A stretch of DNA of 64,000 nt from NCBI RefSeq assembly GCF_007753265.1, contig NZ_CP036349.1, positions 3,815,363 to 3,879,362 of the forward strand, read 5' to 3'. Made by a program: the position numbers and the translations under genes. Positions within the stretch are counted from its first letter, which is position 1. Each line of letters begins with the position of its first letter. The stretch comes from Botrimarina mediterranea. Its GTDB lineage: Bacteria; Planctomycetota; Planctomycetia; Pirellulales; Lacipirellulaceae. A model generated the notes under the pieces. The model was not told the origin of the DNA. It saw only the letters and a list, made by a program, of their open reading frames with translations, and did not search any database. Below are positions 1 to 64,000 of the stretch, piece after piece.

Positions 1-114
1 ATCGGCCCAGCCTGCGTCATCTGTGATGATCAGAACGACGTTCGGACGTTCCACCGACAGAGCAGTCTCTGCCGCGAGGATCGTGAGGACGGCGATAGCG
101 ACGGTGCGAATCAA
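1..114 (-). CDS. Sulfatase, N-terminal fragment (continues beyond window start)
   Basis: Only the first 38 codons are inside the window. They read as a signal peptide (hydrophobic run at residues 4-15, likely cleavage near Ala-Leu-Ser-Val) followed by RPNVVLIITDDAGWAD, the metal-binding N-terminal motif of type I sulfatases, where the aspartates bind the active-site calcium. The family hydrolyses sulfate esters, usually of polysaccharides, in the periplasm or outside. The start is taken as TTG at 114; the frame is open further upstream with no ATG, so GTG or TTG alternatives exist. It is the last visible gene of a co-directional cluster with PEP-CTERM and ECF-sigma genes. The formylglycine motif (CxPSR) would lie outside the window and cannot be checked. 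Confidence 0.75.
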   Translation of the reverse strand, partial: MIRTVAIAVLTILAAETALSVERPNVVLIITDDAGWAD

Positions 115-235
115 GTGGATAGTCTCAAAGGTTGTAGAAGCCTCGCCGCGCCCGCCATCAAGACGAATCTTGACGGTTGCAGTCCTGTAAAGCCCCACAG
201 GTGGACGCGGCGAAGCGTAGGCAGTAGTCCGGGTC

Positions 236-1903
236 CTAACGGCGAGCGCGGTGAACCATCAGCGCTAGCGAGAGGCCCGCAAGCATCACGGTCGAGGGCT
301 CGGGCACGGCCAGCGATGACGACGAAGTGATGGCCGCGTAGCGCGCCGCCACGTCGCCAGCGGTTAGCGCGGTTGGCGTGAACTCGAAGATCGCGATGTG
401 ACCCTTCAGATCGAAGTCAGCGCTGGCGTCGCCCGGATCGGTCAAGGGACCGCCCGAGGCGAACACGCCGCCGATTAACCCGAGGCCGGCCTGGTTACCG
501 CCAGCCCAGTCGTTCACGTCCGTAGGGCTCAGCTCGGTCGTGGCGGCGAGCACGCCGTTGACGTAGAGATCAACGTAGTCGTCCGCCGAGGGGAGTGTCG
601 CTTCGTAGGTGTTGTGGATGACGGCCACGACCTGCGTCCAGCCGTCGTCGGTCAGCGTCGTCGATACCAGCTGATCGTTGCCTGCGAAAGCCGACTTCAC
701 GTACAGCGAGAGGGTGTCATCTTGCAGCGAAAGGTAAGACCCTGCGCCAGTCCCGCCGACCTCGTAGAGGACCTGATCGCCGTTGGACAACCCGTCCGGC
801 TTGAACCAGAGCTCGAAGGAGCCGCTCTGACGACTCACTTGCTGACCGTTCAAAACCGACTCGAAGACGTTCGCCGTGCCGATGGCGCCGCCACGGAACG
901 CCGCTGTGATGCCGGGGACCGAAGGATCGTTGACGGAAGTCATCGCGGGCGAGCTGTAGTTGGCGGCCCAGTGCGTGTAATCGCCAGCGTTCACCGGCCC
1001 GGACACGCCGGGCGCCCGACTACCCGAGGCGAGCAGGGTTTCGTCGCCGTCCAGATTGTCACGCCAGACCGTGTAGTCCGCGGCGTTGGTGAAGCCGTCG
1101 CCGTTGTAGTCGCCCGGTTGCGGGTTACGGAACGCGAAACGCTCTTGCGACGGGGCGAGCGTCTCCCAGGTCCGATTGCCGGGAATCTGAACCGCGGAGT
1201 CGATCCGGTGAGCAACCGCGGGCGGCGGTAGGGCGACTGGCGATCCCGAGAACGAGGCGGCGAAGTTCGGGTTCGCTCCGCCGACCGCGACGCCATCGGC
1301 AAGTCCAACACGCACACCGCGCCGCGTCGGCGCTGCGGTGTTGATCTTCACCCGCATCGTGTTGGTGCTCTGCATGTGGAGCGCGAAGCCGCTGCTCTGC
1401 GCCGTGAAGTCGATCGGCGTATCAAACTTCACGAAGTACTCGTCATTCTGGTTGCCGGTGTAAGGCTGGAGCGTAGCGGTCACCGTGCCGAGAATCGGCT
1501 CTCCGGTCATCGTACTGAAGCTGTAGCCGTCAAAGAGGTTCGGGTTGGCGCCGCCCGAGAGCTCGAAGAACGTGAACGTCCAATCGCCTGGCTGCGAGTT
1601 GTTCGTACCCGCCGCATCGTTGGCCACGATCGGAATCGCGAGGCCCGAGATGGAAACCGCATCGCCCGCGGTCCAGATGTTGTTGTACTGGGCGACCCAC
1701 GTCGCGAAACCCGGGGCCGTTTGGTCGGCAAAATCGCCTCCTCCCGTAGCGGCTTCGTCAAGGATGAAGTCGCCGCCAAGCTGCTCGGGCAGATTCATGC
1801 CCCGTTCAAAACCTTTGACAAGGTCCAGAGCACTGGCGGTCGCGGCGGTGAGCAGTGCAGCCGAAAACATGCCGGCCGCCCGGCCCAGGTTCCTAAATCT
1901 CAT
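236..1903 (-). CDS. PEP-CTERM surface protein with dockerin-like and LamG-like domains
   Basis: A 555-residue secreted protein. A signal peptide covers about residues 1-25 (start MRFRNLGRAAGM; the longer frame upstream has no signal sequence, so the ATG at 1903 is preferred). A dockerin-like stretch at about 263-315 shows calcium-loop repeats beginning GDYNGDGFTNAADYTVW and a second loop ending AGDYTHW. A concanavalin-fold LamG-like domain follows at about 357-525 (SGSFELWFKPDG to IFEF). The C-terminus is VPEPSTVMLAGL plus a hydrophobic helix and basic tail, the PEP-CTERM sorting signal recognised by exosortase. It probably sits on or leaves the cell surface and may bind a polysaccharide. The neighbouring sulfatase supports a role in glycan use, but the substrate is unknown. 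Confidence 0.85.
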   Translation of the reverse strand: MRFRNLGRAAGMFSAALLTAATASALDLVKGFERGMNLPEQLGGDFILDEAATGGGDFADQTAPGFATWVAQYNNIWTAGDAVSISGLAIPIVANDAAGTNNSQPGDWTFTFFELSGGANPNLFDGYSFSTMTGEPILGTVTATLQPYTGNQNDEYFVKFDTPIDFTAQSSGFALHMQSTNTMRVKINTAAPTRRGVRVGLADGVAVGGANPNFAASFSGSPVALPPPAVAHRIDSAVQIPGNRTWETLAPSQERFAFRNPQPGDYNGDGFTNAADYTVWRDNLDGDETLLASGSRAPGVSGPVNAGDYTHWAANYSSPAMTSVNDPSVPGITAAFRGGAIGTANVFESVLNGQQVSRQSGSFELWFKPDGLSNGDQVLYEVGGTGAGSYLSLQDDTLSLYVKSAFAGNDQLVSTTLTDDGWTQVVAVIHNTYEATLPSADDYVDLYVNGVLAATTELSPTDVNDWAGGNQAGLGLIGGVFASGGPLTDPGDASADFDLKGHIAIFEFTPTALTAGDVAARYAAITSSSSLAVPEPSTVMLAGLSLALMVHRARR

Positions 1904-1952
1904 GATTGGAATTTCCAGGGAGAGGAGGTGTAGTCGCTTAGCGAGAGAAGAG

Positions 1953-1982
1953 GGTTCGCCGCGCCACCCCGCGCGGCGAACC
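1953..1982 (-). terminator. Strong hairpin between two PEP-CTERM genes
   Basis: A perfect 12-base-pair stem (GGTTCGCCGCGC and its complement) with a six-base loop CACCCC lies 18 bases after the stop of the PEP-CTERM gene at 2000-2683. No U-run follows on either strand, so it may act as an RNA-stabilising hairpin or factor-assisted terminator rather than a classical intrinsic terminator. Confidence 0.5.
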
Positions 1983-1999
1983 AACTAGTCGAATAGCCG

Positions 2000-2683
2000 T
2001 TAGCGTCGGCGCGTGAACGCCGTGATCGAGCCGAGGACGCCTATAATGAGCATCCCTGAGGGCTCGGGCACTGCGGCGAAGGTTCCAGAGACACTGAACT
2101 TGGCGTTCAATAGAGGCTGAGCGCCGCTCCCAGTCGTCTTGAAGCGAATGCTGCCGTTGGCAGGAAGGATTGAGACCAGAAAGTTTTCATTGAGACCGTC
2201 GATCATTGCGGTCGGAACGGTCTCGAAATTGACGTAATACCGACCAGCGCCCTCGAAGCCCTGCGCGTTGCCTAGTCCGTCGTTAAAGACAACCGGCTCC
2301 GTCGTGCCAATCACCACGTCATCCATTCCGCCGACGGCGCCATCGAGACCGAGATAGGTAAACGTAAAGGTCAGCTCGGCAGCGGCAGGCGCTGTGAGGT
2401 TGTTGCCTGTCGCGAACGCAAATCCCTGGACCGAGACCGAACCCGCGACGCCTGGAGCGCCGGCCGTCCCATTGAGGTCAAGCGTTCGGATTGTGCTCTG
2501 CACGCCGGTAGCATTGTTGGTGTCTCCGCCTCCCGTCGTAGCCGCGTCGAGGAAGAGATCGCCGACGAGGACGTCGGAAATGGGAGTCGTATCGCCGACA
2601 GGCAAATGGGTGATCAACGCAGCGTGCGACCAACTGCAGGGGATCAGCGTCGCGCAGGCGATGAATGTCAGCAGGTTTCTCAT
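2000..2683 (-). CDS. PEP-CTERM sorting-domain protein
   Basis: A 227-residue exported protein of unknown function. Start MRNLLTFIACATLIPC gives a signal peptide; the preceding 40 codons of open frame look non-coding. The mature part is a beta-rich sequence with Gly/Asp/Thr-rich stretches (for example DAATTGGGDTNNATG, which resembles the start of the PEP-CTERM protein at 236-1903). The tail AAVPEPSGMLIIGVLG plus TRRR is the exosortase signal. It lies between the lipoprotein gene and the larger PEP-CTERM gene in the same direction, probably in one transcription unit under the ECF sigma factor upstream. No enzymatic motif is visible. Confidence 0.8.
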   Translation of the reverse strand: MRNLLTFIACATLIPCSWSHAALITHLPVGDTTPISDVLVGDLFLDAATTGGGDTNNATGVQSTIRTLDLNGTAGAPGVAGSVSVQGFAFATGNNLTAPAAAELTFTFTYLGLDGAVGGMDDVVIGTTEPVVFNDGLGNAQGFEGAGRYYVNFETVPTAMIDGLNENFLVSILPANGSIRFKTTGSGAQPLLNAKFSVSGTFAAVPEPSGMLIIGVLGSITAFTRRR

Positions 2684-2762
2684 GTTGTCATCTCGTGGGG
2701 GGCGGAAGGAAAAGATTGCTGGATTAGCGTTCCTCGTGGAGTCGTGCTTACGATCGTCGGTT

Positions 2763-3215
2763 TCACTTACTCTGCAGGTCAAAGTTCGCTTCTGCGGAGC
2801 CACTACGGGGCACGTCGAAGACGAGCTCCGTCGGCGCGCGGTAGCGGGCCGGCACGCGTTCTTCCTCTAGCGTCTCAACGCGATCGGAGTTCTGTGGGTC
2901 CACCAGTCGTTGGTCAAACGTCGAGACGCTCACGCGGTGCGTGCCGACAACCGCTCCTTTGCCGTGCTTGCGGGTCGAGAGGGAGTACCTCCCCGTGCTG
3001 TCGGTCGTACCGAACGAGGTCGGTCCGACAACGATGCTTTCTCCGCTGCGCTGCGGTTGGAACTGGACCCGTGCGTTGCTCAGCGGCTCACCGTCCAACG
3101 TGACCACACCAGAAACATCCGCCATCCGGAAGTCGCCCGATCCGCAGCCCGGCAACAGCACACTGCTAAGCAGTAAGGCAACAAACGCGAGACCTAGCCC
3201 TGGCTTAGAAGTCAT
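2763..3215 (-). CDS. Small lipoprotein with carboxypeptidase-regulatory-like fold
   Basis: A 150-residue protein starting [15 protein letters not shown] with a lipobox LLPGC at about residues 19-23, so it should be lipid-anchored. The mature part ([19 protein letters not shown], then [12 protein letters not shown]) has the pattern of the transthyretin/carboxypeptidase-regulatory beta-sandwich found in many planctomycete lipoproteins encoded next to DUF1559 genes. The start overlaps the end of the upstream DUF1559 gene by 11 bases, indicating translational coupling. The role is unknown; the constant pairing with DUF1559 proteins suggests they act together at the cell envelope. Confidence 0.75.
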
Positions 3216-4287
3216 AGAACTCAACCTCCTCACCCGCGATGGTGCCAAGTGCCAGGAAGACTTCGTCGGAGACGGTCTCGGGGATGCTTTGCACCGATCC
3301 GTCGCAGAAGACAAATTGCAGCACTCCGCCAGAGTGGACGCTGCCAAAGCCGCGGAAGCAGAGGTTCGGGTCGGCGCCAAGTCCCGGTGGAACTTCGCGC
3401 GCGCTGGCGGCGCAGAAGGTCTGATCAGGGGTGCGGAAGATCGAGCTGCGGCCGGTCTCATCACGGATGAAATGCCCCTTGCTGTGGTAGCGCCAACCCG
3501 ACGCCCAGACATTGCGGCGGATCGCGGTGGGGTCAGAGACGGCCTCGCCGACCATCGCCGACTTCGACAGGCCGTCGGTCACCTTGGCGACCCGCACCGG
3601 ATCGGAGTTGATCCGATCGCTGGCCGCGATGATCGGGCCTTGGAATTGCTTCGCTTCGGCCCGGGCCGCGTTCTGACTCGTGTTGAGGCGGTCCCAGAAG
3701 AGGAGGTTGGGCTGAACGGTTAGGTCGATCTTCCCGGCGACCGCGCGGTACGTGCTGCCTGCCCAATCGTTACCGTGAGCCGCGAATGGCTGCAACGCGT
3801 CTTGATCGGAGGGGCAGACCAATTCTTCGAGGACGATCCGCCCGAGCTGCTGGTTCGAGACGCCCGACGCATTCACTTGGGTGGAGTTGTAGTGCTTGGC
3901 GCCAGAGAAGTCGTACTGGTCGTGGAGCGATTGCCGCTCCATGAAGGGAAGCAACGAGATGCACCAGTTCTCCCCCACCTCTGCCTTTACGCCGCCCGGT
4001 GTGTCGTCGTCGTTGTACATCGCCTTTCCGGTGCAACCGGCCGGGAAGGCGTTCTTGCTCGACTCGTAGTTGAGGCACGCCAGCCCGATTTGCTTGAGCT
4101 GGTTCTGGCACTGCGCGCGCCGCGCCGCCTCCCGCGCCGCCTGCACCGCCGGCAGCAACAGCGCCACCAGGATGCCGATGATGGCGATCACCACCAACAG
4201 CTCGACGAGGGTGAAACCTCGCACGGCGTCGTCGCGGTGGCGCCTCGACGGCGCCGCGTACAGATCGCGTCGGATGTTTGGAAGCAT
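3205..4287 (-). CDS. DUF1559 protein with type IV pilin-like N-terminus
   Basis: A 360-residue protein. After a short basic leader comes [20 protein letters not shown], a type III signal sequence cleaved before Phe by prepilin peptidase, with the conserved Glu at +5. The helix continues into [19 protein letters not shown], the family signature. The C-terminal region contains [18 protein letters not shown], matching the H-x-G-G-x-x-x-x-x-F-x-D-G-S-V motif of DUF1559 proteins. These are very abundant in planctomycetes and are thought to be pseudopilins or surface fibres. It is followed by an overlapping lipoprotein gene and preceded, 41 bases away, by the FecR-like gene. Confidence 0.9.
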
Positions 4288-4328
4288 GTCTTCGTGGATG
4301 AGTGATGATGAGAGGAGAAGCCGCGCCG

Positions 4329-5831
4329 CTAAATCGGCGGCGCGCCGGGATCACCCGGTACGGCCGTTGCCTTCTCTGCGCCGGTTTCTCGAACGATGTA
4401 GAAGCCCCAGCGGAAGCGGTCACCGTGATCGACGCCGTTCGGCCCCACGCCGACGTAGACCGTGTCGCCAGCCTTCAGATTCCCTAGCGGGCCGCGGAAG
4501 GCGACGTAACCCGAGCGGTTACAGAATCGCTGGAACAGGATTGGCCCGTCATTGACGTGGGCCGCGATATCGACCACCCGGTCGATGTCCCATCGCTTTG
4601 CGTCGTGCCGCTCGAGCCAGCCCGACTCAATCCGATAGGCGCCGTCCTCGGGAACGGTGAAGGCGGCGATGCTGTAGTGGTCGAGGCCGTCTTCCGCTTG
4701 CTCACGGCCCTTGCCGGGATGACCGCCATCGCGGTGGACGCGGACGTACTGATTCGCTTCCCCTACGCGACGGAAATCCGCCGGGCGGTAGCTCTTCGTC
4801 GGCGCGTTCCACAGCAGCTCGGAGTACAGCGTCGGCTCGCCGAACGGGCCGTCGGCGTTGGTGTAGTAGCGCCACAGACCTTCGCGCCGCGGCTGGCGTT
4901 CGACTCCTGCACGCCAGTCGTACCAGCGATCGCCCACGACAATGGTGTTCTTGAGTTCCGGCCGATTGGGGAGCTTCTCGGTGAGCAGACGGGCCGCTTC
5001 GCCCTCGAGGTGGTCGGTGTCGTCGCCCGTGGAGCGGACGCCTTCCCCGGCGAACAGACGGCGGCCGTCGTTCTTCTGATTGGGCGAGACGACCTCAACC
5101 TCGCCCTCGGTCACGACGACATTCACCAACGGATCGGACTCGTCGCCGCCAACGGTGATGGCGAATTCGGTCCCGTGGTCGATGACCTCGAACTTGGGCG
5201 TCGCTACGCGGAATCCCGTCGCCCACGAGGGAGCAACCGCCGCCAACTTGCCGGCGTACAGGGCCCCTTGGTTCGGGTCGATCGGCACGAAATGGGCCGG
5301 CCCTTCCAGCACGACGATCGCGCCTTGACGGAACTCGACCTCGAGCAGCCCGCCCTCGAACTTCACAACATTGCCAGACTGCAGCGTCTCATCGACGAGG
5401 AGCGCTTTGGCGCCGTCGGACCAAACGACCGATTCGACTCGCTTGACCGTGGCGACGACTCCCGGCCAGCGGTCAACCGCCGCCACCGCGTTACCGGCAC
5501 CCCGATCTTGGCCGCCGCGATAGACGAAGCCCAGGAGTAAACACGCCGCGATCGCCAAGCCGACGACCGACCATACGGCCCTAGAACGTCCGCCGCGAAC
5601 AGCGACGGTCGCCGCGGGGCGTTCGATCTCTCGAAGGATGTTGTCGCGCACTCTCGCCAACCTCACCGCGCCGAAGAGGTCGGCGTGCATGCCGGCGTAA
5701 TTAAGGTACTCCGCTCTCCGCTCGGGAGATTTCCGCAGGAGGTCTTGGAGCTCGGTCCGATCGGCTTCCGAAAGGTTGTTGTCGCACGCGGAGCTGAAGA
5801 GTCGTTGGCAGCGGGGGTCGAGGCTGTTCAT
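4329..5831 (-). CDS. FecR-like membrane regulator with C-terminal beta-domain
   Basis: A 500-residue probable anti-sigma or sigma-regulating protein. Residues 1-60 are a cytoplasmic helical segment ([20 protein letters not shown]) typical of planctomycete FecR-type proteins. One membrane helix lies near 87-106 ([16 protein letters not shown]). A FecR domain follows (about 125-265; [37 protein letters not shown]). The last 200 residues form a beta-rich, possibly carbohydrate-binding, region. The start ATG at 5831 overlaps the sigma-factor stop as ATGA, showing coupling. The first 13 codons of the longer frame lie inside the sigma gene and are excluded. It likely senses an envelope signal and controls the adjacent ECF sigma factor. 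Confidence 0.85.
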
Positions 5832-6364
5832 GACACGTGCCCCCCCTGCGCCAGAGTGCTGTGGATGCACTGATAGAGGGACGCACGGATGCGCGCCAAA
5901 GAGTTAGCGACCCCACCCGCCGATCGACCTAGCCGGTCGGCGATGTCCTTGACGCTGATCCCGTCGGAGTAGGCCGCCGTGACAATGGCTGCATCCGCCT
6001 CACGCAGCTTGGCCAGGCAGGCCGCTAGCGCCCGGCGCCGCTCAATCCGGCTCTCGGGGTCCTCGTCTTGCTGCGTGGTTGCGAGCATCTCGATCGTTTC
6101 CGTGTCAAGCGAGGGAACCCGCTTGGCCCGCAGATGGTTCATCGCCTTGTACCGAGCGATTTGGCAGCCCCAACCGACGAAACTGCTGCCGGGCTCGAAG
6201 TCGCCGAACTTCTGCCACATCGTGAGCACGGTCTGCTGAAATAAGTCTTCGGCGTCCTGAAAGCCCGGCACGATCGCACAGAGGAAGCCCAGCAGCTGAG
6301 CCTCGTGGAGGACCAACAGCTCAAGAAACGCTTCCCGGTCACGTCCGTCGCCCGCCTGGGACAT
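5828..6364 (-). CDS. ECF-type RNA polymerase sigma factor
   Basis: A 178-residue sigma-70 family protein. Region 2 is visible as LLGFLCAIVPGFQDAEDLFQQTVLTMW (residues about 22-48) with the DAEDLFQ core. Region 4 has a helix-turn-helix (DGISVKDIADRLGRSAGGVANSLARIR, about 134-160). It matches the planctomycete/verrucomicrobial ECF group. The start MSQAGDGRDREAF at 6364 has a GGCGGAG ribosome site 5-6 bases upstream; the 20 extra codons of the longest frame lack one. It is the first gene of the six-gene cluster running to the window start and overlaps the FecR gene by four bases. Confidence 0.9.
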   Translation of the reverse strand: MSQAGDGRDREAFLELLVLHEAQLLGFLCAIVPGFQDAEDLFQQTVLTMWQKFGDFEPGSSFVGWGCQIARYKAMNHLRAKRVPSLDTETIEMLATTQQDEDPESRIERRRALAACLAKLREADAAIVTAAYSDGISVKDIADRLGRSAGGVANSLARIRASLYQCIHSTLAQGGHVS

Positions 6365-6808
6365 GGTTTCTCCGCCTGAAGAGAGCAGCAATCGATGCCG
6401 TGAGACCTCGTCGAGGAGCCTCACCGTTGGAATGTGGCGACCTATTCTTCCGTCACGATGAAATTGGCCGTTTTTTACAAGATCGATGGGGGAGAGACGG
6501 CGTCGCCCAACCGCGACGCCGCCAATAACGGACGACTTTGTCTTGATTTAGCAACGGTGCCGGACAAAATTACCCGCGCATGCCCATGAAGCCGCAAAAC
6601 TATAGGCAGAGCCGCTGCACCGACAACGACGGGCACAAGGCGCCTGCGATTTGTCGCGTCCCATTCGGGAGAAGAGACAAACGGCATCGAACGGGCCGAC
6701 ACCGGTTAACCTTGCGTTCGAGCAATTCTGGACAGGATGTAAACTCCTCCACGGATTTAGACTTCGCCAAACCCGCGGAGGCTTCATCGTTCTCAGCATT
6801 TTCGACGA
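6365..6808. other. Gene-free region upstream of the ECF sigma gene
   Basis: About 440 bases with no convincing gene. It should carry the promoter of the sigma-factor cluster. A perfect 9-bp stem with a CCAACC loop (CGGCGTCGC and its complement) lies at 6498-6521. Bases near the right end probably belong to the decayed 5' part of the integrase at 6809-7339, but no reading frame there can be matched to an integrase N-terminus. Confidence 0.5.
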
Positions 6809-7339
6809 GTGCGGATGAAAGCACACACGGTCGGGGCAAGACCCTCCGAACGCACGACACGCGCGGTTACCTCCTGCAGCTACCTGACAGGCTGGCGGGT
6901 CAACGAGATTCTGGCCCTACGGCGCGAGGACGTCGATCTATCGACCGGCACGGCATTCCTGGCGGCCGAGAGCACCAAGGGGCGACGGGACGCCCGGGCA
7001 GACCTTCACCCCGTCGTCATTGACCATCTGCGGACAGTCCTGTCGTTTGACCCGCTGGTGTTCCCTTGGCAGGAGTCGCCGCGCCGGCTCTGGGCAGACT
7101 TCGCCAAGCTGAAGGAAGCGGCTGGAGTCGAGTTCAAAGGAGCCTTCCATCGGCTGCGGTTCGGGTTCGCCAATGCAAACGTGGATCACGTCCCCGCCGA
7201 CGTCCTCCAACGGATGATGCGACACCGGGGGGCATCGACAACCCAGGGCTACATCAACAAGGCTAGGCGGATGCAAAGCCAAGGGACGGTCGATAGACTT
7301 CACGTCCCCGCGACCTTCACGGCGAAAGTGGCGAATTGA
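6809..7339 (+). pseudogene. Tyrosine recombinase (integrase), 5'-truncated remnant
   Basis: Only the catalytic half of a phage-type integrase is recognisable, from about residue 28 of the open frame. TGWRVNEILALRREDVDL holds the first catalytic Arg, AFHRLRFGFAN the His-x-x-Arg box, and LQRMMRHRGASTTQGYINKA the second His and the nucleophilic Tyr. The approximately 150-200-residue DNA-binding N-terminal half is missing, and residues 1-27 of the open frame look random. The sequence resembles the planctomycete integrases ending with a LHVP motif. The fragment lies 70 bases upstream of tRNA-Leu, a common integration target, and is probably the scar of a lost or rearranged mobile element. Confidence 0.7.
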
Positions 7340-7409
7340 GTGTTTGTTGAGTGTTGGGCCCTGCCATACCCTTCAACGATCGACCTAAGTCGATATGCTG
7401 TAACAACTT

Positions 7410-7494
7410 GGCCGAGTGGCGGAATGGCAGACGCTCTGGACTTAAAATCCAGTGGGGGGTAACCCCCGTGCGGGTTCGAGTCCCGCCTCGGCTA
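7410..7494 (+). tRNA. tRNA-Leu (anticodon UAA)
   Basis: An 85-base cloverleaf. The acceptor strands GGCCGAG and CTCGGCT pair with a G-U at the first position, and the discriminator is A. The D-arm runs GCGGAATGGCAGACGC. The anticodon stem CTGGA/TCCAG holds the loop CTTAAAA, giving anticodon TAA. A long variable arm with a GGGGG/CCCCC stem shows the type II structure expected of tRNA-Leu. The T-arm is GCGGG-TTCGAGT-CCCGC. The CCA end is not encoded. It decodes UUA. Confidence 0.95.
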
Positions 7495-7551
7495 CTGTGC
7501 TTCAACGGCGTTCCCCATCGGGAGGGTCGCCCGGCCTTAACGCTGCGAGCG

Positions 7552-9291
7552 TCACATTGTGGCGGGCGTTAGTTTCGGTTGCGGTGGGGGCGTGTCGGAG
7601 CCGGTCAAGACGCGCACCGCTTCGACTAGCATCAGCGCGGCAAGCCCCAACAGCACCAAGCCGATCCAGGGGACGGGGTCGCTGGGTGCCTGCCAGGCGC
7701 CCTCGCTCGTACGGAACGCGGGCGCCGTCATCGAAACGAGCGCCCAGGTGCTCATGACGTACATCACGACCGTCGGGATGCCCGTGACGAACCAGACCCA
7801 CCTTGCTCGCCGTGTGCGCCACAGCCAGACCGTCACACCGAGTAGTGTGAGCGCTGCGAGGAGTTGGTTGCTGGCGCCGAAGAGGTTCCAGAAGAGTTGC
7901 CAGACCGGCGTCGGGGCGTCGGACGGGTGACGCAGCATAAAGAAGAGCGGCACGCCAGCCGTCAGACCCGACCCCAAGAGTCGGCCGCCACGGCCGTGCC
8001 AGCCGGTCAGTTCTTGGACGATGAAGCGGCCTAACCGAGTGCAGACGTCGAGGGTGTCGTAGACGAAGGTAGTAAACGCCATTAGCGCGAACGTGACGCC
8101 GATCGCTTTGGACACGTGGATCACGTCGAGGAACTTGCCGATGCCGTGCGCGTAGATCTGGTTGGGCTTGCCCGAGAGCTCTGCGGCGCCTTCGGCGAAC
8201 ATCATCACGCAACAGAGCGACACCACCGCGACCATCGCCTCTAGCAGCATCGAGCCGTAGGCGACGGGCTTGGCGTCGCGTTCGTTGCGTAGTTGCTTAG
8301 AGGTGGTGCCGCTCGCGATCAGCGAATGGAACCCCGAGCAGGCGCCGCAGGCGATCGTGATGAAGAGCAGCGGGAAGATTGTCGCGACGCCGCCGGCAGC
8401 GGTGGCGACTTCCCACCCGCGGAATGCCGGGTACTCGACCTTCACGCCGCCGAACGCCAGTCCAATCGCTCCGGCGCCGAGCGCGGCGTACAGGAAGTAG
8501 CCGCCCAGTTGACCGCGCGGTTGCAGCAGCAGCCATACCGGCAAGACGCCGGCGACGAGGCAGTAGGCGAGGAGCAGGATGCTCCAGAGCTTGACCGCGA
8601 CGCCTTCGCTCGAACCGGTAATCGTCGCCAAGTCGAATGGGACGCTGGGCCCGAATACAATGGCCCCGACCACCATCGGCAAGAAGATGCACAGCCCGAG
8701 CCACGACGGCATGCCCGTGTAGCGCATCGCAATGCCCATCGCCAGCGTGATCGCCAGGTAGATCAACGAAGCCGACGCGATCGCGCCGCCGCCGACACCG
8801 CCATTCTCCGCCAGCGGCTCGCCGACGAACGCCGCGGCTGTCACCCCGGTGAACGCGACGATGATGTAGACCAGCGCGATCCAAATGAAGATCAGGAACA
8901 TCAAGTAAGAACGCCGCGACATGTAGAGCCGCACGACCTCGGCGATGGAGTTCGCACGGTGGCGGATCGAAGCGACCAGCGAAGTGATGTCTTGCACGCC
9001 GCCGATGAAGATCGATCCGATCAAGATCCACAGTAGCGCCGGCAACCAGCCGAACAGCAGACCAGCGAGGATCGGGCCGACGATCGGCCCTGCGGCGGCG
9101 ATCGCCGAGAAATGTTGTGGCAGCAGTTCGGCGGTCGAGATGGGCTCGAAGTCGAGGCCGTCCCGTTGCTCAATCGCCGGCACCGGCGCTTTGGCGTCGA
9201 GACGCAGCAGGCGGGCCAGGAGCCGGCCGTAGGTGACGTAGGCGATCCCCAATACTGCCGCGCTGGGCAGGACGATCCAGAGGAGATTCAT
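7552..9291 (-). CDS. cstA: CstA family transporter (peptide/pyruvate)
   Basis: A 579-residue integral membrane protein with roughly 15 hydrophobic helices. The N-terminus [20 protein letters not shown] and the following [20 protein letters not shown] are characteristic of CstA/BtsT carriers, which import pyruvate or peptides with protons or sodium, often during carbon starvation. It is shorter than E. coli CstA (about 700 residues) but matches the compact form in Bacteroidetes and planctomycetes. The first 32 codons of the longest frame lack membrane character and are excluded. It converges with tRNA-Leu and has no operon partner; the 150 bases upstream separate it from the cysteine-repeat gene. 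Confidence 0.88.
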
Positions 9292-9441
9292 GGGCCCGCG
9301 CGGCGGTACGATTGCGGAGGAGTGGCTTTTAAACGTCGCGTTGGCGTCGCCGTTGCGATCTGCCGCGCGCCGCCATCGTAACCACAACTTCCCTGTGGCG
9401 GAAACGGCGCACGAGACGGCCCATTCCCGAGCAGATCGGTG

Positions 9442-9852
9442 TTATTTTCCGTCGATGCTGGCGGCACAATCGCCACTGACACAGCCGGAAGCCTCACCGC
9501 ATTGATAGCCGATCCGGTACGGGATGCAGACGTCGTGCTCCGTCGAGCGACAGCGCAGGCACGGCAATGGCTTCGGGCAGTAATCGTCGCAGAATCGGCG
9601 GCAGTCCACGCACGGCGGGCACGGCAACGGCTTGTGGCAGTAATTGTCGCAGAGCCGACAGCAATCCGCCCGAGGCGGGCACGGGAGGGGCTTCGGGCAG
9701 TAGTCGTCGCAACAATACTTCTGCGGACAGCAGCACTCGCCGCCAAACCAATCGTCCAAGCAAACGCCGAAGATCGCCTGTGACGGCGTTGCCGTCAGCC
9801 ACATCGCCAAGACAAGGCCTAGCGAGCCACCGGACAAACGTTGATTGCGCAT
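9442..9852 (-). CDS. Small secreted cysteine-rich repeat protein
   Basis: A 136-residue protein with a signal peptide (residues 1-26, cleavage after PSQA). The mature part has 23 cysteines in about 110 residues. Three consecutive modules of about 21 residues share the pattern C-D-(D/N)-Y-C-x-K-P-L-P-C (CCDDYCPKPLPC, LCDNYCHKPLPC, FCDDYCPKPLPC), and the DNA shows the same repeats at about 9547-9730. This spacing suggests disulfide-knotted or metal-binding modules outside the cytoplasm. It lies 45 bases downstream of the efflux outer-membrane gene on the same strand and might be cotranscribed. I do not recognise a named family; its function is unknown. Confidence 0.75.
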   Translation of the reverse strand: MRNQRLSGGSLGLVLAMWLTATPSQAIFGVCLDDWFGGECCCPQKYCCDDYCPKPLPCPPRADCCRLCDNYCHKPLPCPPCVDCRRFCDDYCPKPLPCLRCRSTEHDVCIPYRIGYQCGEASGCVSGDCAASIDGK

Positions 9853-9897
9853 GATTGGAGAACTCGTACAACAACGGTATGGCGAGACTTGGGGTGT

Positions 9898-11571
9898 CTA
9901 CTTCGCGGCGAAGACCGGCAGGTTGATCGTCGGTTCCTTGGCTTCCTCTGGCGTCACTTCCGACGGCGCCTCTTCAGCCGGCGTCTCTTCCGCGGGCAAC
10001 GGAGTGGGGACGCTTTCGGCGTCTTCCGCGGGGATGACGACCGGTAGTCGGGTCGGGCCGCCAAGCCGGACCTGCCAGCCGCCGCCGAGCGAGCGGTAGA
10101 TGTCAACGAGACCCTGGGCGATCTGACCCTCGGCGACCGCCTTCGCGTCTTGCTGGTTCACGAGCGCCAGCTCGGCGACGAACACTCGGCCGAAGTCGGT
10201 CTGGCCGCCCTTGTAGAGTTGCTGCACAAGGTCGCTCGATTCGAGCGCCGCGTCCGCACTCTTGGTGAGCGCCTCGGCTTGCTCTTGGTATCGCAGGAAT
10301 GCGGCGATCGCGTCCTCTGCTTCGCGGTGCGCTTCGAGCACCGTCTGTTGGTACTGCGCGACACGCTGCTGAAAGAGAGCATCCTGAGCAGCGACGTTCG
10401 CACGCAGACGGCCGTAGTTGAGGATGTTCCAGGTAAAGCCCGGGCTGATGCTCCCCGTGAAGGCGCTGGTCTGGAACATCCGATTGAACGTCGGCGCCTG
10501 CCAGCCGAGGTTGCCGGTGATCGAGAACGCCGGGTAGAGGTCCGCTTCGGCGATGCCGATGCGCGCGCTCTGCTGGGCGACGAGACGCTCGGCCTGACGG
10601 ACGTCGGGGCGACGCCGCACCAGTTCAGCAGGGATGCCGGCGACGACCTGCTTTGGGGAAGTCGGGATCTTGGCCGGCGACATCGCCAGGAGCGGCGACA
10701 GGTCCTCGGGCGGGCGGCCCATCAGGACGCAGAGTCGGTTGGTCGCCTGCCGGAGTTGCAGCCGCAGTTGCGGGATCAGCGCCTCGGTTTGTGAGAGGTT
10801 TGTCTGCGCCTGGGTCACGTCGAGCTTGCCGGCGGCGCCGCCCTCGAACAGGTCGGTGGCGATACGGAGCGAGCCCGATTGCGACTCGACGTTCTGCTCG
10901 GCGTAGGCGATCCGCTGCTGGAGCGTGCGGATCTCGACATAGGTCGAGGCCACATCCGAGACAAGGATCACGAGCACGTCGTCGTAGGCCTCGACCGAGG
11001 CGTCGAGCTCCGCGTTGGCGGACTCGATCGCGCGGCGGAAGCGGCCCCAGAAGTCGAGTTCCCAGGCAAGCTGCCCGCCCAACTGCCAGATGTCGATCTG
11101 CCCACCGCCAAATCCGGCGCCGCCGAAGCCCGACTCGTCGCTGATCTGCGTGCGGGTGTACGAGCCGGTCGCCTGCTGCTGCTGCGGGAAGAGTCCGCCG
11201 ACGGCGACCTGACGCAGCGCGCGGGCCTCAAGGACACGATAGCCGGCGTCACGGACCGTGAGATTCTCGGCGTACGAGATGCGGATCAGCTCGTCGAGGC
11301 ACGGGTCGTTGAAGACTCCCCACCAATCACGGAGGTCCACCGGTTCGCTCGAGAGCCGCGTATCGCGGGCCTCGACCCATTCGTCGCTTACCGGGACGGC
11401 GGGCTTACAGTAGTTGGGCCCGACCTTGAAGCCGTTGTGGACGTACTCCTTGAAGCTGGTCATGCAGCCCGAGGAGCCGCCGACGGCAACCGCCGCTACG
11501 GCGAGGCACGCGCAGCGGCGCAGGCGCCGGGGCGTTGAGTAACGGCTTGACGGGTACTTGTTGTGGTGCAT
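9898..11571 (-). CDS. RND efflux outer-membrane lipoprotein (NodT/TolC family)
   Basis: A 557-residue outer-membrane channel subunit. A basic N-terminus and hydrophobic stretch end in the lipobox SSGC (Cys36), so it is a lipidated TolC-type factor such as OprM. The body has the two-fold helical repeat (DWWGVFNDPCLDELI near 95; TNRLCVLMGRPPEDL; IPAELVRRRPDVRQAERL). The last 50 residues form an unusual Glu/Pro-rich tail (AEETPAEEAPSEVTPEEAKE). A GGAGG ribosome site precedes the ATG. It is divergent from the MarR-adaptor-pump genes at 11.8-16.9 kb and surely completes that tripartite efflux system. Confidence 0.9.
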   Translation of the reverse strand: MHHNKYPSSRYSTPRRLRRCACLAVAAVAVGGSSGCMTSFKEYVHNGFKVGPNYCKPAVPVSDEWVEARDTRLSSEPVDLRDWWGVFNDPCLDELIRISYAENLTVRDAGYRVLEARALRQVAVGGLFPQQQQATGSYTRTQISDESGFGGAGFGGGQIDIWQLGGQLAWELDFWGRFRRAIESANAELDASVEAYDDVLVILVSDVASTYVEIRTLQQRIAYAEQNVESQSGSLRIATDLFEGGAAGKLDVTQAQTNLSQTEALIPQLRLQLRQATNRLCVLMGRPPEDLSPLLAMSPAKIPTSPKQVVAGIPAELVRRRPDVRQAERLVAQQSARIGIAEADLYPAFSITGNLGWQAPTFNRMFQTSAFTGSISPGFTWNILNYGRLRANVAAQDALFQQRVAQYQQTVLEAHREAEDAIAAFLRYQEQAEALTKSADAALESSDLVQQLYKGGQTDFGRVFVAELALVNQQDAKAVAEGQIAQGLVDIYRSLGGGWQVRLGGPTRLPVVIPAEDAESVPTPLPAEETPAEEAPSEVTPEEAKEPTINLPVFAAK

Positions 11572-11796
11572 TGCGCCTCCCTGCGCGTCGCCTCACGAGG
11601 ATTCTGCGGTCTCTATCGGTCGCCACGGACGCAGCGATCCCACCATTCATCCGCCCTATGCCGCCTTCGCGGCTCCTCCCAGCCTGCCGTTGCCGGCATA
11701 AGACGCAGGGTTTACCACCAGTTCCGCGCGGCCACAGTCGCTGCTAGCGGCTTAGGTCGTCAAGGTTTCCGCAATCGGCCTTGCTTCCGCTGCGTC

Positions 11797-11817
11797 GATG
11801 TCGAATAATTCGATATC
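11797..11817. promoter_or_regulatory. Candidate MarR operator palindrome
   Basis: GATGTCGAAT-A-ATTCGATATC is a 21-base palindrome around a central A with only one mismatched pair (11800/11814). Its size and symmetry fit a MarR-dimer site. It covers the first possible ATG of the marR-type gene and lies in the divergent region between the efflux outer-membrane gene and the regulator, where autoregulation and control of both arms would be expected. Confidence 0.55.
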
Positions 11818-12286
11818 TAACCATTCGGCGTCTAGCAACATCGGAGTCGAGTTGCTCAAGCACAATTTCCAATCCGACGCGGGCTACTGGGTGCACGTAT
11901 GCGCCCACCGCTTCGAATTGCATATGAACGCTCTACTCGCCGACGAGGGGATTTCGTACCGCCAGATGCAGGTCCTTGCTTGGCTCGCCATGGAGGGGGA
12001 CCAGTCCCAGGCGGACCTTTCTCGTTGCATGGGCGTCGAACCCCCCACCGTCGTGTCGGTCATCGACCGCATGGAGCGCGACGGCCTCATCGAGCGCAAG
12101 GCGTGTCCCGACGACCGCCGCAAGCGGATCATCAGCCCCACCGAGAGGGCGCTACCCGTGTGGGAACGGATCATCGGCTGCGCGAAACGCATCAATCAAC
12201 GGGCCACGAAGGGCCTCACGAAGAGTGAGATTGCGACGCTCCGTTCGCTGCTTGAGCGGGTTCACACGAACCTTGAGGGCGACTAA
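11798..12286 (+). CDS. MarR-family transcriptional regulator
   Basis: A protein of up to 162 residues with a winged helix-turn-helix. ISYRQMQVLAWLAMEGDQSQADLSRCMGVEPPTVVSVIDRME contains the recognition helices and DGLIERKACPDDRRKRII is the beta-wing with its conserved Asp-Arg-Arg. It probably represses the RND efflux genes next to it. The start is uncertain. The ATG at 11798 has no ribosome site and overlaps the palindrome 11797-11817, whereas TTG at 11852 follows GGAG with five bases of spacing and would give 144 residues beginning LLKHNFQ. If TTG is right the palindrome is wholly in the promoter region. Confidence 0.85.
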   Translation: MSNNSISNHSASSNIGVELLKHNFQSDAGYWVHVCAHRFELHMNALLADEGISYRQMQVLAWLAMEGDQSQADLSRCMGVEPPTVVSVIDRMERDGLIERKACPDDRRKRIISPTERALPVWERIIGCAKRINQRATKGLTKSEIATLRSLLERVHTNLEGD

Positions 12287-12386
12287 CGGCTCCCAGTGGT
12301 CCCTCGCATCAACGATCAAACCCAAATCCCCCCCAACCATTACTGTGCCTAGCCGGCTCGTGCACTGGCCCCGTGGTGTGAACGTT

Positions 12387-13565
12387 ATGAAGTCGATTCC
12401 CAATGTCGTGCTTTCGGGCGTGCTGATTCTGCTAGCTGCGGGCTGTGAGAAGCCCAACACCTACGCGCCGCCCCCGCCGCCGAAGGTGACCGTCGCCACG
12501 CCGCTGTCGCAGCGGGTGCAGGAGTACTACTCCACGGTCGCTCAGACCCGTGCAATGAACCGCGTCGAGTTGCGGGCCCGCGTGAACGGCTACCTCAACA
12601 GCGTCCAGTTCCGCGACGGCGACACGGTCCAGCAGGGGCAGCTGCTGTTCGAGATCGATCGCGCGCCGTTCGAGGCGACGTTGCGCTCGGCGATGGCGAC
12701 GCTGTCGAAAGCGAAGGCGCAGCTCGAGCTCTCCGATCGCCAACTCGCCCGCACCGAACCGCTGGTGACGCGGCAAGCGGTCAGCCAGAACGAACTCGAC
12801 GAGATCATCGCCCAGCAAGCCGCCGCTGCTGCCGATGTACAGGCCGCCGAGGCGGCAGTCCGGGAAGCCGAGCTGAATCTCAACTACACGGAGATCCGTG
12901 CGCCGTTTACGGGCAGGATTGGCCGTCGGATGGTGGACCCGGGCAACCTCGTGCAGCCGGGCGAGACCTTGCTGGCGACACTTGAGTCGATCGATCCGAT
13001 CCACGCCTATTTCACCCTGAGCGAGTCCGACCTACTGCGTTTCCTCGAGATGCGGCGTACGGGCGAGATCCCTAGCGACCCTGAGGGGCGGACTCCAATC
13101 GAACTCGCCATCGGCGATAGCGATCATTACGCCTACCAGGGCTACATCGACTTCAGCGAGTTCGGCGTTGATCCACAGACCGGCACGACCGAGCGGCGTG
13201 GCATCTTCCCCAACGCCGATGGCTCACTCCGTCCGGGGCTGTTTGTTCACATCCGCTACCCGATTGGCGGGCCACAAGAACGTCTGCTGATCGACGACAG
13301 CGCGATCGGCTCGGACCAGCGTGGCGACTACGTGCTGGTGGTCGGGCCCGAGAAGAAAGTCGAGTACCGCCCCGTGACGCTCGGCACGCTTTACGGCAAG
13401 GAGCGTGTGATCCTCAAGGGAATCGACGCAAGTGACCAAGTCGTGGTCGAGGGCTTGCAGCGTGCGCGACCCGGCGCCGAGGTTGTCCCCGAACTCCGCC
13501 CAGCCCCCGACGCCGACGCTCAGGCCATCAAGCAGGCCGCTTGGTCGGCGCCCGTCACCCGCTAG
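12387..13565 (+). CDS. RND efflux periplasmic adaptor lipoprotein
   Basis: A 392-residue membrane-fusion protein of the AcrA/MexA type. MKSIPNVVLSGVLILLAAGC gives a lipoprotein signal with Cys20. The lipoyl half-motifs (VELRARVNGYLNSVQFRDGD and LNYTEIRAPFTGRIGRRMVD) surround an alpha-hairpin of about residues 100-150, and a beta-barrel and membrane-proximal domain follow (GTLYGKERVILKGI). It links the inner-membrane pump to the outer-membrane channel. It lies 100 bases after the MarR gene and 209 bases before the pump gene; a palindromic repeat (13606-13733) separates the last two. The 137 codons upstream of this ATG in the same frame are a shadow of the MarR gene. Confidence 0.9.
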   Translation: MKSIPNVVLSGVLILLAAGCEKPNTYAPPPPPKVTVATPLSQRVQEYYSTVAQTRAMNRVELRARVNGYLNSVQFRDGDTVQQGQLLFEIDRAPFEATLRSAMATLSKAKAQLELSDRQLARTEPLVTRQAVSQNELDEIIAQQAAAAADVQAAEAAVREAELNLNYTEIRAPFTGRIGRRMVDPGNLVQPGETLLATLESIDPIHAYFTLSESDLLRFLEMRRTGEIPSDPEGRTPIELAIGDSDHYAYQGYIDFSEFGVDPQTGTTERRGIFPNADGSLRPGLFVHIRYPIGGPQERLLIDDSAIGSDQRGDYVLVVGPEKKVEYRPVTLGTLYGKERVILKGIDASDQVVVEGLQRARPGAEVVPELRPAPDADAQAIKQAAWSAPVTR

Positions 13566-13605
13566 CGGCTACGCGCCCCCACAACTAATCAAGCAAAGAC
13601 CTTTT

Positions 13606-13733
13606 GAACCACGAAGGAACGAAGGAACAAAGAGAGCTGCGACTAACGCGAATCGAAACGAATGACCGTTTCGTTCTGCTTGCGATCTCATCGTTTTCGT
13701 TTCTTACCTTCGTTCCTTTGTTCCTTTGTGGTT
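13606..13733. repeat. Inverted-repeat element, family K (GAAGGAAC units)
   Basis: The left arm AACCACGAAGGAACGAAGGA (continuing AC, AAAG) is matched by a right arm that is its near reverse complement and ends CTTTGTGGTT. The arms are built from GAAGGAAC-like tandem units. The inner 70 bases carry a weaker second inverted repeat (CGAAACGAATG against TTTCG). It sits inside an operon, between the adaptor and pump genes, and could form a large mRNA hairpin there. Confidence 0.8.
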
Positions 13734-13774
13734 AACAAATAACCGCCCCTTCGCGGCGCCCCGAGATCAACGGC

Positions 13775-16700
13775 ATGCTGTCCAAGTTCTTTATCGAACG
13801 CCCCGTCTTCGCCAACGTGATCGCCGTGATCACGATGCTGATCGGCGCCGTCGCCCTCTGGAACCTGCCGATCGAGCAGTACCCGGAGATCACGCCCCCA
13901 ACGGTGCGCGTCTCGACGAGCTTCCCCGGAGCGAACGCCACCACGGTGGCCGACACCGTCGCCTCACCGATCGAGCAGCAGGTGAACGGCGTCGAGAACA
14001 TGCTCTACATGCAGTCGACGAGCTCGGGCGACGGCTCTTACTCGTTGACGGTGACCTTCGAGATCGGCACGAATCTCGACGACGCCCAGGTCCAGGTGCA
14101 GAACCGCGTGGCGATCGCCGAGCCGCAACTCCCGGAAGACGTCCGCCGCCAGGGCGTCACGGTCAAGAAGCAGTCGACGAACATCATCCTCGTGGTCTCG
14201 CTCACCAGCGACGACCCGAGCATGGACACGCTCTATCTGTCGAACTACGCATCGCTGAGACTGCGAGACGAACTGAGCCGCATCCAGGGCGTCGGCGAGG
14301 TGACCGTCTTCGGCACCGCCAATTACAGCATGCGGGTGTGGCTCAACCCAGAGAAGCTCAAGGCGCGCGGGATGACGGCGCAGGACGTAGTGCTCGCCAT
14401 GGCCGAGCAGAATGTCCAGGTCGCGGCCGGGCAGATCGGCCAGCCCCCCACGCCCGAAGGCCAGCAGTTCCAGTACTCGGTCACCACCCAGGGCCGGTTC
14501 AGCACGGTCGAGCAGTTCGAGAACATCATCGTCAAGAGCGGCGCAGGCACCCGGCTGGTCTACCTCAAGGACGTGGCGGACGTCGAACTCGGCAGCCAGT
14601 CGTACGACCAGTTTACCGAGCGTGAAGGGAGCCCCAACGCCAACATCGGCATCTATCAGCTGCCGGGCGCCAACGCGCTGCAGGTGGCCGAAGACGTCAA
14701 GAAGACAATGGAGAGGATCCGTCGAGACTTCCCCGACGGGATGGAGTACACGGTCCCGCTCGACACGACACTGTTCGTCGAAGCCTCGGTGCACGAGGTC
14801 TACAAGACGCTGTTCGAGGCGGGCATCCTCGTCCTCGCGGTGATCCTCGTCTTCTTGCAAGACTGGCGCGCCGTGCTAATCCCTGCGACCACGGTGCCGG
14901 TGACCATCATCGGCGCCTTCGCGGCGATGGCGATGCTTGGCTTCTCGATCAACATGCTCACGTTGTTCGGCTTGATCTTGGCGATCGGCATTGTCGTGGA
15001 CGACGCGATCGTCGTCGTCGAGAACGCGGTGCACCACATCGAACGCGGCGAGCCTCCCAAGGAAGCGACCATCCGCGCGATGTCCGAAGTGCTCGGGCCG
15101 ATCATGGGCATCACCCTGGTGCTGCTGGCCGTGTTCATCCCGGCGTCGATGCTCGGCGGCATCACGGGGCAACTCTACCGACAGTTCGCCCTCACGATCG
15201 CGGCGACGGCGATCGTCAGCGCCATCAACGCCGTCTCACTCAAGCCCGCCCAGTGCGCCCTGTGGCTGCGGCCGGTGCGGAAGGAGAAGATGTTCCTCTT
15301 CCGCTGGTTCGAAGCCGTCTACAGCTTCTTCGAGCGCATCTATCTGGCGATTATCAAGCAACTGGTGAAGGTGACGATCCTCGGGCTGCTCGTCTTCGCG
15401 ATGCTCGTAGCCGGCACAGCGTGGTGGTACACGCGCCTGCCCACTGGCTTCATCCCCACTGAGGACCAGGGCTACATCCTCATGGCGGTGCAGTTGCCCG
15501 ACGCCGCGTCGCAAGAGCGTACGCGCGACGTGATGGCGCAGATCGACGAGATTCTCGCCGAGACCGAAGGGATCGATAGCTGGATCACGATCGGCGGCCT
15601 GTCCATCATGGACAACTCCAGCGCGCCGAATGCCGGCACCGTGTTCGCGTCGTTCACCGACTTCGAGGAACGCGGGGAGCAAGGGCTTTCGCAGGACAAG
15701 ATCGTCGGCTCGATCCAGATGCGTCTAGCCGGCATCCGTGAGGCGGTCGCCTTCGCCGTTGTGCCGCCGGCGATCCGCGGCCTCGGCGTGCGTGGCGGCT
15801 TTGACATGCAGGTCGAGGACCAGGGCTCCGTCGGCCTCGCGGCTCTGCAATCGGCCGCTCAGGCGGTGGTCGAGAACGCCAACGGTCAGTCGGCGCTGGC
15901 CGGCGTGCGATCGTCGTTCCGACCGGGCGTGCCGCAGCTGCGGGTCGATATCGACCGTGTCAAAGCCCAGACCCTCAACGTGCCGCTCAGCAACATCTTC
16001 AGCACGCTGCAGGCCTATCTCGGCTCGGCGTACGTCAACGACTTCAACAAATTCGGCCGCACGTACCAGGTGCGCGTCCAAGCGGCGAAGGAGTTCCGCC
16101 TCGCCGCCGACGACATCCGCAAGCTCGAGGTCCGCAACAAGAACGGCCAAATGTTGCCTCTAGGATCGCTGGTCTCGGTGCATCGCACGCTCGGGCCGCA
16201 GGTGATCAACCGCTACAACCTCTATCCGGCCGCAACCGTCACGGGCGAAGCGGCGCCGGGGCACAGCTCGGGCGACGCCCTGCGGATCATGGAGCAGCTC
16301 GCCAGCCAGACGATGCCCGTCGGCGTCAACTACGAGTGGACCGGCATGGCCTACCAAGAGAAAAAGGTGGGCGGCGAGGCGATCTTCATCTTCGCGATCG
16401 CCATCCTGCTGGTGTACTTGGTGCTCGCCGCCCAGTACGAGAGCTGGGTCCTGCCGATCGCGGTGATCCTCGTGGTGCCGCTGGGCCTCTTGGGGGCGGT
16501 GGCGGCGGTGGCGATCCGTGGGTTCGATAACAACGTCTACACGCAGATCGGCATCGTGCTGATCATCGCGCTGGCGAGTAAGAACGCGATCCTCATCGTC
16601 GAGTTCGCCCGCGACCTCCGCCGCGACGGAGCGTCGATCATCGACGCCGCCATCCGCGCGGCGGGGATGCGGTTCCGGCCGATCATTATGACCTCGTTTG

Positions 16701-16930
16701 CGTTCATCCTTGGCGTGACGCCGCTAGTGTTCGCCAACGGCCCCGGCGCCGCTGGCCAGCAGGCGCTCGGCACAGCGGTGTTCGGCGGCATGATCGCCGC
16801 GACGATCCTGGCCGTCTTCTTCATCCCGATCTTCTACGTCGTGTTCCAACGCATCGACGAGTACTTCCGCGGCGCGCCGGTCAAGCCGAGCGAGAGCGTC
16901 ACCGTCGGACAGACAGCGCCTTCGCACTGA
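13775..16930 (+). CDS. RND multidrug efflux pump, HAE1 family
   Basis: A 1051-residue inner-membrane proton antiporter like AcrB/MexB, the usual family length. The N-terminus MLSKFFIERPVFANVIAVIT is the first helix. GIVVDDAIVVVENA in helix 4 has the proton-relay pair Asp409-Asp410. Repeated helix clusters occur at about 340-560 and 870-1030, with two large periplasmic loops between. It forms the pump of a tripartite system with the adaptor upstream and the NodT-type channel at 9898-11571. The substrate is not predictable; the MarR regulator suggests aromatic or drug-like compounds. Confidence 0.95.
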   Translation: MLSKFFIERPVFANVIAVITMLIGAVALWNLPIEQYPEITPPTVRVSTSFPGANATTVADTVASPIEQQVNGVENMLYMQSTSSGDGSYSLTVTFEIGTNLDDAQVQVQNRVAIAEPQLPEDVRRQGVTVKKQSTNIILVVSLTSDDPSMDTLYLSNYASLRLRDELSRIQGVGEVTVFGTANYSMRVWLNPEKLKARGMTAQDVVLAMAEQNVQVAAGQIGQPPTPEGQQFQYSVTTQGRFSTVEQFENIIVKSGAGTRLVYLKDVADVELGSQSYDQFTEREGSPNANIGIYQLPGANALQVAEDVKKTMERIRRDFPDGMEYTVPLDTTLFVEASVHEVYKTLFEAGILVLAVILVFLQDWRAVLIPATTVPVTIIGAFAAMAMLGFSINMLTLFGLILAIGIVVDDAIVVVENAVHHIERGEPPKEATIRAMSEVLGPIMGITLVLLAVFIPASMLGGITGQLYRQFALTIAATAIVSAINAVSLKPAQCALWLRPVRKEKMFLFRWFEAVYSFFERIYLAIIKQLVKVTILGLLVFAMLVAGTAWWYTRLPTGFIPTEDQGYILMAVQLPDAASQERTRDVMAQIDEILAETEGIDSWITIGGLSIMDNSSAPNAGTVFASFTDFEERGEQGLSQDKIVGSIQMRLAGIREAVAFAVVPPAIRGLGVRGGFDMQVEDQGSVGLAALQSAAQAVVENANGQSALAGVRSSFRPGVPQLRVDIDRVKAQTLNVPLSNIFSTLQAYLGSAYVNDFNKFGRTYQVRVQAAKEFRLAADDIRKLEVRNKNGQMLPLGSLVSVHRTLGPQVINRYNLYPAATVTGEAAPGHSSGDALRIMEQLASQTMPVGVNYEWTGMAYQEKKVGGEAIFIFAIAILLVYLVLAAQYESWVLPIAVILVVPLGLLGAVAAVAIRGFDNNVYTQIGIVLIIALASKNAILIVEFARDLRRDGASIIDAAIRAAGMRFRPIIMTSFAFILGVTPLVFANGPGAAGQQALGTAVFGGMIAATILAVFFIPIFYVVFQRIDEYFRGAPVKPSESVTVGQTAPSH

Positions 16931-16966
16931 ATCACCAGGACGCGTTCTCTGGCAGCGAATTTTATT

Positions 16967-17059
16967 AACACGACGGGCACGACGAACACGACGGCCTTTC
17001 ACTGGGGCGTACGTTGCCTCGCCAAACAGGCCGTCGTGTCCTTCGTGCCCGTCGTGGTT
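16967..17059. repeat. Inverted-repeat element, family L (CACGACGGG units)
   Basis: The left arm AACACGACGGGCACGACGAA (then CACGACGGCCT) is answered by a right arm AGGCCGTCGTGTCCTTCGTG (then CCCGTCGTGGTT), a near-perfect 31-base inverted repeat with a 30-base loop. It begins 37 bases after the pump stop codon. The rest of the 354-base gap to 17285 shows no gene. Confidence 0.85.
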
Positions 17060-17284
17060 CCACTTCTCGGCAGCGCAGAATCGGTCTCATCGGTTTGGCG
17101 CGCGGAATGCATTTCTTCCGCTCGATCACCCTAAGACGCCCTCTTCGCCCCACGAACTGAACGCCGCGCCGCCAGCTGGACTTTGTTGCTGGCGGGCGTT
17201 CGGTCAGGGTGGCTTTGCGGGAAACAACTCGTCGGAACACGAATTCGACTCTTCCGCGGAACGGAACCAAGAGAGCCCACTACT

Positions 17285-17482
17285 GTGAAAATTGTTGACT
17301 GCGTGACCTGTGGCGGACCCTGCGAACCCTCCCATGTGCAAGGCCGCTCGCGCGAAGCCGATCGCCGCCCCACTCGGGTCTACTACAGCTGTCCGCTATG
17401 TGGGGTGGGCTATCGAGAGACCTCGGGGGACTCCAGCCGCCGCGTCGCTGCACAGTTAGCGGCGGTGAATGGTCTGCGATGA
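17285..17482 (+). CDS. Small zinc-ribbon protein, unknown function
   Basis: A 65-residue reading frame starting at GTG (VKIVDCVTCGGPCE). Two Cys-x-x-Cys knuckles (CVTC and CPLC) separated by about 35 residues would bind one zinc ion, as in rubredoxin-like ribbons. The sequence between is basic (SREADRRPTRVYYSCP). The 34 codons upstream in frame have no coding character. No partner is evident; the next gene, also a zinc-ribbon protein, begins 88 bases downstream in the same direction. Small size and lack of a recognised family keep confidence moderate. Confidence 0.5.
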   Translation: MKIVDCVTCGGPCEPSHVQGRSREADRRPTRVYYSCPLCGVGYRETSGDSSRRVAAQLAAVNGLR

Positions 17483-17569
17483 GGGCATAAAGGTTCGAGT
17501 CGGCGCGCATGACGCCTAAGGGGGAGTTACCATCAGGGATGGCCCCCTGCCCTGCGAGCGTCCCCGCCG

Positions 17570-18295
17570 ATGTCGATCAAAGTCGCCTGCCTCGAATGCA
17601 ACCGTGTCTACGAGATCCCCGATACCGCTGCCGGGCGGAAGGGGAAGTGCGAGTGCGGCGCGGTGCTCAACGTGCCGGCGAAGCCGACGCCGGTCTCCGA
17701 TAAGCCTCGGCCGCCTCGGACGCTCGAAGAAGCGGCAGCGATCGCGGAGAAGCAGCGCGAGCCCGTCTACGATCCCGCAGGAATCGCCGAGCTGGCGGAC
17801 CAGTCTCGCAAGGCCCGCAACGCCGAGGCCGCGGAACTCCCCGAGCCCGACATTTACGCAGACGGGGCCACGCCCCCGCCTTTGCCACCGGCCGAACAAA
17901 ACAGCGCCGATGGCGAACCGCCCGCGTTGACGCCGCCGCCACTGCCGGCATTCGATTCGAGTCCGCCGGCGCCGCGGCAAGGTCCGGCAGTGGTTAGGAA
18001 CTACGGCAATCTCCGTCGGCTATGTGGGGTACTGCGGCTTCAAGCCACGATCGTCCTGTGGGTGTCGATTCTCTCGGCAGTGCTGATCGTTATCGCTGCG
18101 ATTGCTTCTACGGGCGATCAGATCACCGCCGCAATAAGCAGCGGCCTATGGGCTAGATTTTTCGCGATCGTCGTATTTCCCATCATCAGCGTCGCGATCG
18201 ATCTAGCGATCGGCTTCACAATCTATGTGCTGCTCAACGCCATCGCCGAGTTCCTCTACGTCCAGATGGACATCGAAGAGAACACCCGCCACTAA
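17570..18295 (+). CDS. Zinc-ribbon membrane protein, unknown function
   Basis: A 241-residue protein. The N-terminus SIKVACLECNRVYEIPD with CECGAVLNVP is a Cys4 zinc ribbon of the MJ0042/prokaryotic type (C-x2-C, C-x-C). Residues 40-140 are a low-complexity Pro/Ala/Glu-rich linker. Two hydrophobic segments at about 158-180 (ATIVLWVSILSAVLIVIAAI) and 198-230 would anchor it in the inner membrane, leaving the ribbon in the cytoplasm. Such architectures are common in planctomycetes but no function is established. It ends 14 bases before repeat A1. Confidence 0.75.
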   Translation: MSIKVACLECNRVYEIPDTAAGRKGKCECGAVLNVPAKPTPVSDKPRPPRTLEEAAAIAEKQREPVYDPAGIAELADQSRKARNAEAAELPEPDIYADGATPPPLPPAEQNSADGEPPALTPPPLPAFDSSPPAPRQGPAVVRNYGNLRRLCGVLRLQATIVLWVSILSAVLIVIAAIASTGDQITAAISSGLWARFFAIVVFPIISVAIDLAIGFTIYVLLNAIAEFLYVQMDIEENTRH

Positions 18296-18308
18296 GCACG
18301 TAATCTAG

Positions 18309-18383
18309 GAACCGGACGCTAAGGCGTGCCGGCTGATTGTGGCGCCAGACGCCCATTAGCCGCGGGGCCTTAGCCCCCGGTTC
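18309..18383. repeat. Inverted-repeat element, family A, copy 1
   Basis: A 75-base palindromic element. GAACCGGACGCTAAGGCGTG opens it and GGGGCCTTAGCCCCCGGTTC closes it, pairing imperfectly over about 29 bases through GGCTGAT/ATTAGCC. It fills the gap between two convergent genes. Closely similar copies lie at 26541-26613 and, inverted, 56451-56524. Confidence 0.85.
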
Positions 18384-18408
18384 TCTACTCAATGCCACGC
18401 TCTCAAAA

Positions 18409-19176
18409 CTAGGCTGCCATCGTCCGGCAGTGGCGACGCACAAAGGCCGCGTAGTCGGCGGCCGTGTCGATGCCGGTCGCGGCATGGGCCACGACGCCGA
18501 CGCGGATGGTCTCGCCCGCTTGCAGCACGCGCAACTGTTCGAGCTTCTCGGCCTGCTCCAGCGGCGACGGCGGCAGATGGGGCAGCTTGGCCAAGAACTC
18601 GCGGCGATACGCGTAGATGCCCAGGTGCTGATGGAAGAGTGGTGGCTGATCCGCGGCGGTCGCCGACTGGGCGTCGCGCACGAACGGAATCGGGCTGCGG
18701 CTGAAGTAGAGCGCGCGGCCGCTGTTGTCGAAGACCACCTTCACGACGCTCGGGTCCCGCAGCCGTTCGGGGTCCGTGATCGGCGTGGCGAGGGTCGCCA
18801 TCGGGGTGGTCGTGTCGGCGTCGAACTGTTCGATCAACAGGTCGATCGCCGCCGGGTCGAGCTCGGGCTCGTCTCCCTGCACGTTGACGAACAGGTCGAA
18901 CTGTGGCGTGCGGCTGGCGACCTCGGCGACGCGGTCGGCGCCGCTCTGGCAGTCGGTGCTGGTCATCACCGCGGTCCCGCCAAAGCGGCGGACCTCGTCG
19001 GCGATCGCCACGTGGTCGGTCGCCACGATCACCGCGGCGGGGAGCTTGGCCCGTAACACGGCGGCGTGGGTGTGCTCCACCAAGCTGCGGCCGGTCTCAC
19101 GCAACAGCATCTTGCCCGGCAGGCGGGTCGAAGCCATCCGGGCGGGGATCACAACGCAGGTGCGGGGAGCGGCCAT
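18409..19176 (-). CDS. kdsB: 3-deoxy-manno-octulosonate cytidylyltransferase
   Basis: A 255-residue enzyme that activates Kdo with CTP to CMP-Kdo for lipopolysaccharide core synthesis in the cytoplasm. The start MAAPRTCVVIPARMASTRLP holds the nucleotide-binding loop (R-x-x-S-T-R-L-P-G-K); the extra 54 codons of the longest frame do not belong to the family. Further signatures are STDCQSGADRVAE, VNVQGDEPELDP and HLGIYAYRREFL. Length matches known KdsB (about 250). It is divergent from glmS, which supplies glucosamine-6-phosphate, so both sides of this promoter region feed envelope sugar synthesis. Confidence 0.93.
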   Translation of the reverse strand: MAAPRTCVVIPARMASTRLPGKMLLRETGRSLVEHTHAAVLRAKLPAAVIVATDHVAIADEVRRFGGTAVMTSTDCQSGADRVAEVASRTPQFDLFVNVQGDEPELDPAAIDLLIEQFDADTTTPMATLATPITDPERLRDPSVVKVVFDNSGRALYFSRSPIPFVRDAQSATAADQPPLFHQHLGIYAYRREFLAKLPHLPPSPLEQAEKLEQLRVLQAGETIRVGVVAHAATGIDTAADYAAFVRRHCRTMAA

Positions 19177-19414
19177 GCTGTCCGTGGCGAGAGCCATACA
19201 ATCGGTTGCGGGGGCGAGCCATCCTTGGAACTTGGGGCCCATTTCGTACGTCAAAACGCCGATTCCGGACAGGTCGATTCCGTAAATACGCCCCGTATCT
19301 GTCTTTATCGCTGACGCCCCGGGACTTAGACTCCGCATTCATCCCCCACCACCAGCCCGCGACGTCGCCTTGGCAAGGCCGCCAGCGCCGTCGATTTAGA
19401 GGAAACCCGCGTCT

Positions 19415-21298
19415 ATGTGCGGCATCGTTGGCTACATCGGCCCGAACCGGGCGACCGATTTCCTGCTCGAGGGACTCCGCCGCCTGGAGTACCGCGGCTA
19501 CGACAGCGCGGGGGTCGTCACTTTCGAGGACGGCGGCAGCCTCGCCGTCACCAAGACCACCGGCCGCATCGAACGGCTCGCCAGCGCCCTGCAAGTGACG
19601 CCCCACGAGGGGAACATCGGCATCGGCCACACCCGCTGGGCGACGCACGGCCCCGCTACCGACTCCAACGCACACCCGCACTTGGGCGGCGACCGCGTGC
19701 TAGCCCTGGTGCATAACGGCGTCATCGAGAACTACCAGGTTCTTCGTCAAAAACTCTCCGAACGCGGCTACACATTCCGCAGCGACACCGACACTGAGGC
19801 CGTCGCCCACCTTGTGGCGTTCGAACTCGAACAGTTACTCGCAGCCCAGGCCGAGGGGGAACTGCCTGACATCGACGACCCGCACCGCATCCTCGTGGAG
19901 GCGGTCCGCGCCGCCACGAGTCAGCTCCGCGGCACGTACGGCTTGGCGATCGTGTTCCGCGACTGGCCCGACGTGATGATCGCCTCTCGGCTCGGCAGCC
20001 CGCTGGTGATCGGCGTCGGCGACGGCGAGCACTTCTTGGCGAGCGACGGCTCGCCGCTCGCCGGGCACACCGACCGGATCGTTTATCTGGCGGACTACGA
20101 GATCGCCGTCCTCACGGCCGGCGCCATTCGCGTTTTGGGGCGTGACTCGGCGCTCGTTGTGCACAGCGTCGAGGCGTTAGAGATCGACGCCAGCCAAGTC
20201 GAGCTGGGCGGTTTCCCCCACTTCATGCTCAAGGAGATCTTCGAGCAGCCCGAGACAATCCGCAACGCGATGCGGGGGCGGCTCGACAAGGACTCCGCAA
20301 CCGCCGTCTTCGGAGGCCTCAACCTCGAGCCGCGGCAGCTCCGCTCGATCGACCGCATGATCCTCACCGCCTGCGGCACGAGCTGGCACGCCGCCTTGGT
20401 GGGTGAGTACATCATCGAAGAGTTCGCCCGCTTGCCGGTCGAGGTCGAGTACGCCAGTGAACTGCGTTACCGCAACCCGCCCATGTCGCCATTGACGCTG
20501 CTGCTGGCGATCACCCAAAGCGGCGAGACGATCGACACGCTAGCCGCCCTGCGCGAGATGAAGCGCAAAGGGCATCGGTCGTTGGCCATCTGCAACGTCG
20601 TCGGCAGCACCATCGCCCGCGAAGCGGACGGCGGCGTCTACCTGCACGCCGGCCCCGAGATCGGCGTCGCGTCGACCAAGGCGTTTACGTCGCAATGTGT
20701 CGTGCTGGCGATGCTCGCCTTGCACTTGGGCCGGCTGCGTCATCTCAGCTACGAGGCGGGGCTGCGGATCATTGACGAGCTCGAGGCTCTTCCCGAGGCC
20801 GTCGAGAAGGCTCTCGAAACGAATGACATCGCCCGCCGTGTCGCGGGGCAGTTCTCCGGCTGCGACAACTTCCTGTATCTCGGTCGCCAGTTCAATTTCC
20901 CGACGGCGCTCGAAGGCGCCCTCAAGCTCAAAGAGATCAGCTACATCCACGCTGAGGGCTACCCGGCGGCGGAGATGAAGCACGGCCCGATCGCTCTGGT
21001 GGACGAGCACACCCCCAGCGTCTTCATCGTCCCGCAGGGGGCGGTTTACGACAAAGTCCTCGCCAACATGGAAGAGATCCGCGCCCGTGGCGGCCCGGTG
21101 ATCGCCATCGTCGACGAACAAGATGAGCGGGCCAGCGAGATCGCCGACGAGGTGATCCGCGTCCCCGCCGTGGCCGACTACCTCCAACCGATCGTCACGG
21201 CGATCCCGCTACAGCTACTCGCTTATCACATCGCGGTCCTGCGGGGTTGTGATGTGGATAAACCACGCAATCTAGCGAAGAGCGTCACCGTCGAGTGA
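19415..21298 (+). CDS. glmS: Glutamine-fructose-6-phosphate aminotransferase (isomerizing)
   Basis: A 627-residue cytoplasmic enzyme making glucosamine-6-phosphate from fructose-6-phosphate and glutamine. MCGIVGYIG starts the Ntn glutaminase domain with Cys2 as nucleophile; RRLEYRGYDSAGV and TRWATHG are active-site loops (residues 1-240). Two SIS domains follow (TACGTSWHAALVGEY near 315; SGCDNFLYLGRQFNFPTALE near 490), and the C-terminus DKPRNLAKSVTVE is the canonical end containing the catalytic Lys. A GAGG ribosome site lies 14 bases upstream of the ATG, which is somewhat far. No glmS ribozyme-like structure is evident upstream. Confidence 0.97.
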   Translation: MCGIVGYIGPNRATDFLLEGLRRLEYRGYDSAGVVTFEDGGSLAVTKTTGRIERLASALQVTPHEGNIGIGHTRWATHGPATDSNAHPHLGGDRVLALVHNGVIENYQVLRQKLSERGYTFRSDTDTEAVAHLVAFELEQLLAAQAEGELPDIDDPHRILVEAVRAATSQLRGTYGLAIVFRDWPDVMIASRLGSPLVIGVGDGEHFLASDGSPLAGHTDRIVYLADYEIAVLTAGAIRVLGRDSALVVHSVEALEIDASQVELGGFPHFMLKEIFEQPETIRNAMRGRLDKDSATAVFGGLNLEPRQLRSIDRMILTACGTSWHAALVGEYIIEEFARLPVEVEYASELRYRNPPMSPLTLLLAITQSGETIDTLAALREMKRKGHRSLAICNVVGSTIAREADGGVYLHAGPEIGVASTKAFTSQCVVLAMLALHLGRLRHLSYEAGLRIIDELEALPEAVEKALETNDIARRVAGQFSGCDNFLYLGRQFNFPTALEGALKLKEISYIHAEGYPAAEMKHGPIALVDEHTPSVFIVPQGAVYDKVLANMEEIRARGGPVIAIVDEQDERASEIADEVIRVPAVADYLQPIVTAIPLQLLAYHIAVLRGCDVDKPRNLAKSVTVE

Positions 21299-21401
21299 GG
21301 CGGCTTACGCCCCCCGAAGCCGGTTAATTTGCCGCGACCGGTGGGGTTCGCTACGATCATCGATAGCAAGCGACCCCTTCGCCGCCCCCCTGCCCCATTT
21401 C

Positions 21402-22499
21402 ATGGCCCGCTCGTCGCGAGTCCGACCTCCCGACCAAGCCCCGTTCCTCTCCTCATCGGTCGCCGACCGCTGGTCGGCCCCCCTGGGCGTTTGGGCGGGA
21501 GCCCCGGTCAGGCTCCATGTGTCGCTCGCGGTGGTGATTGTGCTCGCGGCCGGCGCCTGTGTGCGGTCGGGTTCGGCGACCGGTTGGCTCGTCCTCGCCG
21601 CGTACCTGGTCAGCCTGAGCCTCCACGAGACGGCCCACGTCCTGGCCGCCAGCCGGCTCCGCGGAGCGGCGCAGCGGCGGATGCTTTCGGCTCCCTTGCT
21701 GTTGGGACCCTTCGGCGGCATGACCTTCCGCTGCCCCTCGATCGACCCCCGCGAACGCGTCTTTGTTGCGATGGCGGGGCCGCTGGCGAGCCTGGCGATC
21801 GTCGTATCGGCCGTCTGTTGCTTGGCTGCGGTAGAAGGCCCCAACGTCAAGCCACTCGCTCCATCCGTCATTACCGAACCCCTGACGCTCCTTCACGGCG
21901 ATGTAGTGACCACGCCGCTGGGCTTGGTGGCGGTAGCGCTGGTGCTCGTGAATTGGCCGCTGTTCTTGGTGAACCTGGCGCCGGCTAGCCCGTTCGACGG
22001 CGCCGACGCGCTCCGATCCTGGGGCGAGCTCTGGATGCCCGGCCGCGCCGCGCGGGACGCCACCTGCGCCGCCGGACTGCTCGTTGCGGCAGCGCTGCTC
22101 GCGGTCGGCGGGGCGCTAGCGCTGACCGACCTGAATCTGCCGTGGCTTGGGGCGTCGCTAGCCGCTTTGGCGGTGCTGGTCGGCTTCGGCGCAGTCGCCG
22201 ACGCCAACGCACCGGCGACGCCGCTTGCCTGGCTGCCTCCGAACGACGACGACTACGTCGGCGCGTCGCTCCGCGACGTCCGAGTCGAGCCCGCTACCGC
22301 CTCGCGGTATGACCACGACGCGTACCCTCTCGACGAGGACATCGACGATTACTCGGTCGATCGCTTCGACGAGACCCAGGTCGACGACATCCTGGCGAAG
22401 GTCCATGTAGCCGGCGTTCACAGCTTGACCGCCAACGAGCGAGCGATCCTCGAACGCGCCAGCCAGCGTTTCCAGCAGCGCCGCCGCCCGCTGGACTGA
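21402..22499 (+). CDS. Site-2-protease-like (M50) membrane protein
   Basis: A 365-residue protein with several membrane helices. SLHETAHVLAASRLRG near residue 70 holds the zinc-binding His-Glu-x-x-His, and LVNLAPASPFDGADALRS near 195 matches the third-ligand motif of M50 peptidases with the metal-binding Asp. These act as intramembrane proteases. The C-terminal 50 residues (VDDILAKVHVAGVHSLTANE, then RAILERASQRF) match the short DUF6576-type tail also seen on bacterial rhomboid proteins. It follows glmS by 103 bases; a weak hairpin CGGCTT/AAGCCG lies in that gap at 21301-21322. Substrate unknown. Confidence 0.8.
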   Translation: MARSSRVRPPDQAPFLSSSVADRWSAPLGVWAGAPVRLHVSLAVVIVLAAGACVRSGSATGWLVLAAYLVSLSLHETAHVLAASRLRGAAQRRMLSAPLLLGPFGGMTFRCPSIDPRERVFVAMAGPLASLAIVVSAVCCLAAVEGPNVKPLAPSVITEPLTLLHGDVVTTPLGLVAVALVLVNWPLFLVNLAPASPFDGADALRSWGELWMPGRAARDATCAAGLLVAAALLAVGGALALTDLNLPWLGASLAALAVLVGFGAVADANAPATPLAWLPPNDDDYVGASLRDVRVEPATASRYDHDAYPLDEDIDDYSVDRFDETQVDDILAKVHVAGVHSLTANERAILERASQRFQQRRRPLD

Positions 22500-22705
22500 G
22501 CCGCCTTTCGGCACGGCCGTTCTGGCCGCCCGGGCGAGGTCATAACCTCCCCAACCGCTACGGCCGGACCGCGGTTCCTGTGATCTCCGTAGGCGCCCCA
22601 TCGGGCGTTGGCGGCGCCATCCGGTGCGTCGTAGCGTTTGGGCGACCTCTCTCTGCCACTGCTGAATTACCCGGTGGTCGGGACGCTTCGCTACAGGCGT
22701 GCAAC

Positions 22706-24376
22706 ATGGTGACGACTGCTGAACCGCTGAGTGCAACGAAGCCGACGCTGCCGCGCGAGCTTTCGAGCGACTCCCTCGTGGACCGCCTCGAAGCGGCCTT
22801 TCGGCAGTCGTTCGCAGTGCTTGACGTGACACGTGGCGCCCTGGAGCGTGTGACGCCCGACTGGCCGCGTGTCGATATCTTCCGCTGGGCGTCACTCTGC
22901 GAACACGTCGCGCGAAGGGGTCGGCCGGAGGTCATCGAGGACCACTCGCCTCTGCTGCTGCTCGCAACGCCGTTGCCGCCCGAAGAGTTGTCACCGTCGA
23001 GGATCGCCGTTGCCGTGCTGCTGACGGAGGCCAACCCCTCACCGGCTGCGCTGGAGTCGGCCGCCCGGGCGTTCGGCGTCGATGGAAAGCAACTGACGCA
23101 GTGGGCCGCCGGGCGTCGGGCGTGGCCCGCCCACGCCGCGCTGCCGCTGGCGACAGCGATCGTCGAGTCGCTCGTCGCGCAGCAATCGGTGTCTTCGATG
23201 AAGAACCAACTCTCCGAAGTCTCCGGGCAACTGCTCGCGACCTTTGAAGAGCTGAACCTGCTCCACCAGATGACCGAAGGGCTCTCGCTCGGCCGTCACG
23301 AGCGTGAGCTGCTCGACCAAGCCGTCGATTGGCTCGCGGAGATCATCGCGAGCGACTGCGTTGTCGCCCGTCTCGACGGGACGCCCGCCCACACGACCAT
23401 CGCGGGGCGTTACACCCCGATCGCCGCGGACCAGCTCAGCGAATTCTTCGGCCGCCTCGGTCCGCAGGCGCAGCGGCGGTCGCTGGTGTTGAATCACGAC
23501 CGCACCAGTTCGCCGACTTGGGCTTACCCCGAGGTGCGCGAGGTCGTCACCGCTCCGATCCTCTCGAACGGCGAGCCGATCGGCTGGCTTGGCGCTCTTA
23601 ACTACCGGCCGAAGCGTGGCGCTTATGGCGGCGGATTCGGCGCCGTCGAGGGAAGCCTCCTGTCGAGCGTCGCGACGCTAATCGGCGTCCACGCCGGCAA
23701 CCGCGACCTGTTCGAACAGCGTAAACAACTCTTCGATAGCGCGGTCTACGCCCTCACCTCGGCGATCGACGCCAAGGACCCCTATACCTGTGGCCACAGC
23801 GACCGCGTCGCCCGCGTCGCGGTGCGGCTCGCCAAACAGATGGGCTGTGGGGCGGACGAGCTGAACGCCCTCTACCTCGGCGGCCTGCTGCACGACATCG
23901 GCAAGATTGGCATCGACGACGCCGTCCTCCGCAAGCCGGATAAGCTGACGGACGACGAGTACGATCAGATCAAGCTGCACCCAACCCTCGGCGAGCAGAT
24001 CCTGCAAGGAGTGCCGCAACTCGCGCACGTGCTGCCGATCGTCCGCCACCACCACGAAACGTGGGACGGTAACGGCTACCCCGATCGGCTCGTGACCGAC
24101 GCCTGCCCGAAGCTCGCCCGCATCACGGCGGTCGCCGACGCGATCGACGCGATGGGCAGCGACCGACCGTACCGCAAGGGGATGCCGATCGAAGAGGTCG
24201 AGTCGATCCTCCGCCGCGGCGCCGGCAAGCAGTGGGACCCGAACGTGGTCGCCGCTTACTTCGCCGCCCGCGAAGACGTGCAGGCGATCTGCCGCATCGA
24301 ACGCGAGCCACACGACCTCGACGTCGGCCGCTGGAGCGAAGGGGACGCTTGTCCCTTGGAAGAAACCCACACCTGA
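22706..24376 (+). CDS. GAF and HD-GYP domain protein (probable c-di-GMP phosphodiesterase)
   Basis: A 556-residue protein. Residues 30-180 are a helical region that may be a degenerate HDOD-like module. A GAF domain lies around 200-335. The HD-GYP domain at about 345-540 is complete: GHSDRVARVAVRLAKQMG, LLHDIGKIGIDD, HPTLGEQIL, HHHETWDGNGYP and DAIDAMGSDRPYR. It should hydrolyse cyclic di-GMP in response to a ligand bound by GAF. The start MVTTAEPLSATK at 22706 is chosen over an ATG 42 codons earlier, whose segment reads as non-coding. No ribosome site decides it. It stands alone, convergent with the YgfZ gene. Confidence 0.87.
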   Translation: MVTTAEPLSATKPTLPRELSSDSLVDRLEAAFRQSFAVLDVTRGALERVTPDWPRVDIFRWASLCEHVARRGRPEVIEDHSPLLLLATPLPPEELSPSRIAVAVLLTEANPSPAALESAARAFGVDGKQLTQWAAGRRAWPAHAALPLATAIVESLVAQQSVSSMKNQLSEVSGQLLATFEELNLLHQMTEGLSLGRHERELLDQAVDWLAEIIASDCVVARLDGTPAHTTIAGRYTPIAADQLSEFFGRLGPQAQRRSLVLNHDRTSSPTWAYPEVREVVTAPILSNGEPIGWLGALNYRPKRGAYGGGFGAVEGSLLSSVATLIGVHAGNRDLFEQRKQLFDSAVYALTSAIDAKDPYTCGHSDRVARVAVRLAKQMGCGADELNALYLGGLLHDIGKIGIDDAVLRKPDKLTDDEYDQIKLHPTLGEQILQGVPQLAHVLPIVRHHHETWDGNGYPDRLVTDACPKLARITAVADAIDAMGSDRPYRKGMPIEEVESILRRGAGKQWDPNVVAAYFAAREDVQAICRIEREPHDLDVGRWSEGDACPLEETHT

Positions 24377-24460
24377 TCGCCCACCTCTAGCTCGCCTCCA
24401 CTGTGCGCCTCCGCGTCTCTGCGCGAGACTTCATCGCGTAGCTTGCTTGGTCGGCGCTGT

Positions 24461-25264
24461 TCATGCGGGAGCGATCGCCGCTCGCAAGCCATCCACGCGT
24501 AGCTCGCCGCCGGGGCCGCTGTGCTCGCGGCGGACATACGCCAGGGCAATTGCGCCGCCCTCGGTCGCCACACTCGAAGTGACCCGGCCCACCGGTTTCG
24601 CATCAAGCATCAACTCAACGCCCGGCAACGGCGTGCCGTCTTCGATCCGCACACAACGCAACAGCCAGTTCACCCGGCCCAACGCGTCGATACGGGCGAC
24701 CGGCTCTTGGCCCAAGTAACAACCCTTCGTGAACGAGATCGACCGGTCGTTGCGATCGACCTCTTGTGGCAAGTTGCGGTCATCGACGTCAACGCCGTCC
24801 AGCGGCACGCGCAACGCGATCCGCGTTTGCTTGAACGCTTCGGCCGTCATCAACCGTCCCTCGACCGCTTCGGCGTCGAGCGCCGCGACAACGCCGGCGC
24901 CGAACGCATCGACTCGCACCGTCAACGCCGACGCGACGCCGCGCCCGATTGTCCAAACGCCCGGCGGGACGAGCTTCAGGTCAACCTTCTCACGAATCAG
25001 GTAGCGATCGAGGTGCGCGTGCAAACGATCGCAGTGATCGGACGACAACAGCACGACATAGCGCTCGGCGTCGGTGCGCGAGACCCAGCCGTAGGCCTGG
25101 ACATGCGCCTTGACGTCGAGGAACATCGCCTCGCAAGACTCCCCATCGGCGAGCTTGAGCACGTCGTTGGTGCAGAGGTTCTGCAGGAACTTTCCCGCGT
25201 CGCGGCCGACCGCTTCGATCGCTGACCAGCCCTCGACACGGGCGTAGGCGTCTGGCGAAGTCAT
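24461..25264 (-). CDS. ygfZ: YgfZ/GcvT-like folate-binding protein
   Basis: A 267-residue protein of the YgfZ (IbaG/COG0354) family, which uses tetrahydrofolate to help repair or assemble certain iron-sulfur enzymes such as MiaB. The diagnostic motif KGCYLGQEPVARI (K-G-C-Y-x-G-Q-E) is at about residue 177. The N-terminal GRDAGKFLQNLCTNDVLKL and a C-terminal barrel segment (KPVGRVTSS) also fit. The start overlaps the LarA-like stop as ATGA, so the two are translationally coupled. It ends opposite a half-copy of an F-type repeat (about 24405-24430). Confidence 0.88.
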   Translation of the reverse strand: MTSPDAYARVEGWSAIEAVGRDAGKFLQNLCTNDVLKLADGESCEAMFLDVKAHVQAYGWVSRTDAERYVVLLSSDHCDRLHAHLDRYLIREKVDLKLVPPGVWTIGRGVASALTVRVDAFGAGVVAALDAEAVEGRLMTAEAFKQTRIALRVPLDGVDVDDRNLPQEVDRNDRSISFTKGCYLGQEPVARIDALGRVNWLLRCVRIEDGTPLPGVELMLDAKPVGRVTSSVATEGGAIALAYVRREHSGPGGELRVDGLRAAIAPA

Positions 25265-26502
25265 TGCCGGTTGGCTCCGTCGGTGAAACGGACATGCTGG
25301 GCCTCTTCAAGAACGGTGCAGTCCTCGAAACGGTTCACGAGCCGCTGCAATTCCTCCATGCCCGCGACGGGAGCAATGCCCAGCGGTTCGACCTCGTCGG
25401 GATCGAGCAGGCTGCGGAGAAACACCGGGCCGTTCTGCAACGCTTGCAGCACCCGCCACGCGGCGAGCGCCTCGTCGCCCGACTCGGCCGCGAGCGCCGC
25501 GGCGAGCTCGTCGGGGTCGTCGGCCTCGGTGAGCAGGGCGAGCCTTTCGCCGATCGGCTCGGCCAGCTCGCTCCAAACGGCGATGACGCCGCCCGATCGC
25601 ACGAGCCGTTCCGCCGCCGATAGCGCCTTGCCAACCGAGGACCAGGTCTGCTGGTCGGCGCCGCCGCTGATGACGGCGAGCACCACGTCGGCCGGTTCGG
25701 CGAGCGGCGTCCGCCACGCCTCGCGGCTAACATCGGCGGCCGCGGCGGTCACTTGCTCGGGGTCGCCCGCCAGGACGCTGGCGACGCCGCCGCCGGGGCC
25801 GGGCACCGCGCGGAGCACCAGCGGCGCGCCGACGATCCAGCCCGCCTGGTCCGCCGCCGCACGCCGCGCCGACTGCCGTGCGCCCAGGGCGCTGGCGTCG
25901 TTCACGGTTCGCACTTTGCGGAAGCGGTCGATCGTTTCGCGGTCGAAGAAGTCCGGGAACAACCCGTCATACGCGCCGCCCGCCTCGTCGGTCGCGGCGA
26001 TGTCGCCGGTGGTCGCCTCGGCCGAGATCGGCAGCACCACATCCGCCTCGAAGACGGTGCGGTTCACCAGCAGCGGCTTGTCCCCCTTCGCCAGCCCCGC
26101 GAAGCAGAGCGTGTCGTCGCCCGACGGGTCGTGCGACTCGACCAGCACGCCCGACGCCACCTCGTGGCTCAACGCCTCTTCAAGCGGCACGGCGTCGCGC
26201 ACCGAAGCGGTGACGACTTTGATGTGGCGGCGATCAATCCCGGCGGCGGCAAACGCGGCGATCGCACCCGCCACCAACGGCCCCGCGGCCGGCAAGCCGT
26301 GGCCGACCGCGATCGCGATGCGGTCGTCGGGCGTCACGCACTGCGCAAGCGGCGGCAGTCCCAGCGGACTCTGCAGCGCGTCGATCGCCAGCTTGGCAAT
26401 CGTCTCCACGCTCGGCGCCACGGCCTCACAACGCAGCCGTTCGAGCGGCAGCGTGTCGGTCATCTCAGGCGGGGCGCCGCAGCGTAACGCGGTGACGTTC
26501 AC
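25261..26502 (-). CDS. LarA-like (DUF2088) protein
   Basis: A 413-residue protein of the nickel-pincer lactate racemase superfamily. The N-terminal domain shows DDRIAIAVGHGLPAAGPLVA and GIDRRHIKVVTA, and the middle has EADVVLPISAEATTGD. True LarA racemases have a Lys/His set for the nickel-pyridinium cofactor; the usual H-x-x-x-H triad of LarA is not evident here (GHGLPAAG holds only one His), so the substrate, and even activity, are open. No larB, larC or larE genes are nearby. It is coupled to ygfZ downstream; two repeat elements lie upstream. Confidence 0.7.
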   Translation of the reverse strand: MNVTALRCGAPPEMTDTLPLERLRCEAVAPSVETIAKLAIDALQSPLGLPPLAQCVTPDDRIAIAVGHGLPAAGPLVAGAIAAFAAAGIDRRHIKVVTASVRDAVPLEEALSHEVASGVLVESHDPSGDDTLCFAGLAKGDKPLLVNRTVFEADVVLPISAEATTGDIAATDEAGGAYDGLFPDFFDRETIDRFRKVRTVNDASALGARQSARRAAADQAGWIVGAPLVLRAVPGPGGGVASVLAGDPEQVTAAAADVSREAWRTPLAEPADVVLAVISGGADQQTWSSVGKALSAAERLVRSGGVIAVWSELAEPIGERLALLTEADDPDELAAALAAESGDEALAAWRVLQALQNGPVFLRSLLDPDEVEPLGIAPVAGMEELQRLVNRFEDCTVLEEAQHVRFTDGANRQ

Positions 26503-26540
26503 TTAAACTTTGGTCCTGTGGAATTGCGTCGTAAGCGTAA

Positions 26541-26613
26541 GAACCGGACGCTAAGGCGTGCCGGCTGATCCCGCCAGCAAGCTTATCAGCCGCGGGGCCT
26601 TAGCCCCCGGTTC
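26541..26613. repeat. Inverted-repeat element, family A, copy 2
   Basis: A 73-base copy running from GAACCGGACGCTAAGGCGTG to GGGGCCTTAGCCCCCGGTTC, with the same arms as copy 1 but a better inner pair, GGCTGAT/ATCAGCC. It is followed 26 bases later by the family B pair, so the whole 420-base gap 26503-26922 is repeat DNA. Confidence 0.88.
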
Positions 26614-26639
26614 GATCACTTTAGGATGAATTGGTTTTA

Positions 26640-26899
26640 GGAAGGAGATAGGGGGATGTTGGTGATAGGGGGGATCGCAAGCGGGGGGGGTGAATTGCGC
26701 CGCGCAGCGAAACGCCTCTTGTAAGGCATGCGGTTCGTAGCGCCTCTGGAGATCGTAGAAAGCATTCGCAAAGCGACTGCCCCCAAATCTCCACCAGCAC
26801 CTACGAACCACATCGCTACCAGAACACATCAAAATCTCGTTGCTCTCAACCACCCGCTTGCGATCCCCCCTATCACCAACATCCCCACCATCTCCTTTC
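26640..26899. repeat. Family B inverted pair, copy 1 (no intact gene inside)
   Basis: The left arm (26640-26683) reads GGAAGGAGATAGGGGGATGT, then TGGTGATAGGGGGGATCGCA, then AGCG; the right arm (26855-26899) is its inverse with two to three differences. The 171 bases between carry no accepted gene. On the minus strand an open frame there (FANAFYDLQRRYEPHALQEA) could be a relic of a coding sequence once framed by the arms. The right arm ends 23 bases from the stop of the dehydrogenase gene. Confidence 0.85.
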
Positions 26900-26922
26900 A
26901 ATCGCGAAACGCAAACACTTGG

Positions 26923-28002
26923 TTACAGCGCCTCGATCACCATCCGCCCAATCTCATCCGTCCCATAACCGCTGCGGTCAAGATTCTTACCAGCGAACTT
27001 GGGCGTCACCTTGCGGACCGCGGCGCCGATGCACTCGCCCGCCTTGATCGCCGCGGCGTTGCTCTTGATGCGGCCCGTCTCACGCAGCAAGAGGCCGAGC
27101 GAGTCGATCGTGGCGATTGGGTTGGCGACGTTCTGGTTCGCAATGTCGGGCGCCGAGCCGTGCACCGGCTCGAACATGCCGGGGGCGACGCCGTCGGGGT
27201 TGAGGTTGCCGCTGCTGGCGATCCCCATGCCGCCCGCGATCGCGGCGCCGAGGTCGGTGATGATGTCGCCGAACATGTTCGGCACCACGATCACGTCGTA
27301 GACCTCGGGCTTGGCGACCATGTACATGCAGCACGCGTCGACGTGGTGGTACGCCGTCTCGACACCCGGGTACTCGGCCGCCACTTCTTGGAACGCGCGG
27401 TGCCAGGTGTCGCCGGCGAACGTCAGGACGTTCGTCTTGTGGACCAGCGTCAGGTGCTTGCGCTGGCGGGTCTTCGCCAACTCGAACGCGTAGCGGATGC
27501 AGCGCTCGACGCCGAAACGCGTCGAGATCATCGTCTGCGTCGACATCTCTTGCGGCGTGCCTTTGCGGACGAAGCCGCCGACGCCGCAGTAGAGGTCCTC
27601 GGTGTTCTCGCGCACGCAGACGAAGTCGATGTGCTCGCTGGTCTTGTTCTTCAGCGGCGTCTCGATGCCCGGGTAGAGCGTCACCGGCCGCAGGTTGATG
27701 TACTGATCCATCTCGAAGCGCAGCTTGAGCAGGATTCCCTTCTCGATCACGCCGCCGGCCAGACGCGGGTCGTTCGGCAGGCCGCCGACCGCGCCGAGGA
27801 GGATCGCGTCGTACGCGCGCAACGTCGCAATGTTGTCGTCCGAGAGGACGTGGCCCGTCTCGAGGAAGTGGGCGGCCGAGAACGGGAAGTCGGTCGTCGT
27901 GTACGACAGCTCGCACGACGGGGCGACGGCCTTGAGGACTTCGAGCGAGGCGCCGACGACTTCGGGGCCGATGCCGTCGCCGGCGATGACAGCGAGTTTC
28001 AT
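26923..28002 (-). CDS. leuB: 3-isopropylmalate dehydrogenase-type oxidoreductase
   Basis: A 359-residue NAD(P)-dependent beta-decarboxylating dehydrogenase. MKLAVIAGDGIGPEVV starts the family fold. LGAVGGLPNDPRLAGG, VRENTEDLYCGVGG, DVIVVPNMFGDIITDLGAAI and EPVHGSAPDIA are substrate-, metal- and cofactor-site motifs. LeuB oxidises 3-isopropylmalate in leucine synthesis. No leuA, leuC or leuD gene is in the window, and the R-E-N-T-E-D loop also occurs in isocitrate, homoisocitrate and tartrate dehydrogenases, so specificity is inferred from family similarity. It starts four bases from the nested palindrome H. Confidence 0.8.
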   Translation of the reverse strand: MKLAVIAGDGIGPEVVGASLEVLKAVAPSCELSYTTTDFPFSAAHFLETGHVLSDDNIATLRAYDAILLGAVGGLPNDPRLAGGVIEKGILLKLRFEMDQYINLRPVTLYPGIETPLKNKTSEHIDFVCVRENTEDLYCGVGGFVRKGTPQEMSTQTMISTRFGVERCIRYAFELAKTRQRKHLTLVHKTNVLTFAGDTWHRAFQEVAAEYPGVETAYHHVDACCMYMVAKPEVYDVIVVPNMFGDIITDLGAAIAGGMGIASSGNLNPDGVAPGMFEPVHGSAPDIANQNVANPIATIDSLGLLLRETGRIKSNAAAIKAGECIGAAVRKVTPKFAGKNLDRSGYGTDEIGRMVIEAL

Positions 28003-28005
28003 GGG

Positions 28006-28324
28006 GAGTGGGCAGTGGGCAGCAGGCAGTGGGCAGGACGCAAGGCAACCAGTTTACCGCGCGCGGACCCGCTTATCGACTGGCCCAAGGTAGTACGGAC
28101 ATTCCTACGCGACGCAGTCGCGCTTATCCCCCGCCCCCTTCAGGTGGAGGGGTTAGGGGAGGGGGCGACTCTGGTACCCGCTTCAACACCCTCCCCTAGC
28201 CCCTCCCTCTGAAGAAGGAGGGGGATGAAGGCGACTGCGTCGCCGAGGGGTGTCTAAAACGCCTCGTCCTACAACTCGACTACTCATCCCTTTACTGCCC
28301 ACTGCCGACTGCCCACCGCCCACT
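28006..28324. repeat. Three-fold nested palindrome, family H
   Basis: The whole gap between the Rieske and dehydrogenase genes is palindromic at three scales. The outer arms (about 28006-28037 and 28293-28324) are GTGGGCAGTGGGCAGCAGGC-like units and their inverse. The middle arms CGACGCAGTCGC (28110-28121) and GCGACTGCGTCG (28231-28242) are perfect. The inner arms GGAGGGGTTAGGGGAGGG (28146-28163) and its inverse (28189-28206) differ at one base. The element reaches to within three to four bases of both neighbouring genes. Confidence 0.85.
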
Positions 28325-28326
28325 AT

Positions 28327-28647
28327 CTACTTCCCACCGCCCACTCTCACCTGCACCTCCTCCCCCACCACGCGCGTCTCGAACACATCGATCCCCAGCC
28401 GTGGGTTGTCGGCCCATTTGCCGTCGCTCAGGCGGAAACGCCAGCCGTGCCAGGGGCAGTAAACCTCGCCATCCTCAACGCAGCCGGCGCCGAGCGACGC
28501 CCCCTGGTGCGGGCACAAGTCGTCAATCGCCCGGTACTCGCCGCTAACCAAGAAGATCGCCACGAGGCGATCATCGACCACGACCGTGCGGCCTTGGCCC
28601 TCGGTGAGGTCGCCGACACGACAGACGGTGACGAACGAGTCGGACAA
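28327..28647 (-). CDS. Rieske 2Fe-2S protein (NirD-like ferredoxin)
   Basis: A 106-residue small Rieske protein. The cluster ligands are in CPHQGASLGAGC and CPWHGWRF (Cys-x-His, 16 residues, Cys-x-x-His). Size and sequence fit the family of nitrite-reductase small-subunit-like and dioxygenase-ferredoxin proteins, which pass electrons in the cytoplasm. No reductase or oxygenase gene is nearby, so the partner is unknown. The stop lies three bases from the right outer arm of the nested palindrome. The upstream 54-base gap to the DUF6263-type gene contains short GAAGTGG-like repeats. Confidence 0.85.
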   Translation of the reverse strand: MSDSFVTVCRVGDLTEGQGRTVVVDDRLVAIFLVSGEYRAIDDLCPHQGASLGAGCVEDGEVYCPWHGWRFRLSDGKWADNPRLGIDVFETRVVGEEVQVRVGGGK

Positions 28648-28701
28648 GCGAAGTGGGAAGGCGAAACCGGGAAGTGGTAAGTGGGAGAAGCGCCAGGGAC
28701 G

Positions 28702-29712
28702 TTACTCGGTGGCGGCGGGCTCTTCGGTCGGGGTCGCTTCGGAATCCGTCTCCGTATCCACTTCCGCTTCTTCTTCGGCGTGGGCGCCGAGGGTGGGGGT
28801 TTCGTCTTTGCCGAGCTCGCGCATTTCGACGGCTTGCTTCATGCTGTTGACGATCTCGTTCTCGCCCATCTTGACGCGGATATCGACCGTCTGCAGCACA
28901 CGCGATCGGAAGACGCGGCCCTTCTCGCGGTCGAAGAGGATCTCGCCCGTCGACTCCTTGGTGTCAAAGTCGATCGCCATCGGGCCCTTGTTCTCACCGA
29001 GTTCCATCTCGATCGCCGGCGTGAACGCTTCGTAGGTCTTGCCATCCACTTCGCGGACGCCGTCGTAGGTGTAGGTCGTGTGGACCTTCATCTTGCCGAT
29101 GGCGGGCGAGGTCACCTCGGCGGTGGTTGTCCACTTGTCCCCGACGGCGAGCGGCTCGGTGGGGAACTTGAGCGACGCCTGCTGGCTCATCTGCTTGATC
29201 ATGTCGCTCGAAACGGCGCCCCCCGGCAGGTTGTCGAGCGCCTTCGACAGCTCGTCGGAGAGGGTGACCTCGGTGATCTCGCCGGTGGGGAGCATCGTCA
29301 TCTGGAAAGGGTGCGCGACCATCGCGTCGAACGCCGGCGCCACCAGGGCCGCCATCCCCGCGGGTGGGTCTTCGCTGTCGGAGTCGTACTTGAACTCCTG
29401 CCCGGCTCCCGCCTTGTTCTGCATGACGATCCGCTCGACCCGTTGCTCCACCACGGCGGCGCCATCCTCCGAAACGTCCTCGACCGCCCAGTCCATGAGC
29501 ATGTCCTGCTGCATCGACGTCTCGGCCTGCCCGCCCGCCCCCGCCTGGATGGTCATCCCCATCGACTGGGTCATCAGGTACCGGGCCGCGTCCCCCTTCT
29601 GCCACTTCCAAACCAGCGGCTCGGCGCCGCGCGCCGAACTCGCCACGAGAACGGGGCTCGCCACAAGGACGATCGCGCACAGTCGCCAACACGCGGAAAT
29701 ACGGCTCAACAT
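28702..29712 (-). CDS. Secreted DUF6263-like protein
   Basis: A 336-residue exported protein. MLSRISACWRLCAIVLVASP gives a signal peptide cleaved near SARGAEP; the 41 codons before it in the longest frame include repeat-like sequence and are excluded. The body has the architecture of planctomycete DUF6263 proteins: LVWKWQKGDAARYLMTQS near the N-terminus, LAVGDKWTTTAEV in the middle and GEILFDREKGRVFRSRVLQT toward the end, followed by an acidic tail (EEEAEVDTETDSEATPTEE). A paralog lies at 43589-44443. The function is unknown; the fold probably is a lipocalin-like or beta-sandwich repeat. Confidence 0.75.
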   Translation of the reverse strand: MLSRISACWRLCAIVLVASPVLVASSARGAEPLVWKWQKGDAARYLMTQSMGMTIQAGAGGQAETSMQQDMLMDWAVEDVSEDGAAVVEQRVERIVMQNKAGAGQEFKYDSDSEDPPAGMAALVAPAFDAMVAHPFQMTMLPTGEITEVTLSDELSKALDNLPGGAVSSDMIKQMSQQASLKFPTEPLAVGDKWTTTAEVTSPAIGKMKVHTTYTYDGVREVDGKTYEAFTPAIEMELGENKGPMAIDFDTKESTGEILFDREKGRVFRSRVLQTVDIRVKMGENEIVNSMKQAVEMRELGKDETPTLGAHAEEEAEVDTETDSEATPTEEPAATE

Positions 29713-29840
29713 CGAGACACCCCAGCAGGCCCAATTAACGGCAAAAGACCCGCGTATTATAGCCGATCCGCTCACCGCCCGCACGCAAAGATAGCCACTT
29801 TGTCGCGCCATTTTGCCGCGACAGTCGAGCGCCACGAATT

Positions 29841-29990
29841 ACGCAAAGGCGCGAAGGCGCAAGGAAGAAAAATGCCCTAGCCCCAATGACTAAATTGAAG
29901 GTCCCTGCGGGAGCACGTCATTGGTCATTGGGGCTAGGTCATTGATCATTCTCTGGAATCCAACTCCTTTGCGTCTTCGCGCCTTTGCGT
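29841..29990. repeat. Nested inverted repeat, family F, copy 1
   Basis: The outer arms ACGCAAAGGCGCGAAGGCGC (then AAGGA) and TCCTTTGCGTCTTCGCGCCT (then TTGCGT) enclose a second, perfect 15-base inverted repeat, CCTAGCCCCAATGAC (29876-29890) and GTCATTGGGGCTAGG (29924-29938). It lies between the DUF6263-like start and the stop of the UPF0173 gene, ending ten bases from that stop. Confidence 0.88.
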
Positions 29991-30000
29991 GAGTCCTTTC

Positions 30001-30705
30001 TCAAAGCGTAAGAGACCCGCCCGGCTCGAGCACGATCGGCTCCGAGACCGTATGGTTACGGATGTCCTTCGCCCACTCCTCGGCGTCCTGCTGGATCGGC
30101 GGGAAGGTGTTGTAGTGGCACGGCAGCACCTTGGCGGGCATCAGCAGCTTCGTCGCCTGCACCGACTCGGCAGGGCCCATCGTAAACAGGTCGCCGATCG
30201 GCACTACCGCCACGTCGAGGGGCGACCCGGCGAGCGACGGATCGCCGATCATCTTCATGTCGAAGAACATCGCCGTATCACAAGCAAAGTAGATCCGCTT
30301 GTCGCCGGTCGTCACCTCAACCCCCATCGCCACGCCGCCGTAAGTCCCGTCCGGCAAGCTGCTGGAGTGATGCGCGATCGTCATCCGCACTCGTCCGAAC
30401 GGGAGCGTCACCGTGCCGCCCGGGTTCATCCCAATCGCCTTCGATTCCTCAACCCCCTGCTTCGCCAGCCACTGCGAAATCTCAAAGCCCGTGACGACCG
30501 TCGCCCCGGTCCGCTTCGCGATCGCGACCGTATCGCCGACGTGATCGAAGTGCCCGTGGGAAAGCAGAATGTAATCGCACGCCACATCCTCCGCCTTCAC
30601 CGGCGAAGTAGGCGAGTCGTTTAGGAACGGGTCGACGAGGACCTTCGTGCCGTCGCAATCGAGAAGCCAAGCGTTGTGGCCGTACCAAGTGAGCGTCGTG
30701 GGCAT
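30001..30705 (-). CDS. UPF0173 metal-dependent hydrolase (metallo-beta-lactamase fold)
   Basis: A 234-residue protein of the UPF0173/YtkL family. MPTTLTWYGHNAWLLDCDG is the usual N-terminus, so the ATG at 30705 is used rather than the one 24 codons upstream, which lies beyond the repeat arm. LLSHGHFDHVGDT is the zinc-binding His-x-His-x-Asp-His motif, with further ligands in IAHHSSSLPDG, FACDTAMFFDM and LPCHYNTFPP. The family is predicted to hydrolyse an unknown small ester or phosphodiester in the cytoplasm. Upstream lies the left arm of the G-type cassette. Confidence 0.88.
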   Translation of the reverse strand: MPTTLTWYGHNAWLLDCDGTKVLVDPFLNDSPTSPVKAEDVACDYILLSHGHFDHVGDTVAIAKRTGATVVTGFEISQWLAKQGVEESKAIGMNPGGTVTLPFGRVRMTIAHHSSSLPDGTYGGVAMGVEVTTGDKRIYFACDTAMFFDMKMIGDPSLAGSPLDVAVVPIGDLFTMGPAESVQATKLLMPAKVLPCHYNTFPPIQQDAEEWAKDIRNHTVSEPIVLEPGGSLTL

Positions 30706-30719
30706 GTTTTTCGTATTCG

Positions 30720-31226
30720 GATTAACCGCGGAGGGCGCGGAGGGCGCGGAGTCAGTTGCTGCGACCTTCTCGATCATCGAACCAGTTCGCTAAGTATTCC
30801 TGGTCCTCGTCATCGACAGGGTGGATCGTCAGGGAAAAGTCGTGCTCAAAGGACGCTGATTTCACCCATCCCGGAGCCACAATCTCAACTTGCTTGATTT
30901 GTATGCCGGCGAGCCACGCAAATCGCCTCGCGATGGTTGTTTCGTGGTCGGTTGATACCACGAACGGCACACCATGACGTTGGATCTTCCAGCGAGTCGC
31001 AAGCACATGAATGCTATAGTCGCCTTTGGCAACTACCGTTCGATAACCGAGCATCGGCCGTGGAGAACCGTACTCCTCCACTTCCAGCCAGGGCTCCCCA
31101 ACGCGGAATGACCACCCGGACTGGTTACAAAAATGCCAATCCCAGGTGATCAGGCCGACTTCGTAAATGCCAGGCGATTTGACTACCAATTACTTTCTCC
31201 GCGTCCTCCGCGCCTCCGCGGTAAAT
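30720..31226. repeat. Family G inverted pair framing a single gene
   Basis: The left arm at 30720-30751 begins GATTAACCGCGGAGGGCGCG and continues as CGCGGAGG units. The right arm (about 31194-31227), reverse-complemented, begins GATTTACCGCGGAGGCGCGG and differs by one indel and two substitutions over 32 bases. Exactly one gene (30752-31189) fits between them: its stop codon begins one base after the left arm and its start is about five bases from the right arm. Confidence 0.85.
30752..31189 (-). CDS. Orphan protein inside an inverted-repeat cassette
   Basis: A 145-residue protein I do not recognise. It is rich in Trp (seven, as in LITWDWHFC, WSFRVGEPWLEVEEY and FAWLAGIQI) with no signal peptide or membrane helix. 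The start must be TTG at 31189, because a stop codon precedes it directly. A GGAG ribosome site seven bases upstream is supplied by the last CGCGGAG unit of the flanking repeat. By eye the DNA is less GC-rich than its neighbours (about half G+C in a sampled line). The tight framing by repeat arms, odd composition and lack of relatives suggest an acquired gene. Confidence 0.6.
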   Translation of the reverse strand: MVVKSPGIYEVGLITWDWHFCNQSGWSFRVGEPWLEVEEYGSPRPMLGYRTVVAKGDYSIHVLATRWKIQRHGVPFVVSTDHETTIARRFAWLAGIQIKQVEIVAPGWVKSASFEHDFSLTIHPVDDEDQEYLANWFDDREGRSN

Positions 31227-31230
31227 CAAT

Positions 31231-32628
31231 TCACTTGCGCAGGATCGCGTTCATATTCTTCTTGTAAGCCTCCACCCCCGGCTGCCCATAAGGATTGATG
31301 CCGATCAGGCGGCCTTCGACCACCGTCGCCAGCATCATCATTTGCAGGAACTGCCCGATCGTGTGCTCGTCGAGCTCGGGCATCACGATGTCGGTCGTCG
31401 GGCGGTTGTCCTCGGCATAGGCCTGGTTGGTGCCGGCTATCGCCGCGGTGAGGACTTCGGGCAGCGTCTTGGCGGCGAGTTCGTCGAGCTTGTCCTGGTT
31501 GTACGCCTTGCCGTCGAGATCGAGTTTGCCGATCGCTAGGGGCTTCGAGTCCTGCTTTTCGACGATGACGTTGGTGATCAACTTGTCGCGGACGCCCTCT
31601 TGGTGCTGCTGGCCGCGGCTGTGGAGGTCGCGCGTGTTGACGACCGTCAGCGGCAGGGCGCCGCGCTCGTCCTTGCCGAGGCTCTCGGCGAGCAACTGGT
31701 CGTACCACAGGCCGGCCGCTTCGAGCCGCTTGCCCCAGGTGCTGAGGATGCGGGTGACGCAGTCCTCAGTCTCTTCGAGCAGATGACTGACGCCGACGTA
31801 CTTCAGCACGACGTTGTCCTTCACCGGCGCCGTGGCGAAGTGATCGTTCATCGCCTTCGCGCCAGCCAGCAGCTTCTCGATGTCGAGCCCCAGAATCGCC
31901 GCCGGCAACAAACCAACCGCCGACAGCACGCTGAAACGCCCGCCGACGCCGTCGGGAACGTCGTACATCTCCGGCGCGCCGAGCGCGGTCGCCAGATCGA
32001 ACAGCTTGCCGCTCGTGCCGGTAACAGGAACAAAGCGCTGCGAGAGCTTGTCCCCCGCCGAAGCGGCGAGCTCGCGCAGGAAGATCCGCGTCGCGGCGGC
32101 CGTCTCGAGAGTGCCGCCGCTCTTCGAAATCACCACGACGCCCCACGGCTCGTCACGGCTCTTGAGCAACTCGATGAGCCCGGTCGCCGCATCGTTATCG
32201 ACGTTGTTCCCCTCGAAGTAGATGCGGGGCCGATTGCCACGCGCGTCGGCGGGGACTTCGTTGTAATACGGGTGGCAACACGACTCGAGCAACGCCCGAG
32301 CGCCCATGTACGAACCACCGATGCCCAGCACAACGACGCTCTTGCAATCACCCGCCAGCCGGTCCGCCGTCGCCTTAAGCCGCGCCAGTTCGCTCGCGGC
32401 GCCCTTCTCCTTCAACTCGGCAAGCAACCGGTCCGGCAACAAATGAAACCCCGCATCGAGCGGCTCCTTCTGCTCCGGAACCGCGGCCCCAGCGGCCCAC
32501 AGCTCGGCGTCGGCCAAAACCTCAGCCCGCGCGGCCTCCAACTGCGGAGCGAGCGCGTCGAGGTCGGCCTGCGACGTGCCGCCATGGTCAAAGAAGGCGC
32601 CGGAAGGGTCGTACTTGAGCAGGGACAT
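31231..32628 (-). CDS. pgi: Glucose-6-phosphate isomerase
   Basis: A 465-residue glycolytic enzyme interconverting glucose-6-phosphate and fructose-6-phosphate. VVLGIGGSYMGARALLE and VVISKSGGTLETAAATRIF are the two SIS phosphate-binding regions. GVGGRFSVLSAVGLLP is the family signature near residue 215. LHSRGQQHQEG carries the catalytic His and NPYGQPGVEAYKKNM the C-terminal Lys. Length fits the compact bacterial type (about 450) rather than the 550-residue E. coli form. The gene stands alone between the G cassette and repeat D1; with pyk and apgM it covers three glycolytic steps in the window. Confidence 0.95.
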   Translation of the reverse strand: MSLLKYDPSGAFFDHGGTSQADLDALAPQLEAARAEVLADAELWAAGAAVPEQKEPLDAGFHLLPDRLLAELKEKGAASELARLKATADRLAGDCKSVVVLGIGGSYMGARALLESCCHPYYNEVPADARGNRPRIYFEGNNVDNDAATGLIELLKSRDEPWGVVVISKSGGTLETAAATRIFLRELAASAGDKLSQRFVPVTGTSGKLFDLATALGAPEMYDVPDGVGGRFSVLSAVGLLPAAILGLDIEKLLAGAKAMNDHFATAPVKDNVVLKYVGVSHLLEETEDCVTRILSTWGKRLEAAGLWYDQLLAESLGKDERGALPLTVVNTRDLHSRGQQHQEGVRDKLITNVIVEKQDSKPLAIGKLDLDGKAYNQDKLDELAAKTLPEVLTAAIAGTNQAYAEDNRPTTDIVMPELDEHTIGQFLQMMMLATVVEGRLIGINPYGQPGVEAYKKNMNAILRK

Positions 32629-32674
32629 GGGAATGTGGAGTGGGGAATGCGGGATGCGGGATGCGGATTGGTTG

Positions 32675-32763
32675 GGAATGACGAAATCCGAATGACGAAT
32701 GACGAACCTGTCGGAGGGGTTCAGCCGCTACCGGCAGGTTCGTCATTCGTGCTTCGTCATTCC
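32675..32763. repeat. Inverted-repeat element, family D, copy 1
   Basis: An 89-base element from GGAATGACGAAATCCGAATG to CGTGCTTCGTCATTCC, with arms of GAATGACGAA tandem units and ACCTGTCGG/CCGGCAGGT near the centre. It lies upstream of pgi and 48 bases from the aroK stop. The shorter sequence 32640-32674 adds GGGATGC repeats. The reverse complement of copy 2 at 33365-33461 matches it almost throughout. Confidence 0.88.
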
Positions 32764-32811
32764 CCAAGGCGGTTTGTCTGCCCCAGAGTCTACCGCCCGG
32801 CGTTCGGCTGG

Positions 32812-33321
32812 TCAGCGGGCCGCCAATGCCGCTTCGACCTCTTTGCAGACGGCGTCGTGCGTGAGGCCGGTGGTTTGGACCGTGACGTCGGCGTAGCGGT
32901 CGTAGAGGGCGGCGCGCTCGGCGAAGAGGTCGGCGAGCGTCTGGTCGGGCCGCTTCGCCAGTCCACGCATCGTGTAGTCGCCGACGCGGGTTTCGAGCGT
33001 CGCCAGGTCGGTCGCCAGGTAGACAAGCGTGCCCAGCGCCTTGAGGTGGGCCATCCCCACCGCGCTGTAGACGACGCTCCCGCCGGTGGCGATGACGCAA
33101 CGCTCGGCTTCGACGCTCAGCACCGCCGCCTCCTCCGCCCGTAAGAGGGCCCCCTGCCCTTCGCCATCAACAATCGCCTGGAGCGACTTCCCGTTCGCCT
33201 GCTGGATCAACAGGTCCGTATCCAAGAAACCCAACGACAGGTGCTTGGCGAGCAGCACGCCAACGGTGCTCTTCCCCGAGCCGGGCATGCCAATGAGAAC
33301 GACGTTGGTGGGGGTGGGCAT
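32812..33321 (-). CDS. aroK: Shikimate kinase
   Basis: A 169-residue cytoplasmic kinase phosphorylating shikimate with ATP in the chorismate pathway. The start MPTPTNVVLIGMPGSGKST includes the Walker A loop; the 58 upstream codons are translated from repeat D2 (GGNDEIRMTNDEP) and excluded. LDTDLLIQQANGKS has the shikimate/Mg-binding Asp pair, ATGGSVVYSAVGMAHL the Gly-Gly loop, and TMRGLAKRPDQT the lid Arg residues. Length is normal (about 170). It is flanked on both sides by inverted copies of family D elements. Confidence 0.92.
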   Translation of the reverse strand: MPTPTNVVLIGMPGSGKSTVGVLLAKHLSLGFLDTDLLIQQANGKSLQAIVDGEGQGALLRAEEAAVLSVEAERCVIATGGSVVYSAVGMAHLKALGTLVYLATDLATLETRVGDYTMRGLAKRPDQTLADLFAERAALYDRYADVTVQTTGLTHDAVCKEVEAALAAR

Positions 33322-33364
33322 GTGACGATTAGCCGCCAACGGAGGTTGAGCGCCAAGATGGGCA

Positions 33365-33461
33365 GGAATGACGAAGCACGAATGACGAATGACGAACCTG
33401 TCGGTAGCGGCCAAACCCCCTCCGGCAGGTTCGTCATTCGTCATTCGGATTTCGTCATTCC
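33365..33461. repeat. Inverted-repeat element, family D, copy 2
   Basis: A 97-base element, itself palindromic (GGAATGACGAAGCACGAATG to CGGATTTCGTCATTCC) and in opposite orientation to copy 1. It lies in the divergent gap between aroK and apgM, 43 bases from the aroK start, and therefore overlaps the region where both promoters should be. Confidence 0.88.
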
Positions 33462-33548
33462 CCCCCGAATCCCGGGCCTTGCCCCCACGGCACAATTCTC
33501 GACGATTAAGGGGCTATCCCATCCCTTCACCGCCTCAAGCTTCCTGCC

Positions 33549-34757
33549 ATGGACATCCACGCCCTCATCAAGCCGCTGCTGCAGAAGAACGACTCGAAGA
33601 TCGTCATGTACGTCGGCGACGGCTTGGGCGGCCTGCCGCAGCAGCCGGGCGGGAAGACCGAGCTTGAGACCGCCAACACCCCCAACCTCGACAAGCTCGC
33701 CAAAGAAGGCGTCTGCGGCGGTTCGATCCCCGTGGCGCCCGGCATCTCGCCGGGCTCGGGCCCGGGGCACCTTGGGCTGTTCGGTTATGACCCCGTCAAG
33801 TTCCTCATCGGCCGCGGCGCGCTAGAGGCCACCGGCATCGGCTTCGCGCTCAAGGACGGTGACGTCGCCATCCGCGCCAACTTCTGCACGATCGACGGCG
33901 AGGGCAACATCAGCGACCGCCGCGCCGGCCGCATCCCGACCGAAGAATCGACCCCGATCGTCGAGCGGCTCGCCAAGGAAATCTCGATCCCCGGCGTCGA
34001 GGTGATCGTTAAGCCCGTCAAGGAGCACCGCTTTGTCGTCGTGCTGCGTGGTGACGGCCTCGGCGGCAATGTCGCCGACACCGACCCGCAAGCCACCGGC
34101 GTCCCGCCGCTCAAGGCCGAGGCGAAAGACGCCGCCAGTGGGAAGACGGCCCAAATCTGCGACGAGTTCGTCAAGCAAGTCCGCCAGCTCCTCTCGCACG
34201 AGAAGAAGGCCAACTGCTGCACGCTCCGCGGCATCACCGGCAAGCCCTCGATCGCCAGCTTCGAAGAAGTCTACGGCCTCAAGGCCGCCGCGATCGCTGT
34301 CTACCCGATGTACAAAGGCCTCGCCTCGCTCGTGGGCATGGACATCCTCGGCGACGCCCAGACGATCGATGAGCAGATGGAAGTCCTCAAGGCCAACTGG
34401 GACAAGTACGACTTCTTCTTCATCCACTTCAAGTACACCGACTCCAGCGGCGAAGACGGCAACTTCGATTTGAAGGTGAAGCGCACCGAAGAGTACGACG
34501 CCGCCGTTCCAAAGATCATGGCCCTCAAGCCCGATGTGTTCATCGCCACCGGCGACCACAGCACGCCCGCCATGCTCGCCAGCCACAGTTGGCACCCGGT
34601 GCCGACGCTCCTCTGGGCGAAGAACTGCCGCAGCGACGGCGCCGAGTCGTTCGGTGAAGCCCAGTGCCGCACCGGCGGCCTCGGCCAATTCGAAGCCAAG
34701 CACCTGATGACCCTCGCCCTAGCCAACGCTAACCGCCTCGCCAAATTCGGCGCGTAA
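33549..34757 (+). CDS. apgM: 2,3-bisphosphoglycerate-independent phosphoglycerate mutase (archaeal type)
   Basis: A 402-residue enzyme of the alkaline-phosphatase superfamily converting 3- to 2-phosphoglycerate. VMYVGDGLGGLPQQPGGKTE starts the metal-binding core, PGISPGSGPGHLGLFGYDP is the typical ApgM loop, and FIHFKYTDSSGEDGN with ATGDHSTPAMLASHSWHPVP provide the remaining Asp/His metal ligands. Length matches ApgM (about 400) and not the 510-residue GpmI. It is divergent from aroK. It is followed by half of a J element and then the family B cassette. Confidence 0.93.
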   Translation: MDIHALIKPLLQKNDSKIVMYVGDGLGGLPQQPGGKTELETANTPNLDKLAKEGVCGGSIPVAPGISPGSGPGHLGLFGYDPVKFLIGRGALEATGIGFALKDGDVAIRANFCTIDGEGNISDRRAGRIPTEESTPIVERLAKEISIPGVEVIVKPVKEHRFVVVLRGDGLGGNVADTDPQATGVPPLKAEAKDAASGKTAQICDEFVKQVRQLLSHEKKANCCTLRGITGKPSIASFEEVYGLKAAAIAVYPMYKGLASLVGMDILGDAQTIDEQMEVLKANWDKYDFFFIHFKYTDSSGEDGNFDLKVKRTEEYDAAVPKIMALKPDVFIATGDHSTPAMLASHSWHPVPTLLWAKNCRSDGAESFGEAQCRTGGLGQFEAKHLMTLALANANRLAKFGA

Positions 34758-34796
34758 GAGGCGAGCCGGCCACGTAAGTGGTCGGTAGTTAATGGA

Positions 34797-35499
34797 GGAA
34801 AGGAGATAAAGGGGATGTTGGTGATAGGGGGGATCGCAAGCGGCCGGCGCAGCCGATTGCTGCACTGCGAACCTCCGGCGCATTGAGCGACTACTTTTTC
34901 TCTATCTCTAAGATGACGAACGAAGCGCGTCCCGCCACTCGTCTCACCGCGCTTGGCTTTGGTGAGACGTGGCGGAACCGTGGGACGCTCGCAGGTCTTG
35001 GGATCGTTTACGCCGTTACGGCAACGCTGATCTACTTGTCGGCAGAGCTTGGTAAATGGTCGCCGAGCTTCAGCCCCGTCGGACAGTCACTGGCGCTGGC
35101 AGTGGGATTCTTCTTCCTCCCGTCGCTCGCCGAAGAACTCTTTTGGCGCTGGCTGCTTATCCCGCCGAGTTGCTTTGACGGGAAAGCCGGACGAACAATC
35201 GGCTGGGTTCTCGCAACGGCGGCTGTCTTCACCGCAGCTCACCCGGTGGCGGGAACATTCTTCGTGCCGCATGCCCGCGAAATCTTTACGAACCCCGCGT
35301 TCCTGTTGATCGTCTACTTGCTCGGAGTTACCTGCGGAGCATCGTATGTCATCGCCCGTTCCATCTGGCCGCCAGTCGTTGTCCACTGGCTAACGGTCCT
35401 CGCCTGGAAGTTCCTCCTCGGCGGTCCCTTCGTCCTGCTAGGCCGCTGACCGCATCGCTTGCGATCCCCCCTATCACCAACATCCCCCTATCTCCTTCC
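34797..35499. repeat. Family B inverted pair framing a CPBP protease gene (copy 2)
   Basis: The left arm (34797-34842) reads GGAAAGGAGATAAAGGGGAT, then GTTGGTGATAGGGGGGATCG, then CAAGCG. The right arm (35456-35499) is its inverse with about four differences in 44 bases. One gene (34913-35449) lies between; its stop codon is six bases from the right arm. Directly outside the left arm, 34760-34785 holds half of a J element (GGCGAGCCGGCCACGTAAGT). Confidence 0.88.
34913..35449 (+). CDS. CPBP family intramembrane metalloprotease
   Basis: A 178-residue membrane protein of the CAAX-protease/bacteriocin-processing (CPBP, ABI) family. SLAEELFWRWLLIPP near residue 72 has the paired Glu and Arg of motif 1 (E-E-x-x-x-R). 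The following AAVFTAAHPVAG holds the motif-2 His, and PPVVVHWLTVLAWKF the motif-3 His, though the usual Asn/Asp four residues on is replaced, so activity is uncertain. The ATG at 34913 is used; a TTG ten codons earlier is possible. It is the only gene inside the family B inverted pair. Confidence 0.78.
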   Translation: MTNEARPATRLTALGFGETWRNRGTLAGLGIVYAVTATLIYLSAELGKWSPSFSPVGQSLALAVGFFFLPSLAEELFWRWLLIPPSCFDGKAGRTIGWVLATAAVFTAAHPVAGTFFVPHAREIFTNPAFLLIVYLLGVTCGASYVIARSIWPPVVVHWLTVLAWKFLLGGPFVLLGR

Positions 35500-35520
35500 C
35501 TAAACGCCACCACCAATAGA

Positions 35521-35550
35521 AGCAGCCACGACCGATGGGTCGTGGCTGCT
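35521..35550. terminator. Bidirectional hairpin between convergent genes
   Basis: AGCAGCCACGACC and its exact complement form a 13-base-pair stem with loop GATG. It lies between the end of the CPBP cassette and the stop of the PEP-CTERM gene, which converge. There is no clear U-run, as for the hairpin at 1953-1982. Confidence 0.55.
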
Positions 35551-35577
35551 CGGTGATTCAAATTCACCTTCAGTTCA

Positions 35578-36258
35578 TCACCTCCGCCGCACCGCGGCCG
35601 CCAGGCCGAGGGCGCCGAGCACCAGCACGCTGCTGGTCGGCTCGGGCACAGGGACGTTGATCCCTTGCAGCGTCGTTGAGAACACCGGGCCCGTCGATCC
35701 GATGCGGGCGTGGATCGTCGCCGTGCCGATCGGGGCGAAGGCGGTCGCGTTGGTGAGGATCGAGTTGAAGTACGATTCGGCCGGGGCCACGATCGGCGAC
35801 GTTGTGTACTGGAACCTCAAGCCCTCGCCGTCGGCGCTGCGGCTCGCTAGATTCGGCCCGACATCGCCCAACCCATCGGTGCGGAACTCGACATCGGTCG
35901 TATACCCGCCGTAGCCCGTAATCGTCATCGCGATGATCTCGATCGGTGCGGCGCCGATCGTTGAAACGGTGTCGCGTAGCCGCGGAGAGAAGACAAGCGT
36001 CTCTAGATCGTCTGAGCGAGAGACACGGTCTTGGAAGTTGCCAGACAGGAGCAGGTTGTCGCCGGCGTCGCGAATTTCAAACGGACGGAGCGGGTCGTCC
36101 TGCACCGTACCCGCCAGTTCCGGCGCGACGGCGACCGTTGTGCCAGCCAGGCCAACAACGCCGCCCGGCGCAAGTAACGCAGCCCCGGCGAAATCGGCCA
36201 CGGAGGTCAAAGCGGCGACAATCGCCATCGACTGGGAGAGCTTAGTGATTGCAGACAT
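35578..36258 (-). CDS. PEP-CTERM sorting-domain protein
   Basis: A 226-residue exported protein of unknown function. MSAITKLSQSMAIVAALTSV is a signal peptide with cleavage near DFAGA. The mature part is beta-rich with an N-terminal region that resembles no enzyme I know. The C-terminus NVPVPEPTSSVLVLGALGLA followed by VRRR is the exosortase recognition signal. It is separated from the first PEP-CTERM cluster by 30 kb and has no exosortase or partner gene nearby. It is divergent from dapF across a 230-base gap. Confidence 0.8.
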   Translation of the reverse strand: MSAITKLSQSMAIVAALTSVADFAGAALLAPGGVVGLAGTTVAVAPELAGTVQDDPLRPFEIRDAGDNLLLSGNFQDRVSRSDDLETLVFSPRLRDTVSTIGAAPIEIIAMTITGYGGYTTDVEFRTDGLGDVGPNLASRSADGEGLRFQYTTSPIVAPAESYFNSILTNATAFAPIGTATIHARIGSTGPVFSTTLQGINVPVPEPTSSVLVLGALGLAAAVRRR

Positions 36259-36447
36259 TCTCGATTACCGGGTTAGTGTTGGGAGGAAGAGCGAAGCCCT
36301 CATACACCGCCAATCCGATTTCCGAGTCACCACCCGACACCCAGCAACCAATTTCTCAAAAGCCGCTGCACTTGCCGTCTGGCTTACAATTCCCAACCGT
36401 TAATCAATCCTCCCGAATCTGCTAACCTGACGAGAATCGCACCTTCC

Positions 36448-36461
36448 GCTTGCGATCCCCA
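36448..36461. repeat. Remnant of a family B arm upstream of dapF
   Basis: CGCTTGCGATCCCC is identical to the start of the right arms of the family B pairs, after which similarity is lost to a C-rich run. It lies 27 bases before the dapF ATG with no partner arm nearby, and could be a decayed solo copy. Confidence 0.5.
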
Positions 36462-36488
36462 CACCTCCCTTCCCACCCTCACCACCCC

Positions 36489-37379
36489 ATGCGCTTCACC
36501 AAGATGCACGGCTGTGGCAACGACTACGTCGTTGTCGAAGCGCTCCGGGGCGGACTCGCCGAGCGCTACGCCGCCGCGCCGATCGACGCCGCTAGCGGCT
36601 TAGCGGCGTCGATGTGCAACCGCCATTATGGCGTCGGCGCGGATGGCTTCGTGCTGATCTTGCCCGAGACCCGCGACGACTCGGACGCGGCGTTCGAGAT
36701 GCGGATGTACAACCCCGACGGGTCGTACTCCGCCATGTGCGGCAACGCCCTGCGTTGCGTCGCCAAGCGGCTCGCCGACACCGGGGAGTTCGACGGTGAC
36801 GCGGTCGTTGTCCGCACCGCCGATACCCTCGTGCCGATGCGGATCATTAGCCGCGACCCGGCAGGGAGGGCCGAGCGTATCGAAGCCGATCTCGGTGAAC
36901 CGATCTTCGCCCCCGACTCGATCCCCTGCCGGCTCTCCGCAGGCCCCGAAGGCGATTTGCGATCCGCGGTCATCGAACACGCCGGCGGCGCGCGAACAGC
37001 GACGGTCCTCTCGATGGGTAACCCACATTGCGTGCTGTTCGTCGATGAGTCGCCTTCGGACGAACTCGTCACCACCGTCGGTCCGCAGATCGAGACCCAC
37101 CCCGCGTTCCCACAGCGGACGAATGTCGAGTTCGTGCAAGTGCTGGCGCCGAACCGCTTACGGCAACGCACCTGGGAACGCGGTGCCGGCGAGACGCTCG
37201 CCTGTGGCAGCGGCGCCTGCGCCGTCGCTGTCGCCGCCGTTCTAACGGGCCGCACCGAGCGAGCCGCCACGATCCAGCTATCGGGGGGCGAACTCGACCT
37301 CCTCTGGCGCGAATCCGACAATCACGTCGTCATGACGGGACCTGCGGTCGAAGTCTTCACCGGCGAATGGTCGATGTAA
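36489..37379 (+). CDS. dapF: Diaminopimelate epimerase
   Basis: A 296-residue cytoplasmic enzyme converting LL- to meso-diaminopimelate for lysine and peptidoglycan. MRFTKMHGCGNDYVVVEAL is the family N-terminus, so the ATG at 36489 is chosen; the 13 codons before it come from spacer sequence. The two catalytic cysteines are in YSAMCGNALRC and GETLACGSGACA. Length is close to the usual 275-290. The presence of this enzyme fits peptidoglycan synthesis in Pirellulales. A C-type repeat begins seven bases after its stop. Confidence 0.95.
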   Translation: MRFTKMHGCGNDYVVVEALRGGLAERYAAAPIDAASGLAASMCNRHYGVGADGFVLILPETRDDSDAAFEMRMYNPDGSYSAMCGNALRCVAKRLADTGEFDGDAVVVRTADTLVPMRIISRDPAGRAERIEADLGEPIFAPDSIPCRLSAGPEGDLRSAVIEHAGGARTATVLSMGNPHCVLFVDESPSDELVTTVGPQIETHPAFPQRTNVEFVQVLAPNRLRQRTWERGAGETLACGSGACAVAVAAVLTGRTERAATIQLSGGELDLLWRESDNHVVMTGPAVEVFTGEWSM

Positions 37380-37385
37380 AGCTCG

Positions 37386-37470
37386 GTGGGAGGCATCTCC
37401 AGACGCCGATTAAGGTGTCCAGACCGATGGGGTGTGGTGCGCGAAATCGGGGTCTGGAGACCCGTCCCAC
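37386..37470. repeat. Inverted-repeat element, family C, copy 1
   Basis: An 85-base element. GTGGGAGGCATCTCCAGACG (then CCGATTA) and AATCGGGGTCTGGAGACCCG (then TCCCAC) pair over about 27 bases with a 30-base middle GTGTCCAGACCGATGGGGTG. It begins seven bases after the dapF stop. Other copies: 42391-42478, 44530-44615, 58923-59006. Confidence 0.88.
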
Positions 37471-37579
37471 AGCTTGCGATTCAATCGGTCTTTCGCCAAT
37501 CGGCGCGTTTTCGGTACGAATCGCGTCGGGATGCTGGCGCCGCGGAGCGGGCTGAGAAGCTAGGCACGGAAGCTGGGCG

Positions 37580-38332
37580 ATGAAGCGTAAGATCAAGCTC
37601 AAAGGCATGAACGGCGCCGCGGGGCACGCGTTCACCTACTTTATGCGGGCGTGGATGAGCACGCTCCGCTACGAGTGCGTCTACGCCGACCCGTCACTCG
37701 ACCCGGTCCGCGGCATCCACCGGCCGCGGCTGTATCTGGTCTGGCACGAGTACCTGCTGGCGCCGCTGTACCTGCGCCCCTACACGGACCTCTCGATCCT
37801 CGTCAGCCAGCACATCGACGCGGACGTGCTGGAAGCGATCGCCGCCGCGTCGGGCTTCGGCTGCGTCCGCGGCTCGACGGGCCGGGGCGGCGTCGCCGCT
37901 CTCCGCCAGCTATCCGAGCGTGGCAAGCAACAGCACCTCGTGATCACGCCCGACGGCCCGCGCGGCCCGCGCCGCGAAGTCGCAGCGGGTCCCGTTTACT
38001 TGGCGTCACGCCTTGGCCTGCCAATTGTCTTCATCGCCGTCGCGTACGACCGCTGCTGGCGCACCAAAAGCTGGGACTGCTTCGCGGTGCCGCGGCCGTT
38101 CACGACGGCCCGTGCCCTGCTCAGCGCCGAGCACCACGTCGCGCCCGACCTCGACCGCAATGCGATCGAGTCCCGCCGGCTTGAGATCCAAACGGAGTTC
38201 AACCGTCTCACCGACGAAGCCGAAGCCTGGGCCGCAACGCAGCGCACACGCCCCGACGCCGTCCCCGTACGCCGCGAACGCTCGCTGCCCAAGATGAAAG
38301 AGGTTCCGCAGCCTCGACGGCTTGCCGCTTAG
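37580..38332 (+). CDS. DUF374 lysophospholipid acyltransferase-like protein
   Basis: A 250-residue protein of the LPLAT/DUF374 group. LVWHEYLLAPLYLRPYTDLS corresponds to the acyltransferase His box in altered form (WHE in place of H-x4-D), RGSTGRGGVAALRQL and ITPDGPRGPRREVAAGPVYL to the substrate-binding motifs typical of DUF374. Members are thought to acylate lipid A or related envelope lipids at the inner membrane. The C-terminal 40 residues are basic and extend beyond the family core. The gene follows dapF by 200 bases and precedes xseA by 88; no operon is certain. Confidence 0.8.
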   Translation: MKRKIKLKGMNGAAGHAFTYFMRAWMSTLRYECVYADPSLDPVRGIHRPRLYLVWHEYLLAPLYLRPYTDLSILVSQHIDADVLEAIAAASGFGCVRGSTGRGGVAALRQLSERGKQQHLVITPDGPRGPRREVAAGPVYLASRLGLPIVFIAVAYDRCWRTKSWDCFAVPRPFTTARALLSAEHHVAPDLDRNAIESRRLEIQTEFNRLTDEAEAWAATQRTRPDAVPVRRERSLPKMKEVPQPRRLAA

Positions 38333-38420
38333 GGGCGTGAGGTCTTCCAGCGCCGCGGGCGACCCATACCGCTAAGCGGCGAGCCGCGTCACAATTGGGT
38401 CTTCACGCAAGGAGGCCCAC

Positions 38421-39644
38421 GTGTCGCGAGCTGCCATCGTTTCCGAACCGCTCACCGTCGCCGCGCTTACGGCGCAGCTCAAGGACACGCTCGAATCGGC
38501 TTTCCCCAGCGTGTGGGTCGCCGGCGAGGTGTCGAACTTCTCGCGTCCCTCGTCGGGCCACTGCTACTTCACGCTGAAGGATAACACGGCCCAAATCCGC
38601 GCCGTGATGTGGAAGGGCGCCGCGTCGCGGCTGCGGTTCGACCTCGGCGACGGGCTCGATCTGGTCTGTCACGGATCGATCGACCTCTACGCCCCGCGCG
38701 GCAGCTACCAACTCGTCATCAAAGAGGCCCAACCCCGTGGCGTCGGCGCGCTGGAGCTGCAACTCCAGAGGCTGCGCGAAAAGCTCGCCGCCGAAGGGCT
38801 CTTCGATCGCGCCAACAAGCGACCGCTGCCGGCGTTCCCACGGCGGATCGCCTTCGTCACCAGCCCCACCGGCGCCGCGATCCGCGACTTCTTGCAGGTG
38901 CTCAGCCGCCGCTGGCGCGGGGTGGACGTGCTCGTGATCCCCGCGCGGGTGCAGGGCGAGGGCGCGGCCGCCGAGATCGTCGCCGGCATCCGCGCCGCCA
39001 ATCGCCTCCGCCCGATGCTCGACGTGCTTGTCGTCGGTCGCGGCGGCGGCAGCCTCGAAGACCTCTGGTGCTTCAACGAAGAGCCCGTCGTCCGCGCGAT
39101 CGCCGCCTCGAAGGTCCCGGTGATCTCGGCCGTAGGCCACGAGATTGACGTCACGCTCGCCGACCTCGCCGCCGACGTCCGCGCGCTGACGCCCAGCGAA
39201 GCCGCCGAACGCGTCGCCCCCTCCGCTGATGAGATTAGCGACCGACTCCGCTCACTCAGCGGCAGGCTTCACGGCGGCATGCGGCGCCGGGTGCTCATGT
39301 CGCGCGACCGCGTCGAACGCGCGGGCCGCAGCCGGCCCTTCGCAAGACCGCACGCCATGCTGCAAGACGCGATGCGCCAGCTGGACGAACTCGACGCCGC
39401 CGCGGTCCGTTCGATCCGGCGGCGGATCGAACGCGGCGGCGCACGGATGGCGACGATCGCCGGCAAGCTCGAATCGCTCAGCCCGCTCGGCGTCCTCGAA
39501 CGTGGCTACTCGCTGACGACCGATGCGCGCGGTAAACTCGTGCGCGCGATGGATGACGTGTCGATCGGCGATCGCTTGACGACACGCCTCTTACGCGGCG
39601 AGGTCATCAGCATGGTCGAGAGCGTCAATGACACCGCGAATTAG
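38421..39644 (+). CDS. xseA: Exodeoxyribonuclease VII large subunit
   Basis: A 407-residue nuclease subunit that with XseB degrades single-stranded DNA. An N-terminal OB-fold (SVWVAGEVSNFSRPSSGHCY) is followed by RRIAFVTSPTGAAIRDFLQV and LVVGRGGGSLEDLWCFNEEP with AVGHEIDVTLADLAADVRALTP, the catalytic-domain signatures, then a C-terminal coiled coil. The start is GTG, fixed by a strong AAGGAGG site five bases upstream (38409-38415). The small-subunit gene xseB is 10 kb away at 49491-49901. It converges with an SDR gene across a perfect palindrome. Confidence 0.95.
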   Translation: MSRAAIVSEPLTVAALTAQLKDTLESAFPSVWVAGEVSNFSRPSSGHCYFTLKDNTAQIRAVMWKGAASRLRFDLGDGLDLVCHGSIDLYAPRGSYQLVIKEAQPRGVGALELQLQRLREKLAAEGLFDRANKRPLPAFPRRIAFVTSPTGAAIRDFLQVLSRRWRGVDVLVIPARVQGEGAAAEIVAGIRAANRLRPMLDVLVVGRGGGSLEDLWCFNEEPVVRAIAASKVPVISAVGHEIDVTLADLAADVRALTPSEAAERVAPSADEISDRLRSLSGRLHGGMRRRVLMSRDRVERAGRSRPFARPHAMLQDAMRQLDELDAAAVRSIRRRIERGGARMATIAGKLESLSPLGVLERGYSLTTDARGKLVRAMDDVSIGDRLTTRLLRGEVISMVESVNDTAN

Positions 39645-39662
39645 CCCCCCATCGCAATTAAC

Positions 39663-39683
39663 CCCCCGGTCAATGACCGGGGG
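39663..39683. terminator. Perfect palindrome between convergent xseA and SDR genes
   Basis: CCCCCGGTCA-A-TGACCGGGGG is a perfect 10-base inverted repeat around one base. An alternative outer pairing uses TTAGCCCCC (39641-39649) with GGGGGCTAA (39679-39687). The two mutually exclusive hairpins lie in the 54-base gap between convergent genes and probably end transcription from both sides. Confidence 0.6.
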
Positions 39684-39698
39684 CTAAATGTAGGGAAT

Positions 39699-40526
39699 TT
39701 AAACCCTCATATAGCGCCGCAACAACCAATCCCCCAGCGCCGGCGAGAGTTGCGACAGCGCGAACAACAACCGAGCCTTCGCGGGCACGATCAGCTCGCT
39801 CTTACCAGCAATTGCCGCTTGCACGATGCGGTCCGCGAGCCAATCCGGGTCAATCGCCTTGACCTTGGCGCCCCCACCCGGCCGCCGCGCCGCCTCCGGC
39901 AATCCCTCGGCCTGCGTGTCGTAGCGTGTGCCGCCGTCCTTCCGCGCCAGCGGGCCCGGCATCACCAACAGGGGCTTCAAGCCAACGGGCCCGAGTTCCA
40001 TCCGCAACTGCTGAGCCAAGGCCGACAGCGGATGCTTGCTAGCCGGATACGCCCCGAGATAGGCCGGCGCCACGCGCGTTGCTAACGAACCAATCAGCAC
40101 CAGCCTGCCACCCCGCTCAGCGAAGGGCTCGCCGAGCGCCGTCGCCAACTCGGCCGCCGCGAAAAAGTTGATCGCCATCAGGCGTTCGAACTCGCTCCGC
40201 GGCGTCTCGACGATCCGCCCGCGGGTCGAAAGGCCCGCCGCATGGCAGACGAAGTCGAGCGGCGCTTCCCGCTGAGCCTCACGGACAACGTGGGTGGGGG
40301 CGCCCGCCTCGGAGAGGTCCGCCGAGTGCCTGCCGGCTACCTGGCCCGGATACAGCGTGGTCAGGCGGTCGTAGGCGGCCTCCAGACGGCCCACATCGCG
40401 GGCGACAAGCGTTACCGCCATCCCCGCCCGGGCGGCGGCGTGGGCGATCGCCAACCCCAGCCCCGCCGAGGCGCCGGTGACGAGGGCGTGGCGGCAAGTT
40501 TCTGGTTGGTCGCTGGGGGTCGGCAT
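39699..40526 (-). CDS. Short-chain dehydrogenase/reductase
   Basis: A 275-residue Rossmann-fold oxidoreductase. HALVTGASAGLGLAIAHAA holds the cofactor loop T-G-x-x-x-G-x-G, CHAAGLSTRGRIVE the N-A-G-like motif in altered form (H-A-A-G), INFFAAAELATALGE the structural Asn, LIGSLATRVAPAYLGAYPASK the catalytic Ser, Tyr and Lys. Loss of Asn in the NAG motif is unusual but tolerated. The C-terminus has a hydrophobic segment (RLLFALSQLSPALGDWLLRR) as in membrane-associated SDRs. Substrate unknown. It is divergent from pyk. Confidence 0.85.
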   Translation of the reverse strand: MPTPSDQPETCRHALVTGASAGLGLAIAHAAARAGMAVTLVARDVGRLEAAYDRLTTLYPGQVAGRHSADLSEAGAPTHVVREAQREAPLDFVCHAAGLSTRGRIVETPRSEFERLMAINFFAAAELATALGEPFAERGGRLVLIGSLATRVAPAYLGAYPASKHPLSALAQQLRMELGPVGLKPLLVMPGPLARKDGGTRYDTQAEGLPEAARRPGGGAKVKAIDPDWLADRIVQAAIAGKSELIVPAKARLLFALSQLSPALGDWLLRRYMRV

Positions 40527-40776
40527 AAGGGGAGGTTAAGCAGGCTTGCTACTGCCGGGCAGGCCCCCAGCAGCCCTGCGACGCCGATTTACGCCGGATG
40601 CCCGGCATTTCCGGCTCAATCCTTAACAAGGTTTTCCGTTTCGCGCTTCACGGGCGGGGCGTTTCGTGTAACGCTTTGGCTTACGCAACCCCGCGGGCGG
40701 CCGTCCGGTCTGCCCCACTGCCCCGGCCCCCCGGGCAGCCCCCCTCCCCTTCCCCGCCGACCCCCGGCGCCAAACG

Positions 40777-42360
40777 ATGACCACCGAGAACGTCGAGTCG
40801 CCGTCATTGGTCGCGGCCGAAGCCACCGCCTCGCTCGCCGAGGCGGTCCGTACCCCGCTCAACACCCCCGTGCCGATGCCCAACCCCGCCGACCTCCGCA
40901 GCAATGCCCGCACCAAGATTGTCGCCACAGTCGGCCCCGCGTGCTCCGATCCGGAGATGCTCAAGAAGCTAGCGATCGCGGGCGTCGATGTGTTCCGCCT
41001 CAACATGGCGCACGGCGACATCGAACGCCAGCAGCAGAATGTCGATACGATCCGCCAGATCAGCGAAGAGCTGAACCACCCCCTGGCCATCCTGGTGGAC
41101 CTCGCCGGTCCAAAGTTCCGTCTTGGCGAAGTCGCCGGCGATCCACTCTTCTGCGAGCATGGCCGCGAGTTCTTCTTTGTCGCCGGCGACCAGCCCGGCG
41201 CCGAGAACGAGTTCACTTGCAGTTACAAGCCGCTCGTGAAGGAACTGGCGGTCGGCAACCACGTGATGCTTGCCGACGGCACCGTGTGCATGGAGGTCGT
41301 CGAGAAAACGCCCGGCCGGGCTCGCGTCCGCGTTATTCAGCAAGGGACCATCCGCAGCCGCCAGGGCATCAACCTCCCCGACGTCAAGCTGAGCGCCCCG
41401 GCGATCAGCATGACCGACCACCAGCACGCCGAGTGGGCCGCCAAGGCGGGCGTCGATTTCGTCAGCCTCTCATTCGTCCGCAAGCCGGACGAGGTCCACG
41501 CGCTGCGCGACATCCTCCAGTCGAACGGCTCGGAGGCGCTGGTGATCGCCAAGATCGAGAAGCGTGAGGCGCTCGATCGACTCGATCAGATCGTCGCCGC
41601 GGCGGACGGCATCATGGTCGCGCGTGGCGACTTGGGCGTCGAGATCGACGTTGCCGAGATGCCCGTTGAGCAGAAGCGGATCATCAACACGTGCCACCGG
41701 CACGAGAAGCCGGTGATCATCGCCACGCAGATGCTCGATAGCATGCACGAGAACCTGCGGCCGAAACGTTCCGAAGTGACCGACGTGGCCAACGCGATCC
41801 TCGACGGCGGCGACGCCTGCATGCTGTCCGGCGAAACGGCGATCGGCAACTACCCGCTCGAAGCCGTGCAGATGATGAACCGCATCGCGCTGGCGACCGA
41901 GCGGAGCCTCTCTGAGCGGCCGCCGCGCGACGCCGACGCCGTACCGGTCGGCAAGCGATTGCACGACGTGACGCGGGCCGTCGTCCGCGGCGCCGGCTCG
42001 ATGGCTCACACGCTGCGGGCGAAATTGGTCGTCGCGGCAAGCTTCTCCGGCCGTACGGCGATGGCCCTCTCGCAACAGCGTAGCTTCACGCCGACGATCG
42101 GCGTCAGCGACAACGAACAGACGCTGCGGAAGATGTGCCTCTACTGGGGCGTGACGCCACTCCGCGGAGCGCCGGCGTTCGACACCCAGGCGCTGATCCG
42201 TTACATGGACGCCTGGGCGATCGAGAACGGTTTCGCCGTGAAGGGCGACCGGATCGTGATCGTCGGCGGCTCGCACCTCACCGCCGGCCCCGACGGCTCA
42301 CAAGAGATGACCAGCGGCGTGCACGACATCGTCATCGTGCACGAAGTGGAGGGGACCTAG
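40777..42360 (+). CDS. pyk: Pyruvate kinase (probably K+-independent type)
   Basis: A 527-residue enzyme making ATP and pyruvate from phosphoenolpyruvate. After a 44-residue non-family extension come RTKIVATVGPACSDPE, VDVFRLNMAHGD, LVDLAGPKFRLGE, IAKIEKREALDRLDQIV, GIMVARGDLGVEI and IIATQMLDSMHENLRPKRSE, the complete active-site set with the catalytic Lys in IAKIEK. The C-terminal allosteric domain is present. The usual potassium-ligand Ser of R-x-N-x-S-H-G is Ala, and the D-T-K-G-P-E segment is D-L-A-G-P-K; Lys at that last position is known from potassium-independent pyruvate kinases. Confidence 0.94.
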   Translation: MTTENVESPSLVAAEATASLAEAVRTPLNTPVPMPNPADLRSNARTKIVATVGPACSDPEMLKKLAIAGVDVFRLNMAHGDIERQQQNVDTIRQISEELNHPLAILVDLAGPKFRLGEVAGDPLFCEHGREFFFVAGDQPGAENEFTCSYKPLVKELAVGNHVMLADGTVCMEVVEKTPGRARVRVIQQGTIRSRQGINLPDVKLSAPAISMTDHQHAEWAAKAGVDFVSLSFVRKPDEVHALRDILQSNGSEALVIAKIEKREALDRLDQIVAAADGIMVARGDLGVEIDVAEMPVEQKRIINTCHRHEKPVIIATQMLDSMHENLRPKRSEVTDVANAILDGGDACMLSGETAIGNYPLEAVQMMNRIALATERSLSERPPRDADAVPVGKRLHDVTRAVVRGAGSMAHTLRAKLVVAASFSGRTAMALSQQRSFTPTIGVSDNEQTLRKMCLYWGVTPLRGAPAFDTQALIRYMDAWAIENGFAVKGDRIVIVGGSHLTAGPDGSQEMTSGVHDIVIVHEVEGT

Positions 42361-42390
42361 TCCTCCCGACCGCCGAGCTAACCACTATGT

Positions 42391-42478
42391 CTGTAGGAGG
42401 CGTCTCCAGACGCCGATTTCGCGCGCCACGCCGTCAACGGTTAGAAGCCGTAATCGGCGTCGGAGACGCCTCCTACAG
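42391..42478. repeat. Inverted-repeat element, family C, copy 2
   Basis: An 88-base copy. CTGTAGGAGGCGTCTCCAGA (then CGCCGATT) pairs with AATCGGCGTCGGAGACGCCT (then CCTACAG). Its arms carry compensating changes relative to the other copies (CGCC/GGCG where copy 3 has CCCC/GGGG), which is evidence that pairing is maintained. It is followed 23 bases later by an E element. Confidence 0.9.
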
Positions 42479-42501
42479 TTTCATTGCACGACAGGCTAGT
42501 T

Positions 42502-42588
42502 AACCACAGAGCCACAGAGAGCTCAGAAAGAAAACACCGAGGCAATCGTCTCTGTGCTTAAATCCGTGCCCTCTGTGGCTCTGTGGTT
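42502..42588. repeat. Inverted-repeat element, family E, copy 1 (CACAGAG units)
   Basis: AACCACAGAGCCACAGAGAG and CTCTGTGGCTCTGTGGTT form the outer arms of an 87-base palindrome in the gap between the convergent pyk and glycine-zipper genes. It ends 14 bases before the stop of the latter. The same C-then-E order recurs at 44530-44769. Confidence 0.88.
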
Positions 42589-42602
42589 GAATCCCTACCC
42601 AA

Positions 42603-43274
42603 TCACCAGCAGTGGCCGTGGTGATGGTGCGGATGCCCACCGAAACTGAAGTACAGCCGTGGCGGTGGCGGCTCGTAGTAGAACACCGGGCGGCGGTCGA
42701 TCACCACCGCCGGTGGCGGGGCTAAAGCAGGGGCTGCGGGCGCCATGTAGCTTGACGTTGGGCCCGCTGACGCACGTTGAGCGGCGATCAGCACCGCGTC
42801 GCTAACGCCGGCTTGCTTGAGCTGGATGAGGCCCTGGGGGCTCAGGTCGAGCCGGGCGCCACGCTGCTGGATGGCGCCGGCGATGACCGCCTCGCTAAGC
42901 CCCGACTGCGTCATCTGCGCGAGGTCGTAGTTGGTGACCGCTTGGGCAGCCGCCTGGATATTGGCGCTGTGGGCGGTGGCGTAACCATTCTGCGCGACCC
43001 GTTCGTCGGTGGCGTCTTTCGAGCGGCCCAGCAGGTTGCCGGTGATCGCGCCGATGCCGGCGCCGATCAGGGCGCCCTCGCCACCTTTGCCCTTGCCGCC
43101 GCCGATTAAGGCGCCGGTGATTGCCCCCAGGCCGCCGCCGACGACCGTCCCTTGGGCCGTGTCGTTGCGGTAATAGTCCTGCGACGGGGCGTAGGTGTAC
43201 TGAGCGGCGGCGTCCCCGGCGGCCAGCGACGCGGCGGCCGCCAGCAGGAAGACGCGGGTACCAAAGACTCGCAT
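42603..43274 (-). CDS. Glycine-zipper envelope protein
   Basis: A 223-residue exported protein. Signal peptide MRVFGTRVFLLAAAASLAAG, cleaved near DAAAQ. Residues 42-88 (GTVVGGGLGAITGALIGGGK, GALIGAGIGAITGNLLGRS) are two glycine-zipper helices of the kind found in outer-membrane-inserting proteins such as SlyB/OmpA-like lipoproteins. A conserved middle region (TQSGLSEAVIAGAIQQRGAR, QLKQAGVSDAVLIA) resembles the repeated helical pair seen in planctomycete glycine-zipper proteins. The tail is Pro-rich and ends GGHPHHHHGHCW, a potential metal-binding His cluster. Function unknown. Confidence 0.75.
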   Translation of the reverse strand: MRVFGTRVFLLAAAASLAAGDAAAQYTYAPSQDYYRNDTAQGTVVGGGLGAITGALIGGGKGKGGEGALIGAGIGAITGNLLGRSKDATDERVAQNGYATAHSANIQAAAQAVTNYDLAQMTQSGLSEAVIAGAIQQRGARLDLSPQGLIQLKQAGVSDAVLIAAQRASAGPTSSYMAPAAPALAPPPAVVIDRRPVFYYEPPPPRLYFSFGGHPHHHHGHCW

Positions 43275-43402
43275 GGTGGGCTCGGAGCGCGGGACGCTCA
43301 GGCGGGGTCGCGGGGTGTTAGCGCTCGCTCGTTGCGGGCGCTATCGTCATATATCGGCTAGAGGCCAGACGGCGGTAGACCGATTCCAAACGGGGGGTAG
43401 AA

Positions 43403-43587
43403 GTCTCGCGCAGAGACGCTGAGACGCTGAGGGGTAAGTTCAAAGACTCACGCAAAGGCGCGAAGTCGCCAAGGATTCGTAGTTGTGCGATCACCTACGA
43501 TGGCGGTCTTCTATAAATCTTTATCTTTCGCGCCTTGGTGACTTTGCGTGAGTCTTCGCGACGTGCCTCTGCGTCTCCGCGCGAGAC
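43403..43587. repeat. Nested inverted repeat, family F, copy 2
   Basis: The outer arms GTCTCGCGCAGAGACGC (43403-43419) and GCGTCTCCGCGCGAGAC (43571-43587) enclose inner arms AAGACTCACGCAAAGGCGCG (from 43443) and ACTTTGCGTGAGTCTT (to 43556). It ends one base before the stop codon of the DUF6263-like paralog. Half of the outer arm recurs alone at about 24411-24430. Confidence 0.88.
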
Positions 43588-43588
43588 A

Positions 43589-44443
43589 TCACGGCTTGCT
43601 AGCAACCGAAGTAGGCCCGTCCAGCAGCTTCTCCTCCAGGCGGGTCAACAGGTGCATGCTGCTGGTGGCGCCGGCAAAGCCAAGCACGCGGCGATCGACG
43701 TCGAGCCGCTGCGATAGAATTCGGCCGTTGTCGATGTCGAAGCGGATCTCGCCCTTCACCATCCGGTGGGCCATCTGGCCGTCGATCTCCGGCGTCGTCG
43801 GCGAGATCACCTGGAACTCGCTCTGGATCGTCGCCACGCCGGCGCTGACGCTCTTGAGTGTGTGCTTGCGGCGGGCGGCGATGGTCTTCTGTCCGCCATC
43901 GCCCACCTTCACCAACACGTCGATCGGCTGGTTCCACGAATCGCCGATCGCGATCGGGCCTTCTGGCAGCAGCAGAGTCACTTGCTCGTGCGGGTCCGCG
44001 GCGGGCTGGTGGTGCTTGATGTCGCGGCCCTTCACCTCGCCACGCGGCGACATCCGGATCGAGCTGAGCGGCACGCCCACCGCGCGGGCGGCGTCCTCAA
44101 ACCCCGGAGGCGGCTCTTCGCCGCTGGTGCTATCAAAGACCATTGCCGCGCGGTCGGGGAGCTTGTTCTCCATCCGCACGCGTTCGACGAGGTTGAGAAA
44201 CTCGATCTCGCCATCAGGCGTGACGTCGATCACCTTCCACACCTTGAGCGAGACCGTCTTGGTCTGCGCTTCTTGGGTGGTCCCTTCCATCGAGTTGGTG
44301 ACGCTCGAGCGCTGATCCACTTCCCAGCGGAGCGTGTCGCCCGTCTTGAACTTGTACTGGAGAAGATGCTTGCCCCCCTCCTCCGCTAGCACGCAGAGAG
44401 GCAGGGCAAGGGCGAGAACGAGCGATGCTAGCTGGCGGGTCAT
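43589..44443 (-). CDS. Secreted DUF6263-like protein (paralog of 28702-29712)
   Basis: A 284-residue exported protein starting MTRQLASLVLALALPLCVLA, a signal peptide cleaved near AEEGG. The first mature segment HLLQYKFKTGDTLRWEVDQR parallels the W-K-W-x-K-G-D start of the other DUF6263-like protein. LPEGPIAIGDSWNQPIDVLV and MVKGEIRFDIDNGRILSQRL match its middle and late motifs in the same order. The 78 codons upstream in the longest frame are translated from C and E repeats (PLCLCASVPLCLCAS) and are not real coding. Function unknown. Confidence 0.75.
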   Translation of the reverse strand: MTRQLASLVLALALPLCVLAEEGGKHLLQYKFKTGDTLRWEVDQRSSVTNSMEGTTQEAQTKTVSLKVWKVIDVTPDGEIEFLNLVERVRMENKLPDRAAMVFDSTSGEEPPPGFEDAARAVGVPLSSIRMSPRGEVKGRDIKHHQPAADPHEQVTLLLPEGPIAIGDSWNQPIDVLVKVGDGGQKTIAARRKHTLKSVSAGVATIQSEFQVISPTTPEIDGQMAHRMVKGEIRFDIDNGRILSQRLDVDRRVLGFAGATSSMHLLTRLEEKLLDGPTSVASKP

Positions 44444-44529
44444 GTCGTGCCATCCTTGGCTTGCACATGGAGTCGATGGGAGAACGCTAACGATGACCGA
44501 TGGGCGGCGATCGATGGAAGCCCAAAATT

Positions 44530-44615
44530 GTGGGAGGTGTCTCCAGACCCCGATTACGGTATCCCGGCCGAAGACGGCGTGGTGCGCGTAATCGGGGTCT
44601 GGAGACTCCTCCCAC
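44530..44615. repeat. Inverted-repeat element, family C, copy 3
   Basis: An 86-base copy. GTGGGAGGTGTCTCCAGACC (then CCGATTACG) and CGTAATCGGGGTCTGGAGAC (then TCCTCCCAC) form arms of about 29 bases. It lies nine bases before E copy 2, so 44530-44769 is continuous palindromic DNA between the DUF6263-like gene and nadK. Confidence 0.9.
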
Positions 44616-44623
44616 TTTAATGA

Positions 44624-44769
44624 AACCACAGAGGCACAGAGGCACAGAGGCACAGAGGCACAGAGGCACAGAGGCACAGAGGCACAGAGGCACAGAGAGC
44701 ACTGAGGAAGACACAGAGAAGCAGCAAGAGCACTTAGCGTCCCTCAGTGCCTTCTGTGCCTCTGTGGTT
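44624..44769. repeat. Family E element, copy 2, with an 8-base minisatellite
   Basis: The left arm is AACCACAGAGG with the unit CACAGAGG repeated eight times exactly plus one variant (44627-44698). The right arm ends TGCCTTCTGTGCCTCTGTGG and TT (to 44769) and can pair with only part of the left. The extra units are therefore a tandem expansion inside one arm. It ends 17 bases from the nadK stop. Confidence 0.9.
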
Positions 44770-44786
44770 AACGAGAGCGACGCCGC

Positions 44787-45635
44787 CTATTTGCCTTCGC
44801 GCGGCCGGCGGCCCCAGCCGAGTTTCTCACGCAGCGTGTGGTAATACGCCTGCCCTTCGATCTCGATGAGCTGAAAGACCGCCGGCGAGCGCTCGACGCG
44901 TACCGTGTCGCCCGCTTCGATCTTGGCGATTAGCTGCCCGTCCACCAACAAGGACGTGCCAGGATTGGGATTGGGAACCGTCAACTCGTAGGTCCGGTCG
45001 GCCGAGTCCACGACGGGCCGCACCGTCAGCGTGTGCGGGTTGATCGCCGAGATGACGATCGCCTGGATGTCCTTGCGGAGGATCGGACCGCCGATCGCCA
45101 GGTTGTGCGCGGTCGAGCCGACGGGAGTCGAGATCAGCATGCCGTCGCTGCCGTAAGTGGCGGCCAGCGCGCCATCGATCCGCAGATCGACCTCGATCAT
45201 ACCGAAAGGTTCGCCGGCGAGGATCACCGCCTCGTTGAGCCCCAACCGCGTTTCGACAACTTCGCCGCCACGGACAAGCGAGCAATCGATCATCAAGTGA
45301 TCGACGAGCCGGTACCGCCGGGCCGCGACTTCGACGAGCGTCTTCTCGAGCTCATCCGGATTGGTGCCGGCCAAGAAGCCGAGCTTGCCGAGGTTCACGC
45401 CCAGCACCGGGATCTGCTCGCTCCCCATCCTTCGAGCCGTGCGGAGCATCGTGCCATCGCCCCCCATCGCAATGGCGATCTCGGCGCCCTGGGCGTCGAA
45501 GGGCGCTTCCAGGTCGTTCTCCACGGCAACGACCGGCAGGGCCTCTTCGATCACGGTGCGTAGCGACGCCGCCCGCTTGGCCAATTCAGGCCGCGAGCCA
45601 TCGTACATCAGAATCGCATTAGGGGCTTCGGGCAT
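44787..45635 (-). CDS. nadK: NAD kinase
   Basis: A 282-residue cytoplasmic kinase making NADP from NAD. AIAMGGDGTMLRTARR has the G-G-D-G-T catalytic motif, LGVNLGKLGFLAGTNPDE the NAD-binding loop, LNEAVILAGEPFGMI the conserved N-E, and DGMLISTPVGSTAHNLAIGG the second ATP/NAD motif (usually G-S-T-A-Y; here Tyr is His). Length is normal for bacteria (about 290). It stands alone; its stop lies 17 bases from the E repeat. Confidence 0.93.
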   Translation of the reverse strand: MPEAPNAILMYDGSRPELAKRAASLRTVIEEALPVVAVENDLEAPFDAQGAEIAIAMGGDGTMLRTARRMGSEQIPVLGVNLGKLGFLAGTNPDELEKTLVEVAARRYRLVDHLMIDCSLVRGGEVVETRLGLNEAVILAGEPFGMIEVDLRIDGALAATYGSDGMLISTPVGSTAHNLAIGGPILRKDIQAIVISAINPHTLTVRPVVDSADRTYELTVPNPNPGTSLLVDGQLIAKIEAGDTVRVERSPAVFQLIEIEGQAYYHTLREKLGWGRRPREGK

Positions 45636-45678
45636 GTCGCTAGTGTAGGGTCCGCTGTGCGGACCGTGGAACGGGGCC

Positions 45679-46143
45679 TCAGATTCTTAGAGCGACCGTA
45701 CTTTCCAGTCGTCCCACCGCGCCTTCCGGAGCAAAAAGTACGGCTGCAAGTCCAAATGCTATCGCGTACATGGTGTAAATGATCGCAAGTATCAACACGA
45801 CGATTGCGAGGGGGATGCTTCTTCTGAGCTCAGTAATCGCGAACCACCAAGTTTGATAGACGCTCGCAAGAAGAAATGCATCGAAGATGATGGCGCCAGT
45901 GATTGCTCGACGGACTACCCACTCGATGCTATAGCGATATTCTCGTCCAAACGCTGCTCCGACAATCCAGTCCGAGACATAGTTGAACGCTACCGCTGCA
46001 ACCAACCCTACTGCAAGCATCCCCAGCATGACCGCAAGAGTTTTGCCGATTCGAATCGCGACTTCACGAACAGCGTTCCCCGCGCCTCCGCATTGAGACA
46101 TTTTGATTTCGGGTAGTTGCGTGCCTGACGCCTCGATTCCCAT
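45679..46143 (-). CDS. Small membrane protein downstream of dxs
   Basis: A 154-residue protein with three hydrophobic segments (LAVMLGMLAVGLVAAVAFNY near 34-55, RAITGAIIFDAFLLASVYQT near 78-98, IPLAIVVLILAIIYTMYAIA near 109-130). The ATG at 46143 lies five bases after the dxs stop codon, suggesting cotranscription; an internal ATG at 46101 (MSQCGG) is possible. The longer frame to 46506 is a shadow of dxs. By eye the DNA is clearly less GC-rich than dxs and nadK on either side, a possible sign of recent acquisition. I recognise no family. Confidence 0.55.
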   Translation of the reverse strand: MGIEASGTQLPEIKMSQCGGAGNAVREVAIRIGKTLAVMLGMLAVGLVAAVAFNYVSDWIVGAAFGREYRYSIEWVVRRAITGAIIFDAFLLASVYQTWWFAITELRRSIPLAIVVLILAIIYTMYAIAFGLAAVLFAPEGAVGRLESTVALRI

Positions 46144-46148
46144 CTCAG

Positions 46149-48062
46149 CTACCCCGCTAGGTTCGCCGCGCGGGCGCCGGCAAGTTCTTGGCACGTCTTC
46201 AAGATTCCCGCCGAGTCGAGACCCAGGTCGGCCAGCAGCTCTTCGCGGTCGCCGTGCTCGACGTACACGTCGGGGATCCCAAGGCGCCTGAGGTGGGCCG
46301 TCGAGACGCCGGCGTCGGAGCAGGCTTCGAGCACCGCGCTGCCGAAGCCGCCAGCGAGCTGCGCTTCTTCGACCGTTACAACGAAGGGGCTGCGATCGAT
46401 GATTGGCAGAATGGTCTTCGTATCGAGCGGCTTGATGAAACGGGCGTTGACGACCGTAAGGTCGATCCCCTGCTCGCTCTGCAGCTTGTCCGCCGCGGCG
46501 AGGCAATCGACGAGCAGAGCGCCGCCGCAGACGATCGCGCCGTCGGGGCCTTCGCGCAACACTTCGGCCTTGCCGAGTTCGACCGGCGCGCGGTCACCGG
46601 CAATCTCAATCGCCGCCGCCTTTGGGTAACGGATCGCGCAGGGACTATCGTGCTTGATGGCAAAGTCGAGCATCGGCGACAGATCGCCGGCGTCGCCGGG
46701 CGCCATGACGACCATGTTCGGGAACACGCGCAGGTAAGCCATGTCGAACACGCCGTGGTGCGTCGCCCCGTCGGGGCCAGAGAGGCCGCCGCGGTCGAGC
46801 GTGAACGTCACCGGTAGGTTCTGGAGCGCCACCTCTTGGAAGATGTGATCGAACGACCGCTGCAAGAACGTGCTATAGATGTCCACGACTGGGCGCACGC
46901 CAACCTTCGCCTGCCCGGCCGCAAACGCGACCGTGTGCGCCTCGCAGATGCCCGTGTCGAAAAAGCGATCGGGGTAATCATCGCGCAGCCGTTCGAGCTT
47001 GTTCCCCTGGCACATGGCAGCCGTAAGGACCGTGACGCGGTCGTTCTTCGCCATCGCGGCGTGGATCGCATCGCTGGCGACGTGCGTGTAGCTGCGGCCG
47101 TCCGATTTCTTGATCGAGACGACGCGGTCGCGGTCGGAAGTGTCACGCTGGAACACGGGCGGCGCGTGGAACGTCACCGGGTCCTCGGCAGCGGGGCGGA
47201 AGCCGTGGCCCTTCTCGGTGACGACGTGCAACAGCACCGGGCCGTCGCCCGCCTTCACCATCCGCAGGTACTTACGAAGCAGTTTAATGTTGTGGCCGTC
47301 GATCGGGCCGATGTAGCGGACACCGAGCTCTTCAAAAAACATGCCGCCGTGCAGGCCGGCCTTCGCCGCTTCTTTGATCTGCGCGAGCATCCGCTCGGTC
47401 GGATCGCCTAAGAGCGGCACCTTCGACAACACACGCGCGACCTCTTCCTTGAGGCCCGTGTACATCGGATTCATCCGCAACCGATCGAAGTAATCCGCCA
47501 CGCCACCGACGCGCGGGCAGATCGACATCTTGTTGTCGTTCAGCACGATCAGCAGTCGTTTGCCGTCGCGATTGAGATTGTTGAGCGCTTCGTAGACGAC
47601 TCCCGAAGGGAACGCCCCGTCGCCGATCACCGCGACGCTCCAACGATTCTCGTGCGGCCGCAGCGCGAGGTCGCCGCTTGCCAAACCGTGAGCCGTCGAG
47701 ACACTCGCCCCCGCATGGCCGGTGACGAAGAGGTCGTAGTCGCTCTCTTCGGGGTTGGGGTAGCCCATCAGGCCCCCCTTGGTGCGGATCGACGGGAACT
47801 CGTCGTAACGGCCCGTGATCAGCTTGTGCGGATAGATCTGATGCCCCGTGTCCCAGATCAGCCGGTCGTGCAAGAAGTCGAATGTCGTGTGCAGCGCGAG
47901 GCACAGCTCGACAACGCCCAAGTTCGAGGCGAAGTGCGCGCTGCGCGCCTCAACAAGGTTGCAGAGCGTATCCCGGATCTCCGACGCCACCTGCTCTAAC
48001 TGCGTAGCCGACATCCCATCAAGGTCGCGCGGCGAGGCAATCTTCGGCAGGAGCGGGGGCAT
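46149..48062 (-). CDS. dxs: 1-deoxy-D-xylulose-5-phosphate synthase
   Basis: A 637-residue thiamine-diphosphate enzyme joining pyruvate and glyceraldehyde-3-phosphate, the first step of the MEP isoprenoid pathway. MPPLLPKIASPRDLDGMSAT is the family N-terminus. LIWDTGHQIYPHKLITGR, FVTGHAGASVSTAHGLASG, VIGDGAFPSGVVYEALNNL and LIVLNDNKMSI form the ThDP and Mg site; DIYSTFLQRSFDHIFQEVAL and DRGGLSGPDGATHHGVFDMA the pyrimidine domain. It is downstream of ispA and xseB on the same strand, the common dxs-ispA-xseB grouping, though a 361-base repeat-filled gap separates dxs from ispA. Confidence 0.96.
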   Translation of the reverse strand: MPPLLPKIASPRDLDGMSATQLEQVASEIRDTLCNLVEARSAHFASNLGVVELCLALHTTFDFLHDRLIWDTGHQIYPHKLITGRYDEFPSIRTKGGLMGYPNPEESDYDLFVTGHAGASVSTAHGLASGDLALRPHENRWSVAVIGDGAFPSGVVYEALNNLNRDGKRLLIVLNDNKMSICPRVGGVADYFDRLRMNPMYTGLKEEVARVLSKVPLLGDPTERMLAQIKEAAKAGLHGGMFFEELGVRYIGPIDGHNIKLLRKYLRMVKAGDGPVLLHVVTEKGHGFRPAAEDPVTFHAPPVFQRDTSDRDRVVSIKKSDGRSYTHVASDAIHAAMAKNDRVTVLTAAMCQGNKLERLRDDYPDRFFDTGICEAHTVAFAAGQAKVGVRPVVDIYSTFLQRSFDHIFQEVALQNLPVTFTLDRGGLSGPDGATHHGVFDMAYLRVFPNMVVMAPGDAGDLSPMLDFAIKHDSPCAIRYPKAAAIEIAGDRAPVELGKAEVLREGPDGAIVCGGALLVDCLAAADKLQSEQGIDLTVVNARFIKPLDTKTILPIIDRSPFVVTVEEAQLAGGFGSAVLEACSDAGVSTAHLRRLGIPDVYVEHGDREELLADLGLDSAGILKTCQELAGARAANLAG

Positions 48063-48150
48063 CGGCTGGTGGGCTTAAGAAAGGAGCAAAAAAGCTTCCG
48101 CAAGTGAGTCGCGTCGTGTCAACGCGGTACACATCGGTTGGGGCTTTAGA

Positions 48151-48412
48151 AGAAGGAGAGCGGGGGATGTTGGTGATAGGGGGGATCGGAAGCGGTCGGT
48201 ACAGGGTGACGGTGAGGCGGTATCGATCAACGTAGGGCAGGCCTCGCCTGCCATGGAAGTAGAGTTGACTCGTGCCGGCGGCAGGCGAGGCCTGCCCTAC
48301 GAAATTATTCTGGTCACAGGATTGGCTAGAACCACTTATCGGCGTGATCTAGGAATTGCCTAACCCACTAGCTTGCGATCCCCCTATCACCAACATCCCC
48401 CTATCTCCTTTC
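48151..48412. repeat. Family B inverted pair enclosing a family I palindrome (copy 3)
   Basis: The B arms lie at 48151-48194 (AGAAGGAGAGCGGGGGATGT, TGGTGATAGGGGGGATCGGA, AGCG) and 48371-48412 (inverse). Inside, 48231-48252 (CGTAGGGCAGGCCTCGCCTG, CC) and 48280-48301 form a perfect 22-base inverted repeat of another family (I). The 361-base gap between ispA and dxs is thus mostly nested palindromes; I see no gene in it. A promoter for dxs must lie in or beside the left arm. Confidence 0.9.
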
Positions 48413-48423
48413 CTAAATTCACC

Positions 48424-49344
48424 TCACCTGTCCCGCTCGAGTATCTGTCGCGTTAGGGCGTGGAGTGGTTCCGCAGCGGGGCCGAGGGGCTTAAGGGCGG
48501 CGGTCGCTCGCTTCGCCAACTCGGCGGCGTAGGTGCGGCTTTCTTTGACGCCTAGCAGGCCCGGGTAGGTCAGCTTGCCGGCGTCTTGGTCTTTGCCGAC
48601 ACGCTTACCGACCGCCGTCGCGTCGCCGGCGGCGTCGAGCAGGTCGTCGGTGACTTGGAACAAGAGGCCGATCGCGTCGCCGTACTCCGACAGGGCGGTG
48701 AGTTGCGGCGGCTTCGCGCCCGCACACAGGGCGCCGAGGCGGAGCGACACAACGATCATTGCCCCTGTCTTGCGGCGGTGAATCGTTTCGAGCCGCTGAA
48801 GCGTCGCCTCACGCCCCTCTGGGGCCGCCAGAACGCCCGCTAGGTCGTCCACCTGGCCGCCTACGAGCATCCCTGGGCCCGCGGCGTGAGCGAGCTCACG
48901 GCACGCAGGAGCGGCCGCCTGGACGGGCGTGGGGGGCCAGATCAGCGTCTCGAAGGCCAACGCCAGCAAGGCGTCGCCGGCCAGGATCGCTGTCATCTCG
49001 TCGAACTGGCGGTGGACCGTAGGCCGGCCGCGACGTAGGTCGTCGTCATCCATCGCCGGCAAGTCGTCGTGGACCAGCGAGTAGGCGTGGATCATCTCCA
49101 CGGCGCATGCGCAGTTGATCGCATCCGCCGGGTCGCCACCACAAGCCCTCGTCGCCATCAGCACCAGCCGCGGGCGGAGCCGCTTGCCAGGACCGAGCAC
49201 GGCGTACCGCATCGCCTCCATCAGCCGAGCCGGCCGGCCGGGGGCCTCCCGCAGGGCAGCGGTCAGCGCCGCGTCGATCGCTTCGATATCGGACACTGAG
49301 TCGGCCGCGGCTTCAGACATCTCGGCGGCGGCTTCGGTAAGCAT
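48424..49344 (-). CDS. ispA: Polyprenyl (farnesyl/geranylgeranyl) diphosphate synthase
   Basis: A 306-residue trans-prenyltransferase extending dimethylallyl diphosphate with isopentenyl diphosphate. GPGKRLRPRLVLMATRACGG starts the core. HDDLPAMDDDDLRRGRPTVH is the first Asp-rich motif with the two-residue insertion typical of bacterial FPP synthases, and FQVTDDLLDAAGD the second. RRKTGAMIVVSLRLGA is the K-T motif. Product length cannot be decided firmly; the type II first motif suggests C15 or C20. It lies between xseB and dxs, which supplies its precursors. Confidence 0.9.
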   Translation of the reverse strand: MLTEAAAEMSEAAADSVSDIEAIDAALTAALREAPGRPARLMEAMRYAVLGPGKRLRPRLVLMATRACGGDPADAINCACAVEMIHAYSLVHDDLPAMDDDDLRRGRPTVHRQFDEMTAILAGDALLALAFETLIWPPTPVQAAAPACRELAHAAGPGMLVGGQVDDLAGVLAAPEGREATLQRLETIHRRKTGAMIVVSLRLGALCAGAKPPQLTALSEYGDAIGLLFQVTDDLLDAAGDATAVGKRVGKDQDAGKLTYPGLLGVKESRTYAAELAKRATAALKPLGPAAEPLHALTRQILERDR

Positions 49345-49490
49345 CAGTCGGGGGCAGAGCCAAAAGGGCGATCGGGCGCCCCTCTCGGGAGGCCCTCGCG
49401 GCGGGCGACTGCACTTTTAACCGCAACGCGGCTGCAATCGTAACGCTTTGAGCCACAACAAGATGGGGCTAGCTGGCAACGGCTACCAGT

Positions 49491-49901
49491 CTAAAAGAGC
49501 CGCGACCCCTCGTCCACGCCCGCTCGCTCTTGCCGCGAGCTGGCCTGTCCTGTGGCCCCAGCGGACCCCTTGGCCCCAGCGGACGTCGCCGAACGCTTCT
49601 TCGACCGGGCCGTCGCGTCCCGGTCATCGGCCGTGGCGCTGTCGTCGAACGGAGTCGTCACCGGATTGCCGTCGGCATCGACGCCGCTGAGCAGCTCGAT
49701 CCGCCGCTCGGCCGCCTGGAGCTGGGTATGGCACTGCTTGAGCCGCCGCACGCCCTCCTCGTAGCGAGCCAGGGCGTCGGAGAGCCCAAGTTCGCCCCCT
49801 TCTAGGTCCGCAACGATCGTCTCGAGCTCGGCAAGCGATTCCTCAAACGGCTCCGCGGCGTCGGGCGTGGCCTTCTTGGCGGCGGCAGGCTTCTTCGCCA
49901 T
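49491..49901 (-). CDS. xseB: Exodeoxyribonuclease VII small subunit with C-terminal extension
   Basis: A 136-residue protein. The core at residues 17-72 (PFEESLAELETIVADLEGGE, LGLSDALARYEEGVRRLKQC) is the XseB coiled-coil hairpin that wraps XseA. Normal XseB is about 80 residues; here 18 N-terminal residues (KKPAAAKKA) and a 60-residue Ser/Ala/Gly-rich low-complexity tail are added. It heads the xseB-ispA-dxs group; the large subunit is encoded at 38421-39644. The gap to ispA is 146 bases. Confidence 0.9.
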   Translation of the reverse strand: MAKKPAAAKKATPDAAEPFEESLAELETIVADLEGGELGLSDALARYEEGVRRLKQCHTQLQAAERRIELLSGVDADGNPVTTPFDDSATADDRDATARSKKRSATSAGAKGSAGATGQASSRQERAGVDEGSRLF

Positions 49902-49961
49902 AGCGATCCTTTCTGAGTGCGTTCCGTGCGGAATCCAGTGAAACCAGTTTCGCCGAGAGGC

Positions 49962-50408
49962 CTACTCCCCGCCAAGAGGCCCGGTCCCCGCCAAAAGGCT
50001 CTGCGTGATCGCATCGAAGACGGCGCCCGCAACCTTCATCTCACGGTCCTCCGCCTGACTGAGGATCAAGTACGTCGACGCCCCGCGGTGGAGGGCCCGC
50101 AGCCGCGTGGTGCTGGTCAGGTCGAGACAAAAGAACGAGGCGTCCTTGCCGCGGATCGACTGGCCGGCGATCTCTTGATCGGCGTCGGCAATCTCGATCT
50201 CCGGATACTCCTCCCGCAGCGCTGCTAGCGTCTGGTCGAGCACGTGGTCGAGGTCGAGCGCCTCGGTGTAGACGATCAGCGTCCAGAACGCCGTGTTGGG
50301 GCTCGTGATCGTCAGGTTGAGTCGGGCGTCCTCGTCGGAGTCCTCCTCCAGCCGCCAGTTCTCGGGGTAGGCGAGCGAGACGCCCGATTTGTCGTAGGTC
50401 AAAAACAC
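49962..50408 (-). CDS. Conserved hypothetical protein, PsbP/DUF1795-like
   Basis: A 148-residue soluble protein starting at GTG (FLTYDKSGVSLAYPENWRLE). The Y-P-x-x-W near the start, an alternating beta pattern (LNLTITSPNTAFWTLIVYTE) and a long helix (VLDQTLAALREEYPEIEI) resemble the PsbP/MOG1/DUF1795 alpha-beta fold. There is no signal peptide. The function is unknown. It lies 60 bases upstream of xseB on the same strand and may be cotranscribed; it is divergent from the TPR lipoprotein. Fold assignment is inference from pattern only. Confidence 0.65.
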   Translation of the reverse strand: MFLTYDKSGVSLAYPENWRLEEDSDEDARLNLTITSPNTAFWTLIVYTEALDLDHVLDQTLAALREEYPEIEIADADQEIAGQSIRGKDASFFCLDLTSTTRLRALHRGASTYLILSQAEDREMKVAGAVFDAITQSLLAGTGPLGGE

Positions 50409-50575
50409 GCCGCGAACCCTCTGCTAGCAGCCGCTGCTTGCGGCCAAGGTGGTCGAAACACCCCATATTAACGCAGAATCGGACGGCTGTAGACCGGCGC
50501 TGCTGGCGTTGTGACGAGGGCGTTAGGCCGATACTCTCCCGCAGCGCCCCGCCCTCCGGCGCCGATAGGCAAGGA

Positions 50576-51493
50576 GTGGCCCTCAATTCACGCCGTCCGC
50601 CGTTGTTCCGCAGCACCAACTGCCGCCGCCTGTGTCTGTTGCTCGTCGGCCTGGCGATGTTGCCGGGTTGCCGGGCGCTGGCGCGTCGGCAGGCGCCCGA
50701 CGTCGTCGGCCAAGCCAAGCAGATGTGGCGCCGGGGCGTCGCGGCCCTCGACGCGGGCAAGGCGGGCGAGGCCGAGTCTTGGCTCCGCAAGGCGGCCGCG
50801 GCGACGCCAAAGGACGCCGCCACGCAGCACCAGCTCGCCGAGGCCCTCTGGCAGACCGGCAAGCACGACGAGGCTCTCACGTGCGTCGAAGAGGCCTGCC
50901 GCTACGCCCCGACCAACATCGAGGCGGCGATCCGCGCGGGCGAGATGCGGCTCGCCAACGGCGACGCCGGTCAGGCGGTCGCCTGGGGTGAGCGCGCGAT
51001 TGAAATCGACTCTCGTCACGCCGCCGCTTGGGCGCTACGCGGCCGCTCGAATGAAAAGCTCGGCAAGACCGACCTGGCGCTCGCCGACTACCAGCAAGCC
51101 CTCCGCTACGCCCCCACCGATGCAGAACTGCTCACCGATGTCGCCGAACTCTACCGCGACCGCGGCGACCACCGGCGTTGCCTGACGACGCTGCATCAAC
51201 TGCTCGACGCCTACCCGCCCGGCCAAGAGCCCGCCGAGGCGCTGGCGATGACGGGCGAAACCTATCAGGCCCTAGGCCGGTCGCGCGACGCCACCGAGAC
51301 GCTGCTGCTCGCGGCGGAACGGGCGCCGGCGGACGCCAACCTCTATTGTCGCCTCGCCGAGGCCCAAGCCGCTTGTGGGCAAAACGGTCGTGCGGTTGTC
51401 GAGGCCCAGCGCGCCCTCAGCGTTGATTCGTCGCACCAAGGAAGCCGCCAACTCCTCGCGCGGCTCCAACCCGGCGACGCGACGCTGCGATAA
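50576..51493 (+). CDS. TPR-repeat lipoprotein
   Basis: About 305 residues. A hydrophobic segment RRLCLLLVGLAMLPGC ends in a lipobox, so the protein is probably lipid-anchored on the periplasmic side. At least five TPR units follow from about residue 50: AGEAESWLRKAAAATPKDAA, DEALTCVEEACRYAPTNIEA, LALADYQQALRYAPTDAELL, SRDATETLLLAAERAPADAN. Such scaffolds mediate protein contacts. The start is uncertain: GTG at 50576 sits directly against AAGGAG with no spacing, and TTG at 50603 is an alternative that still keeps the signal. Function unknown. Confidence 0.75.
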   Translation: MALNSRRPPLFRSTNCRRLCLLLVGLAMLPGCRALARRQAPDVVGQAKQMWRRGVAALDAGKAGEAESWLRKAAAATPKDAATQHQLAEALWQTGKHDEALTCVEEACRYAPTNIEAAIRAGEMRLANGDAGQAVAWGERAIEIDSRHAAAWALRGRSNEKLGKTDLALADYQQALRYAPTDAELLTDVAELYRDRGDHRRCLTTLHQLLDAYPPGQEPAEALAMTGETYQALGRSRDATETLLLAAERAPADANLYCRLAEAQAACGQNGRAVVEAQRALSVDSSHQGSRQLLARLQPGDATLR

Positions 51494-51617
51494 TCGGCGC
51501 CACTGCTACAAGCGGACTCGGGCCTGCCTCACCGCGAAGTGTGAGCTAGGTTTCAGGCGGTGACCCCACAACCCCTTGTGGGCCTCCCGAACCAGAGCCC
51601 TCCGTGGGATTGCGAAG

Positions 51618-51881
51618 ATGCCGAACAGCCTACTAGCCCCCGAACCCACCACAACGCCCGCCCCGGTTCCTGTAGAAGGCGGGTTCGTCGATCGCCGTCG
51701 CGAGAAGCAGGACGGCGTGGTTCGTGAGCGACGCCAGTTCACCAACAGCCACGACGGACTCAGTGACGAGGCCGGCGAGCTGGCCCGCGCCATCGACAGC
51801 TACAAAGCACGCCACCGCCGTCGCTTTATCAATTACGAAGAGATGCTCTCGGTCGTGAAGTCGTTGGGATACAGCCGCTAA
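51618..51881 (+). CDS. Small conserved basic protein
   Basis: An 87-residue protein starting MPNSLLAPEPTTTPAPVPVE. The first 25 residues are Pro-rich and flexible. The rest (RRQFTNSHDGLSDEAGELAR, KARHRRRFINYEEMLSVVKS, LGY) is a helical module that I recall seeing as a stand-alone short protein in several planctomycetes; it has no assigned function. The basic R-H-R-R-R-F segment could contact nucleic acid. The ATG is preferred to the start 14 codons upstream. It converges with the DUF21 gene. Confidence 0.65.
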   Translation: MPNSLLAPEPTTTPAPVPVEGGFVDRRREKQDGVVRERRQFTNSHDGLSDEAGELARAIDSYKARHRRRFINYEEMLSVVKSLGYSR

Positions 51882-51927
51882 GCGAGTCTCGGCTCCCCGA
51901 ACCGATTCGACATCCATTCGTCTTCGG

Positions 51928-52902
51928 TCACACCGCATCCCATAGCGCTTGCTGGAGACGTTCGACGTAGACGTAACCCGTCACACGTCGCGCCGCTCCC
52001 ACGACCGCCGCCATCGGCTGGCCGCTTGATTCGAGCTGCGTCAGCGCCTGCAGAAACGGCGTTGATTCGTTGAAGACCGTCAACGGCTCCGTTGGCAAGG
52101 AATCCGAGGTTGGCGGGTCCATCGCGAGCCGGGACGCGCGAACGTAGGCATAGCTGCCAACTTCTTTGTCCAACTTCGACGGTTCGACGGGCCAAGCGTC
52201 GATCTGATGGCGGCGGGCGAGCCGCAACACGTCCTCGACTGCGGCCCGTGTCGTCAGCCGCGGCTGACGGGCCACGGGCGTCATGAACTCGCGGAGTGGT
52301 TTGCCGCCGACAGCGAAAGTCGCTTGGGCGAGCACCCGCTGCGCCGGCGACAGCAAGCCGACGGCCTGCCCTTCGGCAAAGGCGTCGCTCAACTCACGCC
52401 GACGCACCGCCATCCGCAGCGGCTGAATGGACGACCCCGTCAAACGGCTGAGGCCCTTGCTGATCAGCCACAGCACCAACGTCGGAATCGCCAAGATCAC
52501 GCCCGCCACGGCCAGCGCTTCGCCGCACCGCCGCATCAGCTTGTACGGCGACTTGAGGAACAACCGCTTCGGGAGCAACTCTCCGAAGATAAAAACGACC
52601 GGCGTAAACAACAGCGTGAACGCGACCTCGCCACCGGCGCCGGCGTTCGGCACCAGCACCGCGGCTGACGCCACGACGGCGGCCGACACCAGGTAGTTGG
52701 CGATGTTGTTCCCAACCAGCGCCGTCGAGACGAAGGCCTCGGGGTGGTTCGACGCCCACAGCAACCACCGCGCCTTGCGGTCGCCGCCGACGGCGTCGAC
52801 CACTAGCCGGATGCGTGGCGCGCGGTAGTAGCCGGTCTCGGAGCCGCTAAAGAAGGCGCTCAGCGCAAGCCCGATGCAGAACACAATCACGGCCGTTGTC
52901 AT
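51928..52902 (-). CDS. DUF21 (CNNM) transmembrane protein, second of a pair
   Basis: A 324-residue inner-membrane protein. The DUF21/CNNM region covers residues 1-165: LSAFFSGSETGYYRAPRIRL has the S-G-S-E-T signature, STALVGNNIANYLVSAAVVA the N-N-x-x-N ion-site motif and FIFGELLPKRLFLKSPYKLM the E-x-x-P-K motif. A degenerate CBS-type region follows. Relatives (CorC/HlyC, YfjD) export or sense Mg2+/Co2+. Its ATG overlaps the stop of the larger DUF21 gene as ATGA, so the two are coupled and may form a heterodimer. Confidence 0.85.
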   Translation of the reverse strand: MTTAVIVFCIGLALSAFFSGSETGYYRAPRIRLVVDAVGGDRKARWLLWASNHPEAFVSTALVGNNIANYLVSAAVVASAAVLVPNAGAGGEVAFTLLFTPVVFIFGELLPKRLFLKSPYKLMRRCGEALAVAGVILAIPTLVLWLISKGLSRLTGSSIQPLRMAVRRRELSDAFAEGQAVGLLSPAQRVLAQATFAVGGKPLREFMTPVARQPRLTTRAAVEDVLRLARRHQIDAWPVEPSKLDKEVGSYAYVRASRLAMDPPTSDSLPTEPLTVFNESTPFLQALTQLESSGQPMAAVVGAARRVTGYVYVERLQQALWDAV

Positions 52903-54284
52903 GGCGCCCCCTCCTGCCCTTCTCTCCGCGGCGCACCAGGCTCATGGGAATCGTCTCGTGGACTGGGTTCGATCCGCACGGCGATGGGGTCGTCCTGGAT
53001 GTCATCGACGGCTCCCCCGACGACCGCCCATCGCAATCCCTCGAAGTGAATCTCGTCACCGAAATGGAGGGGCCGCTGAAGCTGCTCCTGGAGAAGGCCC
53101 GCAACAGTCAAGCTGCGCGCCTCCACCAAGGCGCGCGTCAGTGACTCGGACGTCGTGGCCACATCGTCCCGCGCATCCACCCACGGCCCGAGCCCTTTCG
53201 CGACCCGCTTGAGCGGCGTCTCGCCCGACGCCGCCCAAGCGTTGTCGTCGATCGGCGCCAGCGCCGGGCCGTGGGCGTCGTTCGGGTCGATCCGCGACGT
53301 GTCACGCAACACGGCGTCGAGCAATTGCTCCAGCGCCACCACGCCGATCGATTCGCCGAGTTCGTTGATAACCACCGCGACGCGACGCCCCTCCTGACGG
53401 AGTTGATTCAGCGTCATCGACGCCGGCGCGCACCAGGGAACGACCGAGAGCGGCTCCGCGCGGAGGTCGAGTCGCTCCGGCGGCAACATCCCCAGCCGAT
53501 TCAGCGGCAACGCAGCGGCGATCTCGTCGCTGCCCCACCCGGTGACGAGCACATACTCGCCGACGCCATCGACGCGCCCGCGAAGGCTTTCGAGCGACAC
53601 CGGCGGGCTCACCACCAAACAGCGCCGGCGCGGCCGCATCATCTCCGCCGCGGTCGTATCGGCGAGCTCGACCAATCGAGCCAGCACCTGACGCTCTTGG
53701 ATCAACAACGTCTCGTTCTCGACCGTCTCGTGCGACTGGATCGCGACGGCGCGCTCGAGGTCGGCGAGCTCCATCAACGGCTCGGCCTCAAGATTCGGCA
53801 GCAGCAACCTGGCCAGCGCGTCGCTGATTGCTTGCAACGCCGGCAGAATGGGGGCCACCAACTTCATCGCAACCGTCAGCGGCAAACTGACCGCCCGGCT
53901 CACCCACCGTGGCCGGATGACGGCGAGACTCTTCGGCAGGACCTCGCTGAACAAGATGATCGTCGCCAGCGAGCCAACCGTGAACAACGCTTGGCGCCAG
54001 GAAGACGCCTGCTCGCCGCCGCCGAACCGGGCCGCCACCACCGCCGTGAGGGCGAAGTTGGCCATGTTCACCAGCAGGTTCCAGAACAGGATCGCGGTGA
54101 GCAAACTCTCGGGCCGAGAGAGCAACGCCGCGGCCTGCCGTTCGCCGCGCGTGCCCTTCGCTAGGTCGGCGCAGTCCGACCGCGATAGCGAAAACAACGC
54201 CGCTTCACTCCCCGAGAAGAACCCCGAAACGGCGACGAGCATCCCCATCGCGGTGAGCTCGAACCAGTAGTCCAGCAGTTGCAT
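52899..54284 (-). CDS. DUF21 (CNNM)-CBS-CorC transporter-like protein
   Basis: A 461-residue membrane protein. The start MQLLDYWFELTAMGM is used; 12 earlier codons are dispensable. CNNM motifs: SGFFSGSEAALFSLSRSD, NLLVNMANFALTAVVAARFG and FSEVLPKSLAVIRP. Two CBS domains follow (about 215-345; ELGESIGVVALEQLLDAVLR) and a CorC/HlyC C-terminal domain near 395-445 (LTVAGLLQEQLQRPLHFGDE). The family is linked to magnesium and cobalt efflux. It is coupled to the second, shorter DUF21 gene. Upstream lies a J-type palindrome. Confidence 0.88.
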   Translation of the reverse strand: MQLLDYWFELTAMGMLVAVSGFFSGSEAALFSLSRSDCADLAKGTRGERQAAALLSRPESLLTAILFWNLLVNMANFALTAVVAARFGGGEQASSWRQALFTVGSLATIILFSEVLPKSLAVIRPRWVSRAVSLPLTVAMKLVAPILPALQAISDALARLLLPNLEAEPLMELADLERAVAIQSHETVENETLLIQERQVLARLVELADTTAAEMMRPRRRCLVVSPPVSLESLRGRVDGVGEYVLVTGWGSDEIAAALPLNRLGMLPPERLDLRAEPLSVVPWCAPASMTLNQLRQEGRRVAVVINELGESIGVVALEQLLDAVLRDTSRIDPNDAHGPALAPIDDNAWAASGETPLKRVAKGLGPWVDARDDVATTSESLTRALVEARSLTVAGLLQEQLQRPLHFGDEIHFEGLRWAVVGGAVDDIQDDPIAVRIEPSPRDDSHEPGAPRREGQEGAP

Positions 54285-54370
54285 GACGGGCGGCGGTTGG
54301 GCGGCGGAAGGCGACCCCATCCTAGCACAACCACGATGCTGCCGACGACCGCCACGGGAATAACCGCTGG

Positions 54371-54429
54371 GGCGAGCCGGCCACGTCAGTGGTCGGAGTG
54401 AATCGCCCCACTAACGTCGCCGGCTCGCC
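54371..54429. repeat. Inverted-repeat element, family J
   Basis: GGCGAGCCGGCCACGTCAGT and ACGTCGCCGGCTCGCC pair over 16 bases in a 59-base element directly after (and touching) the stop of the ABC permease gene. Half copies lie at 34760-34785 and 63470-63495. Such elements with GGCGAGCCGGC arms appear to be solo or paired like the other families. Confidence 0.75.
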
Positions 54430-56301
54430 TCAGTCTTCGCGCGTCGGTTGCGACCCCGTCGCGATGTCGAACTCGGACAGCGCCGGAACCAGCATCGCCG
54501 CTGTCGCGAACCCAAAGGTGCCTACCGTCGCAAACCCCACTAGGCTGTAGCTCCCGAGCAGAAAGCTCACGATCGCGTAAAACGTCGCGAAGGGCGCCGC
54601 GAAGCTCGCCAGCGCCATGGCCGTCGAGGGGTTCCGCCACGCCAACGCCACGAACAACGCCAGCCCGCCGCCAACGATAAAGCCCAGGAACGAAGCCAAC
54701 TGGCCGTCGAACGTGTTCGACAGCGCGAGCATCATCCGCATGCACGTCGAGACGCCCAGGAATAAGAACAGCAGCGTGCCGACGCTGACGCCGATCGCCT
54801 TGCGGCTGCTGGAGTAGATCATCGCCGCGTGCAAACCAAGCACCGCCGCAAAGACATCCATCACCACGACGCACGCCATCAGCACGCCCAGTTCCCACCC
54901 GCTCACGGCGCCGACCCAGCCGAGATAGCCGCACAGCAGGAGCGGCAGCACGATCATCTCGCGCGAGTTCCAGAAGGCGCCGCCGAGCTTGCCGAGGATC
55001 AGCTCCTGCGGCGAGAGGTCGGTCGTCAGCAGAAGGTCGAGCGACTTGCCGTCGCGCTCGCCGGTCAGCGAAGTCACCGACAGGGCGTTCACCAGCACGA
55101 GGCTCACCACCAAGAGCGGCGCCATCGGCAACGCCGCGGGCGGGATCGCTGACCGCAAGGCCGCAGCATCGCCAAGCGTCTGGACCGTCGCCAACGCACA
55201 GACGACGAAGATCACCAGGTAAGCCGCTTTCACCACCAGCACTTTCTTGCCGTAGGCCCAGGTGCGGACCTCGCGCCACAGCACGGGGTTGTCCCACACG
55301 GGCCGCGACTGACCGCCGGCGTGGTGGACCGCGGCGTCTTGCCCGCGCGCCTTGCCAACGACGACCGTGCTCTCGTCGGGCGCCGTCGGCGAGATCGTCT
55401 CGGCGATCACGCGTTCCCGCGGCGCCGACGACGCGGCGCCCGCCGGCGTCGCGCGAAGCTCGCGTGACGGGTTCCAAACCCGCACCATCCCCACCGAGAT
55501 GGCGTTGAGCAGCATCGTCAGGCCGACTCCCACCCCAACGAACCATGCCGCCGACTCGGCGCCGGTGGCGACCGGTTGATCGATCCCAAACAACGCCGGC
55601 GCCCGGCCCCAACGCGGCTCCATCGCCGCGGTCAAAGCCCGCCAGGGGCTAACCCGCGCCGCAAGGTCGTCGGCGTTCATCCCGAGCAGCGGCGTCCCCA
55701 ACACCCCCGACGCGATCACCTCGCCCAGCGCCAGCCACAGCACCAAGCCGATCGCCGTCAACGCCAGCGCTTGAAACGTCTTCTCACGCCAGAGGGCGAG
55801 CATCGAACCAAGGCTCCCCGACGCCAACGCCGCCGCTACGGTCACCGCGAGCGCCCAGGCGATCTGCCAGTGATCGACGCCGCCGAGCAGCGCAATTAGC
55901 AACAGGAACGGCGCGACAGCCAGCGTCGACACCAGCACCGTCAGCAAACTCGCCAACAGCCGTCCGATCACCAGCTCGCTGTTGCTCAGGTCCGTTAGCA
56001 GCAAGAGCAGCAGGGTCCCCTTGCTCTTCTCCTGCGACACGGCCGCCGCCGAGAAGAGCGCCGAAAAGAGCACCGCCACGGTGAGCACCAGCGGCGTCAA
56101 CAGCTCGAACACGACGCGACCGAACCGCGCCAGGTCGCCCGGCCCGTCTAGCTCGCCGCCGCCGCTCGAGCCGACAAACACCTGCCAAGCCGTCAGCGCA
56201 AGGCCCAGCAGCGCCGCGACGAGGAGCACTCGCGCGACAAAGAACTGCGGTCGCCGCGGGGCGGTGATCGCCTCGCGCGTGAAAACGGGGCCAATGAACA
56301 A
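54430..56301 (-). CDS. Fused ABC-2 type permease
   Basis: A protein of about 623 residues with two ABC-2 transporter membrane modules. The first (about 15-265) has FSAAAVSQEKSKGTLLLLLL and SELVIGRLLASLLTVL. The second (about 340-600) has NPVLWREVRTWAYGKKVLVV, SLTGERDGKSLDLLLTTDLS and PQELILGKLGGAFW. The S-x-E-K/R-x-x-G/S-T/L-x-L-L-L repeat is the ABC-2 coupling signature. The start is uncertain: TTG at 56301 gives FIGPVFTREAITAPRR, like relatives; the 49 codons above it read as spacer. No ATPase gene is nearby downstream; it may lie elsewhere. It ends the envelope block. Confidence 0.82.
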   Translation of the reverse strand: MFIGPVFTREAITAPRRPQFFVARVLLVAALLGLALTAWQVFVGSSGGGELDGPGDLARFGRVVFELLTPLVLTVAVLFSALFSAAAVSQEKSKGTLLLLLLTDLSNSELVIGRLLASLLTVLVSTLAVAPFLLLIALLGGVDHWQIAWALAVTVAAALASGSLGSMLALWREKTFQALALTAIGLVLWLALGEVIASGVLGTPLLGMNADDLAARVSPWRALTAAMEPRWGRAPALFGIDQPVATGAESAAWFVGVGVGLTMLLNAISVGMVRVWNPSRELRATPAGAASSAPRERVIAETISPTAPDESTVVVGKARGQDAAVHHAGGQSRPVWDNPVLWREVRTWAYGKKVLVVKAAYLVIFVVCALATVQTLGDAAALRSAIPPAALPMAPLLVVSLVLVNALSVTSLTGERDGKSLDLLLTTDLSPQELILGKLGGAFWNSREMIVLPLLLCGYLGWVGAVSGWELGVLMACVVVMDVFAAVLGLHAAMIYSSSRKAIGVSVGTLLFLFLGVSTCMRMMLALSNTFDGQLASFLGFIVGGGLALFVALAWRNPSTAMALASFAAPFATFYAIVSFLLGSYSLVGFATVGTFGFATAAMLVPALSEFDIATGSQPTRED

Positions 56302-56450
56302 AGGAAACGAATCGCTGGTTGAGGGGAAGACTCTCCAGCTTAATCGGCCGAGCGGGCCTTCGCATGCCCCCGCCGTCTCGGTTCTAGTCCGTTGCCTCGT
56401 GCCGGGGGTGAGACCGCTTGCGCTTGTGAGACCTGAGGCTTGAGGCAAGA

Positions 56451-56524
56451 GAACCGGGGGCTAAGGCCCCGCGGCTGATGGTCCTTACCAGCAAGATCAG
56501 CCGGCACGCCTTAGCGTCCGGTTC
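56451..56524. repeat. Inverted-repeat element, family A, copy 3 (opposite orientation)
   Basis: A 74-base copy running from GAACCGGGGGCTAAGGCCCC to CACGCCTTAGCGTCCGGTTC, which is the reverse complement of copies 1 and 2. It lies between the ABC permease and the NPCBM gene. The rest of the 324-base gap 56302-56625 shows no gene. Confidence 0.88.
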
Positions 56525-56625
56525 TTCGGCGCCGGATTCGACTTAGGACGATTGATGCAGGATGCACATCAGGACAAGCCCTGAGCCCGCTTTCGCTCTC
56601 CCCCGTCCCTCGTCCCAACCTTCCG

Positions 56626-57858
56626 TCACTCGACAGAAACTAGTCGCGCGTCGAGCCACAAGGCGTCATCCCCCGCGTCGCCGTCGTCGGCAAAGTCCAC
56701 CACCAGCGCCAGCGCAGCGGCGCCCGCCAAGTCGATGTCGATCGGCCGCGCCGCCTCGCCGACACGCATCACGTAACCCTCGTTGGCGGGCTCGAACTTG
56801 CCTTCCTTCACCAAGTAGACCCGGAACGAAACGCTCCCTGTCGCAGCCGCGCCCGGCTCGGGATCGGCGACGGCAATCTCGGCCTGGAAGCGCTGCGGCG
56901 AGCCATCGAGCCGATACACCAGCCGCGCCGCGGTGTGCATTGCAATCCCCTTGGCCGCCCGCCGCCCGCCGCCGACTAGCGGCCCGCCGCGGAGACCCCC
57001 GTCGCGCGTGTAGGGCCACGGCAAGTCGAGGTACGGCGTGTGCCGATAGTCCGCCGGCTCGAGGTCCGACAGATACCGCACGCCCGAGGCGAGGGGCTGG
57101 ATCAAGACGAGCGTCGCCGCTTCGCCCGTCACCTCGGCGCCAGAGGCCTTCGCGGTGAACGAGTCGTTGGCGACCGTCAGGTCGTCAGCCTTTAGAAGCG
57201 AGCCGTCCGCGAGGCCGACAAGACACTTCGCCTCAGTGCGTTCTATGCTTCCGCCGCTAAGCCGCAGAGCGGCGACCGATTCGAGGGGAGTATCGATCGC
57301 TTCGTCGGCCACGACCAATCGCAGCGTGTCATTCGTCAGCGATTCGACGCGGCCGATCAACCGGTCGCCGCCAACAAGCAAGACAACGTCCTCACCATCA
57401 ACGACATCAACCGACGGCAGTCGCTCGACATCGAGCCCCACCGCCTCGGGTGTCAGCAGCAGCCAAGCCACCGATTCGCGGGGAAAATCGACCCAACCCT
57501 TGCCACGTCGCAGCCGCACCGTCGCTTCATCCACCCGCGCCAGCCCCGCCGGCGACCAAGGCCGATCGCACACGAGCCGCGACCCATCCTCCAGCACCAC
57601 CGCCGTACGCGTCACGGCTGCCCGCGGCTCACCCCAACGGACAAGGCCCGATAGCTCCCGCTCTTCGCCATCAACGACAAGCACGCCCTCAACACCATCG
57701 CGATCAACCGAGAACGCCTTGATCGCCGCCTCCTCGATCCGCTCACCGCCCGCAAAGACAGCCGTCCCATCCGCCAATACAAAACTGCCCGTAAACAAAC
57801 ACCCAACGACGAGCGCTGCCACGACACCTCTGCGCCTCTGTGTCTCTGCGCGATTCAT
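56626..57858 (-). CDS. Secreted NPCBM-domain protein
   Basis: About 410 residues, exported. The signal peptide MNRAETQRRRGVVAALVVGC ends near VLADG; its first part is encoded by a fragment of a CAGAGNCGCAGAGG-type repeat (57826-57856). The middle is beta-rich with repeated G-D-R/L-I-G-R-V-E patterns. The last 145 residues form an NPCBM/NEW2 carbohydrate-binding domain (DYRHTPYLDLPWPYTRDGGL, KGIAMHTAARLVYRLDGSPQ, DFADDGDAGDDALWLDARLV). ATG at 57858 is used; ATG at 57882 is an alternative. It follows the prenyltransferase-like gene by about 35 bases. Confidence 0.8.
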   Translation of the reverse strand: MNRAETQRRRGVVAALVVGCLFTGSFVLADGTAVFAGGERIEEAAIKAFSVDRDGVEGVLVVDGEERELSGLVRWGEPRAAVTRTAVVLEDGSRLVCDRPWSPAGLARVDEATVRLRRGKGWVDFPRESVAWLLLTPEAVGLDVERLPSVDVVDGEDVVLLVGGDRLIGRVESLTNDTLRLVVADEAIDTPLESVAALRLSGGSIERTEAKCLVGLADGSLLKADDLTVANDSFTAKASGAEVTGEAATLVLIQPLASGVRYLSDLEPADYRHTPYLDLPWPYTRDGGLRGGPLVGGGRRAAKGIAMHTAARLVYRLDGSPQRFQAEIAVADPEPGAAATGSVSFRVYLVKEGKFEPANEGYVMRVGEAARPIDIDLAGAAALALVVDFADDGDAGDDALWLDARLVSVE

Positions 57859-57893
57859 ACCGCTAACGGATGCGTGTCGCATGGATCGGTTAA

Positions 57894-59045
57894 CTAACGC
57901 TGAAAGATCGGCAGTTGATTGTTTGGCGTTTGCAAGATGACACACGCCATCGCCGTGCCGTACGCCGACCCATTGCCGTCCTGCCAAGACCCGTCGCCCA
58001 GCTGCGCGCCGATCAACAGGTCGCGGATCGTCGGGTACCAGCGGTCCCAGCGGTCGCCGCCAGCCTGCCACATCGCCTGCACGGCGTAGTAGTGGCCGTA
58101 GTAAAAGTGACCCGCACGCGACGCCCGATCGCCAACCGGCAGCTGCCGATCAAGATACAACAGCCCACGCTCAACCGCGTCGTCGTCGTAGACGCCCGCG
58201 CTGTAGAGCGCCACGACGCCCGCCGCCGAACGTGGGAACTGGCTCGAACGGTCACGGGGCGTGTAGCCGAACCCGCCGTCCTCGACCTGGCAACGCTTCA
58301 CGTACGCGATGCAGCGATCGACCACTTCCGCCGGCACATGGATTCCTGCGTTCCGCGCCGCCCGTAACGCCATGATCTGGCAGATCGTCACGCTGATGTC
58401 GGCGTCGGTCGGCACGGGCTGGTAACGCCAACCCCCTTCGGGATTCTGCGCCGAGACGATCAGCCGCACCGAGGCGGCGACCTTCTCGCGCAAGTCGTCG
58501 CGCGGCGACATGCCATACGCCTCAGCGAGGAACAGCGCCGCAAAGCCGTGCCCGTACATTGGCCCGTGGCTCGTAGCGCCGCCGACAGCGATGAACCCGC
58601 TGGGCTGGGTGTTCTCGCAGAGGTAATCGACGCAGCGCTGCGCGTTCTCGCCGTAAGGCCCGCGGTCGGGCGTACTCCCGCTAGCCAGAAACGCCATCCC
58701 CGCCAGCGCGACGATCGCCGGGTTGTTCCCCATCTGCTGACCACGACCGCCGAACGACCCGTCGGCGAGCTGCGCCTCGGCCAAGTAACGCAACCCGCGG
58801 TCGATCGAGCGGTCCGCCGGCGCGACCATCTCCAGCGCGGTCTCGTCGGGCGTCGCCCCCTCAGCGGCTTCGACAGACGCCAATGGCAGCGTGAGTAGGG
58901 CGCCCACCAGCAAAAGCAATCGCGGGAGGGGTCTCCAGACCCCGATCACGGCATCCATACCGAAACGGCATGGTGCGCGTAATCGGGGTCGGGAGACCCC
59001 TCCCACAAAATCGGTTCGAACTGCCGCCGCAAGCTGCCGTGTCAC
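57894..59045 (-). CDS. Prenyltransferase/squalene-oxidase repeat protein with a repeat-derived N-terminus
   Basis: A 383-residue exported alpha-toroid protein. Repeats with the Q-x-x-x-G-x-F/W pattern are visible: AQLADGSFGGRG, AQNPEGGWRYQP, CQVEDGGFGYTP, AQLGDGSWQDGN. No D-x-D-D or cyclase motif is seen, so it is likely a structural relative rather than a terpene cyclase. The GTG start overlaps the upstream stop as GTGA. Residues 12-41 (FVGGVSRPRLRAPCRFGMDA, VIGVWRPLPR) are encoded by a C element (58923-59006), after which the hydrophobic signal core LLLLVGALLTLPLASVEA follows. An internal ATG at 58958, also within the element, is the alternative start. Confidence 0.8.
   Translation of the reverse strand: MTRQLAAAVRTDFVGGVSRPRLRAPCRFGMDAVIGVWRPLPRLLLLVGALLTLPLASVEAAEGATPDETALEMVAPADRSIDRGLRYLAEAQLADGSFGGRGQQMGNNPAIVALAGMAFLASGSTPDRGPYGENAQRCVDYLCENTQPSGFIAVGGATSHGPMYGHGFAALFLAEAYGMSPRDDLREKVAASVRLIVSAQNPEGGWRYQPVPTDADISVTICQIMALRAARNAGIHVPAEVVDRCIAYVKRCQVEDGGFGYTPRDRSSQFPRSAAGVVALYSAGVYDDDAVERGLLYLDRQLPVGDRASRAGHFYYGHYYAVQAMWQAGGDRWDRWYPTIRDLLIGAQLGDGSWQDGNGSAYGTAMACVILQTPNNQLPIFQR
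58923..59006. repeat. Inverted-repeat element, family C, copy 4, inside a coding sequence
   Basis: An 84-base copy. CGGGAGGGGTCTCCAGACCC (then CGATCACG) pairs with CGTAATCGGGGTCGGGAGAC (then CCCTCCCAC). It is the same length as the intergenic copies but falls within the first 45 codons of the prenyltransferase-like gene without breaking the reading frame (length 84, a multiple of three). Confidence 0.9.
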
Positions 59046-59797
59046 GGCGCCTCCCGGCTCGAGCGCTCCGCGAGGCGGCGGTAGTACTGCTGCAACTCGT
59101 CACGGTACTCGGGCAGGAACTCGCTGTCGGACCCTTGCAGCATCCGCTCACGCATCCGCTCGGGGAGGTGACCCCACGCGGCCTTGAGCAGCTCTTGTTG
59201 CTCGGCCGGGTCGGTGTCGGAAATGCCGGCGTTGCTGCCGCTCGTGCCCGACTGGTTCGCCTTCTGGGCGAGCTTCTTCGACGCCTGCGCCGGCTTCTTG
59301 CCTTCGCCCTGCTTTTTACCTTCGCCCGGCTTCGGCTGGCTGCGCTTCGAGGCCTGCTTCTCTTGGTCCGATGGCGGCTTGTTGCAGTTGCCGCCCTGGC
59401 ACTGCTTCTCCATCTCGGCGATCAACTGGTCGAGCCGCGTGACGACCTGCTTCTGAACCGGCACGGCGGGCTTAACCTTCGCGTCGTCCCGGATCAGCGA
59501 CTCGGCTTGGCGCATGCCGTTGACGACGCCCGCCAGCGGCGACTCGCCAACGTCCTCCCCCGCCGTCTCTGCGCCGCCTTGCTTGAGCAGGCGGTCGAGC
59601 ATCTCGTCGCGTGGAACAAAGGCCCCGGGCCCCGCGGGTTCAGGCCGTGCTTCCGGCGCGGGCGACAGCGACTTCGCCAAGTCATCGTCGAGCAGGCTGT
59701 CGCCTAGGTTGCCAACCACCGGCGCCGGCGCGGCAGCAGCGATCAGCGGCAAGCACCAGAGGGTGAGCAGCGCGATCAGGCCTTTTCGCTTCGACAT
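59042..59797 (-). CDS. Secreted low-complexity protein of the envelope block
   Basis: A 251-residue exported protein. MSKRKGLIALLTLWCLPLIA is a signal peptide cleaved near AAAAP; the 31 codons before it come from spacer with an I-type repeat. The middle (residues 120-185) is rich in Lys, Gln, Pro and Gly (KRSQPKPGEGKKQGEGKKPA). A conserved C-terminal helix pair (LLKAAWGHLPERMRERMLQG, EYRDELQQYYRRLAERSS) resembles the end of other planctomycete proteins encoded beside DUF4175-type genes. Its stop overlaps the GTG of the next gene. Function unknown; probably an accessory of the large coiled-coil membrane protein upstream. Confidence 0.7.
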   Translation of the reverse strand: MSKRKGLIALLTLWCLPLIAAAAPAPVVGNLGDSLLDDDLAKSLSPAPEARPEPAGPGAFVPRDEMLDRLLKQGGAETAGEDVGESPLAGVVNGMRQAESLIRDDAKVKPAVPVQKQVVTRLDQLIAEMEKQCQGGNCNKPPSDQEKQASKRSQPKPGEGKKQGEGKKPAQASKKLAQKANQSGTSGSNAGISDTDPAEQQELLKAAWGHLPERMRERMLQGSDSEFLPEYRDELQQYYRRLAERSSREAP

Positions 59798-59815
59798 CGG
59801 ATGCTCCGTGCGGGC

Positions 59816-59880
59816 GTGGGGCAGGCCGCGCCTGCCAGAACTCGAATCCATCGCAACGCGGCAGGCGGGGGCCGCCCAAC
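59816..59880. repeat. Inverted-repeat element, family I, copy 2
   Basis: GTGGGGCAGGCCGCGCCTGC at the left and GGCAGGCGGGGGCCGCCCAA at the right form a 65-base imperfect palindrome related to the perfect 22-base pair at 48231-48301. It lies just upstream of the start of the secreted low-complexity protein. Confidence 0.7.
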
Positions 59881-59940
59881 AACGCTGCAATTATAGCAAA
59901 TTGGCGCCAACGCCTCGAATCGAAATAGCCACTATTAGGC

Positions 59941-62900
59941 TTATTCTGGCGGCGGCTCCGCCTCGGGATCATTATCCCGCTCCGACAACTCCAAGGCTAG
60001 CTCGGCCAAGCGCCGCTGGCGGTCGGCGAGCTCTTGGCCCTGGTCGCCCCAGTCCGGGGGGAGCGGTTCTCCCGATCGTCGGGCCGTCGCCGTGTCCGCC
60101 TCGTAAGCGTCGGTCTCTGACAGCACCTCGAGCTGCATCAGCCGCAGCATCTTCAGCTCGGCCACGTCGATCGGCGAGGGCGGTGGCGGCTGGCCCCCCT
60201 GCCCTCCCCCGCCGCCCTCCTGCTGCGGCTGGTCCTCCTGCGGCTCGGGCGGCGTCTGCTCCAGCACTTCCTTGATGTGCTGCAATCGACGCAGCGCCAT
60301 CGACTCGAGCCGCTGCGTCGACGAATCGACGCGCGACTCTTCGAGCCGGCTCGCCGCCTCCGTCGTCTGATCCGCGGCGCCGCCGAGCGCCAGCTCGAAG
60401 ACGGCACGCTTGCCGAGTTCTTCGGCGAAGCGCGACAGCTCGTCCGCCAAGTCCCGTTCGCTCGCCGCTAGCTCCGGCGCCTCGGCGTCGAGCCGCTGCC
60501 GATCGGCCGCATGCTCGAGACCGATCGTCGTGTCGAGCACGCCTTCCTGCCGCTCGATGTAGCCGTCGATCCGCGCCTTGAGCTGGTCGAGTAGTCGCTG
60601 CGTCTGCCGGTTCTGCATCTCGCGGATCGCCTGATCGATTTCACGCTGCGCCTGCTCGAACGACTCTTCCGCTTGAGCCAGCTGCTCTTGCTGGCTCCCC
60701 TGTTGCTCTTCTCCGCTGGTCTGCTGCGCGCCCTGCGAGGTGCTGGCAGCCGCTTGCGACGCGGTGAGCCGCTCAAGCCGCCGACTCGCCCGCGCCGCGC
60801 GCGACGCCGCACGCTGGCGGGCTTGGGCGGTCTGGCGGGTGTCGGGCCGCTGCTTGAGTTCTTCCACCTCGCGCTGCACCTCGGCGAGCCGTTCCTTCTC
60901 TTGCTCCAGACGCTTGGCGAGTTCCTCCGGATCGGTCGTCGTCCGTTGCCGCAAGGCCTCGACCATCGCCTGCAGTCCGTCGGCCGCGCCGCGCTGCGCC
61001 TGCGAAGCCGCACCAGTCCGACTGCGCGCCAAGTCGCTCGACGCTTCGCGCAGCTTGCCCGCCACGTCGGCGTCGTCCGACTCGGCCAGTGCGTCGCTCA
61101 CCGACTCCGAAGCGGTTGTCGGCTCGGCGCCCTCGGGCTGGCTCGCCAACAGCTTCTGCATCGCGGCGCGGAGCTTGTCGAACCGCCGCGCGACTTCGGC
61201 CTGGCTGGTGAGCAGCTTGTCGCGCTCGGCCTGTGTCGGGTCGGGCATCAGCTTCGACGCCATCGCCGCGGCTTGCTTCTGCGCTTCATCGGCGAGACCG
61301 CGCTGCATCTTCTCCAGCGCCGCCGCTTCGCCAGCGAACCGCTGGTAGTCGGCCCAACTAGTGAGCAAATCCGCAACCTGTTCTAGGCGTTCCATCGCTT
61401 CCGCTTGCTGCGTCTGGGCGTCGCCTAGCCTCTCCTGGAACTCGCCGGCCGCTTGCTGCTTGTCGGCATTCGGCTCGTTCGCGCGCTGCCCGACACGCCG
61501 TGCCGAGGCGAGCTCGCCACGCGCCGCGGGCATCGCCCCCTCGCCGACTTGCTCTAACGTCTCCGCCGCCGAAGCGAGTTGCTGGGCAAGCTCGGGCGCT
61601 TCCAGCCGGCTGCGCTGCAGGTCTTCGAGCAGTCGCTTCGCCGCCGCCGCCGCGCCCGACGAGGGATCATCAACCGCGGCGGCCGCCTCACGCTGTTGGA
61701 ATTCGATCGACGTCAGCCGGTCGAGCTGCGCGCGATCGACGGCGCCGGCCTGCTGTGTGTCAGCGGCGAGGTCGCCTGTCGCGGTCGTCGCGTCGCGTTG
61801 CGTGGCGATCGCTTGCTGCACCTGCCCCAACAGCCGCGACTGCCGCTCGGCGAGCCGCGACTGGTACTCGTCGTCGGTCACCACCAACAGCCGCCGCGGC
61901 GATTTGGTGCGACCCTCTTGCCCCGCGTAGTCCGTCGCGACGAGCGACACCACCAGCTCATTCCCCGGCTCCACGCCGAGCGCTTCCAGGTCCCAATCGT
62001 AATCGATAGGCGCCTCGTCGCCGTCGTCAAGCGACGCACGGGCGGGCGGCGTCGCTTCGCCCTCGCCGATCAACTCGCGCTGCGGCGCTGGCTCTTCGCC
62101 TTCTTCAGCCGGAGGCGCGGTCCACTCGAGATCGACCCGCGCCAGCGCCAAGTTGTCCGTCGCCACGCCGGCGATCGCCACAATCGCGCGGGCCGTGACG
62201 ACATCGTCCTCTTCCGTCGCGCGCCACTTAGCCTCGGGCGGCGCGTCGGCGACGACCTCGTAGCGGTGTGGGCCGACAATTCCCTTCACGCCCGAATCGC
62301 CTTCGAGACGCACCTCGTAAGTCGGCTTGGCAGCGGCGTCCTCAACGACTTCGGCTCTCCAACCGAGCGGAAAGGACACAAACTGCTTCTTCTCATCGTC
62401 AAGCCGTAGCTTGACTTCAGTGCCGCCCGGTAAGACGACCGTTGAAGCAGCTAACGGCTTATCCGACGCGCCTCGGAGGTTGATCTCAGAACCTGCCAGC
62501 ACACGCAATGGCCCCGAGGATTCCATCAGCGTCGGTAAGCCGCTGTAGGCCGGTGGCTTTGCATAAACCGTATAACGCTCCGCGACAGGCGGGTCGATCA
62601 CCTCAAGATCAATCCACGCCATCGTGTCGTCGTCGCCGCCGACGAAGCGATACGCGAACGCCCGCTGCACCCGCTCGCGCGTCGCGACGGCCTGATCGCC
62701 GACGAGCTGCGCGGGCGCCGTCTCACGCCGGTTCGATCCTTCTTGGTCGGAGGCGAAGCGGTACTCGATCCGCACGTCGCCCGGCAGCGGACCCGATTCG
62801 TTGACGGCGGTCGCCTCGAACGTCGCACCGCGGGCGAGCGTGGTCGGCGGATCGACCGCGCGGAGCGTCACCATTCGCGGCCACGGCGCGTGGGCCCACG

Positions 62901-63447
62901 GCGCCGCCAAGCGGTACAGCCCCGTCCCGAGCGCCGTCCCCGACACCAACGCGACAATTGCCATCGCCGCGGCGGCGCCGGCGAGCCAGCGTGTCGCTCG
63001 CCACAGCGGCGTCCGATCGACGACCGCGTCAAAAGGCAGCGAGTCCGCCGCGTTCGAGGCTTCGACCACTACCGCCCGACGCAACTGCTCCGAGCCAGCG
63101 GTCGGGTCACCGGCGTCGCTCGCCGCGAACTCAACGGCGCTCGCCAAACGGCTGCCAAGTTCGGGACGCACTTGCTGAAGGCGCTGCGCGACGCCCAGTC
63201 GCGTGGCGTCAGGCGGCGTCAGGCGCCGCTTGGCCCACCCGGCGACGCCGATCGTCGCGCCGATGAGCGTCAAGGAGAACAACCAGCGGAGCCCCGGATC
63301 ATTGAAGCGCCCCAGCCAATCGACCAGTACCAGCAGCGCCGTCAGGCCGATCGCCGCGGCGGTGACCCAGCCGACGGTCGCCCAGCGTGCGACCGATCGC
63401 AAGCGGTTGGCGGTGGCGTCGAGTCGTTCTAGGAGCGGTTGTGACAC
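59941..63447 (-). CDS. Large DUF4175-like membrane protein with coiled coils
   Basis: About 1168 residues. Two N-terminal membrane helices (WATVGWVTAAAIGLTALLVL; LRWLFSLTLIGATIGVAGW) and a third near 150 (LAGAAAAMAIVALVSGTALG) are followed by beta-rich repeats to about 560. A very long Gln/Ala/Glu-rich coiled coil (about 575-1040) and a Pro/Gly-rich C-terminal segment (GGGGGQGGQPPPP) complete it. This layout is typical of DUF4175-like proteins in planctomycete MoxR/vWA clusters. Start: GTG at 63447 (VSQPLLERLDATANRL) is preferred; the 30 codons above it overlap the upstream gene and a J repeat half (LNGEPATLVVGG). Function unknown, probably envelope. Confidence 0.8.
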   Translation of the reverse strand: MSQPLLERLDATANRLRSVARWATVGWVTAAAIGLTALLVLVDWLGRFNDPGLRWLFSLTLIGATIGVAGWAKRRLTPPDATRLGVAQRLQQVRPELGSRLASAVEFAASDAGDPTAGSEQLRRAVVVEASNAADSLPFDAVVDRTPLWRATRWLAGAAAAMAIVALVSGTALGTGLYRLAAPWAHAPWPRMVTLRAVDPPTTLARGATFEATAVNESGPLPGDVRIEYRFASDQEGSNRRETAPAQLVGDQAVATRERVQRAFAYRFVGGDDDTMAWIDLEVIDPPVAERYTVYAKPPAYSGLPTLMESSGPLRVLAGSEINLRGASDKPLAASTVVLPGGTEVKLRLDDEKKQFVSFPLGWRAEVVEDAAAKPTYEVRLEGDSGVKGIVGPHRYEVVADAPPEAKWRATEEDDVVTARAIVAIAGVATDNLALARVDLEWTAPPAEEGEEPAPQRELIGEGEATPPARASLDDGDEAPIDYDWDLEALGVEPGNELVVSLVATDYAGQEGRTKSPRRLLVVTDDEYQSRLAERQSRLLGQVQQAIATQRDATTATGDLAADTQQAGAVDRAQLDRLTSIEFQQREAAAAVDDPSSGAAAAAKRLLEDLQRSRLEAPELAQQLASAAETLEQVGEGAMPAARGELASARRVGQRANEPNADKQQAAGEFQERLGDAQTQQAEAMERLEQVADLLTSWADYQRFAGEAAALEKMQRGLADEAQKQAAAMASKLMPDPTQAERDKLLTSQAEVARRFDKLRAAMQKLLASQPEGAEPTTASESVSDALAESDDADVAGKLREASSDLARSRTGAASQAQRGAADGLQAMVEALRQRTTTDPEELAKRLEQEKERLAEVQREVEELKQRPDTRQTAQARQRAASRAARASRRLERLTASQAAASTSQGAQQTSGEEQQGSQQEQLAQAEESFEQAQREIDQAIREMQNRQTQRLLDQLKARIDGYIERQEGVLDTTIGLEHAADRQRLDAEAPELAASERDLADELSRFAEELGKRAVFELALGGAADQTTEAASRLEESRVDSSTQRLESMALRRLQHIKEVLEQTPPEPQEDQPQQEGGGGGQGGQPPPPSPIDVAELKMLRLMQLEVLSETDAYEADTATARRSGEPLPPDWGDQGQELADRQRRLAELALELSERDNDPEAEPPPE

Positions 63448-63469
63448 GTTAGGTGGTTGCTTGTAACCT

Positions 63470-63495
63470 CCGACGACTAACGTCGCCGGCTCGCC
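63470..63495. repeat. Half copy of a family J element
   Basis: TCCGACGACTAACGTCGCCG (then GCTCGCC) matches the right half of J at 54405-54429. No left arm is nearby. It lies in the short gap before the DUF4175-like gene and generates a false N-terminal extension in the longest reading frame. Confidence 0.6.
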
Positions 63496-63503
63496 ATTGA
63501 GGA

Positions 63504-64000
63504 TTAGAGCATTGCACGGCGTTTGCGGAGGATCCATTCGGCGCAGAGGCAGGCCGTGATGCCCGCCAGCAGCGGCCAGCGGTTCCAGATTTCGATTGGT
63601 GGTAGTGATTCCAACGCCGTCGGTCTGCCTGGGGGGATCACTTCGTCAAGCCGTTGGGCTTCGTCGTGAGTGAGGAACACGCCGCGCGACCGCTCCGCCG
63701 CGGCGTTGAGGCCGGCGCGGTTCATCTCGGGCCGAGCGTCCTCACCCAGTGGCGCGATGACCTCGAACTCGGTCACCGTGGGCGTGGCGCCCGCTTCGGC
63801 GAGTAGCGCGCGATAGCGCCCCGGCGGCAGATCGCGGACGGTCGTCTCGAAGCGTCCCCCCTCGCCCCCGGCCGCTAACTCGATGCGTCGCTCCGCCTTG
63901 CCGGGCGATTGCAACACGACGGTCGCCGTCTCGGCCTTAGCGGCGCCGGGCCGCTGGTCGCGCAAACGCAACCGTACGGCTTCGCCCGGCTCGTAACGCC
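63504..64000 (-). CDS. Membrane protein of the envelope block, C-terminal part (runs off window end)
   Basis: The last about 165 residues of a larger protein; the frame is open through 64000. A beta-sandwich-like region (ERRIELAAGGEGGRFETTVR, DLPPGRYRALLAEAGATPTV) is followed by a linker and one C-terminal membrane helix (WPLLAGITACLCAEWILRKR). This tail matches the large vWA/glutamine-amidotransferase-like membrane proteins that precede DUF4175-type genes in planctomycetes, but the diagnostic N-terminal part is outside. The stop lies 56 bases before the preferred GTG start of the next gene. Confidence 0.7.
   Translation of the reverse strand, partial: RYEPGEAVRLRLRDQRPGAAKAETATVVLQSPGKAERRIELAAGGEGGRFETTVRDLPPGRYRALLAEAGATPTVTEFEVIAPLGEDARPEMNRAGLNAAAERSRGVFLTHDEAQRLDEVIPPGRPTALESLPPIEIWNRWPLLAGITACLCAEWILRKRRAML

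Follow-up and report, generated by a model that had tools for sequence, protein, structure and literature searches.

The prenyltransferase-like gene studied here raises the question of how a near-perfect palindrome came to occupy codons 13-42 of an open reading frame (57894-59045), and how the gene is then translated. The window is the whole stretch of Botrimarina mediterranea DNA that was analysed, 64,000 nucleotides long, and positions refer to it unless a genome position is given. With the palindrome read through, the frame encodes 383 amino acids; the protein scores above cut-off for Pfam PF13243 and PF00432, and a homologue (E <= 1e-30) was found in 97 of the 97 genomes of the order searched. 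The two closest orthologues are those of Botrimarina colliarenosi Pla108 (G001) and of G003. The locus contains the following features.

57894-59045, minus strand: host gene, exported prenyltransferase / squalene-hopene-cyclase-like alpha-alpha toroid protein (Pfam)
59042-59890, minus strand: upstream gene, same putative operon
59050-59055, minus strand: Shine-Dalgarno-like GGGAGG ahead of the GTG (GGGAGG in G001, CGGAGT in G003)
59043-59045, minus strand: GTG start overlapping the upstream TGA (GTGA), overlap conserved in G001 and G003
58921-59007, minus strand: REPIN (C element), arms and spacer, 87 nt (family alignment, model, hairpin)
58982-59007, minus strand: REP arm 1, TGTGGGAGGGGTCTCCCGACCCCGAT
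58956-58958, minus strand: alternative in-frame ATG within the element, residue 30
58921-58946, plus strand: REP arm 2 (inverted), CGCGGGAGGGGTCTCCAGACCCCGAT
58866-58919, minus strand: hydrophobic core and cleavage region, LLLLVGALLTLPLASVEA

The palindromic C element is a REPIN, built from two inverted GT(G/A)G-tagged REP arms and a fixed spacer. The first-pass annotation had described an 84-nt element at 58923-59006; the palindrome stands, while comparison with the family moves its ends to 58921-59007 and its length to 87 nt, which, as had been stated for the shorter version, is divisible by three and free of stops in the frame of the gene. Folded as RNA, 58921-59007 forms a hairpin of -80.8 kcal/mol (z -11.9; shuffles averaged -36.6, with 0 of 200 as good). 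Of 252 arms, 238 have complementary letters in the pair GG[x]GTC..GAC[y]CC, while the variable position agrees between the two arms of an element in just 70 of 126 copies. Because this stem pair covaries within arms and the two arms are nearly independent, each arm constitutes its own REP hairpin and the pair a REPIN. The foot of the arm, TGT(G/A)GGAGG, has fixed bases that are each more than 90% conserved and a variable base that is G in 78% and A in 21%; it is the tag of the GTAG superfamily, with GTGG as the prevailing variant. The base preceding the foot is C or T in 86%, which would be compatible with the CT known as the TnpA-REP cleavage site (PMC8266576). Target site duplications of at least 4 nt were found in 0 of 126 copies, which speaks against a MITE moved by a DDE transposase and is what RAYT/HUH elements would show. 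A search for Rfam RNA families returned nothing over the gathering score (microRNA-hairpin and isrG matches were sub-threshold only), and a phage gene reading was considered and dropped.

The genome is a single contig of 5,871,207 bases. Arms GGAGGNGTCTCCNGACNCCGAT at <=2 mismatches occur 291 times genome-wide (145 + 146), against 0 for the control; the copy number is about 150, and a model search of the whole genome located the element at no fewer than about 75 places. Paired copies were counted in a census covering 2.68 of the 5.87 Mb, made up of regions around known copies and one contiguous stretch. It contains 126 paired copies, 117 of which are 87 nt (82) or 88 nt (35) long, and 19 high-quality single arms, doublets being the main form. 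The family is mainly extragenic: 115 of the 126 copies are free of called genes and 3 lie within genes, in sampled DNA that is 82% coding. Tandem, convergent and divergent gene gaps hold 78, 28 and 9 copies against a background of 891, 207 and 278, so that convergent gaps hold more copies than expected and divergent gaps fewer. This distribution, as in transcribed REPs (PMC3733652), and the very high stability of the hairpin would suit an element whose main effect is at the RNA level, where a hairpin within the polycistronic message would reduce expression of the downstream gene or uncouple it, through RNase III or attenuation, its open frame being incidental. Such a role leaves unexplained why the in-gene copies all keep the frame, two of them shared or paralleled in other species (see below), and we consider it very improbable as the main explanation.

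Three further copies lie in the window.

37385-37471, unstranded: further REPIN copy, intergenic by gene call
42392-42477, unstranded: further REPIN copy, 1-nt deletion in one arm
44529-44616, unstranded: further REPIN copy, intergenic by gene call

A tandem array of the 8-mer CACAGAGG adjoins a REPIN copy at window 44619-44706. The window also carries a second inverted-repeat family (GAAGGAGATAGGGGGATGTTGGTGATAGGGGGGATCGCAAGCGG), with three pairs at 26634-26899, 34798-35517 and 48133-48417 whose arms are ~160-610 nt apart, and a third dispersed repeat (AACCGGACGCTAAGGCGTGCCGGCTGAT and related sequences), which occurs in either orientation, at 18306-18337, 26538-26569 and 56448-56526.

The likely mobiliser of the family is a Y1 transposase gene at genome position G000:C1:939718-940221, a RAYT present as a single copy (103.6 bits against NF047646 REP_Tyr_transpos, cut-off 80), since the same arms, in inverted orientation, enclose it. 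It is directly adjacent to these C-type arms; it begins with the ATG of the spacer CACCATGCCG / GCGCACCATGCCG and ends with the TAA of the opposite arm, CCGTAATCGG, and both of these sequences are present in the REPIN. To judge from this shared sequence, the REPIN looks like a RAYT unit minus its middle. No arm of the family was found within 1.5 kb of any other Y1 transposase gene in the genome. G001 and G003 carry single RAYT orthologues in the same flanking-arm arrangement, and the RAYTs of more distant relatives lie between compensated arms of their own. The congener Botrimarina G002 gave neither a RAYT match nor a REPIN model match. Two other genomes (G006 and G007) gave tens of REPIN model matches, with no close RAYT relative at E<=1e-15; their elements may depend on a RAYT that is more distantly related, or be orphans. 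Single-copy RAYTs with inverted lineage-specific REP arms were seen in seven genomes of the order, and in several of the seven the gene next to the RAYT starts MKNVVAVILGGG (glgC-like).

That the element had jumped into the gene without breaking its frame was an early proposal, made together with the suggestion that orthologues be compared for absence of the segment. In this comparison the orthologues of G001 and G003 lack the REPIN at this site and both keep the GTGA overlap, and the DNA of G001 is nearly identical to that of B. mediterranea up to the GTGA, including GGGAGGCGCC ahead of it. Since the two nearest species keep the overlap without the element, the insertion appears recent, and the alignments support a date after the split from B. 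colliarenosi. These orthologues, and the membership of the element in a REPIN family that has many copies and a RAYT of its own, bear the proposal out. Taking the element away was also predicted to restore a normal signal peptide; the flanks minus 87 nt read MTRQLAAAVRTDLLLLLVGALLTLPLASVEA, an ordinary signal peptide, and the other gene said to start with MTRQLA and a hydrophobic core is present at 44443. The insertion was seen at this site in one genome only. Repeat copies are prone to misassembly, and an insertion might have turned the gene into a pseudogene; the host frame outside the element is nevertheless intact and 89% identical to that of G001, the genome is one contig, and other genes and other species show the same arrangement, so that a dead gene or a misplaced repeat is scarcely credible.

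Is preservation of the frame special to this gene? A search for other in-frame C copies, which had also been suggested, found at least two in the genome.

G000:C1:384115-384201: in-frame REPIN in GluQRS (NCBIfam), in the loop that follows the CRP motif
G000:C1:4693087-4693173: in-frame REPIN in the Pro/Lys-rich linker of a VWA-domain protein

All three in-gene copies in the census of 126 (host gene, GluQRS, VWA gene) keep the frame. The GluQRS of G003 has an element in the same loop, again of 29 codons and in frame; none was found at this loop in G001, G002 and others compared, so that either one old insertion was lost in G001 or two insertions occurred independently. In G001 the VWA gene also carries this insertion: the upstream flank and the right arm match, and 18 nt of one arm are missing without a change of frame. 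By this comparison the copy is ancestral and kept in frame across speciation. Across the census, copy length is divisible by three in 84 of 126 cases (67%) and 61% of the frames through copies are stop-free. The prior for a copy that is both divisible by three and open is therefore ~0.4, which makes these properties weak evidence alone, and openness does not show selection; three of three in frame has a ~7% chance even without it. Several other candidates were set aside. At genome positions 589577, 640704, 5267361, 5418738 and 5692358 an apparent N-terminal extension gave way to a likelier gene start downstream of the element, as did those at 887261 and 951532; the copy at 1054270 overlaps a weak ORF only, and the single arm at 4940585 overlaps a kinase-like ORF in a 5' extension that is itself doubtful.

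Where translation of the host gene begins decides what the insertion encodes. The overlap of the GTG with the upstream TGA was confirmed, the GTGA being shared with the stop of ORF 59042-59890. A start at ATG 58958 would yield MDAVIGVWRPLPR and the hydrophobic core, that is, a normal 31-residue signal peptide (MDAVIGVWRPLPRLLLLVGALLTLPLASVEA) with two Arg before the core, so that the REPIN would have supplied a new start and left the GTG and 11 codons as a leader. This ATG is the start chosen by the dicodon gene caller, and many N-terminal REPs are extragenic, with translation starting downstream of them (Di Nocera et al. 2013, PMC3733652). However, no Shine-Dalgarno-like sequence was found before 58958 and this ATG is base-paired within the hairpin stem, whereas the conserved upstream Shine-Dalgarno sequence and GTG are intact and the frame is open through the element. 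The caller also chose an in-element start in the five copies with a likelier downstream start, and its preference for ATG 58958 thus carries little weight. On these sequence features we favour translation from GTG 59045, and hold a new start within the element to be a credible but unlikely alternative.

Taken together, we think it fairly probable that a REPIN recently mobilised by the RAYT is read through from the GTG as part of a cleaved presequence that leaves the mature protein unchanged. In this model the single-copy RAYT would mobilise the non-autonomous REPIN, a copy of which would enter the signal-peptide coding region at the junction of n-region and hydrophobic core, adding exactly 29 codons, stop-free in the host frame, before the core. 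Translation would still start at the conserved GTG, with its upstream-stop overlap and good Shine-Dalgarno sequence, and read through the element. The predicted product has an Arg-rich presequence of ~60 residues, still cleaved after ...SVEA; VGGVSRPR and RAPCRFGMDAVIGV are segments of this GTG-started precursor, and the Arg-rich insert appears compatible with a cleaved n-region. Because the insert would lie in the cleaved part, the mature protein would be unchanged and the copy tolerated. The element family, the RAYT with matching arms, the absence from orthologues, the open frame and the conserved start context are observations, from which we infer mobilisation by the RAYT, read-through, export and cleavage. 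The early claim that the n-region had been lengthened by about 28 residues was right as to the frame (29 codons, stop-free), and the longer n-region itself is a plausible prediction. The hairpin (-80 kcal/mol) begins ~38 nt past the GTG, where it could hinder translation or be cut. A bolder proposal is that the REPIN has been co-opted, the two alternative N-termini, from the GTG and from the ATG of the element, together with a translation-setting hairpin forming a regulatory signal-peptide module, and the family, at 29 codons and mostly stop-free, serving as a recurrent source of species-spanning protein segments; we regard this as improbable.

With sister species that do not carry the element, the locus provides a clear case in which a REPIN entered a gene and, on our favoured reading, was tolerated where it would be least harmful, and the VWA copy indicates that in-gene REPINs of Botrimarina can outlast speciation in frame. 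Translation through a 40-bp hairpin and export with a lengthened signal sequence become testable here.

REPIN/RAYT systems were described in P. fluorescens SBW25 (Bertels and Rainey 2011, PMC3116915). Like the SBW25 REPINs, the present elements have inverted REP arms, a conserved spacer length, a hairpin and many copies, are overwhelmingly extragenic, and are accompanied by a RAYT flanked by matching arms. Unlike them, they reside in Botrimarina (Planctomycetota), measure 87/88 nt and include a few in-frame copies within genes, and in Botrimarina the RAYTs have start and stop codons that belong to arm and spacer sequence. Di Nocera et al. (2013) reported intragenic GTAG-tagged REP dimers that encode 20-30 residues in frame, tRNA synthetases included, and GTAG repeats from the PVC superphylum; they considered many N-terminal cases doubtful owing to start-site misannotation, and a term search of their main text retrieved no mention of a signal-peptide case (PMC3733652). 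Our cases differ from theirs in family and organism and in the ancestral in-gene copy common to species. Rickettsia palindromic elements are ~150 bp long, with nearly half of the copies within genes (PMC10969869), against 3 of 126 here, and proteins with an N-terminal RPE-1 are expressed (PMC3733652). The likeness to them is one of in-frame behaviour only, as palindromes tolerated in frame in many unrelated proteins (PMC10969869, PMC3733652). In-gene REP dimers and in-frame Rickettsia elements are already known; what is new here is another lineage and an unusual position.
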